A stretch of 64,000 nucleotides of DNA from Amphibalanus amphitrite. Taxonomy: Eukaryota > Arthropoda > Thecostraca > Balanomorpha > Balanidae. Both the position numbers and the translations under genes were made by a program. This document shows, in pieces, positions 1-64,000 of this stretch (within the stretch, counting starts at the first letter, position 1; each line of letters begins with the position of its first letter). The notes below the pieces were generated by a model. That model was given only the letters and a program-made list of their open reading frames with translations. It ran no database searches and had not been told where the DNA came from. The stretch spans positions 772,137 through 836,136 of the forward strand of contig NW_024881703.1 in the NCBI RefSeq assembly GCF_019059575.1, read 5' to 3'.

Positions 1-946
1 ACGCCGCTCACATCTTCATTTTTAAAGAAATCAAGACGTTACAAAAAAAGGTTATGCGTGATTCCACTTTGTCTATCAAATGGCTATCTCGGTTTTTGAA
101 AATTTTGGATTTTGGCCCAAATTTTTTCTCTAAAAAACTGACTTTTTTGGGAAAATAATTATACAATCCAAAATTTTGAGTGTATAAAAAAACGAAATAT
201 ATGTCAGAGAAGTGGTCTATGTGCACCTACATAGCAATTTTTTAGAAGAATCGGTTCAAAAATGTGGGAGTTATTCAAAATTTTATGACGTCACGACACA
301 CAAAAATTTTGAAAAATAATTTTTTTGGAAGTTCTAGACCTCGTACGGAAACCAAAATAGCACCATTCGATTCGCCGTGAAAAACTGCATCAGATAGACA
401 CCTTTTTAGGCCTTAAAAACCAATTTCAAAATTTGACCTCACTTGACCTGACCTTGAACTGACCTCAACCTGAAATTTATCCAGAGCTGGTCCATATCAC
501 TTATTGAGTGTGCCTATTGAATTCTATGAGTAAAGTGACCCATAAAACATTTGTCGCACATGCCCTTTTCAGTATTTTGTTTTTGGTGACTTGACCTGGC
601 CTGACATGACCTTGACCTTGACCTTTGAATGACATTGTATGCAACGAATATTGCCTTGGTAGTCTAAGAACACGTTTTGGGCAATCAGTCTCAGTCCATT
701 CTTCGGCAACTACGGTGCAAGGCCGATACTGTAGAAACTTGCATTTTGTACCCTTGACCTGACCTTGACCTGACCTCTGACCTACTTAAGCAAAAAAATT
801 GGGCTCTTAAGATCCGCCTTGTTGAGAGCTTTCGATTGCCGTTTTCCCCGTCTTTCTACGACCATCGGTTCGGAAGTTAGACAAGGGGGGCAGAATCTGC
901 CCCCCCAGCAGGGCGCGTATGGCTGAATAGCCCAGCGGGGCGCGGG
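1..946. mobile_element. piggyBac-like non-autonomous element, right part (CCCGCGC subfamily)
   Basis: The sequence ends in GGGGCGCGGG followed by TTAA at 947-950, the terminus shared by the other elements of this family in the window. A perfect 21-nt G6/C6 hairpin lies just inside the end (885-905). The interior (about 60-200) resembles 7980-8100 of the complete copy at 7673-8866, and it carries clusters of TGACCT at 430-480, 590-630 and 755-785. By comparison with that copy, roughly the first 370 bp lie before the window. There is no transposase. The piggyBac assignment is inferred from the TTAA duplication and CCC-type ends. Confidence 0.65.
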
Positions 947-1265
947 TTAAAATAGTTCAAAACACCATTTAGAGAAAACAAACGAGGGTTTATCATAATT
1001 TTGTAGAGACAACCAGCAATATTCATCTAGACGTTGCCCAGGGTAATAAAAGCAGGTCTAACACATCGCCCAAGGTCACCTCAGGGAGTGCCGACACTGC
1101 CGCGCGCCCATTTCTTCCATTACCGCTGGAGGACCGACAGTGAGTATCAGCGTATCACGCATCTGTTTCATTTTCTGATCTTAATAACTAGTGATCATAA
1201 AGTGTATGGCAACTTCATTTTGAAAATGTCATAATTCGAGGACTTTAGCACTGATTTCCACTTAA
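947..1265. other. Spacer, no gene recognised
   Basis: The stretch lies between two piggyBac-like ends. I see no coding region, RNA gene or clear repeat in it. Confidence 0.4.
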
Positions 1266-1660
1266 CCCTCGCACTTATAGGGGGGGGGGGTCGAACGGAC
1301 CCCCCCCCCCCTCGTTTTTTCTTTGCGAATAACTCGCGTAAAAAACGGCCGATCGCGACGAAACTTTCAGTACCCTCGAGTTATTCAATTTTACATCTGC
1401 TCTAAAATTTCATAACCCTGACCCAAATGACCTTTGACCTGTGACCTGATCCTCGAGACCATGTTTGGCCGGAATCGCAATTCATCGTATGTTGGCTCAT
1501 AATATCTGCGTGTTTCTAGTCTTGTTGTGGTTTTAAACACTGGAACATGTAATTGTAAAATGATGTTGTACCAATGCATTATGGTGGGTGTCAAGGTCAT
1601 GTATGGTGTAAGGTCAAGGTATGGTTGGTCTATACGCTGAAGATACCACGAAACAAACAT
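1266..1660. mobile_element. piggyBac-like element, left end only (CCCTCGC subfamily)
   Basis: TTAA at 1262-1265 is followed by CCCTCGC, then a G-run/C-run hairpin (1280-1311) and the subfamily's conserved inner sequence (aactcgcgtaaaa, then gcggccgatcgcgacgaa with one change). A direct run of half-sites, TGACCTTTGACCTGTGACCT, sits at 1428-1447. The copy drifts from its relatives after about 1600, and no matching right end (GCGAGGGTTAA) follows, so it is truncated or deleted at its right side. Confidence 0.6.
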
Positions 1661-1762
1661 TTACTAGCCAACAGTCAGAAAGTATAAAATACATTTAAAA
1701 CCACTGCAGGCCTACGCAGCATTTGCTAAGACATGGAATAGAGACTAGTTGGCTAGTTTTGA

Positions 1763-1972
1763 TATGGCCCGAGTTTTCATATGGCCGTGAGGAAAAAAGT
1801 GGGCTGTATTAATACTGCCCGGCCCGTATTAATGTTGACCGCCAGGCGGCCCGCATTAATGCTGACCGGGGGCCGTATTAATACGGGCCAGGTCTCCGGT
1901 CAGTATTAATGCGGGCCGGGCAGCATTAATACGGACCGGGTTTTCAAACGGGCCGTAACATACATACGGCCC
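1763..1972. repeat. Palindromic TATTAAT-rich element
   Basis: A long imperfect inverted repeat. Arm 1804-1842 pairs with arm 1896-1934 at 33 of 39 positions, and weaker pairing continues outward over GGCCGT..GAAAA blocks to about 1763 and 1972. The loop also holds short palindromes of the form GGCCGTATTAATACGGGCC. It could be a fold-back MITE. No target duplication was identified. Confidence 0.55.
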
Positions 1973-3119
1973 ATCGAGCTGGTGAGCTGTGATACCGGTA
2001 AACCAGGCACCGATGGTTAGTTATGTGAGAGGGTAGGGCCTTGGCGCCGCCGGCTGCTCGGTACCGAAATAGAGACCGGCTGCTAGCTGACCCCGTGCCG
2101 CCGTTACACGCGCCGCCATGCCGTGTAATCCCGTAGATTGGGACCGAAATAAAAGCCGACGGCTAGCTGAGCACGTGCGGCCGTTTGTGGTGTGTAACCC
2201 CCCGGCCCCCGGACACACTGCACTGTCACGCGTGCGAACTTTACCGCTAGTCGCAAAACAATTCACGCTTTAGGTAGGTGAATAAAAAATGATCAATTTA
2301 GGATTCATGTTTAGCTAAATAGACGATGAATAGATGGTGTTTAAAAAACTTACAGGCGAAGTCACAGTTCATTTTGCGCCGTTCGGTTCGGCCCTGTAAA
2401 TGTTGACATTATCATTCTATATGGAATCCCCAGAATCTCAGCTGTCGCGGTTGTTCAGTTTGTTTTGTTTAGTCCCGTCCTCGACGCCCGTGCCGTCGCT
2501 GTCTCGGTCCCGATGTCGCCTCTCCGCTGTGGAACAGCCGGCCCCATGGCCGCCCCACTGTGACTCAGCGGTCGTATCGACGCCCGCGCGACCTCCACCC
2601 TCCACCGCCGCGCCGCGGCCGGCCGGGACGGGACGGGACGGGACGGGCACCACTGTTTGCACGACTCGTGTCGACCCAAACCAGCCGGGTCAACTGACCG
2701 CTGCGCTGCCTCCGTCCGCGACCCTGTCCTGTATGTAAACAGATAGACGATGTCACAACGTTTTCAGAGGACAGAAGATACCCACGAGGGTGGGAAGTGA
2801 CGGGGATGTTACAGCAGAAACGTAGCGATGAGTTTTCTCTCGATTTGCCACGGGCTTCTTTGAAAGGTGTTGCCAGTGGCGTCACCACGGTTTCAGAACT
2901 TCTAGGGACACTTTTCCAGGGCGTCGCCACAAACCTTTGCTTGAGTCTGGTCGGCATTACCCACCTACTCCCAAATCTGCGTACCTCGTTGGATTTCGGC
3001 CACTCTAATTTAAAAACGAGGGAGAATAATTAATATTTAGTTGGAAAAAAAAAAACGAAGAAGCTACGCGGTAGTAGGCATGTTGTTCGATCATGAAACG
3101 CGTGCCCACATCCTTCTGC
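1973..3119. other. CpG-rich non-coding stretch with a ~45-bp duplicated block
   Basis: The sequence is GC- and CpG-rich from about 2030 to 2720. Two diverged direct copies of a block beginning ACCGAAATA and ending GCCGTT lie near 2063-2106 and 2151-2195. Open frames here overlap one another in several frames and look like products of GC-richness rather than genes. A short block at 2877-2930 (GGCGTCACCACGG.., CTTCTAGGGACA) resembles text at 21290-21390. Confidence 0.4.
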
Positions 3120-3790
3120 CTATGCATGCAGGGACGGTCGCAGACTTGGCGTTTGAGGGGGGGGGGCAGCTTGGCAAAGAGGCCCTGTCGACCCTCGGGA
3201 GGCCCAGTGCCTCCCGAGCCCCATTATTGCAGGGGCCCCATTATTAACATACAGGCCTTTGAGGCCGGTATGGTAACCCAGCCAGCAAATCGGAGCTTTC
3301 CCCGTACGGGGAAGGCCTATGGCGAGCTTGGGGCGGGCTCGGGGAAACCCCAACCGTTCTCCTGGGGAAAACGGAGCGTTCGCTTGGGATTTGAGACACT
3401 TTGTACGGGGAACTTTGTGCGGGATTCGTACGGGGAAACGGTATAACTGCCCAAGCGTTCCCCAAGCGTCCCCCAAGCTACCCCCGCGCCGACTATGGTT
3501 AAAACCCGTTGTTAAGGTCGGTTCCCCGTACGGGGCTATCGAACATTTTCCCCAAGAAGATCCTGTGCGAGCCCCGCACATTCCCCTACCCGGCTGTACG
3601 GGTTTATGCTTACTGGAGACCTTCCCCGATCGGGGAAACCGTGATTTTCCCCTAACGTTCCCAGACCTTTCCCCGCGCGAACCCCGGCCGTTCCCCGACT
3701 TGGCAATGACCCCACTGCCTTGTCTGCTTTTTTCCCCGTACGGAGAAGCCAGTAAAAAAAAACGCACTGGGAAACAGATCGGGTCCCATT
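3120..3790. repeat. Degenerate repeat with TTCCCCGTACGGGGAA palindromes, block 1
   Basis: Repeated TTCCCC/GGGGAA words surround perfect or near-perfect palindromes: TTCCCCGTACGGGGAA at 3298-3313, a shortened form at 3522-3535, TTCCCCGATCGGGGAA at 3622-3637 and a mutated form at 3731-3746. The left margin (3150-3290) is GGCC-rich. A 263-codon minus-strand frame spans the block, but its residues simply read the repeat, so I do not call it a gene. Confidence 0.55.
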
Positions 3791-3989
3791 TAAATTGACA
3801 ATGACTATTTATTTTGTCTGTAAACATACAAATATTTGTACACACATACTGGTTTACATACAAACAAAATTGTCCACTTGTTTTCCCGCAATAGGGAAAC
3901 GATAAAACCACACGGGAAAATAATTAGAACCAATCCATTTGGCCATGCCTGTTTATTTCCAGACTTTCAGGATGCTTTAACGACTATAA

Positions 3990-4085
3990 AAAAATAGATC
4001 AATACACAATACACAATAGTCTCCCAATCAATATATATATAGATCAATACACAATAGATCAATACACAATAGTCTCCCAAGCATG
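3990..4085. repeat. Short tandem duplication (AGATCAATACACAATAG)
   Basis: The words AGATCAATACACAATA and AGTCTCCCAA recur three and two times in about 90 bp, separated by a short TA run. It is a small local tandem repeat. 3791-4720 is otherwise AT-rich with no recognised gene. Confidence 0.5.
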
Positions 4086-4739
4086 GTATGTGTCTGTACC
4101 ACCACAGCCTATACTATTTTTATGTGGAGTCCTTCATTTGATGAAAGGTTAACATACTTGATATACTCGTTACAAATCAAGACAAACACTAAAAAAGTTA
4201 TTATTCAGTCAAAAAACATTGTGAACGCTTAGCAAGTGGCAAGCATGACATAGGTACAGCAGCAGCACAGCAGTGACAAACAACAGGTGACGAACACGAG
4301 CACTGGTAACAGGTCTAACCCCAGTTCTAACATGTCGAACCCCAATTTTCCTCTGCAGCAGGAGTCTGTTCAGCAGATTGAGAACGACGGCTTTGCTGTA
4401 GGCTCCCTACAGCTGGTCCCGCCTTCTGTTCGGTAGTGCCCTGGAACCACAACTCGAGTCTTTTTCTGGCTGTTTCAGACACATCTCAGCGGTCAGCTGC
4501 CGCTGAGAGCCACCTTGCTATGATCCATGTCCCAGCGCATCTCCAGGAATTCTGCGGCTGTGGACAAAAACAAAAATATGTGCACTTGTAGGTATGTTAA
4601 TCAGGTTTTACAGCTAGCTACTACATGGAATGTCCTTATATAGAAACTTCAGCTTGCGCTGAAACATGTTGAATGCCATTTTATGAAATTACACTTATTT
4701 ATAACTTTTTTCCCCACGAAAAGTGCTTAGAAATTGAAT

Positions 4740-5640
4740 GTGATATACTTTGAATAGTTAATTACCAGTAAAACGCCTTTTGGGCGAAGAACGAGCGAGC
4801 GAGATAGTGAGCCCTGCACGTGCGGAAGGGCGAGAGGGTACTTCCAACGGGCTTGTGCAAAGCACCCTTCTAACCGGTCGCTAGTGGTGTACCAAATTTG
4901 AGCGCAATCGGCCCAGCCACTCCTGAGATTTGGAAGCGGCATTCTGCACGTGCGCACGTGCAAATGGGGTCCAAACTGACTTTTGCACGGTACCCTACTA
5001 ACTGGTCCCCAACCGTGTACCAAATTTGAGCGCAATCGGCCCGGCCGTTCTCGAGATCTGGAAGCGCCCCCTGCACGTGCGCACGTGCAGTAGCACCCTA
5101 ACCGCAACACATGGGAATGCATTGCCTGGTGGGTGCCTACCTGTATGCCAAGTGAAGTTTCAGCGAAATCGCCCCAGTAATTACCGAGTTATTAAAATGG
5201 GAACAAATTTAACACCTCTTATTGTTGTATTTTGCACGTGCACTGGGGGTGACCCACATGCATCGAGAGTATCCTATTTTTGGTAGAAGGGATGCTGCTA
5301 CCCTACAAAAATTACCGCAAGTCAATCACCCAAGCGGCGGCTGAGATATGAGCCTCTCAAAATCACTACTTTTGCAAAACAGCTTGAACACCCTTGACTT
5401 TTCACGTGGCACGTGCCACGACGGTCACTGAGGTGTATCAAAAGTAGTCAATTACGGGGTAGAAGGGATGGGGCTACCCAGCAAAAAAAGACCGCAGGCT
5501 AATCGGTCCAGCGGTTGCTGAGATATAAGCCTCTCAAAAGCGTTACAGGCCGGGCCGGGCCGGGCCGGGCCGCTCATACTGAGATTTTTCCCTTATATTG
5601 AAAAAACTTCGCTTCGCTCGCTGCGCTCGCTCGCTCGTAA
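4740..5640. repeat. CACGTG-rich interspersed repeat, copy 1
   Basis: Repeated modules of the form 'accaaatttgagcgcaatcgg ... TGCACGTGCGCACGTGCA' occur, with the 18-bp palindrome at about 4946-4963 and 5071-5088. The left margin reads AAAACGCCTTTTGGG near 4770. The right margin has GGGCC pentamers (5550-5570), then GCTCATACTGAGATTTTTCCC and a CGCTCGCTGCGCTCGCTCG run. An inverted second copy lies at 60695-61345, with fragments at 45190-45420 and 48780-49180. Coding potential is absent. Confidence 0.6.
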
Positions 5641-6929
5641 AAACAGGAAATAAAAATTCAATAATTAAATTTGTACTTCTAAACATTTCTCATTCCAGGA
5701 AAAGTCATTAGGTAATAAATGTTTTACGTCTATGTTACGCCTTACGAAGTTGACAGATAAATGAACGCCGTTTGACAGTTAAAATCGGTGGCTAGTTTAT
5801 CAAGATAACAATGAAGTCCCTTTCACAAGCAGAGCTGTGTAGTAGAGCTGCTGAAACAGGCTCTTTCCGAAGACAGAAAATGGAGTGCGAGAGCCTATTC
5901 AAAATGCATGTCATTTATTACATACAATCGCGTCAATCGTTCGCACATCCCTGTAAGCGGTTGATGCGATCGTGATTTCATGTATTTAATTAATGGGCTC
6001 TCGCATGAGATTTTCTGGCTGTAGAAAGAGTGTGTCTCAGCCTTAAGACTTGGGTGAAGGACAGGTTGTTCAACAGCTCTAAGCTAACCCCCACCCCCAT
6101 AAACTGCTTACCAGCTTCGCCTGGAAGTCGCTCTTCGGTTGCTCATGCGAGCAATTACGCATTAACTCCACGCCAGGCTCATACTGCTGTTGTGGGTTCT
6201 GCCAAGTCCCGTCGGAAACCTTTCGGTCGTAACCGGCAGACGTCCCTCTAGAACAGAAGCAGATAAAGCATTAGGCTGATGACATTATATTGTCCGGGCA
6301 ATTTAAGGATAATCTCAGACGGAGGTTGATGACCTCATTCATTTTTACGTCATATTCTGCATATCCCAGACAGTGATCAAGATATTGTGTGTATCGAAAG
6401 CTTTGTCTTTTACAATAAACTTGAGTTAGTATCGTCATTTTATATCTGTCATGGATTCGTTACAAGTAAGTGTTTTAGTTCATTACCAACACAGCATAGC
6501 TTCCTCGTCGAGCTGCGTCCTCCGTCGGTGCCGAGTCCAGCTTCTCACGCACTGACCCCAGCGGTAGATCACGACTTTGGGCACTGGTCAGACAAGCGGT
6601 CACCACATCTCGCCGTTCACCGTCTTCGTTCACAGCTCTGTAGTGTCGCCGCACTCTTCAGTGCCAACCATGATCTGACCTGGAGCGGTACCTAGCCCAC
6701 GGCTTGCTCCCACAACCGCGCGGCGCAGTGACTCTGGACCGACTTCCCCCGTTCGTCCCGTCTGACACGTCGGCACGGCCCCATTCACGATGACAGATGG
6801 GGACAGGAGACGCCCCTCAACCAGATGTGCGGACGGAACCGACGGCGGCCGGTCGTTGCTACCCCTCCCTCCCCTCCCTCGCTGTGTTGAGGCGACACTG
6901 CTCCTACTGGCGGTTGGGATTCGTCTGGG
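5641..6929. other. No gene recognised
   Basis: This is mixed sequence with short open frames only (for example 6030-6251 and 6387-6695) that resemble no family I know. A donor-like word ACAAGTAAGT occurs near 6462-6471, but no partner exon could be supported. Confidence 0.3.
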
Positions 6930-7290
6930 GATTAAGTGTAAAATCCCGAGCGGGGAATTTCAACAGTTCCCCTACTTTTCCCCAATCAAACTGTTCTAGA
7001 AAATGGGTCGGGGATAACGCACCCTTCCCCGTACGGGGAATCTGATCTTTTATCCGACCGAACCCCAACAGTGGGGTTTGATTGGGGAATGCTGCTCTTT
7101 TCCCGTACGGGGATCGGTATGATTTCCCCATGTCTTTTGAACATATTACCGATACAGTCGGGGAAGGGATGGGGAACACGGACCGTCCCCCGATCCGATA
7201 GGGGCATTGTACGTTCTCCCCAAGCTTTCCCCAACACTGTCCCCGCACCTTCCCCAACCGAATTGCTGGCTGGGAATATGGGGCCACTGT
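6930..7290. repeat. TTCCCCGTACGGGGAA-bearing repeat, block 2
   Basis: The same word set as 3120-3790: a perfect TTCCCCGTACGGGGAA at 7025-7040, a shortened palindrome near 7100, and many TTCCCC/GGGGAA words. It passes directly into the GGCC array at about 7295. Confidence 0.55.
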
Positions 7291-7294
7291 GGTA

Positions 7295-7668
7295 ATTTGA
7301 TGGCCGTTATGGTGCTATGGGGCCCCAGAGGCCGGTGTGGGCCCTCAGAGGCCAGTGCATGACGCCCAAAGGTAAGTCTTGGGCCCCAGAGAACATAATA
7401 GGGCCATCAGTGGCCGGTTTAGTGACCTCATAGGCTGGTTGGGGCCCATAGAGACCAGTTTGGGACCCGCAGAGGCTAGCGTGGGGCCTCAGATGTCACT
7501 GTGGGGCTTTTAAAGACTGGTATGGGTCCTTAGAGACCGGCATCGATCCTTCAGAAGCCAGTACGGGCCCTCAGAGGCACGTAAGGGCCAGTCTTGGGTC
7601 TCCAGGGCAGAAACTGGGCCATCAGAGGTCGGTGTGTTTAGAGGTCGGTTTGGGCCCTCAGAGACCAG
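7295..7668. repeat. GGCC-rich degenerate tandem array, piece 1
   Basis: Units of roughly 20-32 bp read like GGGCCCTCAGAGGCCAGTGTG with many substitutions. The array is broken at 7669 by a TTAA element and resumes at 8871, then is broken again at 9132 and resumes at 19983. Removing the two insertions leaves one array of about 1.3 kb. Confidence 0.75.
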
Positions 7669-7672
7669 TTAA

Positions 7673-8866
7673 CCCGCGCCCTGGTGGGGGGGGGGCTATT
7701 TTTTGCCCCCTCCAGACTTTTCGATATATCTCCAGAACCGCTGCGCCGATCGTCACCAAACTTTCAGTACCCTCCCGGACATCAATTTTACACATTGTGA
7801 CCAAAAATTTTTCCAAAGGCTATGATAGGTTGGCCGGAAATGACGTCAGAGTGACGTCATGTTCTGCCGTTTTCGACCCAAAAAAGGGTTTCGCGGGAAG
7901 AGCTGTCAGGCCTATAGCTTTGCAAATACAGAAAAACGATAAAGACATAAAAGCTGTAGAATTGACAGGGCTACAAAACTGCTATCTCGGATTTTTAAAA
8001 TTTTTGGATTTTGACCCCCAAAAATAAAAAAATAGATTTTTTGATTATAATAGCCGAAAAATCCAAAAAGTTTTTTGAATTTCGAAAAAACCGGAATATA
8101 TGTGATAGTCCTCACCGCCTTCTATCTACATACCAAATTTGAGATCGATACCTCTTTTTTTGGCCAAGTTACAGCGAAAAAACTGTTCAAAATTGATGAC
8201 GTTAAATTTTCAAACTCAATTTTTTTGCAATTCTAGACCTCATAGCGCAAAACAAAGACCACCATTAGACTCCCCGTGACGAGCTGCATCGAATCAATAC
8301 CCATTTTATGCAAAAATATCAACTTTGAAATTTGACCTTTTTTGACCTGACCTTGACCTGACCTCCACCAGAAAGTGACCTAAGCCGTACCTGATAGTCT
8401 TATAACCAACACCATTGAGTTGGAAATGAAAAATTGGCCATAAAACATGCATCGCACAACCTTAGTACCTAAAGTTATGTTCATGTGACCTGACCTGTGA
8501 CCCTTGGTGACCTGACCTGTGACCTGACCTGGTAATGTCAGTGACCTCTTATAGCAATATATGTACTAGGCAACTGACGCCCTATCGATGATTCTCGACA
8601 AAATGCGTTTTCTTCGGTGTTATAGCACATTCCCTAGATGACCCGTGAACGGTGAAACATTTCATCTTTGACCTGACCTGTGACGTCATCGGTGACCCCG
8701 AGGTCAATGAAATTTGGTTTCCATCGACAAATTTGACAGACCTTTCGAACGCCGTTTGCATTTTGCGGATCCGTCCAGTAGTTTCGGAGATACGAGGGGG
8801 GGGGGGGCAAAAAATAGCCCCCCCCCCACCAGGTCGCGTTATAAACAGACCCCACCAGGGCGCGGG
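7673..8866. mobile_element. piggyBac-like non-autonomous element (CCCGCGC subfamily), complete
   Basis: It is flanked by TTAA on both sides (7669-7672 and 8867-8870). The terminal inverted repeats are CCCGCGCCCTGGTGGGG at both ends. Just inside each end is a G-run/C-run hairpin with loop sequence CTATTTTTTG or its complement. The interior has TGACCT clusters (8340-8370, 8480-8540) and a TGACGTCATCGGT motif (about 8682-8694) that is repeated at 47638. Length is 1,194 bp with no transposase. It interrupts the GGCC array cleanly, which confirms the boundaries. Confidence 0.8.
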
Positions 8867-8870
8867 TTAA

Positions 8871-9131
8871 GGGCCTAATGGCAGTTTGAGACCATCAGAG
8901 GCCGACTTGGGCTCTCAGAGGCTAATGTGGGTCATTACAGGCAGGCATGGAACACTCAGGGGTTAGTGTGGGGCCCTTAAAGACCGGCATGGGCTGGCGT
9001 TGGACCTCAGAGGCCAGCAGAGGGCCCTCAGAGCCCAAGATAGCCCCCCAAAGGCCAATGCAAGCCATAAAAGGGCCGTTATCGGATCTTCCGAATCCAG
9101 TGCGGGACCCTCCGATGCTGATATTGGCCCT
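8871..9131. repeat. GGCC-rich degenerate tandem array, piece 2
   Basis: This continues the array of 7295-7668 after the TTAA element and ends at the TA target of the mariner-like element at 9134. Confidence 0.75.
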
Positions 9132-9179
9132 TACAGGGTGTCTCATAAGTTCGTTCTCACATTATATTTGCATGTGAAA

Positions 9180-10140
9180 CAGAGTACATTGCGTCTTGAT
9201 ATATTCGTGACCCCTCGATGTGCTTCCCATTTAATAGGCAAACACATGAACACATGCTGCGGCATGCCAACCAGCATGTTTGGCTGCATAGCAGGCTTAA
9301 AGTTAATCCAGACTGACTTGACATGCGTCGTGAGCTCCTCGAGGCTGGAACAGCGCTACGCTTCGACGAGCCTAATTTTCAGCATAACCAACAAATTTTT
9401 ATGAAATTTTGATCCGATGAGGTGCCTGGCATGTGGTCTTGCCACAAACGCCTGTCACAGTCTCCTTGCACCGCTTTTAAGCTTTGCTTGACATGTGCAC
9501 TGATGCACTGTCTTGCCTGAAGATGGGCCTACGACCTCTCGGATGCCATTTTCTCCTCTATAAATGTGTTCATACTCGCGGTTCGAGTTCAGCTTGATGG
9601 TTGAAACTCCTCCCAGATGTTCTTGGAAAAGCATTATGCTTCCCAAAGCTGTTTCTGGGACACCAATCGCAACCTGGTCAGCGTCTGGACGCCTATAACC
9701 CCACAATACCGTGACCTTGGCCTTTCGCATAGGAACATAACGGGACGAAACGGAGGCCTCCCCCTTCGCCCTTATGGGGTTGTTTTCGGGTTTGGACGGG
9801 TGTTTCATCTCGAACGTGGACTATTTAGTCCAGATGACCTGGTTGATGTCCTCAGCCCTTTAGTTTTTTTTTTTTTTTAGCCTCAGGCATAACGAAACTC
9901 ATGTTTGGCCATTTTAAGACGTTTTTGACTGTTTTGAGCCCTCCGGTAAGCAAAGCTTAAGTAACCTTGAGTTATGTACCCCGAAAGAACACTCTTAGAC
10001 AGCTGGTAATCCATACTGAAAAGTCTGCTTACCAACTTTCTAACCCTTTGACCTTTTTGATGGCCACTTTGGCGCCACACAGTTTTGGCCACATGGCTCA
10101 CTCCTGAGAGCTGACAAAAAAGAGGATAAACTTGCAATGA
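9180..10140 (-). pseudogene. Decayed mariner/Tc1-type transposase
   Basis: Minus-strand fragments in several frames match the layout of the family. Near 9890-10010 is an N-terminal stretch resembling the DNA-binding linker (M-D-Y-Q-L-S-K-S-V, then R-R-A-Q-N-S-Q-K-R). Near 9700-9800 a T-F-E-M-K-H-P-S-K-P-E-N segment and Y-V-P-M-R-K-A-K-V-T-V-L-W-G are reminiscent of the region after the first catalytic Asp. At 9481-9515 is Q-D-S-A-S-V-H-M-S, the block around the second catalytic Asp. Stops and frameshifts separate them. It lies just inside the 9134 TIR, and its 5' part and other TIR have been pushed 9 kb away. Confidence 0.6.
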
Positions 10141-11463
10141 TTGACTCCCGACAAATCATCGGTGTCACTTGCTGACTGTGCGTCCAGTTAGCGATGGACA
10201 TTGTCTACAGACTGGTAGGCCTCAATCACCCTCAATCGTCGCGAATGGTCACGTGCTGACTAAATACCGAGACGTACCCGTATTGGAGACCTCTATGTTG
10301 CGGCGTTAGCCGTCTGTGTAGGAAATGTAGCACGCTACATCTTGAACATTTAACGTTGTATCTTTTCGGCACGGCTCGGTCCGGCAGTCCCCCCCCCCCC
10401 CTCGCAGTCCGGTCACAGGCCTAGCCCTCCATTCACACACCCATCGCTGCTACCGGGTGACGCACAGCTGAGCGGAGCGCTGCTGCTGCGCTCTCCTCCC
10501 CTCTCCATCATTCACTACCCCCCAGTCACCAGGCCCGCCATCCCCACTCAGCACTTTTCTCCAACTCCCCCAACGAGCACTGTCCGTGAGAATAGCCCGC
10601 AGTAGACACATCTGCGAGAAGACGATGCCGGTCACATCAGTACGAACCGTCGAGGCACAGCTGAGTCAACAAGCTACGTCAGGACTGCGGCGGCGGCGGC
10701 GAGCGAGCACGTTAAGGTACTCTGTCACTTGTCACGTACTCTGTCAGGTACCACAACAGCTGCGCCGCGCTGAGTCCCACGGTGGGAATGGCACAACCAG
10801 GAAGATCCTACGGCAAGCAAAAACGCTGTAGTCCCAGAGGTCTTCGCAATGGGCAGCCGTTAAACTCTCATTACAACGCCCGCCTATGGAGACAGCTACC
10901 GCAGGATGAGCGATCCGAACCTCCTCAAATAACGCTGGATCAGTAAGATATGTCAACAGATCATGGAGCAGTGTCAAGGATGGATGCCGGCTGGAGCACA
11001 CAGCCTCCTTTGTCGGGCACAGCAACCCAGGGTGAGTGACCCTGGCAAAACAACCGGGTGACCGACCTCACAATGGCCTCATGAGGTAGTTCCAGAGATC
11101 TCCGCAGAGGAAGAAGGCGCTGACTTACGGCCACACCCGGTACAGTGGGCGGAGCAAGAGTGACGTCACAAGGGGCGTTGGCGGCAGACGAAACGGAAGG
11201 AAACAAAAGTTTGAATAAAATGAAATTGAAGAATCAAAATTAAAACTCGAAAATCACAAACCTTTCGGGGATTGTTTTATGCCAGCGATTACAAAAATAC
11301 CTAATAAACCACTCAACACGAAGACGATTCGACGGCCAAAACTTGCAGGCACAGAGGAGCAAGGTACTAAACAGGACAGAGGGCGCCATCTTACGGACCC
11401 ACCCACCAGAAGAAGGCAGAGGAAGATGACGGCGCAAGGGCGTGGCAGTCACCCCTCCCCCAA
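10141..11463. other. CpG-rich stretch, no gene recognised
   Basis: Non-coding by my reading. It contains a C12 run near 10390, a CGG microrepeat near 10690 and one consensus CRE (TGACGTCA) at 11161-11168. Short open frames overlap on both strands and match nothing I know. Confidence 0.4.
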
Positions 11464-11464
11464 C

Positions 11465-11505
11465 TATAAAAGGGTGCGCCACCCAACCAGAGGGAGAGTC
11501 ACAGT
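11465..11505 (+). promoter_or_regulatory. TATA-box core promoter candidate
   Basis: TATAAAAG at 11465-11472 is followed about 30 bp downstream by GTCACAGTC (11497-11505), a plausible start region. A tandem 21-bp repeat and a GC-rich leader follow, then a donor-like GTGAGT at about 11700. The arrangement fits a polymerase II promoter plus a short first exon of a gene or an LTR. I cannot identify the downstream product. Confidence 0.35.
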
Positions 11506-11549
11506 CGAGCAGCCGAGAGTCACAGTCGAGCAGCCGAGAGTCACAGTCT
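11496..11549. repeat. 21-bp tandem repeat, about 2.5 units
   Basis: The unit AGAGTCACAGTCGAGCAGCCG occurs twice in full and once in part, directly at the presumed start of transcription of the TATA candidate. Confidence 0.7.
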
Positions 11550-12552
11550 GCAGCTGGAGCCGGGGACGCCTTCTGGGAGCCGCCGTCAGTCCGGGGGTCA
11601 CCCGCGAGAAGCCTCTTCAGTTCGAGCGATCAGAACCGAGGACAGCCGCCGACGCTTGTGACCACACTGAGAAGCGGAAGCACAGAGAAACTCCAGAATG
11701 TGAGTGTTGTTGAAAAGTCTGCTCAATCCCAATCCTTGATCCCCCCCTCTGCCCAGCCTGCCGTGCCGTGACGACTGCCAAACATTTTCGGTTGCCATAA
11801 AATGCACTCTCAATTGGAATTGGAAAACTTAAATTACTTTGAACTTATTGGTGCAGACACCCTAGTAGCATATTAGGATCTGAATTGTGAGGTCATGTCA
11901 GAGCCGCCAGTAAATACGTTATTGTCAGTTGGGTTGCGGGATACATCGCGATTAGGCCGGGAGCGAGAATCGAGATGCAAAAATTTGAACAAGCAGCTCA
12001 GTGTCACGAACGCTGAAATTGATGACAGGATGCGTGACAACATTGAATATGTCTTTGTCTTTGGCCAAACTGGTTCGTTCGATTTATTATAATCGGCGGT
12101 GGTCAAGTGCGATTTGAGGTTGGAATCAGGGGGAGGCACTCGCCTTGGCCGTATATGGGCCAGAATGTCTAACGATTTCCGCCATGTTGTGTATACCAAA
12201 GTCTTGAAAAGTTGATCACTGCAATCAAACTGCAAGCATGAAGCAGCAGCACTTTTGAGTAGTGTACCTCTCACTAAACTGCACCTCTGCTACCGTACAT
12301 GCAATTTATATTTCTGGTATACACAACATGGCGGAAATCGATAGACAAAAACAAGTCACCAATGCTCCTTCCAGTATATATTAGAGTTCAGTGGTTGGAA
12401 TTCGTTTGTGAAATTAATGGTGTAGATTCGTGCTTAATTCACTAAAAGTTGCATTGCGAAATTATTGGTAATATTGCTGAAGGAATTAATTGCGAAGTCG
12501 AAATCAATTATTGAACAGGTAAATACGGTTGAAAGCGAATGTAATGTTTTAA
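11550..12552. other. No gene recognised
   Basis: A GC-rich leader passes into AT-richer sequence. The words TGTGTATACC and ACACAACATGGCGG near 12188 and 12320 form a weak inverted repeat. Small frames such as 11873-12274 (minus) resemble nothing known. Confidence 0.3.
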
Positions 12553-13446
12553 CCCTCGCATGTGTAGGGGGGGGGGGGTCGGATGGACCCCCCCATGGTT
12601 TTTCGCGAATAACTCGCGTAAAAAGCGGCCGATCGCGACGAAACTTTCAGTACCCTCGCATTGATCAATTTGACACCTACCCTGAAAATTTTATGACCCT
12701 GACCCAAATGACCTTTGACCTGTGACCTCTTTTCCGAGACCATGTTTGGCCGGAATCGCGATTCGGCGTACGTCGGCTAGCATTAGCCGCGCGTTTGCAA
12801 GCTTTTCGTGGTTTCAAACGTTCAAACATGTGATTTGATGCTGCTCCCATGCATTAGGGTGGGTGTCAAGGTCACCTGAAGGTCAGGTCAGGTCATTGAC
12901 CTTTGGTGACCTCGGGTGACCTCGGTTCACTTTTTCGAGTTTTACATGTTTCTAGGCTAGTTTTTGGAGCTGAATTCGAATTTAGCAACCATTTAAACAT
13001 TTACGAAGTAGTTTTGGTGCCTTCGTAACATGTTACGAAGCTGTCAGAGGCGGTTGACACGTACTACGAATACCCGTCACGACGCCTACTGATTGACCTG
13101 ACCTGACCTGACCCGACCTGGTCTAAATGCTTAAAGACATCATCTGTGATCAAAACTGACACGATATTCGTGATCAGCACCCCGAAAAACCCCTTAGCAG
13201 CCACACTTTACGACTTTCTAATAGGTCCCGATTTTCCCGACTTTGGGTCATTGACCTGACCTGGAAGGTCAACCAATGACCTAGGACCTTAAAATTGGGT
13301 ATCATCGGCTTCCTCTCGTCACGGGCAACACGCTCGTTTTTTCCGCGAAGCTCTAGCTCGATCAGGGGCCAAACGGCAAGGGGGGGGTCCAACCGACCCC
13401 CCCCCCTACACATTAGAAGCTGGAAAACGCCGCACACATGCGAGGG
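12553..13446. mobile_element. piggyBac-like non-autonomous element (CCCTCGC subfamily), complete
   Basis: TTAA flanks both ends (12549-12552 and 13447-13450). The termini share CCCTCGCATGTGT. A hairpin of seven or more G, GTC-loop-GAC and C-run follows at the left (12568-12593), and an inverted relative of it lies at 13380-13405. The interior carries TGACCTTTGACCTGTGACCT at 12709-12728, dense AGGTCA/TGACCT at 12870-12925 and 13090-13120, and a repeated 'cgtaacatgttacgaagctgt' region (shown here as a motif position, 13025-13045). No transposase. Length 894 bp. Confidence 0.82.
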
Positions 13447-13450
13447 TTAA

Positions 13451-15114
13451 GGTGGCGACTGATTCATGCGATCGATCTATGAATATGGCTATGAGTTATG
13501 ATTTTCGACAGATACGAATGCTTGAGCTTACGGCGGAATTTCTTCTGTTACTTAGGTGCAGAGTTGTGAGCAGTGGTTTGAGGTTGACGGTTTGACACTT
13601 TGCGACTTTAGATGGTCACTTTGCATCATTGAAATTGCGAAATGTCGAGTAACAGGTAGATGTAGAATTGTTTGTGGTTAGAACTAATATGCGACTAATA
13701 TAGGTACCGATCGTTGTGCTTTTGTAGAATAAATACTAGAAAGGACCATCTTTGTTGGGGAACGATTAAATGGGACAGGAAATAAATTAAAAAAAAAAAC
13801 TTACGTGGAATGGAGCTGATGAGATGTCGAACAGGGAGATATTGCAGCGATATTTTACCAGATTCACACTCACTGACACATCCGGTGAATCTACCCGGCC
13901 AGAAGAGACAACACGCACGAGCACTGCACCGTGAGTGTATACGCGCCCATAGCGGCGTGACTGACTGACGGTGTCGACGCGGCGCCGGCCGGTGGCCGTG
14001 GTATTCGTCGTTCCCGACGCGGGCGTTGAGCCGCCAGAGGGCGCGAGGAGCAGCCACAACAGGGGCAGTGGGTTAGCCGTAATTGGGGCGCGTGCGGTAG
14101 GTGAAGGTCATCGTATAGGAGCATGGTTAGTTGTGGAAAGTTGCAACGGGATAAGAACGTAAACAGTTAATGCATAATTTTAAATATGACATGCTATATG
14201 ATATCTAGGACTGCACTTCGTTTGATGTGCATTGTTTACTGCTAATAGGATGATATAAATTAGATTTTCTATGAAAGGCTAGGGACCCCTATGAAAATAT
14301 TCTGGCACTCTATAAAGATAATTTGTATAGGTAACTAGTAGCCCATCAGAAGCTATCGAACGAGTTTCAAGGAGTCATTTCCGTTTGAGCATTCAGTAAA
14401 TCACTATGATACGGTGGATCACAACCAGACGACAGATCGGTGCGTGCTTATTGGTTCTAGATCATCTGATTAAATCAAGAGCGGTTCAAGGTCTGCTAGG
14501 ATTGTATACGAGAACTGATGATTAGGTTCACGCGTGCAGCAGCAATTAGGACTTGAGATTACGATTAGGTCGGATAAATAATGCGTTTCTGTTATTCGCG
14601 TTCTTGCGAGTTAGCGCCAATAATTACTCCACCAATATTGACACAGGGCACTGTGAGGCACAGACGGCTTGTTTGCCCGTCTCCTATGGCGTAACGTTTA
14701 CCAGCATGACCGTATGGGACACAGATGCACTTCTCTAAACCCACGTCCAGACCGGAATAATAAGAGGGACACACCGTCACGTACGTAGGGCATGTGCACT
14801 TTTCCGCCAGTGGTACCGGCCACTGTTAATTTTCCCGCTTAGGTAACACTGGGTGAGAAGGCAGTGGGAGGTTTCTACGGCAGGAGGGAAAGGGGAAGAT
14901 TGGCACAGTATGCAGTGGAGAGTAAGTTATGCCAAAGGCAAGAAGCCGAAGGTCAGGGGTGAGTCACCCAAAGGGCGGATAAGGCGAGCCGTAGTGTCCC
15001 GGATAAGTCCTCATACTTATTTCGTAAAGGTACTCTTATCGGTACTGGACAGCCTCAGGGGAGGGAAGAATGTACTCCAGGACACGTAAGGCCTTGAAGA
15101 GTAAATCCTATGGT
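13451..15114. other. No gene recognised
   Basis: Moderately AT-rich sequence with a CpG-rich island at 13900-14110. There is an A-run at 13789-13799. The open frames are short, overlapping on both strands, and resemble no family I know. Confidence 0.3.
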
Positions 15115-15118
15115 TTAA

Positions 15119-16117
15119 CCCGCGCACCGACGGGGGGTCTGCGCCAACTTCGCACCGACGGGGGGGGGCGGATGACCGCCCCCCTGAGATCTCGAGAACG
15201 AAGCAAGATAGCGACAAGCGGTAAACGGCATCGGATACGCACGGTCAAGATCTACAATTTTTACTAAGGTTATTTTCAGGTCAGGTCAAAGATGACGTCA
15301 CAGGGGTCGAAAAAGTCAAAATGGCGGCGCTAGATATGGAGAGAGTTTTTCTCGAATAACTTTCGAATTAGTCAAGATAGGAACAAACTAAGGGTATCAT
15401 CGTGATCCTCTCGTCAATCCGCATCGAATGATATATATGTTCACCTCGAAAGGTCAAGGTCAAAGGTTGACCTCAGGTCACGTGACCTCGAGGTCATCAT
15501 GTATATCATTCGATGCGTCTTGACGAGCTGAACACAATGAGACCATCCACGCGGCTGTATCTTGTTCCTGTACGGAGTTATTGGCCAAAAACCTTTGGTG
15601 ACCTTTGATGACGTCACATGACCTCACAGCTGCCCAACAGTAAAACAGACCTAAAGGTAGTGAAGGTTGATCGTATATGAAGTCATGTATGGTATATGGG
15701 GCCATTCCGACCCGTTTTAGTGGTAAAAACAGGGAGTTGATTTTTCCCCCATTGACTTATAATGGGGAGGTCGCGAAATTGACCTGACCTTAGGTCACCG
15801 ATATCAAAATTCCGAGATGTACAAATTGTAGCTACTAATGACCTAATAACATCCTGCGACTTTCAAAGGCCTCCGACATCTATTGTAGCTCTGGCACGGT
15901 GACAAAGTTGCAAAAAAGTGACTTGAGGTTGGGTCATTCAAAGTGACCTGACCTGACCTGACCTTAAAAGGTAGGAGTTTCAAACTTGCACACCATGTGT
16001 AAAATTGATGAGGGAATAGTCGTACCAAATTTCGCGGCGCTACGTGCCGCAGTTTTCCCGCTATTTGCGAAAAACCTCAGGGGGGGGCGGATATCCGCCC
16101 CCCCGTCGGTGCGCGGG
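15119..16117. mobile_element. piggyBac-like non-autonomous element (CCCGCGC subfamily), complete
   Basis: TTAA at 15115-15118 and 16118-16121. TIRs begin CCCGCGCACCGACGGGGGG at both ends. The right subterminal hairpin, GGGGGGGCGGATATCCGCCC.. (16081-16104), is a perfect palindrome, and the left counterpart is at 15163-15184. The interior has an inverted repeat at 15416-15519 and TGACCT clusters at 15940-15965. Length 999 bp, no transposase. Confidence 0.82.
15416..15519. repeat. Inverted repeat centred on AGGTCA-CG-TGACCT
   Basis: GCATCGAATGATATATATG at the left pairs with CATGTATATCATTCGATGC at the right with one extra base or mismatch. Between them lie AGGTCAAGGTCAAAGG and the perfect palindrome AGGTCACGTGACCT (15475-15488). 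Related sequence recurs inside the element at 28368-29601. Confidence 0.6.
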
Positions 16118-16121
16118 TTAA

Positions 16122-17640
16122 GGATAGTTCCAGGATATGAACTGTGGTCCCTGGGTCGTGAACGGGAATGTTACACGCGGACTGGAAGAGGGCATAGGTA
16201 ATCTCTCCCGGTAGAGAGATAAGTCGGATATAAATCGTGTATGTGTGTACCATAAGTATCGGACGTGTAGTGAATCCCATAAATTAGTAGGGTGGATATT
16301 TGTGCATTTATTCTGGACGGCCCTGCGATAAGTATCTTTGTCGCCGGTTAGCGGAGCATGCATATGGATTTCGGAAAGAGACATTTATCTAGCCGGGGAG
16401 ACCATGGTTTGTAAGACGCCTAACACTATCGGAGGGAATTTCGGGGGCTACCAATTAAATTTGGGTGAATACATGAAATGCGAACGTAATGCGAGCAAGG
16501 GTGTGAGAATGATGACGCATGAATCTTAGAGTAAGGCCGATAGGAATTTGGTAGAATTCGGTTACGGCAGTCGAACAAATGATTCTCGAGGGCAACGTAA
16601 ACTAGCAACGCTAATACGAATAAAGTGGGCAATTTTCTTAATGGGGAGGCCAGTGATATAGGAATGGGTGACTGGACAAATGATCACATTCAATTAATCA
16701 ATGTAATTACCACCCATGAGTTGGCAGTGGTCATCGGGACTTCGAATGCCCTGTCCTTCACCTGCCCAGCTGTGCCGCAAACCCAGCTTTTTTTTCTAAG
16801 CCGCCGCCCATGAATAGACGACCAGGAGTGTCCACCCACTGACCCGCGCGACACATAGAACCTTACGTTAACACCACCCCGAAACATAATACATCAAGTC
16901 GCGACACTCCCTGCTAGGAGAATGAAGAAAACAAAATCAAAGCTGGAATAAGCGCGGTAAGGCCCTTGTTAGTATGGTATATGGCTTAAAAGAGAAGCAA
17001 AGAAGTCAAGGCTAAATGTAGCTTGACTGACCACTACACCTTCCCATTTAAGAATAAGCCAAAGGATCAGTCATTCCATCGGTTAGTTAGGTTAATCGTG
17101 CAGCGCATTCACACATTTTTGCGGAGTGGGGGGGGGACAGTATCTGGTCTGGGTTCGGCAGAGTCAAATGCCCACTGAAAAGAGCCGCCGAGCTAAGCAA
17201 GCTTGTTGCTCAGCGAACTCAAATCAGCGGGCAAACGTCAGGGCGTTATTTGAAGTGTTACGTATTGTTACGTAGTTTATAAGCGGTCGAAATATATCAT
17301 GTTGTTACAAACATGAATTCGAGAATGCGAACACAACACATACATGAGTGACTCCACGAAAAAGATATAAGGAAAATACACGGTAGCGTAACTAAAGAAA
17401 AAAAAATGGAAAGCACAAATACATTAAAGAGGTCAAAATTCAATGATGGCATAGTGAGATAACGATTCATCGAAGTAGACCACCTCTCGCTCTGGTTTAG
17501 GTATATATGCATAATACCTATGTTATTGTAAACACGCAGTGGCATTATGGGTCTCCTTCATTATATCACATTGTATACAAATATACAGACAAAAACAGTG
17601 CGGGGGTGAACTGTGACAGCATGAAAATGTATAAAGTTAT
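16122..17640. other. No gene recognised
   Basis: Anonymous sequence with no recognisable gene. The last part (about 17300-17673) may be the 3' untranslated end of the adjacent minus-strand LINE fragment, but no tail or target duplication was identified. Confidence 0.3.
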
Positions 17641-17673
17641 TGTAATATAAAATGCGTGGTCAATTGTGTCAGT

Positions 17674-19362
17674 TCAGTAAGAATCAAAGAAAAATTGTTT
17701 TAAGAGACCTTTGATATGTCTCTTGGAGGTTGGAACATCTCGTAGGTTTGGGAACTTTGGCCCCATAACTTGGTTCCAAAGCCTGGGTCCAGCCCAACGT
17801 ACTGTGTGCGTACAGTATAATTTGTGTGTAAATGTTTCCTGGAAGTGATGAAGTGAACGGGTGGTTCGGAGCGGTTCAAAAACAGTAAAAAGTTCGTCAA
17901 GAGGCGTGGGCAAAGTACCATTCAACTTTTTATGCATCAATAGCATCATTTGTAGCTTGCCCACGTCTCTCAGACGAAGGATCTTCAGCTTCTTAAAAAT
18001 GGGTGCAGTGTGGGCAAATCTGTCTTGTCCATCAATCATTCTTACTACACGCTTTTGTAGTTTTTCAAGCTTCTCAATATAAGTTACATGTGTATTGCTA
18101 AAAAGCATACAACAGTAGTTAATATATGGTTGGAACAGTGCATTGTACAAAAGTATGAGCTGCTTAGGCAAAAGAAAATGCCTAACTCGACTTATCAAGC
18201 CTACGTTACGACCTAACGTATGAGTAAGATAAGTAATATGGGATTTCCATCTCATATCATCATCCACATACATACCCAAATATTTCACAGTTTTAACGAA
18301 CGTGATATGAACACCAGAGAGAGAAACAGATACACTTATATCACTTTTAGAAATATTATACAATTGGCAAACTGTTTTGTCAGTGTTTAGTGAAAGCCTG
18401 TTTGATTTAAACCAGTCTGTGATTTTAGGCATGGTGACATTGATGATGCTTTGAAGATGGTTTTCATCTTTGCCTTCTATAAAAATTGCCGTGTCATCTG
18501 CGTAAAGATACGCAGTAAAATCGTCAGATATAGTGGGAAAGTCATTAATGTATATAAGAAAAAGGAGAGGTCCTAAAATGGAGCCCTGTGGCACGCCTAT
18601 GTCTACTGGGAGGAAGCTAGATCGGACATGATCTATTTGTGTGCATTGGGCACGATCCTGCAAATACGAAGTCATCATTTTATGCGCATCTCCACGTATA
18701 CCATAAGCATATAGGTTTTTTAGTAAAACATATTGGTCCACCGTGTCAAACGCTTTTCGTAGATCAAGATATAGGCCACAGACAACATTGCCTGCCTCAA
18801 AAGCTTGGCTTACCTTCTCCTGAACCAAAATTAGAGGCATATAAGTGCTTCTATTACTCCTAAAACCGAACTGATACTTAGATAACGTATCGTTGAAGTT
18901 AAAAAAAGTATCGAGCCGATTAAAGACCAGTTTTTCCAGTATTTTCGAGATAAAAGGCAGTATACTTATAGGTCTATAATTGTTAAAGCTCTGTTTGTCT
19001 CCGGATTTATAAATCGGCTTTATAACAGCTCTTTTCAGGGGCAGAGGGAATACATTTTGTCGTAAACAAAGATTCATAAGATATACAAGGTAACTACGTA
19101 TTACACGAAAAGTTGCTTTAAATATGCGTGCATTGATACCGTCGATCCCAGCGCCAACATTTTTCGTACCTTTTACGATTTCTTCAAGTTCTACTTCATT
19201 TGTATCTGTGAAAGATGATAGTGTATTTCCTATTTCACTAGGAAAGCTTCCCAATGGGTCGATATGACTAGGGGGAATCAGTTCCTCCAGTTGTTTTCCA
19301 ACCTGTGAGAAGTACGAGTTGAAAGATTTAGCAATCTTTTCAGCTGATCGGATCCCCGATCC
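17674..19362 (-). CDS. LINE reverse transcriptase, 5'-truncated
   Basis: A long uninterrupted minus-strand frame encodes the RT and C-terminal part of a non-LTR retrotransposon Pol. Motifs in order: N-Y-R-P-I-S-I-L-P, F-G-F-R, L-D-L-R-K-A-F-D-T-V-D (first catalytic Asp), G-V-P-Q-G-S-I-L-G-P-L-L-F, and Y-A-D-D (18493-18504). The thumb and a conserved C-terminal region follow. The frame is open to about 19362, where a stop occurs, and any start shown inside it would be TTG, so this is a fragment and not a gene with its own start. The endonuclease domain is missing, as expected from 5' truncation during target-primed reverse transcription. It belongs to the jockey/CR1-like part of the LINE tree by motif style. 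It is nested in the 9134-19982 element. Confidence 0.85.
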   Translation of the reverse strand, partial: GSGIRSAEKIAKSFNSYFSQVGKQLEELIPPSHIDPLGSFPSEIGNTLSSFTDTNEVELEEIVKGTKNVGAGIDGINARIFKATFRVIRSYLVYLMNLCLRQNVFPLPLKRAVIKPIYKSGDKQSFNNYRPISILPFISKILEKLVFNRLDTFFNFNDTLSKYQFGFRSNRSTYMPLILVQEKVSQAFEAGNVVCGLYLDLRKAFDTVDQYVLLKNLYAYGIRGDAHKMMTSYLQDRAQCTQIDHVRSSFLPVDIGVPQGSILGPLLFLIYINDFPTISDDFTAYLYADDTAIFIEGKDENHLQSIINVTMPKITDWFKSNRLSLNTDKTVCQLYNISKSDISVSVSLSGVHITFVKTVKYLGMYVDDDMRWKSHITYLTHTLGRNVGLISRVRHFLLPKQLILLYNALFQPYINYCCMLFSNTHVTYIEKLEKLQKRVVRMIDGQDRFAHTAPIFKKLKILRLRDVGKLQMMLLMHKKLNGTLPTPLDELFTVFEPLRTTRSLHHFQETFTHKLYCTHTVRWAGPRLWNQVMGPKFPNLRDVPTSKRHIKGLLKQFFFDSY

Positions 19363-19640
19363 CTAATCCGAGCAGTGAAGTAGCATCTCGTTTATCATGG
19401 TCTATACAATGGACAGAATCATCAAGCCTCTAAATTAAAAAGCATCTTCCATCAGATGTATTTGTATGCAAGGTGGATCTGGATATCTACATCTCTATCA
19501 GGTGGATCGATCATCTCCATCTCAGGACCTCTACATCTCTCTCAGGTGGATCTTTAGATCTCTATCTGGATCTCTCATCACTCCTGGATCTCCCTCTATG
19601 TAGATCTCTCTCGGGATCATTTCCAAGACGCTCAAGCTCC
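19363..19640. repeat. GGATCT/GATCTC-rich low-complexity segment
   Basis: GGATC, GATCTCTATCT and CTACATCTC words recur over about 200 bp (19480-19620). They resemble, without clean periodicity, the 43-bp repeats at 37492-37712. Confidence 0.5.
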
Positions 19641-19955
19641 CCTGTTCTACCAGCTCTACTACCGAGTTCCTTCCAGCAGCGAATTATTTTCTCTTCTTGT
19701 ATAACCAGTTGAGCGACAGAGGACCGCGATGTTTGATGAACCACAAAGAAGATGCAGCAGTTTATCTTTCTTTTTTTTCCTTGCTTTCCTTTATTCCCTT
19801 GCTACAGAAACGGGCTCTCCAGCAAAAACTATTTTGTCTACAGAAATTAGTTACTGTGGAGCATATTTCTACCAGCCATGGCAACCACGTAAGCCCAGTA
19901 ACGAACCAATTTCAGCGTGCCTTTAAGCAAGAGAGCCTAAAAACGTAAAATTTAG
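19641..19955. other. Right inner arm of the mariner-like element
   Basis: This stretch lies between the GGATCT segment and the TIR at 19956-19982. On the minus strand it would carry the 5' leader and perhaps the first codons of the decayed transposase. Similarity is too weak to name a reading frame. Confidence 0.35.
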
Positions 19956-19982
19956 GTGAGAACGAACTTATGGGACACCCTG

Positions 19983-20625
19983 TACAGGCCAGCATGGGGC
20001 CTCATAGGTCAGTGTGGGGTCCTAAAAGACCGGCATGGGCCAGCGTTGGACCCCAGAGACCAGCAGAAAGCTCTCAAAAGCCAAGATTGGCCCTCAGAGG
20101 CCGATGCGGGCCCTTAGAGGCCGTCATCGGGTCTTCAGAATCCAGTGCGGGCCCTCAGAGGCTAATATGGGCCTTATAGGCCAGCATTGGGGCATCTGAG
20201 GTCAGTGTTGGGTCCTAAAAGACCGGCATGAGCCAGTGTTAGATTCCACAGACCAGCAGACGGCCCCAAAGGCCAAAATAGGCCCTCAGAGGCCGATGCA
20301 GGCCCTTAGAGGCCGGCACCGGGTCTTCGAAATCCAGTACAGGGCCCTCAGGGACACGTAAAGGTAGTCTCGGTACCCCAGAGACAGCAATGCCACCAGA
20401 GGCCGATGTGAGGCCCTCAGACGCCGGATGGGCCCCTGAGGCCGGTTTAGGGGCTCCAGCGGAGGGCCCTCAGAGGTCAATGCGTGCCCTCCACGGTCAA
20501 TGTGGGCGCTTGACCACCACGGAAGGGCCCTCAGAGGTCAGTGTAGGACCCTCGAAGACCGGTATGGAGCTGTTAATAGCTGGCGTAGGTTTCTTGAGCC
20601 TCGTGACAACCGAATAAGGGCCGGG
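19983..20625. repeat. GGCC-rich degenerate tandem array, piece 3
   Basis: This continues the array interrupted at 9132, with units such as GGGCCCTCAGAGGCC and the spaced phrase AAAGACCGGCATG. Two blocks of about 200 bp (19990-20180 and 20180-20360) repeat each other, showing a higher-order structure. It ends near a G9 run at 20651-20659. Confidence 0.75.
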
Positions 20626-20665
20626 GCCCCATCGCTTGTTTTTTTTTTGGGGGGGGGGGAGCAAA

Positions 20666-21109
20666 TTATATGATGACCCCTGATTTTCCCTGGGGCGGGG
20701 GCATGGCCCTGATGCCTCCCCCTCTATCCGCCGTTTCCGATCCCCATTCCGATGTTCCAGAGGGAATTGATTTAGGAAATATTGGCTTGACCAGCGGCCG
20801 GCCCAGAGCGGCGGCCCAGTACCTACCGTCCTGATCCTGACCTCCCGCCGGGTCCACGCGCACTGTGGTGACCAGCCCGTCATACAGCTGAGTCTGTCCC
20901 AGCTCGTAACCGGCGGGCAGCTGCATATCGTCTTCGGTCGGGTTTATAAGCTGGACCAGTATGTAACCAGCCGAGTTCGTTTCAGCAATCATGCTGGACA
21001 CCTCCAGAATCGGCTCGGTTGTCTCCTCGGGTGACTGGGAAACAAACTCGACCAATTTCTCGGACGAGTGCCGGCCTGCCGTATCCAGCTTTACGGCGAC
21101 CACACGCAC
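20666..21109 (-). pseudogene. Probable LTR-retrotransposon Pol fragment
   Basis: The frame reads R-V-V-A-V-K-L-D..., then I-L-V-Q-L-I-N-P-T, then L-P-A-G-Y-E-L-G-Q. That pattern resembles the linker between aspartic protease and reverse transcriptase in Ty3/gypsy-type polyproteins, where a 'V.V.N.T.....L..G..LG' block is usual. There are no catalytic motifs, no LTRs were found, and the sequence runs into non-coding text at about 20780. Family assignment is tentative. Confidence 0.4.
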
Positions 21110-21409
21110 GTGCCTGGAGGCTGGAGGGCACCGTCACATCTGTAGGGAGGCACATCGCTCGCGGGCATTTTTATTTACCGTGGAGATGTTGACGCGACCG
21201 TTCCCAAGGCAAAATACATGTGTTCGGAGAGCAGAGCAAGTTGCGCCGTTATCATGTCCCGGGTTCTTTGCGTGTCCCCAGTAGAGGGAACTCCAAAAAC
21301 TTCTAGGGACAATCCCTAGTAGTTTTCGATGATTTCAAAACTTCTAGGGACAATGTCCCTAGTGTCCCTAGTGGTGGCGACGCCCATGCGAGCACTCGAT
21401 ACACATCTG
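21110..21409. other. Spacer with repeated CTTCTAGGGACAAT words
   Basis: AACTTCTAGGGACAAT occurs twice (21298-21313 and 21339-21354), followed by GTCCCTAGTGTCCCTAGTGG. A similar phrase occurs at 2898-2912. No gene. Confidence 0.4.
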
Positions 21410-21597
21410 CCCCCATGACACCAGGTTTCACATTCAGCACATTTCCTCTCGCCTTGTCGATAAAAATACCCTCTTTGATTTTTCGTTTCCTCCAGTCAGA
21501 CTCGTAAGCTAAGACTTTCACATCTCCCCAAGCGACACAGTGGCCCGTTTCTATAACATGTTTGGCGAGTCCTGAATGATTCTCGTCTAAGTTGCGT
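21410..21597 (-). pseudogene. GIY-YIG endonuclease domain, C-terminal half (Penelope-type)
   Basis: The frame carries N-H-S-G-L-A-K-H-V-I-E-T-G-H, V-K-V-L-A-Y-E-S-D-W-R-K-R-K-I-K-E and N-V-L-N-V-K-P-G-V. This is the usual second half of the GIY-YIG nuclease domain at the C-terminus of Penelope-like retroelement proteins, including the conserved Glu in K-I-K-E. The first half lies at 22366-22462, and the two are separated by a LINE fragment. The rest of the Penelope protein is absent. Confidence 0.7.
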
Positions 21598-22365
21598 ATT
21601 CTTGTATTCTTGTATTGCATAATATCACCAACAGGCATGATCCCTATGATAGGTGAAGTCAAAAGATAAAATACGAAAAAAAACATGCACAATAAACTAT
21701 CATAATAAAAACAGTATTCTCATGTACATTGCCCTAGAGTCTCACGGATCCGGTATAGAGGACGAGGCGCCTCTTGATGCTTCCAACAGGATCACATAAC
21801 ACATCAGTTTGAGGCTGGGCTTCCAGAAATTTGTTGGTGGCACGAGGGCAGCGCGTAAACAGGCCGTTTGCAATGCAGTTCACTCGCCCACGCGGCACAT
21901 GGAACAATGTCGACACAGCGCTGCGTGTCGCTCTGAGCGGAGCGTGTAACGAGAACGACCGTAGAAGATGAGAGGATGACACCGAACCTTTGAATACCTT
22001 GCACAAAAATATAATGTCACTCTCAATGCGCCTGGCATGTAGCGATCTCACGTCGAACATCTTCAGCAGGTAATGATATTCAATCAAGTCATGGTGAACG
22101 TTCGTCATGTTTGCCAGCCAAATCCAAAACTTGTGTTGGACACGTTCCAAACGCACGAAATGACACTTGGAAGCACCGGCCCAAACTACAGAACAGTACT
22201 CTAGGATGGCCCTAACATTTGCATTGAATGCCGCGAACACTGCTCTCCTGTCCAGTTTGCACCGCGGAGAGGTCGCCTGGAGGCTCCGCATGAGTAGCCC
22301 TAGTGCCCGATTCGCCTTAAAAACAATCACATTTGTATGGTCTGCAAAAGTAAGTTTTCGGTCAA
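21598..22365 (-). pseudogene. LINE Pol C-terminal fragment inserted in the GIY-YIG domain
   Basis: The frame starts within D-R-K-L-T-F-A-D-H and continues K-A-N-R-A-L-G-L-L-M-R-S, L-E-Y-C-S-V-V-W and N-G-L-F-T-R, which are hallmarks of the region after the RT domain in jockey/CR1-like LINEs. No catalytic RT motif remains. The 3' side ends in short CAAGAATA-type repeats. It closely resembles the fragment at 41583-42640. The word GCAATAC at both junctions is a candidate target duplication. Confidence 0.7.
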
Positions 22366-22462
22366 GTATTGCTCTCTTGTGCTCTGTTTCTCTCGCTCTA
22401 ATACTACGACACGTTTCTCCAATGTAAATTTTTCCACAAGCACACTCATACTGGTAGACCAG
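22366..22462 (-). pseudogene. GIY-YIG endonuclease domain, N-terminal half
   Basis: The frame reads Y-E-C-A-C-G-K-I-Y-I-G-E-T followed by R-S-I-R-A-R and E-H-K-R-A-I. It contains the K-I-Y and Y-I-G signature and the conserved Arg. It is cut at 22462 by the TIR element that starts at 22465, so nothing upstream of the domain survives. Confidence 0.7.
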
Positions 22463-22977
22463 AGGCCTCTTGCACCAAACTACCTACCTAGGTAAATTCA
22501 GATTATACCTAGATTCTCTTGCACCAAACTACCTACCAAAAAACGCTACCGTGAAAATTTACCTAGAAATTCTACCGAGCGGCATAAGAACTTACCAATT
22601 GTTAAAGCCCGACCGGCTGTTTTCCTCTTGCACCGAAAGCCGGAAAGAAGTACTCGCGGAGGAATTTTTGACGGTTTGACGGTAAACGCGGGTTTCAAAA
22701 ATAACTAGCAAAAGCTTAGGTAAAATGATTCAATTAGTAACAATAGGCACAATACATGATAATCCACGGGTACTTTTATGTAACTAGGCATTACAAAATG
22801 TTTAGACAATGATAAATTAATGTTTTATGAGTGAATAATAAAACAATTGACCAAATGCTCCATGGGTTCACAGGGGTGCTTCTCCGTACCAAAGCGATTA
22901 ACCTCCGTAGCAGAACAGCCAGGTTGAAGACTCACTCGTTGCCATGGAAACGAAGCTTATTTGTTCCAGTAATTTAA

Positions 22978-23846
22978 CCCTCGCCCGTATAGGGGGTGTC
23001 GAACGGACCCCCCCATGGTTTTTCGCAAATAACTCGCGTAAAAAGCGGCCGATCGCGACGAAACTTTCAGTACCCTCGCGTTCATCAATTTTACACCTAC
23101 CCTGAAAATTTCATGACCCTGACCCAAATGACCTTTGACCTGTGACCTACTTTTCGAGACCATGTTTGGCCGGAATCGCGATTCGGTGTATGTCGGCTCG
23201 CATTAGCCGCGCGTTTGCAGTCTTTTCGTGGTTTCAAGCGTTCAAACATGTGATATGATGTTGCCTCCATGCATTAGGGTGGGTGTCAAGGTCACCTGAA
23301 GGTCAGGTCAGGTCATTGACCTTTGATGACCTCGGTTCACTTTTTTCGAGTTTTACATGTTTCTAGGCCAGTTTTTGGAGCTGAATTCGAATTTAGCAAC
23401 CATATGAACATTAACGAAGTAGTTTTGGTGCCTTCGTAACATGTCACGAAGCTGTCAGAGGCGGTTGCCACCTACTACGAATACCCTTACTGGTTGACCT
23501 GACCTGACCTGACCCGACCTGGCCTAAATGCATGAAGACATCGTCTGTGATCAAAACTAACATGATATTCGTGATCAGCACCCCGAAAAACCCCATAGCA
23601 GCCACACTTTACGACGTTCTAACAGGTCCCGATGTTCCCCACTTTTGGGTCATTGACCTGACCTGGAAGGTCAACCAATGACCTAGGACCTTAAAATTGG
23701 GTATCATCGGCTTCCTCTCGTCACGGGCAACACGCTCGTTTTTTCCGCGAAGCTCTAGCTCGATCAGGGGCGAAACGGCAAGGGGGGGGGTCCAACGGAC
23801 CCCCCCTATACGTTCGTGGCTGGAAAAACACCAATACGGGCGAGGG
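22978..23846. mobile_element. piggyBac-like non-autonomous element (CCCTCGC subfamily), complete
   Basis: TTAA at 22974-22977 and 23847-23850. Both ends read CCCTCGCCCGTAT, and the right arm has an extra 30-bp insert before the poly-G hairpin. TGACCTTTGACCTGTGACCT occurs at 23129-23148, with further TGACCT clusters at 23290-23335 and 23495-23525. It is very similar along its length to 12553-13446. Length 869 bp. Confidence 0.82.
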
Positions 23847-24587
23847 TTAATATCAAAATAACTTCTATCGGTATTTACGTAAATGAAAAATGATTTCATA
23901 ATACCAAAATGTATATCAGTAAAAACAATATCCATTTAATTGTTTTCTTTAGTTACTATTTGTTTGCGCCCACAAATAATTCGTGGCCGGCGCCTGAATA
24001 TGGCGGCCGCCACTGTGCTTTGCTCCGTACTAAATATCGTTTTTCTCCGGCACCAGACGATATTCCCCAGTGATTTTGGGTGGATATGTGTTTGTAAGTA
24101 CGGCCAATCGGTTCCCGGATCCAATTTCATCGTATATTGTGTCACTCATCTGTTTGGACTTTGTGTTTTCTGGCCACGGACTTGGCTAAGGACGCCCCAC
24201 GCCCGACCAGCCGGCATTCTACCGGTTCGGGGAGAGGTAGAAACCGCAACCAGCCAATCAGCGACCGGTAGCGACATTCTACTGTGACGTCATCGGACTG
24301 ACACAGCCTCAGAATGACGGGGCCGACTCACCGGATAATGGGATCCGGCGGCAGCGCAGGGGCGGGCCCAGCCACCGAAGAGGCAGGCGCGCGGGCCGCC
24401 GAATTCAGCAACGCCGCGCCGGTCCAACACAACACGAGTGGGTCGGTCCATCGCCCGATTATGACCGCCAGCTTATCACCATCACACCGGACTGGTCGCC
24501 GTCACCGACCTGTCGCGCCGCCCCTGACCGCGCCCCTGACTCGATCGGTCAGCCCATACCGGTTCGCGTATCTAACCGTGCCGCTGA

Positions 24588-27500
24588 GCCAGCAGCGTAC
24601 GGCGCGCCGTACGCCGCGGCTCTGTCCCCCCCAGCCGCGGCTCGGCCCGCCGCCGCGGCGGCGGGCCGAGCCGCGGCTGGGGGGGACAGCCAGATGCGCC
24701 ACCTCGCGGCGAGACGGACAGGTGCCTACTTAGACCGGCCAGAATCGACGAAAGACAAACCCGCCAGGCGTACTCGCCTGATGCGGCAAGGCCATCTGCT
24801 GCACGGACGGCTGACACCGGCGCCCACATCAACGTCGAACTGCTCAACATACAGTCACTGCTGCCAAAGCTGCCGGACGTGCGAGCAGATGTCGAACAGC
24901 GACATCCTGATGTTATGTGCTTCACGGAGACGAATCTCAAGTCGTCAACTCCAGATCGTCTCGCTACAATCGAGGGATACCGCCTGTTTCGACGAGATCG
25001 TGTGATCGGCAGAAAGAAATGTGGCGGTGGTGTGGCTGTGTATATCCGAGAGGACTTGCATGTAGAAAAAGTTGTCGCTCCATCTTCGCTAAACTTACAG
25101 TCGCATGTTGAATCTGTCTGGCTCAAGGTGAAATTCGATGCTAAAAAGGCTGTGCTGCTGTGCTGCATGTATCGCCCTCCTACATCCAACCATGCTCAAG
25201 TGCAAATAGACTTTAACGACATAGAAGAGCAGTTACAGCACGTAATGACCACCTACCCATCTCAACGAATCATTGTCGCCGGGGACTTGAACGCTGACGA
25301 GCGGACCAATCCAGCAGCGCACACTCGCCTGTCTGAGCTGGAAAGCTATGGTCTACACTGCGCTGTACGTGAACCGACATTCTATCGTGGTGACTGTCGC
25401 TCTATTCTCGATGTCTTTTTATTGTCCGATGCTATCTATAATGAACATGTGAACCCGTCATGTACCGTTGAAAGCTGTGACTACTCCAGTCATCATCGCC
25501 GCGTGCGTCTCCAGACCAAGATACCAAGATGTAAAGCTGAATTACAGTATAGAACGGCGCGCAACTGGCGTGTGTTCAATGAGGAAGCTTTTCTTACTGA
25601 TATCGCCAACGTAGACTGGTCTTCAGTAGTTAACCGCAGTCACTCGTGCGAAGCACAGTGGAACGCGTTCTCTTCCACTCTAAATCCAATCATTGACAGG
25701 CACGCTCCTATCAGGCGGTTTCGAGTTCGAAATCCAAAGTCGCCCCAGCTAACTGATGAAACCCTGGACCTCATGAGTCAACGTCGATCAGCCAAATTAA
25801 CTAATGATCCATCGTATCACACTTTAAATCAGATGGTAAAACGAGCGATCCGCAAGGACCGTCGCGAAACTCTCACTAACCGTATCAAAAACTCAACACC
25901 TTCCGCATTGTATCGCCATTTAAAACCTATCATTGGTTCCAAGCGCGGCAAACCAACCAATCCTCAAAATCTCACACCAGAGGAGCTCAATCAGTATTTC
26001 ACGGCCATCGGGACGGCCACGCGAGACGAGGCGGCGGCTGAGTTCCGGCAGTCCGGCCGGGAGCCGCTGAATGTGCGACTGCCGCGCGTCCACACCGGCG
26101 CACTGACTATTACTCCAGTGACACTGGATCAGCTGAAGCGAGTCCTCTTCTCTCTCCCCAATAAGACCTCTCAAATTGAAGGTGACATTCCAGTCAAAAT
26201 TTTAAAAATAGGGTTCCCTCTTATTGGCCGATATTTGCTTCGAATTATTAACGCTAGTTTTGTTTCCGAGTGTGTCCCCCGATGCTGGAAACAGGCAATA
26301 GTTATACCACTCTATAAGAAGGACGATCCTTCTGTAGCATCTAACTTTCGTCCCATTACTTTAGTTCCGGTCATTAGCAAAATTGTTGAGAGACTCGTTC
26401 ACGAACAGCTCACGACGTACCGGAGAGATTATCACATTTTTAGCGAAGACCAGCACGGATTTTTAGCAAAGCACTCAACATCAACAGCCCTCTTAACTGT
26501 TACTGACGAAATTTTAAACAGCATGGATCGTTCGGAAGTCTCACTTTTAACTCTAATCGATTTGAGTCGCTGTTTTGACGTGATTAGTCACGACATGCTA
26601 CTGACTAAACTGGAACTACTCCGTATATCAACTGGCTGGTTTCGTAACTATTTAAGCGAACATGAGCAAAGAGTTCGAATTGGTAATACGTTATCTGAGT
26701 CTCTTCCGATACAAATAGGCACTTTCCAGGGCACATGTTTGGGACCCCTTCTCTATTCTATCGCATCGAACGATTTATCATGCTACATTCCCCGCGAAAT
26801 TAACGGATTCCGAATCATGACAGTTAGATACGCGGATGACACTCAGCTGGCGATATCAGGGCCTAGGAATAGACTTGCCGAGATGGAACAGTGTTTAGAA
26901 CAAGTATTAGATAGCATGTGTACGTGGTTTATGCAAAACAACATGAAAATCAATGTGTCGAAAACCGAGCTGATAATGTGTGGTGACCGTAGACAGCTAG
27001 CTCGAATCGATCGTCCAGTGTATGTTACGTTTTTAGGGAAGCGCTTGGAATGTACAGATGAGGTAAAAAACCTAGGCGTTGTGATGGATAAACATTTAAC
27101 TTGGGACAGTCATGTCAAAAGGCTTACTGATCGATGTTTCGGTACTCTCATAGGCTTAGCCAACGCAAAACATGTGCTCCCACGCGAAGTGCTACCGATG
27201 TTAATTGACTCATTAGTTATGTCCCATGTAAGATACTGTGTCCAGGTGTACGGTAGCGCAGGTTCTACGACTATTGCGAAACTTCAAAAGGTGTTCAACT
27301 TCTCGGCTAGGATTCTGTTTAATCGACGCAAATATGATCACATATCAGACGCGCTGGCCGAGCTGGACTGGTTAAACGCACGGCAATTTGTTGAGTACTC
27401 CGATCTGTGTATGCTTCACAAAGTCATATCATCAGGATGTCCCGAAGTATTGGCATCGCGATTCCGTTTCAACCATGAAGTGGTCAGCCGAGTGACGCGC

Positions 27501-27674
27501 CAGTCGAACCATTTAGCCTTAGACAAACCACGTACAAATCATGGGAAACGGACATTCACCTACAGGTCTAGTCAGTTGTATAATGGTGCGCGAGAACACA
27601 CTGATTTTGATGTGAGAGAGTTTACAGTTAGGGCTTTCAAACGGGTCGCAAGAGAAGTAGTGAAAACTGGCTAG
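24588..27674 (+). CDS. LINE endonuclease-reverse transcriptase polyprotein
   Basis: One uninterrupted frame runs from a stop at 24585 to 27674. It has no ATG before the endonuclease domain, so the start is uncertain. It may begin at a non-ATG codon, through an intron, or by frameshift from an upstream frame at 24314-24733. Order: apurinic-type endonuclease from about 24831 (L-L-N-I-Q-S-L-L-P-K, C-F-T-E-T-N, G-G-G-V-A-V-Y-I, M-Y-R-P-P, A-G-D-L-N-A-D, S-I-L-D-V-F), then reverse transcriptase (N-F-R-P-I-T-L-V-P, Q-H-G-F, L-I-D-L-S-R-C-F-D, G-T-C-L-G-P-L-L-Y, Y-A-D-D at 26829-26840) and a C-terminal region (C-V-Q-V-Y-G). The usual S-D-H triad near the end of the endonuclease reads S-S-H (25485-25493). 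CR1/jockey-like by motif style. Confidence 0.85.
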   Translation, partial: ASSVRRAVRRGSVPPSRGSARRRGGGPSRGWGGQPDAPPRGETDRCLLRPARIDERQTRQAYSPDAARPSAARTADTGAHINVELLNIQSLLPKLPDVRADVEQRHPDVMCFTETNLKSSTPDRLATIEGYRLFRRDRVIGRKKCGGGVAVYIREDLHVEKVVAPSSLNLQSHVESVWLKVKFDAKKAVLLCCMYRPPTSNHAQVQIDFNDIEEQLQHVMTTYPSQRIIVAGDLNADERTNPAAHTRLSELESYGLHCAVREPTFYRGDCRSILDVFLLSDAIYNEHVNPSCTVESCDYSSHHRRVRLQTKIPRCKAELQYRTARNWRVFNEEAFLTDIANVDWSSVVNRSHSCEAQWNAFSSTLNPIIDRHAPIRRFRVRNPKSPQLTDETLDLMSQRRSAKLTNDPSYHTLNQMVKRAIRKDRRETLTNRIKNSTPSALYRHLKPIIGSKRGKPTNPQNLTPEELNQYFTAIGTATRDEAAAEFRQSGREPLNVRLPRVHTGALTITPVTLDQLKRVLFSLPNKTSQIEGDIPVKILKIGFPLIGRYLLRIINASFVSECVPRCWKQAIVIPLYKKDDPSVASNFRPITLVPVISKIVERLVHEQLTTYRRDYHIFSEDQHGFLAKHSTSTALLTVTDEILNSMDRSEVSLLTLIDLSRCFDVISHDMLLTKLELLRISTGWFRNYLSEHEQRVRIGNTLSESLPIQIGTFQGTCLGPLLYSIASNDLSCYIPREINGFRIMTVRYADDTQLAISGPRNRLAEMEQCLEQVLDSMCTWFMQNNMKINVSKTELIMCGDRRQLARIDRPVYVTFLGKRLECTDEVKNLGVVMDKHLTWDSHVKRLTDRCFGTLIGLANAKHVLPREVLPMLIDSLVMSHVRYCVQVYGSAGSTTIAKLQKVFNFSARILFNRRKYDHISDALAELDWLNARQFVEYSDLCMLHKVISSGCPEVLASRFRFNHEVVSRVTRQSNHLALDKPRTNHGKRTFTYRSSQLYNGAREHTDFDVREFTVRAFKRVAREVVKTG
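24622..24689. repeat. 68-bp perfect palindrome without spacer
   Basis: Two 34-bp arms, starting CTGTCCCCCCCAGCCGCGGC at the left, match exactly and meet at the centre (24655/24656) with no loop. It is almost pure G+C. It lies in the 5' part of the LINE, is translated in frame without a stop, and precedes the endonuclease domain by about 140 bp. Confidence 0.9.
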
Positions 27675-27923
27675 TCTATAGCTTTTCTATGTGGCTCGCT
27701 TTTACTTTTAATCCTAACTTTTCTCGATTGTCTGATAGTGAGATTATTCGCTTTGATGGTTACCGATCCGCTTTTACTGTCTATATGTACGTGTCCACTT
27801 TTGGATCTTTTGATCACGTTTTACACGTCTTATTTGTTTATCAATGCTTGTATGACGAAGACCTAGAATAGCCTCAACTTGAGGATTGGTCAGATATTGT
27901 GACAATAAACAATAAACAATAAT
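27675..27923 (+). other. LINE 3' untranslated region and tail
   Basis: This is AT-rich sequence after the stop. It ends in CAATAAACAATAAACAATAA plus an AAT run directly before the target duplication. The tail contains AATAAA words that could also serve as a polyadenylation signal. Confidence 0.6.
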
Positions 27924-28098
27924 AATAATTCGTCGCCAAACAGCCAATCAAAACAAATCCTAAAAACGCGAGCTGTCAAATTTACCTAGATAGGTAGGTA
28001 GGATGGTGCAAGAGAAGTTACCGCCGTAGGTAGTTTTACTAGGTAGGTATTTTGCCGATTCTACCTAGCTAGGTATTTTGGTGCAAGAGGCTTCAGGC

Positions 28099-28300
28099 CA
28101 GTGGCGCAGCCAGGATTTCGTTTCGGGGGGGGGGGGTGGTCATCGCCTCCAAAGCGGGCCCCCTAGTGTACGGGCCCCCCACCCATTTTTCAGAATCTCT
28201 CCATATTTCGTACGCATTCTGCTGAGCGGGCCCCCTTTACCTGCACGATAACCCTGAGCGAGTTTGAATCTGAAAATTTGGATAGAACAATAGCTCTGTA
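28099..28300. mobile_element. hAT-like element, left end only
   Basis: It begins CAGTGGCGCAGCCAGGATTT and continues into a G12 run. CAGTGGCG is the start seen in the complete hAT-like MITE at 46041. No right end or 8-bp duplication could be found, and the element gives way to the TIR element starting at 28368. Confidence 0.4.
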
Positions 28301-28367
28301 GTTAATCACCCGGTGTTCAATTTTTACGCAAATTGACCACCACAGATATGTTACTATGACGTATGTA

Positions 28368-29601
28368 GGGGAGAGTGGGGTAATTTGGCCGGTGGTGTAA
28401 ATTGGCCGCCCCCACCTGTACGATGTCTAATAAAAGTGAGTGAAATAACTCTAGTCTCTATTCATTTGTCATGGGTAGAAATAACTGGAGGACAAATGTC
28501 AAAACTTTGCGCCTCGTAGTTTTATTTAAAATTAATAAAACGTTAATTTCATTAGAAAATGGTAAATTGTACTTCTGTTTACAAAGTTGTATAACATGTA
28601 GTATTTGGGCTTAAAACGAATTCAGACATTATGGCGCCACTCTTGGGGGTGTTCAGCGGTTCCAAGAGCAATTTCATCTAATTCTGTACAGCCGTGATGA
28701 CTTTATACACAAAAAAATTCAGAATGGCAATATGGGGTAATTTGGCCGGGACTAGCGGGGCAACTTGGCCGGTGCGCTCATGGTCACTATGCTGGGACGG
28801 CCGAGTTTTCATGGTCAATTGTACCATAAATGACATGATTCATGACCAACTTTGACTACTTTGATGCCTTACTTCCGATTGGTCAACTGTAAGAGCATAT
28901 GACGTCATCAAAGGTTACCAAACGTTTTTTGCTAATAAATCCTTACATAAAAATGGTACAGCCGCACAAATGGTCTCATTCTATTCAGCTCGCCAAGGCG
29001 CATCGAATGATATGCATGATGACCTTGAAATCACGTGACCTTGAGGTCAAGCGACCTGAGGTAACGTGACCTGAGGTCAACCTTTGACCTTGACTTCTCG
29101 AGGTCAACACATATATGTTTCGATGCGGAATGACGCGAGAATTACGATGGTACTCGAAGTTTTGGCCTAGCTTGATTACTTCAAAAGTTATTCGTAAAAA
29201 ACTGTCTTCGCATCTAGAGCCGCTAATTTGGCTATTTTGACCCCTGTGACGGCTGAGTCAACCTCCAAAATATGGTAAATGCGTCCTAGGACACGCATCA
29301 TTGCTGAATCTGAAGCTGACTCGCAATATAACAGAAAATCCCGACCGCAAACTAACACCGGCCAAATTGCCCCACACCCCCGGCCAAATAACCCTGCTAG
29401 TGGGGCAATTTGGCCGCCTTGCAGACCTTTGTAATGCGTCACAATTTCAGTATAAGTAATTACTCTATCATTTCAAGTTCACTGTCCAGTAAAGTAAAAT
29501 GAATGCGACACCTACCAGCATTGAGAAAATGCAGAAATGTGTCGTCAGTTTTAAGTTACATCGTTTTCTAAAAAAAGCGGCCAAATTACCCCACTCTCCC
29601 C
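28368..29601. mobile_element. TA-flanked TIR element with GGGGAGAGTGGGGTAATTTG ends
   Basis: Perfect 24-bp TIRs (28368-28391 and 29578-29601) are each flanked by TA (28366-28367 and 29602-29603). Internal variants of the terminal phrase, such as GTAATTTGGCCGG and GGGGCAATTTGGCC, recur near 28735, 28760 and 29400. The centre (28985-29180) resembles the AGGTCA-bearing inverted repeat of 15416-15519. Length 1,234 bp, with no transposase. The TA duplication suits a Tc1/mariner-type mobiliser. Confidence 0.7.
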
Positions 29602-29604
29602 TAT

Positions 29605-29794
29605 TCGTATCTTTCGAGGCCGAAATGTGCCCTTTCCGCAATATGCATAACATATAATGCAATCAGAACTGTTGCCTGCTTCTGTCGGACAAGATTTAAG
29701 TAGTCCCATGTGCCTGTCCTAAGCCATATATTGGCTGCTCTAGTAGACTGTGCCTTTATTCTTCTTCATTACGTGAATTCGCTCACAAGAAGTT
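29605..29794. other. Short spacer, nothing recognised
   Basis: About 190 bp between two transposon boundaries with no feature I can support. Confidence 0.4.
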
Positions 29795-32170
29795 TTAACC
29801 CTCGCCGGCACAGGGGGAGGGGTTGTTGCAACCCCCCCCCCTAAGTTTTTTTCGCGAATAACTCGCGTAAAAAGCGGCTGATCGCGACGTATCTTTCAGT
29901 ACCATCGCGTTCATCAATTTTACACCTACCCTAGAAATTTCATGACCCTTACCCAAATGACCTTTGAGCTGTGACCTACTTTCCGAGACCATGTTTGGCC
30001 AGAATCGCGGTTCGGCATATGCCGGCTCGCATTAGCCGCGCGTTTGCAGTCCTTTCGTGGATTCCAGCGTTCAAACATGTGATTTGATGATGCTCCCATG
30101 CATAAGGGTGGATGTCAACGTCACCTGAAGGTCAGGTCAGGTCACTGACCTATGATGACCTCGGTACACTTTTTAAGTTATGCATGTTTCTAGGCTAGCT
30201 TTTTTGGAGCTGAATTCCAATTTAACAACCATTTGAACATTTAAGAAGTAGTTCTGGTGCCTTCGTAACATGTTACAAAGCTGGGGCATTCCACGATAGA
30301 TCGTACCAGGCCCGTCACCCTCATCTCTCAGATTTTAATGAAGATCGGTCCTAGGGGTAATCATAGGCCCCAAAGACGCCTGGCAAAATATCAGACTTCT
30401 CAGATCAAAACTTTTTGAGTTATATTGCATTACATTTTTTTAACTCCGGTTTGTAACGGTGAGTTTGATGGCCTATAACTTAAGAACGGGTTAAGCAACC
30501 AACAAACGGTAAACAACACTAAGCTTGCGATGAATCAAAAATTAATATTACTTTTTAAAATTCCAAAGAAAAATTTTCATTGTTAAACAAAAACCTTAAT
30601 CTTTTTCATTTGCCTCTAATGACTTTTAGGACCAAAATTTTTCACATTTTTATTTTTTCAAAACAAACTTCATGTCATTGCAAATCGACACGCAAAAAAT
30701 TAGAAAGGTGTTCTTTCTATAAATTCCTCATTTTCCCGCAAACAAAATGGGTTTCGGAGGGGTTGATACGACCCCAGCACGCCGTTTCGCTTCTAATAGA
30801 GCTAGAGCCTCGCGGAAAGAACGAGCGTGTGTGCCGTTACAAGTCGCAGAGATTGGTACCCAAATTTTAGGTCTCAGGTTAACCGGTAGCGTCTGAGGTC
30901 AGGTCAAGTGACTGAAGTTACGGGTTCGGTTTTATAGCAAATAACTTTGCAAAAAATGGCCGCAGAGCCGCGATTTTGGCATCATTGTGTTCGCCTAGCT
31001 CAGGTGCGTCGAATGGTATACTTTTTGTTAGGGTGAGGTCAACTTAAGTAGTTGACCTCGGGTCAAGGTCAGGTTAGAGCCTCTCAGGTCACGAAGCTGG
31101 GCAAAGGGTATCATATCCCGCGAGTTGCTGGGGGGGGGGGGGGGGCGTTAAACGCCCCCACTTTTTTCGCCGGGCCATAGCATAAAAACGGCGCTGCGGC
31201 GCGCGCCAAATTTTGGGTTAGGGAATTGATTGAAGTTTATTGTGACAAAGTTTAAAAAAAATCGGTCGGAATATTTTTGAGATATCGAGGTTTTAGTGAC
31301 GTCATGATTTCTTAGTTTTCAACCAAAAACGGCATATGTTCAAAAAATCATATAAAATCACAGAATAGACATACAGACATGCCGTAAACGCCATTAAACT
31401 GCCAATACCATGAACAATCAAATGGCTATCTTCGATTATTGATTATCGCTCCGCATTTTCCAAAATGTTGAACTGAATCTTGGCAATTTCTCGTGACTAC
31501 CTCACGACCATGATACATGCATTTCTTAAATTTAACTTTTTGAGCCAAACGCGTACACATATGATAAAATGAATGTCACCATCGTGTTCTGCGCCCCAAA
31601 TCTATATTATAAATCCTAAAAAATCCGCCGCCGTCGGGGTAACTCCCAAAATGGCTTATTACGGCGCCGTCAATTGACGCAGGAGGGTGAAATTTTTGCC
31701 ACTCGTGGCTCGCGTCATTCAACAGGTCGTATTAAATTTTGGGCACGATTCGGTCGGGGGTACGCCCGTGGCGCGTGCTCACGTGGTGTGCCATAGGGTT
31801 TACACTAGAATCGGCAACAGGCTATTGCTCGCGAACGGTAAGGGCTACGGGGGTGAAATTTTCGCTGCAAGTCGGAGGCGTGCACTCATTTGTCGTATTA
31901 AATTTTCGAGGGGGTGGGTTCAGCGGTGTGCACGTGGTGGGGCCGCGACCGGCGCCGAGCAGAAGGCACGTGCTTTAGGTTCAGTTGTTCGCTTAAAAAA
32001 CTGAGTGGAAAGCAACAGAGCCGGCAGGTCATTGACCTTTGACAACGAAGGCCGACACAAGGCACCGCTCGCCAAGAGGATTCACCAGTAAATACAATTA
32101 ATTTGTTTTTGCAATATCTCAGCCGTTTCTGGGCCGATTTAGCTGAAACTTGGACTGTCGGTGGTAGTGT

Positions 32171-32932
32171 AGGGTAGGGTAGGCTAGGGTAGGGGTAGGG
32201 GTAGGGGTAGGGTAGGGTAGGGTAGGGTAGGGAAGGGTAGGGTAGGGTAGGGTAGGGTAGTGTAGTGTAGGGGTAGGGTAGGGTAGGGTAGGGTAGGGTT
32301 GGGTAGGGTAGGGTAGTGTAGGGGTAGGGTAGGGTAGGGTAGGGTAGTGTAAGGGTAGGGGTGGGGTAGGGTAGGGTAGGGTAGGGTAGGGTTGTGTAGG
32401 GGTAGGGTAGGGTAGGGTAGGGTAGGTTAGTGTAGAAGTTGGGTAGGGTAGGGTAGGGTAGGGTAGGGTAGTGTAGGAGTAGGGTAGGGTAGTGTAGGGG
32501 TAGAGTAGGGTAGGGAAGGGTAGGGTAGGGGTAGGGTAGGGTAGGGTAGGGTAGGGTGGGTAGGGTAGGGTAGGGTAGGGTAGTGTAGGGGTAGGGTAGG
32601 GTAGGGTAGGGTAGGGTAGTGTAAGGGTAGGGGTGGGGTAGGGTAGGGTAGGGTAGGGTAGGGTTGTGTAGGGGTAGGGTAGGGTAGGGTAGGGTAGGGT
32701 AGGTTAGTGTAGGAGTTGGGTAGGGTAGGGTAGGGTAGGGTAGGGTAGTGTAGGAGTAGGGTAGGGTAGTGTAGGGGTAGAGTAGGGTAGGGTAGGGTAG
32801 GGTAGGGTAGGGTAGGGTAGGGTAGGGTAGGGGTAGGGTAGGGTATGGTAGGGTATGGTAGGGTAGGTTAGGGTAGTGTAGGGGTAGGGGTAGGGTAGAG
32901 TAGGGTAGGGTAGGGTAGGGTAGGGTAGGGTT
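32171..32932. repeat. GGGTA pentanucleotide array with 272-bp higher-order period
   Basis: About 760 bp of TAGGG units with scattered variants (TAGTG, TAGGGG, TTGTG). A variant string starting GTAGTGTAAGGGTAGGGGTG occurs at 32344 and again at 32616, giving a 272-bp period over part of the array. It differs from the arthropod TTAGG and the vertebrate TTAGGG telomere repeat. The G-rich strand is the plus strand. Confidence 0.9.
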
Positions 32933-33211
32933 GAATTGAGTAACATACTAACTTACAAAGGGCTCGAACAACTCGCATGCATCACCGTCATACTTTACAG
33001 TTCAATTAAAAGCAATTACCCAGTTCTACACATATAATACCAATAAAATGCAAGTTTCTACACCCAAACTAATGAATCCGTTAATCATACATATCAAAAC
33101 ATACAGTTATCGCGTAAACCTGTATTCTAGTTACCCATAAAACATGTGTCACAGGCTGCGAATATCAGTTTTGATTTTCGGGGATATGTGCCTACCCGGT
33201 TGACCTGACCT

Positions 33212-33236
33212 TGTATGTATGTATGTATGTATGTAT
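33212..33236. repeat. GTAT microsatellite
   Basis: About six GTAT units in a row, close to a TGACCTGACC word. Confidence 0.9.
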
Positions 33237-34259
33237 TGACGATCAAGAGCAATCCACAGTCGGCGTGGCGATTACACTCCGAGTCCGAGACCCTGACCTA
33301 TGCTTGACTGACCCCTACATGGAGCTGACACTCTTGTAGGCCTTATATGATGGATTGTGCACCGTTTTGACAGAGTTTATGACGAGAGGCGCCCATTGCG
33401 AAGTCCTGAAGTCCATGCTACTGAAAGCCCGATTTCAGGTGTTTGACCTGACCTTGACCCGACCTGTGACCTCAAAATTCATTTTTAAAGTACTCATCTG
33501 AAGCGTCTCGTCGCGTTCTTTCGTTTGCCGCCTCGTGCGTTTCGCTGCGCCTATTGGTTCTCGAGTTATCGGCTGGGGGCGTTTAACGCCCCCTCCCCCC
33601 CCCCAGCAAACGGTGGGTGGCGAAATACCTCAGCAACTGCCGGGATATCGCATATCATTCGAATCGGAAGGTCTTCCCGAGTCCATTGGTGGCTTTCCCG
33701 ACTCTCTAGCTTAATTTGATCGGGAGTTATTGACGAAAAACTCGTACGACCCTAGTGACGATACAAAAGTGAAGCATTGGACTTTGCAAGGAGTGCATGA
33801 AATCACGATACCATGTATGTACTACGAATACCTGTCACGACCCCTACTGGTTGATCTGACCTGAGCTGCCCCGACCTGGTCTAAATGCCCAATAACATCA
33901 TCTGTGATCAAAAGTAACACGATGTCCGTGATCAGCACCCCAAAAAACTATAGCAGCCACACTTAACGACTTTCTAACAGGTCCTGATTTTTCCGACCAT
34001 TGGGTCATTGACCTGACCTGGAAGGTCAACTGATGGCCTAGGACCTTAAAATTGGGTATCATCGGCTTCCTCTCGTGACGGGCAACACGCTCGTTTTTTT
34101 TTTCGCGAAGCTCTAGCTCAATCAGGGACCGAAAGCGAGGGGAAGTCGTACCCCCCTTGTGTCGTCGAAGGACGCAAAATGGCCTGTGCCGGCGAGGGAT
34201 AAGGTGCAATGTACGGAAAATTCACACGCCGCATAACTTGACCACACAGAAAATATTAA

Positions 34260-35161
34260 CCCTCGCCCGCACATGGGGGGGGGGGTTCCACCCCCCCCCC
34301 CAGGTAGTCTTTCTGCTCTGCACTCAACATTTTTAGAGATAGAAGGCTGATTTTTGGTATAGCTGCTCCTCTATCCTTTCTTTATGTCCACTGAAAATTT
34401 CAAGTTTCTGTGGTTTTTGGTTTCGGAGATATGACCTTGTTTTTCAGGTCATGTCATGACCCATATGGCCAATTCTCAACATCTTGCGTTGGCTTTGGGC
34501 CTTGTGAGCTTTTGGCACCTTGATTTCGGCCTTTTTTGCCAGTCTTACCTCCCACCTATCATGGAACATGTTGTTCGACGATGTACAGATGTCAAGGTCA
34601 AGGTCAAGGTCAACCTAGGTCATCTAATATAATTGCGCTTTAGGCAAGCGGAAATTACTTTTTGTGAAGTTTTTTGACTGCATTTTTGGTAAAAGCTTCT
34701 CAGATCATGATTTCATGTAATATAGACACATAAACAGTCGGTGCACACATCAGTATACACACAGACACACACACAGACATACAAACACATAAAATTGACC
34801 TTGACCTAACTTGACCTGAAATGACCTCAGCAGCAAAAACCTGGTCGGGTAGAGTGACAAAGAGGTTCTAGCTGGCTTGGCACCAGAAAACGGCATCGCC
34901 ATCGGTATATGATGAGCAGCGCACTTGATATTCGACGGTGACCCAAAACAGCAACATTTTTTAGTTTGACCTTACCTGGAAGGTCAATGACTGACCTGAG
35001 AAGGTAAAACTGGGTATCATTGGATTCGTCTCTTCCCAAAGAATCTTTTTGGTCTTTACTGCTAAGATCTATCTCCAACAGGAACGAAACGGCGCGGGGG
35101 GTTGGCAACCCCCTCCCCCATGTGCGTTCTAGGATGGGAAAATGGCATGTGCGGGCGAGGG
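34260..35161. mobile_element. piggyBac-like non-autonomous element, divergent CCCTCGC subfamily
   Basis: TTAA at 34256-34259 and 35162-35165. Both ends read CCCTCGCCCGCACATG. The subterminal hairpins are present (GGGGGTTGGCAACCCCC at the right, 35097-35113). The interior differs from the other copies but again holds AGGTCA/TGACCT clusters (34595-34620, 34795-34830, 34970-35010). A CA-rich microsatellite lies at 34740-34792. Length 902 bp. Confidence 0.8.
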
Positions 35162-35396
35162 TTAATGCGTCTTTAACGATAGTGATAAACGTCATGAAAA
35201 TGAAATGGAACACAAAAGTCGATTGAAATCAAATATGAGCCTACAAATTTATCGTTAGGTCAAGGTCATGACCAAATGGGAAAGGACTGACTAATCGATT
35301 TGATATGGAGAAATTAACACAACACATGCGCTTCCATCGCTGTAACACGCATTACACAAAGATTTGTGTTGAAACCATCAGCATGGAGACCCAGCG

Positions 35397-37178
35397 CACA
35401 GTGGGCCGATATGCCATTCTAGCGCGACAGGGCCTGAATCTTCGAACGGAACCCTTGGTTTTTCGCGAGTAATTCGCGTAAAAAGCGGCCGATCGCAACG
35501 AAACTTTCAGTACCCTCGCGACAACTACTTTTGCAGCTAACCTGAAAATTTCATGACTCTGACCTTAATGATCTTTGACCTGTGACCTTCTTTCGAGACC
35601 ATGTTTGGCCGGAATCGCGATTCAGCGTATGTCGGCTCGCATTAGCCGCGGGTTTGCAGTCTTTTCTTGGTTTAAAGCGTTCAAACATGGGATATTATGT
35701 TGCTCCCATGCATTAGGGTGGGTGTCAAGGTCACCAGAAGGTCAGGTAAGGTCATTGACCTTTGATGACCTTGGTTCACTTTTTCGAGTTTTACATGTTT
35801 CTAGGCTAGTTTTTGGAGCTGAATTCGAATCTAGCAACCATTTGAACATTTACTAATTACTATGTAGCTTTGGTGTCTTCGTAACATGTTACAAAGCTGT
35901 CATAGGCGGTTGCCACCTACTGCAAATACCCGGCAAAACCCTTACTGGTTGACCTGACTCCTGACCTGACCCGACCTGGCCTAAATGCATGAAGACATCA
36001 TCTATGATCGTAAATAACATTATATTCGTGATCAGCACCCAAAAAACCCATAGCAGCCACCCTTTACGACGTTCTAAAAGGTCCCGATTTTCCCGACTTT
36101 TGGGTCATTGACCTGACCTGGAAGGTCAACCGATGACCTAGGACCTTACAATTGGGTATTATCAGCTTCCTCTTGTCACGGGCAACACGCTTGTCTTTTC
36201 CGCGAAACTCTAGCTCGATCAGGGGCGGAACGGCGGGGAGTGGTCCAACGGACCCCTTCTATAAGTTCGCGGCTGGAAAAACATTACTAGGGGCGAGGGT
36301 TAAGCCAAATCTGAGGGCTTATTTCAGAAAGACCACTAAAAGAGCAATTGAATGCACTTTTCCGCGACGATGTAGCTCTATTGGTCCCCGAGGTAAGGGC
36401 CGGTTTTCGAGAAATGTTGATATATGCAACATTTTACCTTTGATGACCTCTGGTGACGTGACCTTTGACCTGACCTAGAAATGACTAATTACTCCATCTG
36501 GAATTTCGGGCGCTCTTTCGAATGACACTTATTACGTGTCGCTATGTGGCCCAAGAACCGAGTTAGAAGGGGGAGTGTTCAATCAACACCTCCCGGCCCG
36601 GCGCGTTGAACGCCGAGCACTGGTCCGGCGCGGGTTGATGTTTGGCTGCCACATCCAAAGTCGCAAAAAGTCGCAAAAAATGACTGTTGGATCTTGTAGT
36701 GCAATGAATCATTGACATGTAGTGAGATTTTCGAAGCGGTACTCTGCGGTACTTTTTTAAAAGTCTATTTGTGTGTGACATCAATTATGTGAAATTATAT
36801 TTTCGTCTTTAAATCTTTGCGGTGCCAATACATCATAACCAAGTAAGAGTTCGCCATTTTCATGTGGTTATGTGTGTTCTGCAGACCCGGAGCTATCGTT
36901 TGATGTATATAAATGTGGAATTCCTCCTCAAATTGTGATTGTTTTCGTGGATCAAAGATACGTTGTCGAAGAGTGCGGGGGACGAGTTCGGTCCAAACGA
37001 TTCCGCAGTTCGTGTTTAAGCTGAGTTTTCGCCATGAAATAGCAATTGTGTTGGAAAACAAAGACCGCAGCAATGTAGTATGATCATTTTTGAACAAATT
37101 GGTATAGGTTTCATTGCACATCCACAAAGTTCGATTTTTTACCCATGTCGTGCTAGACCTGGCGATCGGCCCAGTGTG
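35397..37178. mobile_element. Transib/ProtoRAG-like element with CACAGTG ends and 5-bp duplication
   Basis: The left end CACAGTGGGCCGATATGCC is inverted at the right as CACACTGGGCCGATCGCC, and similarity continues for about 36 bp. The 5-bp word CAGCG flanks both ends (35392-35396 and 37179-37183). Transib and ProtoRAG elements are known for CACnnTG-type termini like the V(D)J heptamer and for 5-bp, GC-rich duplications. No RAG1-like transposase is readable; two minus-strand frames (36563-36784 and 36795-37127) match nothing I know. It carries a piggyBac-like fragment at 35440-36299 and interrupts a Helitron gene. Confidence 0.55.
35440..36299. mobile_element. piggyBac-like element lacking its left terminus
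   Basis: The body is the same as 22978-23846 from the 'tttttcgcgagtaa' region onward. The right end GCGAGGG is followed by TTAA at 36300-36303. The first roughly 30 bp, including the CCCTCGC end and the poly-G run, are absent, so the left side was lost, perhaps when it joined the CACAGTG element. Confidence 0.65.
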
Positions 37179-37183
37179 CAGCG

Positions 37184-37388
37184 TCCGAAGATACCGCTGG
37201 TGGTGAGCTCCTTCAGTAGAGCCTTTAGCTTCAGGTGGAACACCCTGGCCACCAGATCGGAGCGGGACTGTGTATCCTGCCCCTTCAGCAGTGCCGCCTG
37301 GATCTCAGGCCAGTTTGGGTTGCAGGTAAACGTAACGAAGTACGTCGGTCGGCCGTACACTCGTACTATGGCCATGGCGTCTTGGTAC
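37184..37388 (-). pseudogene. Helitron Rep domain, downstream exon
   Basis: The frame starts at a CAG|G acceptor and reads Y-Q-D-A-M-A-I-V-R, then Y-F-V-T-F-T-C-N-P-N-W-P-E-I, and ends G-I-F-G-R. It continues the Helitron-like N-terminal Rep region that ends at 39937. The F-T-C-N-P-N-W-P-E-I block is diagnostic for eukaryotic Helitrons. After G-R the sequence is cut by the CACAGTG element (37178). The HUH catalytic motif and the helicase are missing from the window. Confidence 0.75.
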
Positions 37389-37491
37389 CTGAAACGTTGA
37401 GACAAAGGTAAAACACCAAAATGAGAAAATGAAATATCGCAAAAAATCCTTTTCAAAGGCTGACGAAATAAGGCTAAAATGCAGACATGTG

Positions 37492-37712
37492 CATGGATCC
37501 GAGAGCTGGATCTATGATCTCAGTGGATCTCTCGACAAAATAGAGGGGCTGGATCTATGATCCGAGTGGATCTCTCGACAAAATTCAGGGGTGGGATCTA
37601 TGATCCGAATGGATCTCTCGACAAAATTTAGGGGTCGGATCTATGATCTCTGTGGATCCAGCGGGCAAAAATTTGTGGAGGACCTATGATCTGTACGGAT
37701 CTCACGACAACA
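37492..37712. repeat. 43-bp tandem repeat, left block
   Basis: The unit beginning GGATCTATGATCCGAGTGG and continuing CTCTCGACAAAATT starts at about 37506, 37549, 37592 and 37635, exactly 43 bp apart, with a decayed fifth copy. Confidence 0.85.
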
Positions 37713-39470
37713 TGTAGCCAATGAAACCCTTATCCTTCATAATTGTATGTACACCTTACAGTGCAATACAATTGAGAATTGTCACTTGTGGACATGGTTA
37801 AGATCAGTTGTAATCATTAGGTATCATCATTAAATTTGAATTTCAATCAACAACATTTTTACTACATTTAAAATAAACCAAGAACATCCACATTGCTACT
37901 TTTTATGACCAATTGTAACTTTTTCATGACAGCACTGATGCTAATCTTATCAACAAGCTACAGCCAGTTTAATTCAATGAACAAACAGTACAGACAGATG
38001 CAGTGGCAGCGGGGCACTGCAGATTTTCATTTTGGTGCCATTCTTTCCATGCAACGCCAGTAGAGCCAATGTTAAAATGCCAAAATCTATGGGGGGGGGG
38101 CACTGTACCCTGGTGCCACCCCCCCCCCCCCTGTTCCGCCGCCTATGGACAGATGTTAGGAAATCAAACCTGGAAGCCAAATAGGTCAGTTTTGTTAAAA
38201 ATAATCCAGCAATCCACTTCTGCCAGGTATGTAATCCCAATCCAGAATGTTCGTATGAGCTATTAGTATGTGCAACACAATTTCGATTTAGTAAGAATAG
38301 CAACCAACCTCTAATACTTTCCTAATAAGATTACAAGTTCAAAAATGGCATCAACTTCTTCAGATTACCTACTTTTGGCATCGTGCCACGTGTGGTGCCA
38401 TGCTGTGCTCTCGTATGACAATGAGAGTCTCCCAAAAAAAGACAAACGAAATTCACAGCTCACGTTTTGGTGATATTGTTTTATTACGTCATTATCGATT
38501 GACCAATGAAAATCTTAATTTGACTAAAACCGTAATGATTCCAAAAGATTCTCCGTAATAGGCCCTTCAAACTAATGACGTAAGAAATTGTGATTCTTTC
38601 GAAAAGTGAATAAAATAAAGATGCAAGGCGCACACCCGGCTCAGGGCCATGCAATACTGTTTCAGCTTACGTTCACGCCATTAAATTCAACGCTACAAAG
38701 ATGATATTCACAAACAATCGTATCGCAAAATTATGTGAGGTAGAAAAAAATGAACATTCGTTTGAAAAAAAAACCTCCAGACTTCTGAATTTCCAGTTTG
38801 ATTTTTTTATTTATTAATTTTCATTATACTCGAAGGTAGAACGCTTAGCCCACTTGTTATTTGAAATGACGTCATGAGTTCCATTTAGATAATGAATAAT
38901 CATTTTACGGTAAATATCCAAGGCCATTACAATTGATATTTCGCTTCCCATCGCTTCCACAGGCTGTTGAATATTTTTATACTTTTGTTTATATCTCAGT
39001 TTGTTTTATCAAATATTTCTTTCAATATATTGAAATACCTTTACCTAACCAAGCCACATGTGTCAGTATCATCTTTTATTGTTTATCAATCAATTGTGTT
39101 AGCTGGAAACTCGAAAGCCTCATGGTTGTCTAATGCAAGATTGTATTATCAATATCATTATGTAGATTCTAACATGAATTGTGATGTGGTAGGTACCTAG
39201 TAATGTATTGTTCATTAGTCATTACTTTGACTTACCTCTATGTTAATTGTTAATGCAAACTTTTCTGTTGGTATGTGAACAATCTTCATGTCACTCAATT
39301 CTCTCAAGTTGTGACCGTCATGACTCATGAGCCTCCTTTATGTTGTATTCTGTATAATGTAACTGAATGCCTTTACTAATATGGCCTTTGTATAAGATTG
39401 TTTGTTTCTAACCATACTTTGGTATTCATAACATCTTATGAAAGAAAGTTGTTAACATTTTGAGCACCTA

Positions 39471-39675
39471 TGAGCTATGATCCCAATGGATATCACCTGA
39501 CGACAAAATTGGGGAGCCAGATCTATGATCCGAGTGGATCTAGCGACAAAATTGAAGGGTCAGATCTATGATCCCAGTAGATCTCTCGACAAAATTGAGG
39601 CGTTTTATCTATGATCTGAATGGATCTCGGATCGGGATCCATGGGATCGGATCTCAGATCCATTTTTCCGGATCC
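39471..39675. repeat. 43-bp tandem repeat, right block
   Basis: The same unit as 37492-37712 occurs in about four more diverged copies in the same orientation, next to the right end of the TIR element. Confidence 0.75.
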
Positions 39676-39936
39676 AAGCACATGTCTGCTAAAATGTGTC
39701 GGTCACTGTTAAGGTCAAAGTCAGGTCACCAAAGGTCATCGAAGGCTAAAATTTCGCCCATAATCAGGTCAAATATCGGAAACTTCCAACAAACTGGCGA
39801 ATCTGACTCAGAAGCCAACAGACCTACAGGATCTCGGAAAGCCCCCCCCCCCAAATGGCACGGGTTATCCATTGGATTAAAACAACTGGTTTCTACATAA
39901 TATCTAAACAATGGCATGTGTTCGTAGAAAGCTTAC

Positions 39937-41391
39937 CTGCGTTGGTAGTACCGGGGCCCGCCGGTGAAGGAGGCCGGCAGGATGACACGCTGACCGACGC
40001 GGTCTCCGCCGGCCAGCTCCCTTTCGGCGTCCCCCGGCAGCGCGTCCTGGAGGCGCTGGTACAGCTCGGCACGCAGGCCGGCCTGGTTCCGAGCCAGGTA
40101 CAGCAGACGCTGTGTCTCTACGCGTGCGAACGCCATGCACACGTACTCCTGAAACAGGCGTCCTGCGCGGAACAGTGAGTCATCGAGATCGGGTCGCAGC
40201 TGCAGCCGATGAGCGTAATACTGCATCAGCGTCACGCCCCTCACGTCCCCGCGCCCGTTTGCCACCGCCTGCCGTAGGTCCGGCTGCCAGCTGTCTGTGC
40301 CAAACGGCAGAAGGAGCACGAAGTGCAGTGCCTCAAACGCCCGTTGCGTCTCATTTACCGTCTGGAGGAACGGACCTTCGGCATCGGCACGGCGACGCAG
40401 CACGATGTCCTGGTGGACGGGCTCCTCGTCCATCAGCACGGCCACCTCCCGGAACCCCTCGGCGCGGTTGTACCGTCGGGGGTGCTGGTCGGCCGGGCGG
40501 GCGTCGGCACTTACCACAGTCTCTGCTGCTGAACCTCCTCCTCCGGCAGCTCGGCGGCGTGGATAAAGTCCTGCACATAGGGATTTACCTGGCGTAGAAG
40601 GGCCTGCAGCTGTTCGAGCAGCGTCAGCAGACGCGCCCGCTCTGGCTCACGGGTGCCGCGTGGAAGCGGCACGTGTCCTAAGCGCAGGACAGCCTCACTC
40701 GGCCGCCGGGTCGTCACAGTCCGGGTTGTTGACATAAATCTGGGCGAACGACCGCCACTCCCCTTATCTGGCCTGCAGTGGACCGACGCGGTGGTACAAC
40801 CTACCTTGAATGATCACTGATGGTGCATACCCACCGGAGTGCTGCCTGAATGTGCGCGCCTCCAGCGTGTCGCCCGTCCACAGTTCACGGAGCAGCGGTG
40901 GCGGGGCGGGCAGGGGATCTAGTTTACCTTCCCCTCCCCCCCCGAACAGCACAGAGTGGCCCGCTCCTCTCGCCAGAGGAGGGCGCCGCAGTGCGGACAT
41001 ACCGTGTCACGTGCCCCCGTGTCAAGCCTGGCCACGGGCTGGCGACCGGACAGCACGGAGTCGGCGTCACAGGCGGCTCGATTGGCCCGGTCGGCTCTGC
41101 GGCGCCCCTCCATGTGGCCCCTCGCGTCGGCCGCCCGTTCTGCGTCACGTATGTACCTCGTCGGGCATGTCAGCCCGCCGCTGTCGCTCACGTTCAGCGT
41201 GCGCTGCTCTGTCGGCCTCGTCGAAGGCCGCCCGCCGCTGTCGCTGTCTCTCGGCGACCGTCGCTCTTTCGGCCTCATCGAAGGCCGCCCGCCGCTGTCT
41301 TTGCCGTTCTGCGTCACGGAGAGCTTCAGCCTCCCGCCTGGCCTGGGCCATCCGTTCGCGGGGCCGGCGGACCGGAAAAGCGCTAGAAATA
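39937..41391 (-). pseudogene. Helitron Rep/helicase N-terminal region, frameshifted
   Basis: Reading down the minus strand: basic repeats E-R-Q-R-Q-R-R-A-A-F-D-E-A (41160-41390); a zinc motif C-P-H-C-G-A-L..C-C (about 40950-41020); L-P-A-P-P-P-L-L-R-E-L-W (40890); I-Q-G-R-L-Y-H-R-V-G (40790); F-A-Q-I-Y-V near 40740 after an in-frame stop; N-P-Y-V-Q-D-F (40570); Y-A-H-R-L-Q-L-R-P, then F-R-A-G-R-L-F-Q-E-Y-V (40140-40230); and R-V-I-L-P-A-S-F-T-G-G-P-R-Y (39950-39990). This is the order of the Helitron-like N domain. At least four frame changes and one stop make it a pseudogene. G+C is high. Confidence 0.78.
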
Positions 41392-41582
41392 CCCTCAAGA
41401 GTGACTTTCCACAATATGAACAAAATATGTATCATTCGATCCCAAATTGTTCAAAGCATACGATTCTGACGCCATTTTTGCCCTAAGGTCGAAATTGAGG
41501 TGGTCAGTTGTCACCAAACACAAGACTATTTAGACCCGCTAGTGGCCACCACATTTGCCGATTTTAATGCTCATCTTTAGTT
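41361..41582. repeat. 222-bp inverted repeat, left arm
   Basis: It matches the reverse complement of 43340-43561 with about three mismatches. It starts GGGCCGGCGGACCGG right beside the Helitron N-terminus and ends at the TTTA microsatellite. Confidence 0.85.
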
Positions 41583-41606
41583 TATTTATTTATTTATTTA
41601 TTTATT
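41581..41606. repeat. TTTA microsatellite, the LINE tail
   Basis: About six TTTA units. On the minus strand this is an AAAT tail at the 3' end of the LINE fragment that follows. Confidence 0.85.
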
Positions 41607-42640
41607 CATATCGCCGACGGGAGGACCCATTAAAAGACGAAGTCTCACTTTTAAAACGAATAAGTTACATGCATAGGTACAAAGACGACACACTCGGATA
41701 GGTATACATATAATAAAAGACCAATAAATATACGGCCGGTAAAAAAAATAAAAAATAGATATAAAAGATAGAAGGTATAAATAAAAATAAGAATAAGAAT
41801 ACTCAATAGAGTGCGATAAGTGACAACAAGGATGACGACAAGATGCCAGTAAAATGCTAGTAAATGAAATGAATGAACCTGCCAGGCAGGCACATCGAAT
41901 ACAGCGAGGCATTTCCATTAGCGTCACATTTCCGCCACAAAATGTCTGACGCTGCTACGGAATGTGAAAATACCGTCGCAGAACACGTCCACCGCGGGAA
42001 GTCTCTCTACAAGCCGGTTGAGCTGCCTCGGCAGCCTTGTAAATAAGCCGTTTTTCATTGCGTTCACCCTTGCAAATGGCACATGCAGCAGCGCACTCGC
42101 CTGTTGCCTAGTTGCGCGGATAGGCACACTAAGCGAGAACGCCTGCAGCAAGAGTGCGGACTTAATTCTGCCTCTAAGCACGTTGCGAACAAACATGATA
42201 TCGTGCTGCACCAGCCTGGCAGATACGGAAGTGAGGTTAAAATGTTTCAACAAATCGGCATATGAGATGGAAGTTGAGCGATGATGACAGTTGGCGTTCA
42301 GCCACATTAAAAACTTGTGTTCGATCCGGCCAATCCTGTCGAGATGCACTGCGGCGGCTCCACTCCAAATTACACTGCAGTATTCCATGTTGGAACGAAC
42401 ATAGGCGAAGTATGATACCATGACAGATGATACATTGAGATTGGGATGTCCTCCCGGGGTAGCCCTTTGATACGATCTGATTAGGACACCCAAAGCACGA
42501 TTTGTTTTTGATACCATCTGATGAACGTGGGGTCCGAATGTAAGTTTTGTGTCCAAAATAACGCCCAAATCTCGAATTTCGTTGTTGATATTTATTATTT
42601 GACCAGTTGTCGTTTGAACGCAATTTTCTGTCAGACTAGT
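41607..42640 (-). pseudogene. LINE Pol C-terminal fragment
   Basis: The minus-strand frame carries L-G-V-I-L-D-T-K-L-T-F, K-T-N-R-A-L-G-V-L-I-R-S, M-E-Y-C-S-V-I-W-S-G and N-G-L-F-T-R-L-P. It is the end of a jockey/CR1-like Pol after the RT palm, and its frame is intact from about 42568 to 41924. The catalytic part is missing (5' truncation). It resembles 21598-22365. It lies between the 222-bp arms. Confidence 0.75.
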
Positions 42641-42739
42641 TCAGGGCACTGTTGTTCACTGTACCAACAACATTCTTACATATTGCATCGCTTTTCTGCA
42701 AGATAAGCTAGCTTTTTGCAAGCAGCTGCAAGACCATAA

Positions 42740-43330
42740 TAAAAATCATATCTAAATTTTTAAATAGACTTTTATAAAAACGTTATTTCGAGCGGCTAAA
42801 AATGAACATCTTATACTAGCCTCTGATTACTCATCTTTCGTTCCATATAGGTGCTTTGCTGCTTTTCCCTGCTACTTTTCGAGATATGCGCCAGTCAACC
42901 ACATGATGTAGGGGCAATTGTCACCTCGCCGCTCTACTGACGGCCCGGCGCTCTTTAAAGCGCTGAAATTTATGAAAAACAAATGCTTATAATCTGAATA
43001 AAATATATGTCCCTGAGCTCCGAATTGATCAACGCACACAATGCTGTCAAAAATTTTGGGCCAAAGTCAATAATTAAGTCATTATAAACCCCCAAACACA
43101 AGTCAGAGATAATCAACAACAACTTGCTCTTTAGTTAGACTTTTTGAGAAATGTTATTTCGAGCCGCTAAAGATGAGCATGTCATGCAAACAACTAGTCA
43201 ATTCCATGCCCTATTGACGATTATTGCCTATTACTGCTACTTTTCGAGATATCGTCTGCTAAGCCACCTGATATAGCTGCTATGCCACCCTACCGCGGTA
43301 GGGTATGCCACCCTACCGCGGTAGGGTATA
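42740..43330. repeat. Two diverged direct copies of a ~360-bp unit
   Basis: The phrases TTATTTCGAGC(G/C)GCTAAA(A/G)ATGA(A/G)CAT and TTTTCGAGATAT occur at 42783/42872 and 43155/43238 in the same order. The unit is also related to the inner edge of the 222-bp arms. No gene. Confidence 0.5.
43287..43327. repeat. Tandem pair of CCCTACCGCGGTAGGG palindromes
   Basis: The perfect 16-bp palindrome CCCTACCGCGGTAGGG occurs twice, joined by TATGCCA. Confidence 0.9.
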
Positions 43331-43339
43331 ATAAATATC

Positions 43340-43561
43340 AACTAAAGATGAGCATTAAAATCGGCAAATGTGGTGGCCACTAGCGGGTCTAAATAGTCTT
43401 GTGTTTGGTGACAACTGACCACCTCAATTTCGACCTTAGGGCAAAAATGGCATCAGAATCGTATGCTTTGATCAATTTGGGATCGAATGATACATATTTT
43501 GTTCATATTGTGGAAAGTCACTCTTGGGGGTATTTCTAGCGCTTTTCCGGTCCGCCGGCCC
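43340..43561. repeat. 222-bp inverted repeat, right arm
   Basis: Reverse complement of 41361-41582 with about three mismatches. The distance between the arms is about 1.76 kb. Confidence 0.85.
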
Positions 43562-43739
43562 AGCGTGCGCCGACGCTGAGCAGCGGCATTCGCCGCCCGA
43601 GCAGCGCTACCCCGCTCATTACGCGGCATGGATATATAATTTAGATGGGGAAAAAGATGGGGACACGTACTCCCCCCCATCGGGTTCAAAGGGACCCTCG
43701 GGTCCGAGGGGCCCTGCGGCGCCATTTGACCGCTGAGAG

Positions 43740-44690
43740 TTAACGATGGCCATATTTCTACTCAGAAGGGCCCCATGGGGCTCGTTAGAGCACCTCATGG
43801 ACCCTAAATAGCCACACTAAGATCTCCATAAGGGCCCCACGCCGGCTTCTGAGGGCCTTTTGCAGACTTAAAGGGCCCCTCGGTGGTCTCCAAAGGCCCG
43901 TTACTGGCCTCTGAGAGTTCTTACCGGCCTATGAGGGGCCAGTTCTAGGGGCATTTCCTGCCTGTGATGGTCACACACTTATTTTTCTGCGGGCCCCATA
44001 ACGGCAACTGTGGGGGCCCTCATCGGCGCCTATGAGGGCCCACACCGGTGCCTCTGAGCGTTTCACACCCCCAACTCCGAGTGCCTACACCAGTGCCTAT
44101 TAAAGCCCTATATCGGCGGCTCTGAGGACCCAACCAACACCTGCGCATCTAAAGGCCACCCACTGGTGACTTGAGGGCCCCACACCGGTGACTCTGAGCC
44201 CTGAGGGCCCCACCGGCGTCTGACAGTACCATGCCGGTCTCCAAGGACCCCACAGGACTTCTTCTGCCGGCCTAAGGGCCCCTTGCCGATCACTGAGAAC
44301 CCCCTGCCGCCTTGTAGAGGGTTCGCGTCAGCAGCTCAAAAGACCCCACACCCGTCTGTAACGGCTCCACCACACCAGCGTCTATGAGGGCCCACAGCAA
44401 CGCCTGTAAGGACCCTCACCGGCGCCTCTGAGAGAATCACACTAGCACCTCAGCGCCCACACCGGCACCTGCATAGTGCATGGCGGCCCCACACCATGAT
44501 CAGTGCCTCTAAAGGCCCCTTACCGGCGGCTCTGAGGGCCCTTACGCCGGTGATTCTGAGGATGCTACCGATAACTGAAGGCACCACATAAGCCCTTAGT
44601 GTCGCTGAGCTTTAATCCCATACCGGCCCTCCGAGGGCGCCACGTCAGTGCACTCATTGCCCCACACCCCTCCATCTCACCCGGAGCGGG
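43740..44690. repeat. GGCC-rich array, inverted orientation
   Basis: Units such as GAGGGCCCCACACCGGTGCC and TCTGAGGGCC are the complement of the array at 7295-20625. It is about 950 bp, degenerate and non-coding. Confidence 0.7.
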
Positions 44691-46032
44691 TAAACTGTGT
44701 TATACCTATAGCAACGATTTTACCACCGTTGTACGTTATGTATTTCTCAAAGCTGACTCAAGCTGGTACAGTATAAAATCTGGCCTGCCAAACTTATGGC
44801 CAAGGTCAGGCCCAAATCAAAGCGGGATGACAATAGCAGATGTTGTCAAATCGACATTGTATCAGCAGAAACCATTCAGATGGCAAGGAAAATGCCGTGT
44901 GTTGATGTTTAGATGCATAAAAGAAACAAGAAGGAAAGAAGTCCGGAAAAGGGAGGAAAGATCTTTTCTCGCTGCCTCAATGTTGAGGGGGCGCCGCCCC
45001 CTCGGCTCCCAAGTTGGGGGACAAGCGCCCCCGCTGCCCCCCCTGTTCCCGGGTCTATGACGCGCCACGTGCGGTGGTTCGCAAGAACGCATGGTGGCCA
45101 TCATACCGCAAAACTTTTACGTCCAAGTGACATTCAGTAAAGAAGACCGCTTGTCAATCGGATGTCCCGTTCCTAAGATATTAGCTTTTGAAGAGCGTCC
45201 TCACGGCCGGCCTGCCGGCCGCTCATACTCAGGATTTTCCCTTAATTCAGTATGAACTTGCTCGCTCGCTGCGCTCGCTCGCTCGTAATGACCATGCATC
45301 GCCTGGTGAGTGGTCAGTGCCCTGCCTACCGACAATCCAAGTTTCAGAGAAATCGGCCCCATGACATCTAAGTTATTGCTGTTTCAAAGTTATGTTATTT
45401 GCTGTCGAGTGTTTATGTTAACTGTTTTCGAATTCCCCTAGGCGAGAGGTGGATTGCGGCCTTGCTGTGCTGGCTATCATATGGGCGATAAGCCATCGAT
45501 CGGATTTTGCCGGAAAATACGTCTAACGTTAAATAGTATAACGTCACGTTCCGCCACCTCGTGAATCTATGTATAGCACACTCTTAGCAATTGCCGGCCG
45601 GCCGGATGCTACCTTTGGACAAAGGCGAGCGAAAAAGATCGACACTGACCAGTCGCGAACTCCCCGCCTCCGGATTTCCAGCCGGACACCCAATTCACCC
45701 GGCCACGCGGCCAGTGGACGAGCGGCGAGTATTACGCGTGTTGAAAGCACACGGTGGTCTCGTGCTATGTTCAAAAAGATGTTTACAGTGAGGGTCGAAC
45801 TTAGAAAAAACGAACTGTATTTCCCACTATAAGTATTTCCGTCATCCGGCCGCCGCGTTCAATGCCCGCCGCCGTTACGACGGAAAACGTGCGTCAAAAA
45901 CGGTACAATCATTGCGCTGTTTCTTAGAGCCCTTGTTGACTTTTTGAAAATATTTTGGGTGTGTAGTGATCAGAAAAGAATGCTCTTTCAATCAATGGTA
46001 GATTTATAGACATAGGTCTATGTTAACAGTAC
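44691..46032. other. No gene recognised; CACGTG-family fragment inside
   Basis: At 45205-45420 the phrase GGCCGGCCTGCCGGCCGCTC, ATACTCAGGATTTTCCC and CGCTCGCTGCGCTCGCTCGC match the right margin of the CACGTG-rich repeat at 4740-5640. The rest is anonymous. Short frames such as 44599-45060 look accidental. Confidence 0.45.
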
Positions 46033-46040
46033 ATTATGAC

Positions 46041-46630
46041 CAGTGGCGCGGGAACCGGGGGGGCTGGGGGGGGGGGGGGGGCTGAGCCCCTCCAACTTTT
46101 CGGCTGGGGGGGCTCGTAATGTATTTGAGCCTCCCAGCTGGAGGAATCGAAATAGGAAATCTACCAACATAATTTCATAGATTCATACATAGGCGCGGGA
46201 ACCGGGGGAGGGGGCAGTGGGGGGAAGCTTGCCCCCACTACTCTGCGGCCGTGGGGGCGGTGCCCCACAACTTTTCATGAGAGCAGGAACCGTTGGGCAG
46301 CTTGTCCCCCCCCCCAAATTAGGGGTTGTGGTTCACAAAGGAAGAAAGCATATAAGTGAAAAATCCACCTCTTTCACTGGCTCGACAACTCATTTGGCAG
46401 ATTAAAACCTTTATTCCAAAACGCTGCCAAAACGGTAGTTTCTTCACTCAGCTGAGACGGAATACCACACTTTTTTTGCAAATATTTTCGTTTTTTTTTT
46501 CGTTGAAAAGGCCAAGGTCTGAAAAATAAGTGGCCTAAAACCGGTGAGAAAACTAGATTTTAGGGGTACCCTAGGTTGATCTCTATTATGGTTCAGCCCC
46601 CCCAGTCTGGAAGAAGTTCCCGCGCCACTG
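46041..46630. mobile_element. hAT-like MITE with 8-bp target duplication
   Basis: Both ends read CAGTGGCGCGGGAAC (15 bp, perfect inversion). The 8-bp word ATTATGAC occurs exactly at both flanks (46033-46040 and 46631-46638). Length 590 bp, no coding region. GCGCGGGAACCGGGGG recurs inside at about 46195, which suggests one copy inserted into or duplicated within another. Related sequence forms part of the repeats at 58854 and 62673. Confidence 0.85.
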
Positions 46631-46638
46631 ATTATGAC

Positions 46639-47564
46639 GGTGTAAAGATGATCATACCGCATAAACGTAAAACTTGCAAATTGTAAGCGCTTAATTATAA
46701 AGATGTGCGAGTGAATGGCCGAAAATCTATGTTTTCTGAACAGGTCCGATCCTATTGTAGTCCGTGGACCGTGAACTGCATCCCGTGTTGATCAAATGCA
46801 CCGTTTTCAAATGCCAATGCATTTCCTGAAAAGTATAAAAAACGGCCCATTTTTCAAGTTTATAGGCCATTTATTTGCGTGTGGTGAGTGTTTTACAAAA
46901 CTATGTGTTGCATACGCTAGGTCTGTTTTCGCTCTGTCGATCGGTGGTAACCCCGTGTCGCTGTGACTCTCCGTTGCCGAGATATACGCAAAAGAGTCGA
47001 ACCATTTTTTCGGACGGTGGCCGTTTTCCGCGCGTAATGTTAAACCAATGGCGATCGTACCTCTTTTTTAAGACGCTGCCGACGACGTCCCCGTCGGCGG
47101 ATGGCAACCAAATTTTGATACCATGGTTCGATTCACCTAAAAAACGCCCTCAAAATTTCATGCCGCTACGCTGCACCGTTCCGGCGCTAGACACGCAAAT
47201 AGCGATGACAGCTTTCGGCTGTGACCGACAACTTCAAATTCATAATATAGGGGGATAGGGGGACTAGATGGCCATGTTTGCGCAATAACTGTATAGATTC
47301 GATAGATATTGTTAAAGGGAGATAATGAGCTTCCTTTTTTCTTAAATAAAATTTATTCGACATCCATGCTATTTTTACTGTGGTTTCTATAAAATATGAA
47401 AATTTCCTAGCACATTTTCGTATGTGAAAAATGATTTTTATTTTTGCAAAAAGAAGCAGTACTTGCAGTACTTGCAACCCAAATAGCAAAATATGTGTTT
47501 GACGAACAATTTCCCATCGAAAATAATTGTTATTCATCGATTCCTTATCGATGAATGACATGCA
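46639..47564. other. No gene recognised
   Basis: Anonymous sequence. The phrase ACTAGATGGCCATGTTTGCG at 47264 is repeated at 48730. A plus-strand frame at 46875-47258 resembles nothing known. Confidence 0.3.
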
Positions 47565-47818
47565 TTTTACTCGATTTTACAACACATTTCTTGAAATGCC
47601 TGTAAACGGTGAAAATTCGACATTTGACCTGAACTGTGACGTCATCGGTTTGACCTAGGTCAATGAAATTGAGCCAAAAGGTATTTCCTCGTTGGGGCCA
47701 TCCAACACCGTTTGCTGCTTGTCGTTATTTTGCGTGGTTCTCGAGATCTTAGGGGGGGGGGGGGGCAAAATGCTCCCCCCATGGGACATATGCTCGGGAG
47801 ACCATAACGGGGCGCGGG
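47565..47818. mobile_element. piggyBac-like right-end fragment (CCCGCGC subfamily)
   Basis: It ends GGGGCGCGGG before TTAA (47819-47822). The body matches the right end of 7673-8866, including TGACGTCATCGGT (47638-47650) and the poly-G/poly-C hairpin at 47751-47780. No left end is nearby. Confidence 0.6.
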
Positions 47819-47822
47819 TTAA

Positions 47823-50411
47823 ATGACAGAACTGTTCCCAAGAAATAACATTACAGTCGTCTCCCGGCTTCCGCTAAAACTTTGGACGACTACCTATGAA
47901 TCGGCACGCTGCCGGCTCACCCCGCCCGCTGGCTACGGGTGGCCTTGACCGTTCAATGCCGATTGGCCAACGGCCGAGGTCGTGCGCTGGTCAGCAGGCA
48001 GAGAGGACGGGACGCGGTACTGCACATTGTGAGTGACCTCTGACCTTTCCCCGTCCCCTGACGGCATGCCGTGTCGCCGGCCCAGGCGATAGAATCCGGT
48101 TTTAGCCTCTACGCAGGCTGCCACTCTAACCCTTCCCTCCCCACTTTACTATGTGCCGTAGTACGCGCTCGCGAGTAACTGGGCGGAGCAAATGGTCACC
48201 GATACAGAGGCGGAACTGGTTGCCCTCCCGCTCGCCGAGCGACCTACCGCTAAAACGCAGTTCACACTTGCCCGTAAGGTCTGCCGGTGACGGGCCCGAC
48301 ACCGTCAAAACGGCCGAATCTGACGGAGCGACGGCCGTCAGGTCGACGGGCATGTGTGAACCGGCAGCGTTTGACGGCCGGCAACAGCTGACTGCGCCGG
48401 CGCCGGACCTGACGGCCGTCGCTTTGGAAAGTTCAGCAATGTTCAACTTTTGACGGTGACGGGCCCGTCGGTTTGGATGTCTGCATGTTGGAGGAAGAGG
48501 AAAAGGAACGTTCTCATGCAGCATCAAGCTTATATGCATTTTTAAGAGCATTTATACCATTTTCCATCCATTTGTTGAGATGAAAGTGTTTATTACAGCA
48601 CGATATCTTGAGATTCGATCCCTGATTTAAATCAGCGAACCTATGTGTCTTTTATTTAAATAAATTTGCAGCAATATTTGGCATAAAAATGTAAATGCTT
48701 GGTATTTTATATCTGTAATTCAAAGAATACTAGATGGCCATGTTTGCGCGATAACTGTATGGTATTTAATTGATTTTACGGGTTCTGTAATGTGTACCAA
48801 GTTTGAGAGATATTGGCCCAGCCGTTCTTGAGATAGGAAACTGCTCCTTTCCAGGTGTGCACGTGCATTAGCATTTAGCACCCTACATATGGTAATGTGT
48901 CGTTCGATATGTGCCCGTTGACAGTCCCAAAATTCAGCACAATAGGCTCGGTAGCGGCTGAGTTATTGCAAGAATAAATTTATCTGACTTACTGGCGAAT
49001 TCCCCTGGCGAGAGGTGCCTTCCGCTACCGTTTGTTGTCAAAGGTTCAATGGCCTGCCTGGGCCTGCCTGCCGAAGCCACCGATCCGATTTCGTCGGAAA
49101 ATACGCGTAACGTTATCAAAACACGGTCGCATGCTTGAGTCATTTTCATTAAAGTTTATTGACTTTTCGATAATATTTTGGGTGGATATTGGTCAGAAAA
49201 GAATGCTCTTTCCGAATATGTAGGTTTCAAAACGATTGATCATCGTTTTCAATACGTTTTGATGTTGTAAAGGACAACGCACTCCGCGCGAATCAAATTT
49301 TCAAATTAATTTTTCATTATTAAGGAAATGGTACGGATCATCAGTTTTTGTTTGCTATTCTCTGATTACACATTCATTTGTCTGCAAAATGGTACCACAC
49401 CGATTTCATTCCGTCAAGCCGTTTTCCAGCGGCATCGATTTTCCCGTCACAATGCACGAAATCGGTCATTTTTTGACAACCGGGGGTGCTGTCTTGCACG
49501 TGGCGCGTGCTACACTATGAAACCATATCAATACGCTAGGCCCATCCCTCCTCTATCCAGTGGTGGCAACCCCACCTCGCTACGGCAATCTGTCGCCGAG
49601 TTTTGGGACCGGGAAGTGGGCGCCGCAGGCCGGTTTTCGCCCGATCTTCGATTTGACCGTTTCCCGTGTTAACCCTATGGCGCACGCGAGCGCGTGCTGA
49701 CGGCGCACCCCTGGTCCGATCACGCCCAAATTTTAATACAAAGGCCGCCCACGCCCACAGATTCGGCATGCCAAATTTCACGCCGATACGCGGCGCCGTT
49801 CCGGCGCAATAAGACACATAAGACATGACGGATGGATGGAGATCGTACAGACATGTTATAATTCATAATATAGATTTTTTACCTCTCGGCCTCTACCCTC
49901 CCCCATCCCCTTCCCCCATCTGCGTCAATCTCGAAAATGGTGCGCCATTTCTGTCACAATATATGGCAGCCAATGGGAGCTTAGATTTCGACAGGAGGAG
50001 GAGTGGTCGAAGTGATCCTATTTAAATAATCCTACCCGATTATATCCTAGCCGTAAGTACTTCCATGCAATGAAAAAAGGGACATTGTGAAAATCCGACT
50101 GGAAGTGGATGGATTGATTGGGTTGAATCGAATGAAAGACATACTGAGGTAGCCTGAGGACGCGAAAAGTGGCGCATGTTGCTGGTTGCACGCTGCATGA
50201 ACCTACACAAGAAGCAAAAGCAAGGCTGTATATGAAAGCTAAAAGTGCTTGCTGGTGCTGTCTGCTGAATGCTGGTGCACTTGCATGAATTGGGATTGTG
50301 AAGGCAAGCTTTTCACTGACTGTATGACTGTATGATCCGCACTTGCACTGTACCGACCTATATGAAGTTGAGGTCTGTGTGTGAGTTGTAAGTGTTCATT
50401 CTAATATTGAT
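47823..50411. other. No gene recognised; small inverted repeat and CACGTG-family remnant
   Basis: GACGGGCCCG words with TGACGGT on either side (about 48285-48312 and 48445-48470) form an imperfect inverted repeat about 160 bp apart, possibly a small MITE. 48780-49180 resembles diverged CACGTG-family sequence ('accaagtttgagagatattggcccagccg' region). The 50050-50411 part may be the 5' leader of the LINE that follows. Confidence 0.35.
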
Positions 50412-51663
50412 ATGGGCGTCTCGCCAACAAACTCAAAGAAAATCCCTACGCTGAAACAAACAACTCTGAGACCAAAGAATAAAAGGGAAATGAACAAAGC
50501 CGACAAAGGTCACCCGAAAGGCGAACTCAGGGGTAAAGTGCAAAGATCAGTAGAGACTAAAAGTCTGACTCCAAAAGAAAAACAGATAGGCAGGTTGGAC
50601 TTGAGTGCATATGAACCATTCGAGCCAGGACACAGGTCATCTGTAGATCTCAGTAAGGAGGAAACATGTAAAGGAGCACCGGGTGTGACATGTGGTTTAC
50701 CGGTTGGAGATGATGATGAGGGTGTTGCATGTGACTTGTGTCACAGATGGTATCACGGAACATGTCAGGGGGTGACATCTGAGGCATATGAAGCACTGCA
50801 GGAGCACCAAGATACACTAGCCTGGATCTGCAAAGAATGCAAGGTCAAGATAAGACTAGACAAAAACAAAGAAAAAGAAATGAAGAAACTGGAGGAAAAA
50901 ATAGATGCTCTTACAGACACCATCAAAGATCAAATGAGAGTCATAAAAAAACTGCGGATGATCATGAACAAGTCCTTGTACAGCTAGGTGAGCTGCAAGG
51001 AAGGAACCTGAATACTCTACACGAACAAAATGAAACAATCATCAACAAGGTTGAGAGCCTGGCAGTGAGCAGCATCGGAGAAGTAAGAGATTCGGAGAAG
51101 ATGTATGCTGATGCGGCTAAACAAACATGTGAAAACATGTAGAAAAGGTAGTGAGCACACTTGACTTGAGACTTGATGTCATACCAAAAGTTGACAAGAT
51201 AGTAGAAGATATCAAGAAAGTGATGAAAACAAAGGATACGGAAGACAGAGCAACCAACATACTCATCCATAACGTGCCCGAAAGTCGATCTGAGAACGGT
51301 GAACAACAAAGAGAAGATGACCTGAAAAAGGTCAAGAACATCACAGAAGCACTAGGAGTAGCAAACATAAGCATAAAAAGTATCCTAAGACTCAGACGAC
51401 ACTCAAGAAAGTCAGACACAGCGGCGAGAGGATCAGACCAAACTGAATCTCGGGAAAACAAACAAAATAAACCCAGAATCATGCTGCTGAAACTAGGCAC
51501 AAAAGAAGAAGCTGAAGCCCTATACAAAAGAAGATTTGATTTGAAAAGAAAGGGAATCGAAAACACATACATATCGAGAGACCTCGACCCAGAACAACGG
51601 GAAAAACAAAGAAAACTACGCGAAGAATGGAACAAGAAAGGCAGAGAAACCCACGTAATCTAG
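50412..51663 (+). pseudogene. LINE ORF1 with PHD finger and L1-ORF1-like domain, broken
   Basis: An ATG at 50412 opens a frame with a basic N-terminus, then a PHD-type zinc finger at about 50667-50842 (C-D-L-C-H-R-W-Y-H-G-T-C, then W-I-C-K-E-C) and a coiled coil. A frame change near 50960 and a second near 51140 (after C-E-N) lead to 51151-51663, which resembles the L1 ORF1/transposase-22 fold (N-I-L-I-H-N-V-P-E-S, K-R-K-G-I-E-N-T-Y-I-S-R-D-L). The combination of PHD finger, coiled coil and RNA-binding domain is typical of nucleic-acid-binding ORF1 proteins. It is inactive as it stands. Confidence 0.7.
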
Positions 51664-51773
51664 CATGGTAAGGTGGTAGAACGGAAGGGAAAGAAGTCTG
51701 TGAAGTAAGGAAGAAAAAGAAGCAGAGTGAACTTGAAGAAACGACTGCTAAAGGTAGTATACTTGTCATCCAA

Positions 51774-53731
51774 CTTTTGAACATTCAAGGGCTAACCAGA
51801 GCTAAGCTAAGCAGATAGAAATTATAGACATGGTCAGTCAAAAGGCAACCCTGTTGTGTTTGACAGAGACTCAACTTAGGCATGACAAGCTTATATGGCC
51901 AGATGGCATAGAAAAGATCGAAAAAATGAGAAATCAGCAAGACAAAAAAGGGGATGGTCTACTAATGATATACAGGAAAGACTCCTGGTTTGAGGTAGAG
52001 AAGATGGAGATAAAAAATGTGGATATCCTGTACGGGAAGATTAAGGCAAACAGCCTCAAGATTCACCTGATTCTGGTGTACTTTTCAATTATAAAAACAA
52101 TGGATGACAAGATACGCAACCAATAAATGAAAAAAGGAAATCGAAGGAATTCTGGAAGGAGTCCAGGAAAAAAGTGAAGCAGCCATCGTACTTGGAGACT
52201 TCAATGGACATATTGACCTCTTGGGATATCAGAAAGAAGATGAAAATGGACGCATCATACTGAATTGGATTGATAACCTTAACATGACCCTATTAAACCT
52301 GGACAGAGCATGTCAAGGTATGTTTACATGGTCGAGACAAGATCAAAAAAGTGTTATCGACTATGTCCTTTCAAACAAAGAATGCTATAGATATTTTCAA
52401 GGGATGCATGTGGATGAGGGAAAGGAAATAACTGATGTATCCGACCATAATGTGGTTACAACTACTTTAATGCTACCACATGTTGACAACAACTTCAAAA
52501 AGGATAAAGTAATAAGAGAGAGAGCTACATGAAAACGGACCAAAAGTCCATGCAGAAATTCGGAGAAGAGATGAATAGATGGCTGAGGACAACAGAAGTC
52601 CAAAAATTTGAAGTGCTTAACAGCATGATGAAAGAGGTAGCAGAGACTCTACTTGTAGCTGTCTACAAAAGGAGATTGAGTAGACAATATTCAAGGAAAG
52701 AGCCACCATGGATTACGGAAGCTATCAGAGAAGCAATAAAGAAAAGAAAGGACCTGAACCGCATGAAAAGAAATGCAATAGATGATGCTGAAAAAGCCAC
52801 CCTTGAACAAAAGTACAAAGAGCAAAAACAGAAGACACAGCGCCTGATTAAAGAAGCAATAACAGTGACAGAAAAAAGATAACAAATGAAATTCGAAGCA
52901 GTGAAAACAAAAGTAAATCGCTATGGGAAAATATAGACAAACTCAGGAAGAAAGAGCGTACCAAAGAAGAAGTACATACGTCTATGTATATGACGAAAAT
53001 GCCAAAATCCTCGACCACCTTGAGAAGAAAGAAAAACTTATCAGCTACTGGACCAGCATATACCAGCAGCATAATAACGATATTGACGAGCATTGGAATG
53101 AAGAAGAAAGACGAAGTTATCTATGTGAACATATGTGAACATAGGCATCTATGTGAACATATGGACATGGCCATGTACATCAACAATGCCACGTTGAACC
53201 AATGGAAGATCCTCAGCCTGATGGAGCGCAGGTGAGGGTTATAATAAATAAAACGAAAACAAAAACCACTCCTGGACCAGACGGGCTGAAGAACGCCTTA
53301 AAACAAAGGCCTTAAAGTGCTAACAACATGTATGCAAAACGAACTGACATCTGACACGAAGCCGGATTCATGGAAAGGATCACATACAAAGATGATACCT
53401 AAAACAAGCAAACCAACAGCACGGCAACTACGACCAATAGCACTGACCAACGCATCATATAAGATATATATGAGCATGATCAAAAACGAAATCGAAGAAC
53501 ATCTACTGGTGAACGGAGCCTTAATGGAAACTCAAGCAGGCTTTACTGCTGGAGGACGTGTTGAGGACAATCTCTTTCTTCTAAGCTACTGCGTCGAACA
53601 AACTTATAAAAGAAAGAGACCGCTATATGTGACCGCCATTGATTTTGAAAAAAGCCTTTGATTCAGTCAAGAGAGGCCCAATGATCAAAGTCATGCAAAG
53701 ATATAAGATCCATCCCGATATCATCTCATCG
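51774..53731 (+). pseudogene. LINE ORF2 (endonuclease-RT), frameshifted and 3'-truncated
   Basis: It begins L-L-N-I-Q-G-L-T at 51776 and meets a stop near 51816. Endonuclease pieces follow: C-L-T-E-T-Q (51850), V-L-G-D-F-N-G-H (52190), V-I-D-Y-V-L-S (52355) and V-S-D-H-N-V-V (52437). The linker is W-I-T-E-A-I-R-E-A-I-K-K-R. RT pieces: R-Q-L-R-P-I-A-L-T-N (53420), T-Q-A-G-F-T-A-G-G-R (53530) and A-I-D-F-E-K (first catalytic Asp, 53640). At least four frame changes. The rest of the RT, including the Y-x-D-D box, is missing because a CACAGTG-ended element begins at 53732. It is a different LINE lineage from the one at 23985. Confidence 0.75.
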
Positions 53732-54340
53732 CACAGTGGGGATTTTTCCGATCTAGCGCCTATTAATTCAAAAAATATTTTTTGGATTTTTGTTTATTTT
53801 TTGTGTCAGTAGGGCTAAGAAATGTCTGAATTTTTCATATATGGCATTGTTTTATCTGTATGTCCACAGCAAAACTAGGAAAAATGCGCCCAAAGTTCAC
53901 ACTCATGCGTGATTACTCAATGGGCTCAGCAAGGCCCGAAAGTATAGCTCAATTTCATTGTCCTGTCCTGTTGGTTTTAATCTTGCGAGGTCTTAAAGTT
54001 GCATATCGTCTGAAAGGCACCTTTATTAGGAATGGAATGGCAAACAGAAATTATGCCACAACCTTACTAAGGTCACAAAAATGCCCTTTACAAAAAACCC
54101 TTACAGACACCATATTGAAGGAATGGTATTCTAAATAAATGTAGGAAATCAACAATGTTCTCCACACTTTTCCACTCCGAAATATATCCTATCGAATTCG
54201 CCACTTTCTTCTGCACAAGACAACGCCTAGTTTGGCTGCCGAAACTTGCCTGAACACGGAATATTCACATTAGAGTATCTTAACACCCCACTCGAGGAGC
54301 GCTAGGGCAAACAGCACGATATAGGTATGTTCCGGACACA
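53732..54340. mobile_element. CACAGTG-ended fragment (Transib-like?)
   Basis: It starts CACAGTGGGGATTTTTCCG and continues ATCTAGCGCC, echoing the CACAGTGGG..TTCTAGCGC end at 35397. It joins directly to the broken LINE RT. The preceding five bases are CATCG. A 92-codon plus-strand frame (53860-54138) resembles nothing known. No partner end was found, so it is called from one end only. Confidence 0.35.
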
Positions 54341-54369
54341 GTGGCGGATCCAAGGGGGGGTCACATGGG
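54341..54369. mobile_element. hAT-like left end
   Basis: CAGTGGCGGATCCAAGGGGG is the start typical of hAT-like MITEs. It leads straight into the 20-bp minisatellite. A decayed inverse (GGGCTCCGCCAC) occurs at 62438-62449 at the far edge of the second minisatellite block, so the two may have bounded one element. Confidence 0.35.
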
Positions 54370-54404
54370 TCATGCCCCTCCCCTTGAGGCCCGGGGGCCC
54401 AAAG

Positions 54405-55380
54405 ACCTGCTAGGGGCACCACCGGCCTATCAGGGGTATCACAGTCCTGACAGGGGCACCACAGGACCGCCAGGGGCACCACCGGCCTAGCAGGGACACC
54501 ACGGGCCTGGTGCCCCTGGGCCCTGACAGGACTGTAACGCCCCTGACAAGCCTGAAGTGTCCCCGGCAGGCACGTGGTACCCCTGACAGGCCTGAGGCGC
54601 CCCTGCAAGGCCGGTGGTGCCCCTGACAGGCCTGTGGTGTCCATGGCAGGCCTGTGGTGCCCTTGCTAGGCCTCTGGTGCCCCTGACAGGCTTGTAATGC
54701 CCCTGGAAGGACTGTGGTGCCCCTGGGCCCTGACAAGCCTTAGGTGCCCCTGACAGGCCAGTGGTGCCCTTGCTAGGCCTGTGGTGCCCCTGGCAGGCCT
54801 CTGGTGCCCCTGACAGGCTTGCGGTGCCCTTGGAAGGACTGTGGTGTCCCTGGGCCCTGACAAGCCTGAGGTGCCCCTGACAGGCCCGTGGTGCCCTTGT
54901 TAGGCCTGTGGTGCCCCTGGCAGGCCTCTGGTGCCCTTGCTAGGCCGCTGGTGCCCCTGGCAGGCCTCTGGTGCCCTTGCTAGGCCGCTGGTGCCCCTGG
55001 CAGGCCTCTGGTGCCCTTGCTAGGCCGCTGGTACCCCTGCGCCCGGAGAGGAGTGGTGCCCCTGAAAAGTCTGAAGTGCCCCTCGGCAGGCCCGTGGTGC
55101 CCCTGACAGGCCCAATGTGCCTCTGCGAGGCCGGTGGTGCCCCTGGCAGACCTCTGGTGCCCCTGGCAGGTCTGTGGCGCCCCTGGCAGACCTGTGTTGA
55201 CTGGTGTCCCTGCTAGGTCGCTGGTGCCCCTCACAGACCTGTGGTGCCCCTGGGCCTTGACAAGCCTGAGATGCCTGGCTATGACAGGCTCGTGGTGCCC
55301 CTGATAGACCAGTGGTGCCCTTGCTAGGCCTGTAGTGCCCCTGGCAGGCCTCTGGTGCCCCTGCTACCCCTGCGCCCGGC
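54405..55380. repeat. 20-bp GC-rich minisatellite, block 1
   Basis: The basic unit GGTGCCCCTGGCAGGCCT(C/G)T repeats dozens of times with variation. A 40-bp dimer is exact three times at 54923-55040. All frames of both strands stay open for long stretches, which gives repetitive Gly/Ala/Pro/Gln-rich peptides with no sign of being real proteins. Confidence 0.85.
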
Positions 55381-55381
55381 A

Positions 55382-55690
55382 GACTTGTAAACGACTCAAA
55401 ATGTTTTTGAGTCGATTCTTTGTTTGAGCCTGGAAATTTGAATCGATTCAGCATACGACTCATGATGTTAAATTTAATTGATTCGAATCAACTCATGACT
55501 CATCAAGTTCCTCGATAAAATGATTCGAATCAACTCATGACTCGAGCAACTAGCCAAGGGAATGATTCGAATCAACTCATGACTCACACATTTTGATGAA
55601 TCGATTCAAATCAACTCATGACTCACACGACATTTTTATTGAACTTATTTCATTCAACCCATGACTCACTATAGGCATTTGTTGATTATG
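55382..55690. repeat. GATTCGAATCAACTCATGACTC repeat element, copy 1
   Basis: It starts ACTTGTAAACGACTC and contains four to five copies of GATTCGAATCAACTCATGAC separated by 25-40 bp. ATGACTCA, the AP-1-type site, occurs repeatedly. Copy 2 at 61797-62017 is complete with inverted ends. Here the right end is missing. Confidence 0.65.
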
Positions 55691-56481
55691 TGACTCAAAG
55701 CTATGATAAAATGAATATGCCGCATACCACCATTGTATTAAGCAGCATAGTAGCCTTGACCAAAGATTCAAGCAGCTACCTACCTACCTAGTAGGACTAG
55801 GTAAATAGGTACCTACCTTACACCTACCGATCTTCAACACTCAACAGTCAACAGTGCAATGTCAGATAAATTTGTAAGTAACTCTGAGAGACAATTATAA
55901 TATAAGTAAGGACTAAGGAGTAGCATAGTAACCTATCTCCTATTATTACCTAGAAAGTCTTATTTGAAAATTCAAAAGCACAAGTTCCGAGGGGCATTCA
56001 TGTTTTTTTTAAATCAAACTTTTTCTACATGGTAATGAGACAAATGTTACTACTTCTTACTTATCAGATAAAATTATTCAAACAGTACAACCTCAAAAAT
56101 AGGATTAATCCCACCTGTGAAATATCCAGCATCAGCAGGGACTCCATGGGCCACTAGGAGGCCATGACCTTGCATGAGTGGCTCAGGCCTCAGAATCAGA
56201 TATGATCTTGAGTTGAGACTCATTGAAAGTAGTTAATGTTGATGTAGGTATACAATATACATTCTCCAAACGGCACCTCGATAGGCGTTATCACAAGTGT
56301 ATTCGCGGCCATTGGGGCTACGTAAGAAAAGAAAAAACCAACTGGCCCCAAGAACTTTAAATTATCAGTTAGCATGCACCTTTTCCTTGATGTGTAGAGA
56401 ATTTACCATTATTTGTTACAGAAAATTGCATTTTAATTCTTCCATTTATGCTTTTTTCATCGTTTGCACAATATGTTCTTT
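55691..56481. other. No gene recognised
   Basis: AT-rich, with CTACCTACCTAC-type microrepeats around 55775-55820. No open frame of interest. Confidence 0.35.
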
Positions 56482-56483
56482 TA

Positions 56484-57840
56484 CAGGGTGTCCCGAAATT
56501 GATGTCCTCTCCCGTTCGTTACGTTTCCCGCGAGCAATACCGGTATCCCAATGGCGCTTTACCGGGACCCGACCCTGGGGCACGGTCACGTGTTTGTTGG
56601 TCACGTGACCTAGCCAGGCGAGCCGACCCAGGACCCGGCGGGGCGGCAGAGGTCATTTACCAAGAGGGTCACGAGGCGCGCGGACTGCATATCAGCCATG
56701 GCGAAGGAGTACCCTTTGTCGACTCGCTATCGCGCTGTCGGCATGGTCAACGGCGGCACGCCCCAGGTACAGGTAGCCAAAGAGCTAAGGATAGAGCCCA
56801 GGACCCTCAGACGCTGGATGGCCCTCGACCGCAAGGGAGAGGCACTGGAGAACCGCGCGGGAAGAGGGAGGAAGACAGCGATGAGCCGGGTGGCCAAAAT
56901 CGTGGTGGCGAAATCCGTTACGAAACGGCACCAGTCGACACGGAAACTGGCGCGGAAACTCAGTGCAAAAAATCATCCGGCCTCCAAGTCCGCTGTCCAT
57001 CGGTATCTGCGGCAGTGCCTCCGTCTGAAGCCGCTGAAACCGCGCGTGGAGCCCAAGCTGCACGGCAGCACAGCGACGAAAACGGCTGGACTTCGCTAAA
57101 AGTCGGATCAACTGGTCTATACAGGACTGGAGGCGAATCCTGTTCAGCGACGAGTCTCCTTTTGAGCTGTTTCATCCTCCCAACCGCCAGAACGACCGTG
57201 TTTGGGCTCAGAACAGCTCAGAAGTGCCTGTCATCGAGACCGTCAAGCAGCCGGGCAAGGTCCTGGTGTGGGGCATGATGAGTTTCCGTGGCCTGTCAGA
57301 CCTTCACATCGTGCCCCGCGGCCAAACCGTGACAGCGGACTACTACGTGGAGGAGGTGATGAAGGGAACGGCGGCATCAGCGATGAGACGACGGAAGGAG
57401 AATGGACCACCAACGGCCATCAAACTTCTGCCGGACATGTCACAGGCCATTTTCCAACAGGACGGTGCCCCGGCTCACAACGCCACCAAGACCCAGGAGT
57501 GGTGCCGGGCCAACTTCCCTGGCTTCTGGGCCAAAGGAGAATGGCCAGGTAACAGCCCGGACCTGTCGCCAATCGAGAACCTGTGGGCAATCGTCCAGGA
57601 CAGGATGGACAAGATGGCACCAGCGTCGTCCGAAACTGCCCTCATCAGGAACCTCCGATCGGCCTGGAGCAGCATCTCTGGAGAAACTCTCGACAACCTG
57701 ATGTGTGGCATGCCGGAGCGCATGCGGGCATGTGTGCGGAAGCGTGGTGGATACATCAACAAATAAATCATGGACCGGTCATTTTTTGTTTTGATGTTAT
57801 TGCACGCAATGGGAGAGGACATCAATTTCGGGACACCCTG
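56484..57840 (+). mobile_element. DD37E Tc1/mariner-family transposon, complete ends
   Basis: Perfect 30-bp TIRs start CAGGGTGTCCCGAAATTGAT (56484-56513 and 57811-57840). TA lies at both flanks (56482-56483 and 57841-57842). Length 1,357 bp. It contains one transposase gene with a single frame change. The identical TIRs indicate a fairly recent insertion compared with the other mariner-like element at 9134. Confidence 0.92.
56698..57766 (+). pseudogene. DD37E mariner-family transposase with one frameshift
   Basis: The ATG at 56698 gives a clear start 214 bp inside the left TIR. The N-terminal part has a helix-turn-helix (L-S-T-R-Y-R-A-V-G-M-V, V-A-K-E-L-R-I..R-R-W) and a second DNA-binding region (K-S-A-V-H-R-Y-L). 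The frame changes by one base near 57055-57080. After it come the catalytic acidic residues: Asp at 57149 in F-S-D-E-S, Asp at 57461 in F-Q-Q-D-G-A-P-A-H-N, and Glu at 57575 in S-P-D-L-S-P-I-E-N-L-W. There are 37 residues between the second Asp and the Glu, hence DD37E. The stop is at 57764. Apart from the frameshift all key residues are present; a sequencing error is possible. Confidence 0.88.
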
Positions 57841-57842
57841 TA

Positions 57843-58853
57843 CTAAGCTAGAAACACTAATTAGAAATAGTTCCCGCATCATCAAGAACAATAGGGAAGG
57901 CTTGAAGTGAATAAAATAAATTAAACGGTTTTGTTATCTATGCGAAGGCACTTTTAAAATTGCCTGTAGAAATATTGAAGGCAAAAGTTCAACTTTTTCA
58001 CAAGACGGATGTCTATAAACCTATTTAACTTGTGACAACTCAGCCGGTATTTCGTCGCCTACAGCCCAGCTTTCCCTAGTGACCGGTAGAGGCGCTGCTA
58101 TCGATGTCCGCCCGTGCCGCCTAACGTAGTTTAGCAGTGCCAACTGGCTGCCAGCTAGATAGAGCCCATCCGTCACTTACCATTTATGTTGGCTCAACGT
58201 GGAGATTAAAATGAAGGAATATAAAAAAATATTATTAGTCTACAATTTTAGATTAAAAATGACGTCATTGAATATTAATCGATATCAGGAGCACCGGGGC
58301 ACTGACCAAGTGGCTCTTTTGGTAAAAATAAATTGCCATTGGTGCAATTCGGGCAACGTCATCCGGCCAAGTTGTCACGAGATTCAGACGTGAAAGTTAT
58401 TAACTGCGCCATTAATGTAGTTTTCTTAAAACATACTATGACTTTCACATTCTATTCTCGAATTCATGACGTCACTCATAGTACATATTTAAGGCGAATG
58501 GAGATCGCTGAGGAAATATTTCAAAGCCGCTCCTTTACATTATTCTGAAGATTCTATGATGTCATAAGACAAGTTTCTTTTTAAACTTCTATTTCATGGA
58601 AAATGTGCATTTTGTGGTTTATTGGCAGTTGAGCATCGCAATTTTGCGGTTTATAGGTGAGTTTATTTATATTATAGCACAGCCTATAGGTAGTTTATAG
58701 GCTATAGGTAGTTTGGGCGTATTTGACTCTATAGACGCCCAAACTCTTATGCTGTTGATTGATTATTGGGACCAAATTGGGACTGGGAGAAGGGGAGGCA
58801 GCCGCAGGTGTCAATTCTGACTTCTGACATGTAAAATGTAGGTACCTAGGTAG
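57843..58853. other. No gene recognised
   Basis: Anonymous, AT-rich apart from a GC-rich stretch at 58045-58110. Short plus-strand frames (58199-58393 and 58333-58548) look accidental. Confidence 0.35.
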
Positions 58854-59798
58854 CATGGGTGTAGGAGCGCCAAAAATATTGGTGAAGGATGTCACCTGAA
58901 CCTTCGGAGAAGGTGCAGGACCTTACCGCAGTGGAGGAGGGGGGGGGGTGGGGGGGGGGGGGGAATTTCGCCAACTCCTCCTGTTTTTTTTTCTCGCAAA
59001 TGTCTCACGCCATTATCATATAATTAACGCCAACTTTTCAGTACATGCCTAAAATTGAATTTTTAGGTATCCAAGCATACCTTTGGATACCTACCAAAGG
59101 TATCCACTATCCAAGCATACCTTTGGAACCTGAAGGTATGCTCCACTGCTCTTTTTTCGTGACCAAAGTCTTACAACCCTTACAACTTTCCCACGCATGG
59201 GCGCGGGAACCGGGGGGCAGTGGGGGCAGCTTGCCCCCCCCCCCAACTCTAGGGCCGTGGGGGCGGTGCCCCCACAACTTTGGGACGGAATACCGCACTT
59301 TTTTTGCAAATGTTTTTTTTTTTGTTGTTGAAAAAGCCAAGGGATGAAAAATGAGTGGCCTAAAACCGGCGAGAAAACTAAATTTGAGGGTACCCTAGGT
59401 TGATCTCTATCATGGTGTGCCCCCCCCCCAGTCTGAAAGTAGTTCCCGCGCCCCTGTTCCCACGAGTAAAAACAAGCCAATATATTTTGATATTCACGGC
59501 ATTTACTGAGACACATTTACACTTTTACCAACTTCAATACAGTTTTCGGCTTTACCTATCATTACGGAGCGAGCGAAGCGAGCGTAGTCTTTCCTTAGAT
59601 TAAAGGTAGTGTGCCAGCTTTCCTGGACCGTATGGAGTTAATGACCCAGATAAGGAGAACCGGATTTTTAGAACTTATCCATACCTTCAAAACTCATGGA
59701 AACGTCTTAAATTCTTCAAATTTTGAGTACCCCAGTGCGAAATTCGCCCCGACGGGTTGTCGGTCGTACCCCAACCACATTTCACACCACTATGAACA
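58854..59798. repeat. 0.94-kb duplicated block, copy 1
   Basis: It is nearly identical to 62673-63615, differing mainly in poly-G and poly-T lengths. It contains a GGTGAAGGAT phrase, a G-run near 58938-58962, repeated ATCCAAGCATACCTTTGGA words, and a hAT-like core with GCGCGGGAACCGGGG (59200) and AGTTCCCGCGCC (59441). Flanks differ from copy 2 on both sides. Confidence 0.85.
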
Positions 59799-60690
59799 AT
59801 AAATGCACACACTGAAATCGCTATTACCGATATGCTTATCCAATCAAGTTTCGATAAACCCGTTCATCATCAGCTCCTGCGGTTTCGAACACGCCTGTTA
59901 GGTGGTGCGGTAGACCGCGCCCAAAGCCAGGGCCCCGGTAACGTGAGGTAGCCGAGTCAGGGCAGCGTGCGCTGACCCAACCCGGAGCCGCGCGTCCTCC
60001 CGGTGTCATGTGATAGCCCGGGGCTGCCCGCGGGGATGCGGTAGACCGCGCCCAAAGCTGCGGCCCCGGCTTGGGTCAGCGCACGCTGCCCCGACTCGGC
60101 TACCTCACGTTACCGGGGCCCTGGCTTTGGGCGCGGCTTCTGCTCATACTTTGTGGTGCGGTGGTGGTGCGTCGGGCTGCGCGCTCTGACTTCGGCCAAG
60201 AAAAATGCGTCAGCTGATCATTGTCATTTCTGCCACTTGCGTGTGGTGAAATGGGGTCATAACTTATGAGACGGCTTTTTCATATCAATTATTTTACATA
60301 AAATCATATTTCAAACCATAAATAATGTTCGACAGCCAAATAAAAGAAACAATACCAATACAGGCTTACAGTTTAAGGCTCGACATTGTGTTGTCTACGA
60401 TTAAACAGCTGATAACTCATTCCCGTACGTCGTATGGTCGTCACACTATAATGACCTTTGCTTATTGTCACATGTGCGCCGCATTCGCGATTGTCGCCGA
60501 CGCCTGTTTGCAGGTGAGCCCACTACAGTTGTTATACATATCTAAAAACCGATAAACTTTTAGGCGCAAAAGGCACTATTCCAGGCCCATTTTTTATTTT
60601 TCTTGCGATATTAGGTAAAAACAGAAGCTTCTTATCCTAGGAAAAATAAAATGGGAAATCTTTCAAAGGTGGCACACTACCTTTAACGGA
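59799..60690. other. GC-rich inverted-repeat region, no gene
   Basis: It contains the 63-bp inverted repeat described separately and otherwise nothing recognisable. 60240-60690 is AT-rich. Confidence 0.4.
59917..60134. repeat. 63-bp inverted repeat with GC-rich loop
   Basis: Arm 59917-59979 matches the reverse complement of 60072-60134 at 62 of 63 positions. The word CGGTAGACCGCGCCCAAAGC also occurs as a direct repeat (59909 and 60039). Confidence 0.9.
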
Positions 60691-60694
60691 AATT

Positions 60695-61345
60695 TCTGAG
60701 TATGAGCGGCCGGCCGACCGGCCGGCCGGCCGTGGTCACGATTCTGCGACGCTTATATCTCAGCAACCACTTGACCGATTTACACGCGGTAATTTTTGTA
60801 GGGTAGCTTCATTCCTTCTACCAAGTATTGGACTATTCCCGATGCATGTGGGTGACCCCTTATGCACGTGCCACGTGCAAAACGAAGAGGTGTCACTTTT
60901 GTAATTGTTGCAATATCTCGGTAACTACTTGGCCGATTGCGCTGAAAGTTGGCATGTAGGTAGGCACCCACTAGGCAATGCATATCCATGTGCCAGAGTT
61001 GGGGTGCTGCTGCGCGTGCGCACGTGCAGGGGTCGATTCCAGATCTCGAGAATGGCTGGACCGATGGCGCTCAAATTTGGTACACAGTTAGGGACCGGTT
61101 AGTAGGGTGCCGTGCAAAAGTCAGTTCGGACCCATTTTGCACGTGCGCACGTGCAGGGTGCCGCTTCCAGATCTCGAGAACGACTGGGCCGATTGTGCTC
61201 AAATTTGGCACATCGCTAGAGACCGGTTAGTAGGGTGCCGTGCACAAGTCAGCTGGAGGTACCCCGTCGAAATTTCGCACGTGCAAAGCTCACCCTCTCG
61301 CTCGCTCCGTTAGTCGCCCCAAAAGGCGTTATACTGGTTTGTTAA
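60695..61345. repeat. CACGTG-rich interspersed repeat, copy 2 (inverted)
   Basis: Reverse-complement relative of 4740-5640. It starts with GGCCGGCCG runs (60707-60733) after TGAGTATGAGCGG, has CACGTGCGCACGTGCAGG palindromes near 61015 and 61141, and ends CCCCAAAAGGCGTTATACTGG. Some open frames cross it but follow the repeat. Confidence 0.6.
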
Positions 61346-61532
61346 ATGGCGTGAATTGTGAAGAAGGTGGGCATAACACTTCATAACTGAAAGGATGGGG
61401 TAATTGGGTACCTGTTGCCGTTTTAGCCTTTTTGTTCATCCCATTCGGCATTGCTTTTCTTTTTTTAACATTAGATCGACCGTCGAACCCAGTCGTTCTA
61501 GCATTGGTGAAGACCCTCACCTGCATTGCTCA

Positions 61533-61560
61533 AGATTGGTGAAGGATCCTTCACCAATCT
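61533..61560. repeat. 28-bp perfect palindrome
   Basis: AGATTGGTGAAGGA and its exact complement meet at GGATCC. A near-palindrome of the same words (CTTTGGTGAA..TTCACCAAAG) follows at 61566-61594. GGTGAAGGAT is also at the start of the 0.94-kb repeats. Confidence 0.85.
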
Positions 61561-61796
61561 AAAACTTTGGTGAAAGGTATCCTTCACCAAAGAGATACGT
61601 TGCTACACCTATGCTAGGTAGTGTAGCAGGTACTTGGTTTGGTAAGACTAAGTACCTACCAACTGCCAAATGCTTTTGGCTCATTAGGCGCCTGTGCCTG
61701 AGCCTCTGAGGCTCTTGTAAGTCTGAAATATGGAGTTAAGTGATGGCTAAAGCTGAGGGGGTGATCTAGCATTGATTATTAGGGTGTTGATGGTGA

Positions 61797-62017
61797 CTTG
61801 TAAACGACTCAAATTTTTTTTGAGTCGATTCTTTGTTTGAGTCTGAAAATTTGAATCGATTCATCAAATGACTCATGATGCTAAATTTAATCGATTCGAA
61901 TCAACTCATGACTCATCAAGTTCCTCGATGAAGTGATTCGAATCAACTCACGACTCATCGAAAAACGGTTTGATTCTGAGTCGATTCACGAATCAACTCA
62001 GAGTCGTTTACAAGTCT
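61797..62017. mobile_element. GATTCGAATCAACTC element, copy 2, with inverted ends
   Basis: The ends ACTTGTAAACGACTC and GAGTCGTTTACAAGT are perfect inverts over 15 bp. The interior repeats GATTCGAATCAACTCATGAC. It is about 220 bp, a likely MITE, and abuts the second minisatellite block. Confidence 0.65.
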
Positions 62018-62440
62018 GGCGCCCGGATAGGACTATGGTGCCCCTGAAAAGCCTGAAGTGCCTCTCGACAGGCCCGTGGTGCCCCTGGGCCCTGACAGGC
62101 CCAAGTTACCCCTGCGAGGTCGGTGGTGCTCCTGACAGGCCTCTGGTGCCCCTGGCAGGTCTGTGGTGCCCCTGGCAGGCCTGTGTTGACTGGTGCCCCT
62201 GCTAGGCCGCTGGTGCCCCTCACAGGCCTGCGGTGCCCCTGGAAGGACTTGGTGCCCCTGCCCCTAGGGGTGCTCATGGGCCCAACAGGCCCGTTGTGCC
62301 CCTGACAGGCCTGTCGTGTATACTTGCTAGACCTGTGGTGCCCCTGCTTCCTGGCAGGCCTGTGGTGCCCCTGGCGGGCCTGTGGCGCCCCTACAAGGCC
62401 GTAGGTGCCCCTGACAGGTTTTTGGTGTCCCTGGCAAGGG
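62018..62440. repeat. 20-bp GC-rich minisatellite, block 2
   Basis: Same unit as 54405-55380. Both blocks touch a GATTCGAATC element with the shared phrase GCGCCCGG, as if one array had been interrupted between 55381 and 62017. Confidence 0.8.
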
Positions 62441-62672
62441 CTCCGCCACGGACTTTTGGTTGGGGGGGACGGTCTGCTCTTCGCCCATCGCCCTAGTGTC
62501 TCCTCTAAACCTAGGGTACCCCCAAATCCAGTTTTCTCATCGGATTTAGGCCACTTGTTTTTCGTCATAGCCCTGATACGATGATTTTTTAACTAGAAAA
62601 ATAAAAAAAAAATAGAGAAATGGTAGGCCACCTGACCCATGCAATATTACCCAATATTAGATTGTAGTCATT

Positions 62673-63615
62673 CATGGGTGTAGAGGCGCCAAAAATATTG
62701 GTGAAGGATGTCACCTGAACCTTCGGAGAAGGTGCAGGACCTTACCGCAGTGGAGGAGGGGGGGGGGGGGTGGGGGGGGGGGAATTTCGCCAACTCCTCC
62801 TGTTTTTTTTTCTCGCAAATGTCTCACGCCATTATCATATAATTAACGCCAACTTTTCAGTACATGCCTAAAATTGAATTTTTAGGTATCCAAGCATACC
62901 TTTGGATACCTACCAAAGGTATCCACTATCCAAGCATACCTTTGGAACCTGAAGGTATGCTCCACTGCTCTTTTTTCGTGACCAAAGTCTTACAACCCTT
63001 ACAACTTTCCCACGCATGGGCGCGGGAACCGGGGGGCAGTGGGGGCAGCTTGCCCCCCCCCCCAACTCTAGGGCCGTGGGGGCGGTGCCCCCACAACTTT
63101 GGGACGGAATACCGCACTTTTTTTGCAAATGTTTTTTTTTGTTGTTGAAAAAGCCAAGGGATGAAAAATGAGTGGCCTAAAACCGGCGAGAAAACTAAAT
63201 TTGAGGGTACCCTAGGTTGATCTCTATCATGGTGTGCCCCCCCCCCAGTCTGAAAGTAGTTCCCGCGCCCCTGTTCCCACGAGTAAAAACAAGCCAATAT
63301 ATTTTGATATTCACGGCATTTACTGAGACACATTTACACTTTTACCAACTTCAATACAGTTTTCGGCTTTACCTATCATTACGGAGCGAGCGAAGCGAGC
63401 GTAGTCTTTCCTTAGATTAAAGGTAGTGTGCCAGCTTTCCTGGACCGTATGGAGTTAATGACCCAGATAAGGAGAACCGGATTTTTAGAACTTATCCATA
63501 CCTTCAAAACTCATGGAAACGTCTTAAATTCTTCAAATTTTGAGTACCCCAGTGCGAAATTCGCCCCGACGGGTTGTCGGTCGTACCCCAACCACATTTC
63601 ACACCACTATGAACA
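62673..63615. repeat. 0.94-kb duplicated block, copy 2
   Basis: Direct copy of 58854-59798 with the same hAT-like core. The copies diverge abruptly after TATGAACA at 63615. Confidence 0.85.
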
Positions 63616-64000
63616 GTCACCAGCACTTGCTACTAATCACCTCGTTTTTGTTCAGTAGTTTGAAGACCGATCAATTCTGAGACGCGCTAGATACGTCAAA
63701 CGATCCGTTTGGTCCTCCGATTTTCGAATATCTAACTTGTTTTTGTATATTCGAAGCATTTTGGGATGGAGAGCCAAAAAAACCTCTTTTCTGCCCTAAA
63801 GTGTGCCCCAAGAAGTCGTAGAACCTAGCCCCGCCTCTGATCCACAGACCACTAGTGCCATCTCTTGTCAGCCGAACAAGCCGCAGAGTAAATAATGTCA
63901 CGTGACCTTTGCACACGCTACAATTACTACGCAGCTGTAGTGGGGGAAGCGGGGCGGAGGCGTGGAGGGGGACGCGATCGGTCGGCTGGGGTCAGGTCGC
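63616..64000. other. No gene recognised
   Basis: Anonymous sequence to the edge of the window. A short minus-strand frame at 63671-63916 matches nothing known. Confidence 0.3.

Follow-up and report, generated by a model that had tools for sequence, protein, structure and literature searches.

Positions 35397 to 37178 of a 64,000-nucleotide stretch of the Amphibalanus amphitrite genome (contig NW_024881703.1; the whole stretch is hereafter referred to as the window) open with CACAGTG, the heptamer of the V(D)J recombination signal sequence (RSS), which raises the question of whether this segment is a mobile element and, if so, to which superfamily it belongs and which enzyme could move it. The left end reads CACAGTGGGCCGATATGCCATTCTAGCGCGACAGGG, with CAGCG directly before it, and the right end, in reverse complement (37178-37143), reads CACACTGGGCCGATCGCCAGGTCTAGCACGACATGG, with CAGCG directly beyond, as the preliminary description had claimed; in inverted orientation, the two 36-bp ends are identical at 27 of 36 positions. 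Inverted 36-bp pairs of at least this identity were absent from all 12 dinucleotide shuffles of the local 5 kb, whereas the real sequence contained 14, one of which combines an exact 5-bp repeat with CAC/GTG ends. At both ends, positions 8-10 are GGC and an inner box, TCTAGCRCGA, which is not A-rich, starts 14 bp past the heptamer (Table 1). On its own, CACAGTGGG shows no enrichment within the window, with 18 matches (at most 1 mismatch) versus a mean of 14.5 expected by chance, and the case must therefore rest on copies elsewhere. The element has no recognized coding sequence, judging from the one long frame tested, which lies in its right part (36798-37304, minus strand) and gave no match in a Pfam search. 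It is 1,782 bp long in the window, and members of the family measure about 1.77-1.78 kb.

Table 1. Coordinates of the element, its parts and related features in the window.
Feature	Positions	Strand	Basis or remark
Left 5-bp target-site duplication, CAGCG	35392..35396	.	Sequence reading
Left terminal inverted repeat, 36 bp, heptamer CACAGTG at 35397-35403	35397..35432	+	Also ends full-length copies
Inner box TCTAGCGCGA, 14 bp from left heptamer	35418..35427	+	Same spacing in transposase-linked termini
Captured piece of TTAA-ended miniature element, right end GCGAGGGTTAA kept	35442..36303	+	88% to copy 22974-23850
Remaining element interior	36304..37142	+	One long frame without Pfam match
Right terminal inverted repeat, 36 bp, heptamer CACACTG at 37172-37178	37143..37178	-	Sequence reading
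Inner box TCTAGCACGA, 14 bp from right heptamer	37148..37157	-	Sequence reading
Right 5-bp target-site duplication, CAGCG	37179..37183	.	Sequence reading
Right flank: Helitron helicase-like N-domain exon up to insertion point	37179..37399	-	PF14214, E 2.3e-24
Left 610 bp of second non-autonomous Transib-type family, ending at 54341	53732..54341	+	Sequence comparison
Unoccupied copy of the repeat targeted by family copy L020, target CGTCG	5115..5640	-	Joined-flank alignment
Complete TTAA-ended miniature elements	12549-13450, 22974-23850, 34256-35165		Sequence comparison within window

A search of the host assembly (807,550,619 bases, or 807.6 Mb, in 2,644 contigs) with the 1,782-bp element yielded at least 44 matches, with 40 of 10,191 first-look candidates scored; the scored full-length copies were 93-97% identical, and the right 875 bp used as the sole query revealed additional places. 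We fetched 39 loci beyond the window and 16 more from matches to the terminus, which occurs 445 times genome-wide with up to 2 mismatches, compared with 5 times for a reversed control. In the first set, including the window, 31 copies match the element from base 1 to 1782; an exact 5-bp duplication flanks 30 of them and an exact duplication of 6-9 bp none. All 13 further copies with both ends (L056-L068) carry the 5-bp duplication, bringing the combined count to 43 of 44, with L039 as the exception, or to 41 of 42 once the duplicate sites recognized by comparison of flanks (L021/L024 and L037/L038) are removed. The count of 44 leaves out 9 partial copies (L035 and L040-L047), of which L042 and L046 coincide with the loci already counted as L060 and L062, as well as L069-L071, the right end of which (CACACAG rather than CACACTG) was missed by the search pattern; checked later, these 3 proved to be flanked by exact duplications of CGCTG, CGACG and CAGCG, respectively. 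Overall, 46 of 47 copies with both ends bear an exact 5-bp duplication, and the GC-rich duplication proposed from the window copy, which was to be tested on other copies, is thus a trait of the family. One more element, on contig C1, was read from 2 loci and has CACCG on both sides. When the left 5-mer of one copy was paired with the right 5-mer of another as a control, the two agreed in 174 of 1,892 pairings. At locus L067 (contig C5), 2 family copies lie head to head, approximately 22 bp apart, with their left ends facing each other.

The duplicated sequences conform to a target motif, CRNYG, in 39 of 44 copies, compared with 1.46% of window positions. Among 28 unique sites, 26 display CRNYG, 20 are preceded directly by C and 23 are followed directly by G; A and G are nearly equal at position 2, and position 4 is mostly C. 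CRNYG is a GC-rich palindromic target of the kind looked for in Transib elements. The integration site of L020 provides an unoccupied counterpart: when its flanks are joined with a single CGTCG, a repeat in the window matches them on both sides of the junction without interruption (89% identity over 541 bp). Junction-spanning matches of L009, L013 and L032 were weaker or mainly one-sided and were not used as empty sites. The insertion of L062 lies within a tandem repeat of approximately 32 bp. Copies diverge from the majority sequence by 0.85-3.6%, with a median pairwise difference of 2.8%, and L018 and L022, which occupy different sites with different duplications (CGCCG and CAGCG), differ by 0.11% substitutions, a near-identity indicating a recent jump. 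The family is young and has multiplied recently.

About half of the element was acquired from another transposon. Element positions 46-907 correspond, at 88% identity, to positions 26-877 of the copy at 22974-23850 of a repeated TTAA-ended miniature element with the structure TTAACCCTCGC...GCGAGGGTTAA; the left end of the captured piece is absent and its right end is present. Other copies of the family align end to end with the window copy, which places the capture before the spread of the family. The complete miniature elements in the window we take to be piggyBac-like, from their TTAA-CCC ends. Their terminal 17-20 bp match between the 2 ends of one copy and vary between copies, and the copy found inside L069 has the same end variant as that at 12549-13450, so these variants look like subfamilies.

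On its right, the window copy abuts an exon encoding a Helitron helicase-like N-domain, the start of which we placed by eye, from a splice-like site. Two such exons (39936-40646 and 37142-37519) lie on the minus strand in the right order, covering positions 1-97 and 94-170 of PF14214, and the transposon follows directly after the second one. The left flank is not recognizably Helitron; translation of the joined flanks lengthens the PF14214 match from profile position 170 to 174 only. An intron, decay or a rearrangement may account for this difference between the flanks. Elsewhere in the window, we observed 2 direct duplicates of 945 bp (58854-59798 and 62673-63615) with 99.4% identity, 3.8 kb apart, a Tc1/mariner-like transposase in 2 frames (56614-57763; helix-turn-helix and DDE_3 matches) and approximately 150 repetitions of the pentamer GGTAG (32163-32931).

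Does the genome encode an enzyme suited to such ends? A Transib-like core sequence, checked against HzTransib (6pqn, E 2.2e-104, 357 residues), gave 113 matches in the assembly, the best with an E value of 7.4e-103. Many of them cover the full-length core without stop codons, and near-full-length matches are 44-49% identical to the query. We examined the 3' flanks, 0.9-1.3 kb each, downstream of 15 of the 113 matches: 3 (F4, F11 and C94) end in CACNNTG, 14 bp and WYTAGSRCG, and in the other 12 a terminus of this type was absent within that distance. The F11 terminus, CACAGTGGGGCCGTTGACCAGTTTAGGGCGA, is an endpoint shared by 5 of 5 copies, with the consensus CACAGTGGGGCCGTT(G/A)ACCAGTTT(A/C)GGGCGA, in which one copy deviates in the spacer (A for G) and one in the inner box (C for A). 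The 5-mers outside it are CAGTG, CACTG, CGTCG, CGCCC and CGCTG, of which CGCCC is off the target motif, and the F11 matches span residues 206-369 of the query only, that is, its C-terminal half. The F4 terminus, CACTATGGGTCCGATGCAGGAATTAGCACG, belongs to a transposase covering query residues 11-368 in a frame of 680 residues without stops; both of its 2 copies end at CACTATGGGTCCGAT, with CGCTG and CAGTG outside, and no 5' end was found in 1.8 kb upstream. The C94 terminus, CACAGTGTGGCCGGGAGCCGGTTTAGCGCGA, with CGGCG outside, comes from a single copy and was absent from the stretches of 2 presumed relatives, C1443 and C1036. A good local alignment at L082 (score 17) does not start with CAC and was not counted. 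Judged by position only, transposase matches at C22:1438247 and C2:418522 also have the 2-box pattern 431-724 bp downstream.

The 3 termini were compared without gaps to those of the family, and the scores were set against 20,000 shuffles in which the bases following the heptamer were permuted. F11 agrees with the left end at 22 of 31 positions, a score equalled in 4 shuffles, and with the right end at 20 of 31 (13 shuffles); for C94, the corresponding values are 21 and 19 of 31 (22 and 118 shuffles), and for F4, 14 and 18 of 31 (2,808 and 85 shuffles), its likeness to the left end being weak. All of these shuffle figures are flattering, because the termini had been picked for their likeness. 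The preliminary description had called for a transposase with matching ends; transposases with ends of the same type are present, whereas an exact partner was not found, there being no autonomous element with a transposase between the family's own ends among 11 longer end pairs. These pairs (L056-L066, 2.2-5.8 kb), considered as autonomous candidates, turned out to be copies of this element that contain nested insertions of other DNA.

Taken together, the 5-bp duplication, the terminal inverted repeats starting with a CAC heptamer-like sequence, the CRNYG target and genomic Transib transposases with termini of the same type lead us to conclude, with high confidence, that the segment at 35397-37178 is a copy of a young non-autonomous Transib family, devoid of its own transposase and presumably served in trans. 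It resembles Hztransib of Helicoverpa zea, described in the accessible text of PMC1852546 as having inverted ends and a 5-bp GC-rich duplication, GCTCG, and other Transib elements in the same 2 features, and differs from Hztransib by the captured TTAA miniature element and the lack of a recognized transposase; the inner box TYTAGSRCGA at 14 bp was not found described in that part of the source. For Drosophila hopper and transib2, the accessible portion of PMC3276498 gives a modal duplication of 5 bp and the target CCANTGG, to which CRNYG is close, although the near-equal A and G at position 2 and the prevalence of C at position 4 set the present family apart.

Three other origins were weighed. 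That 2 unrelated CACAGTG-like sequences happen to bracket a TTAA miniature element, and that the CAGCG repeat is accidental, might have been entertained from the window alone, where an unrelated repeat makes up most of the interior and the heptamer is unenriched, but this reading is refuted by the exact ends found in dozens of copies at different sites and by the excess of terminus matches over the reversed control. It is also highly improbable that the family is a non-autonomous member of another cut-and-paste superfamily (hAT, CMC/Chapaev or others) with ends resembling those of Transib by coincidence. The element lacks a recognized coding sequence, and its classification rests on the ends, the duplication length and the target, which leaves room for this reading; yet duplications of other lengths are reported, within the accessible portion of PMC3276498, for hobo (hAT) and the P element (8 bp), 1360 (7 bp), and pogo and the S-element (2 bp), and Transib elements in this genome share both the target motif and the terminus.

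The preliminary description had left the choice between Transib and ProtoRAG open, and only the Transib part of it stands. An element moved by a RAG1L-RAG2L pair, as in ProtoRAG and the protostome RAG-like (RAGL) transposons, would share the CAC start, a heptamer-like end and GC-biased 5-bp duplications, features common to RAGL and Transib as far as the available extracts of PMC7204232 and PMC8289069 go. However, protostome RAGL ends read CACTWMCAAACKTYKBB in the extract of PMC7204232, with AAA at positions 8-10, where both ends of the present element have GGC, and the transposase-linked ends of the present type belong to Transib. A mouse RAG1 core, which in a protein search detects the RAG1L chain 6b40 with an E value of 3.2e-80, gave only 3 matches in the genome at E <= 1, the best at 0.087, all within Transib loci; no RAG1L was found with this query. 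A genome search with PF12940 (RAG1) returned no match at E <= 0.001, a result we did not use as evidence of absence, since the control was silent as well and the Transib query itself reached only E 0.08, the model being blind to Transib. We regard a RAG-like origin as very improbable, by a small measure more so than an origin from another cut-and-paste superfamily, and retain the assignment to Transib.

The single end at 53732, suggested to be related, does contain CACAGTGGGG and TCTAGCGC and is of the same type, but it belongs to a separate family rather than to another copy. This second family is approximately 1.71 kb long in 2 complete copies (L072 and L073), which have near-perfect ends, CACAGTGGGGATTTTTCCGATCTAGCRC, and duplications of CAGTG and CAGCG, respectively. 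The copy at 53732 is truncated after 610 bp, and CATCG, directly to its left, also fits the target motif. Of 882 first-look candidates, 40 were scored, including that in the window, and were 99-100% identical over 607-620 bp. Judged from these sequence identities and counts, the second family is apparently younger, and may be more numerous, than the family at 35397-37178. It too holds a piece of the TTAA element (its positions 759-1569, 83% identity), and its ends mostly have a spacing of 13 and a different base after the inner box.

Genome-wide, the pattern CACNNTG-14-TYTAGSRCGA occurs 658 times, compared with 8 for the reversed control; with a spacing of 13, it occurs 15 times (2 in the control) and with a spacing of 15 once (1 in the control). 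Judged by position, many of the listed matches among the 658 belong to the family at 35397-37178 and therefore do not constitute independent evidence for a constraint on the spacing, and most ends of the second family, as read, mismatch the pattern. A terminus pattern had no match in viral contigs. The accessible text of a 2021 review (PMC8355894) describes Transib ends as symmetric, with spacers of 20-22 bp and a few cases of 12/23, and we found no description of a 14-bp arrangement in the available portions of the open-licence literature. A tentative proposal, to which we give somewhat less than even credence, is that this genome hosts a Transib clade with a fixed 2-part signal, CACNNTG-14 bp-WYTAGSRCG, shared by diverged transposase families and a recent non-autonomous family. 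If so, it would offer a live, symmetric 2-box relative of the RSS for testing the origin of the RSS spacing rules, and the 13-bp second family would represent a drift of the spacing by 1 base within the clade.

The resemblance to the RSS has clear bounds. The left heptamer is identical to CACAGTG and is followed inward by another conserved box, whereas the right heptamer is CACACTG, or CACACAG in L069-L071, and the likeness noted from the raw sequence ends at the heptamer. Neither the nonamer ACAAAAACC nor 12/23 spacing, which the preliminary description had proposed to look for, is present at the window ends: there is no A-rich nonamer, and the arrangement is a symmetric 14/14. With both the nonamer and the 12/23 rule of the RSS absent, the element adds no insight into V(D)J recombination itself.

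We envisage that a Transib transposase from other elements of the same genome recognizes both ends in trans, the heptamer and the inner box 14 bp further in serving as a putative binding signal. Cleavage would occur exactly outside CAC, probably by the chemistry known from HzTransib and RAG, and the excised element would be joined to a GC-rich target, CRNYG, at positions staggered by 5 bp, the filling of the gaps then giving rise to the 5-bp duplication. Some Transib enzyme of this genome presumably moves the family; whether that partner resembles F11 in its end specificity is perhaps an even call, and another Transib family may fit better.

Transib is a known type of transposon, to which the family adds young, repeatedly inserted copies. 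The assignment to Transib of a CACAGTG end with a 5-bp duplication, made on the raw sequence, was right and was confirmed copy by copy. In the A. amphitrite genome, the Transib system has apparently been active in recent times and includes many open transposase frames; it is useful in view of the origin of the RAG1 core, which is attributed to Transib.
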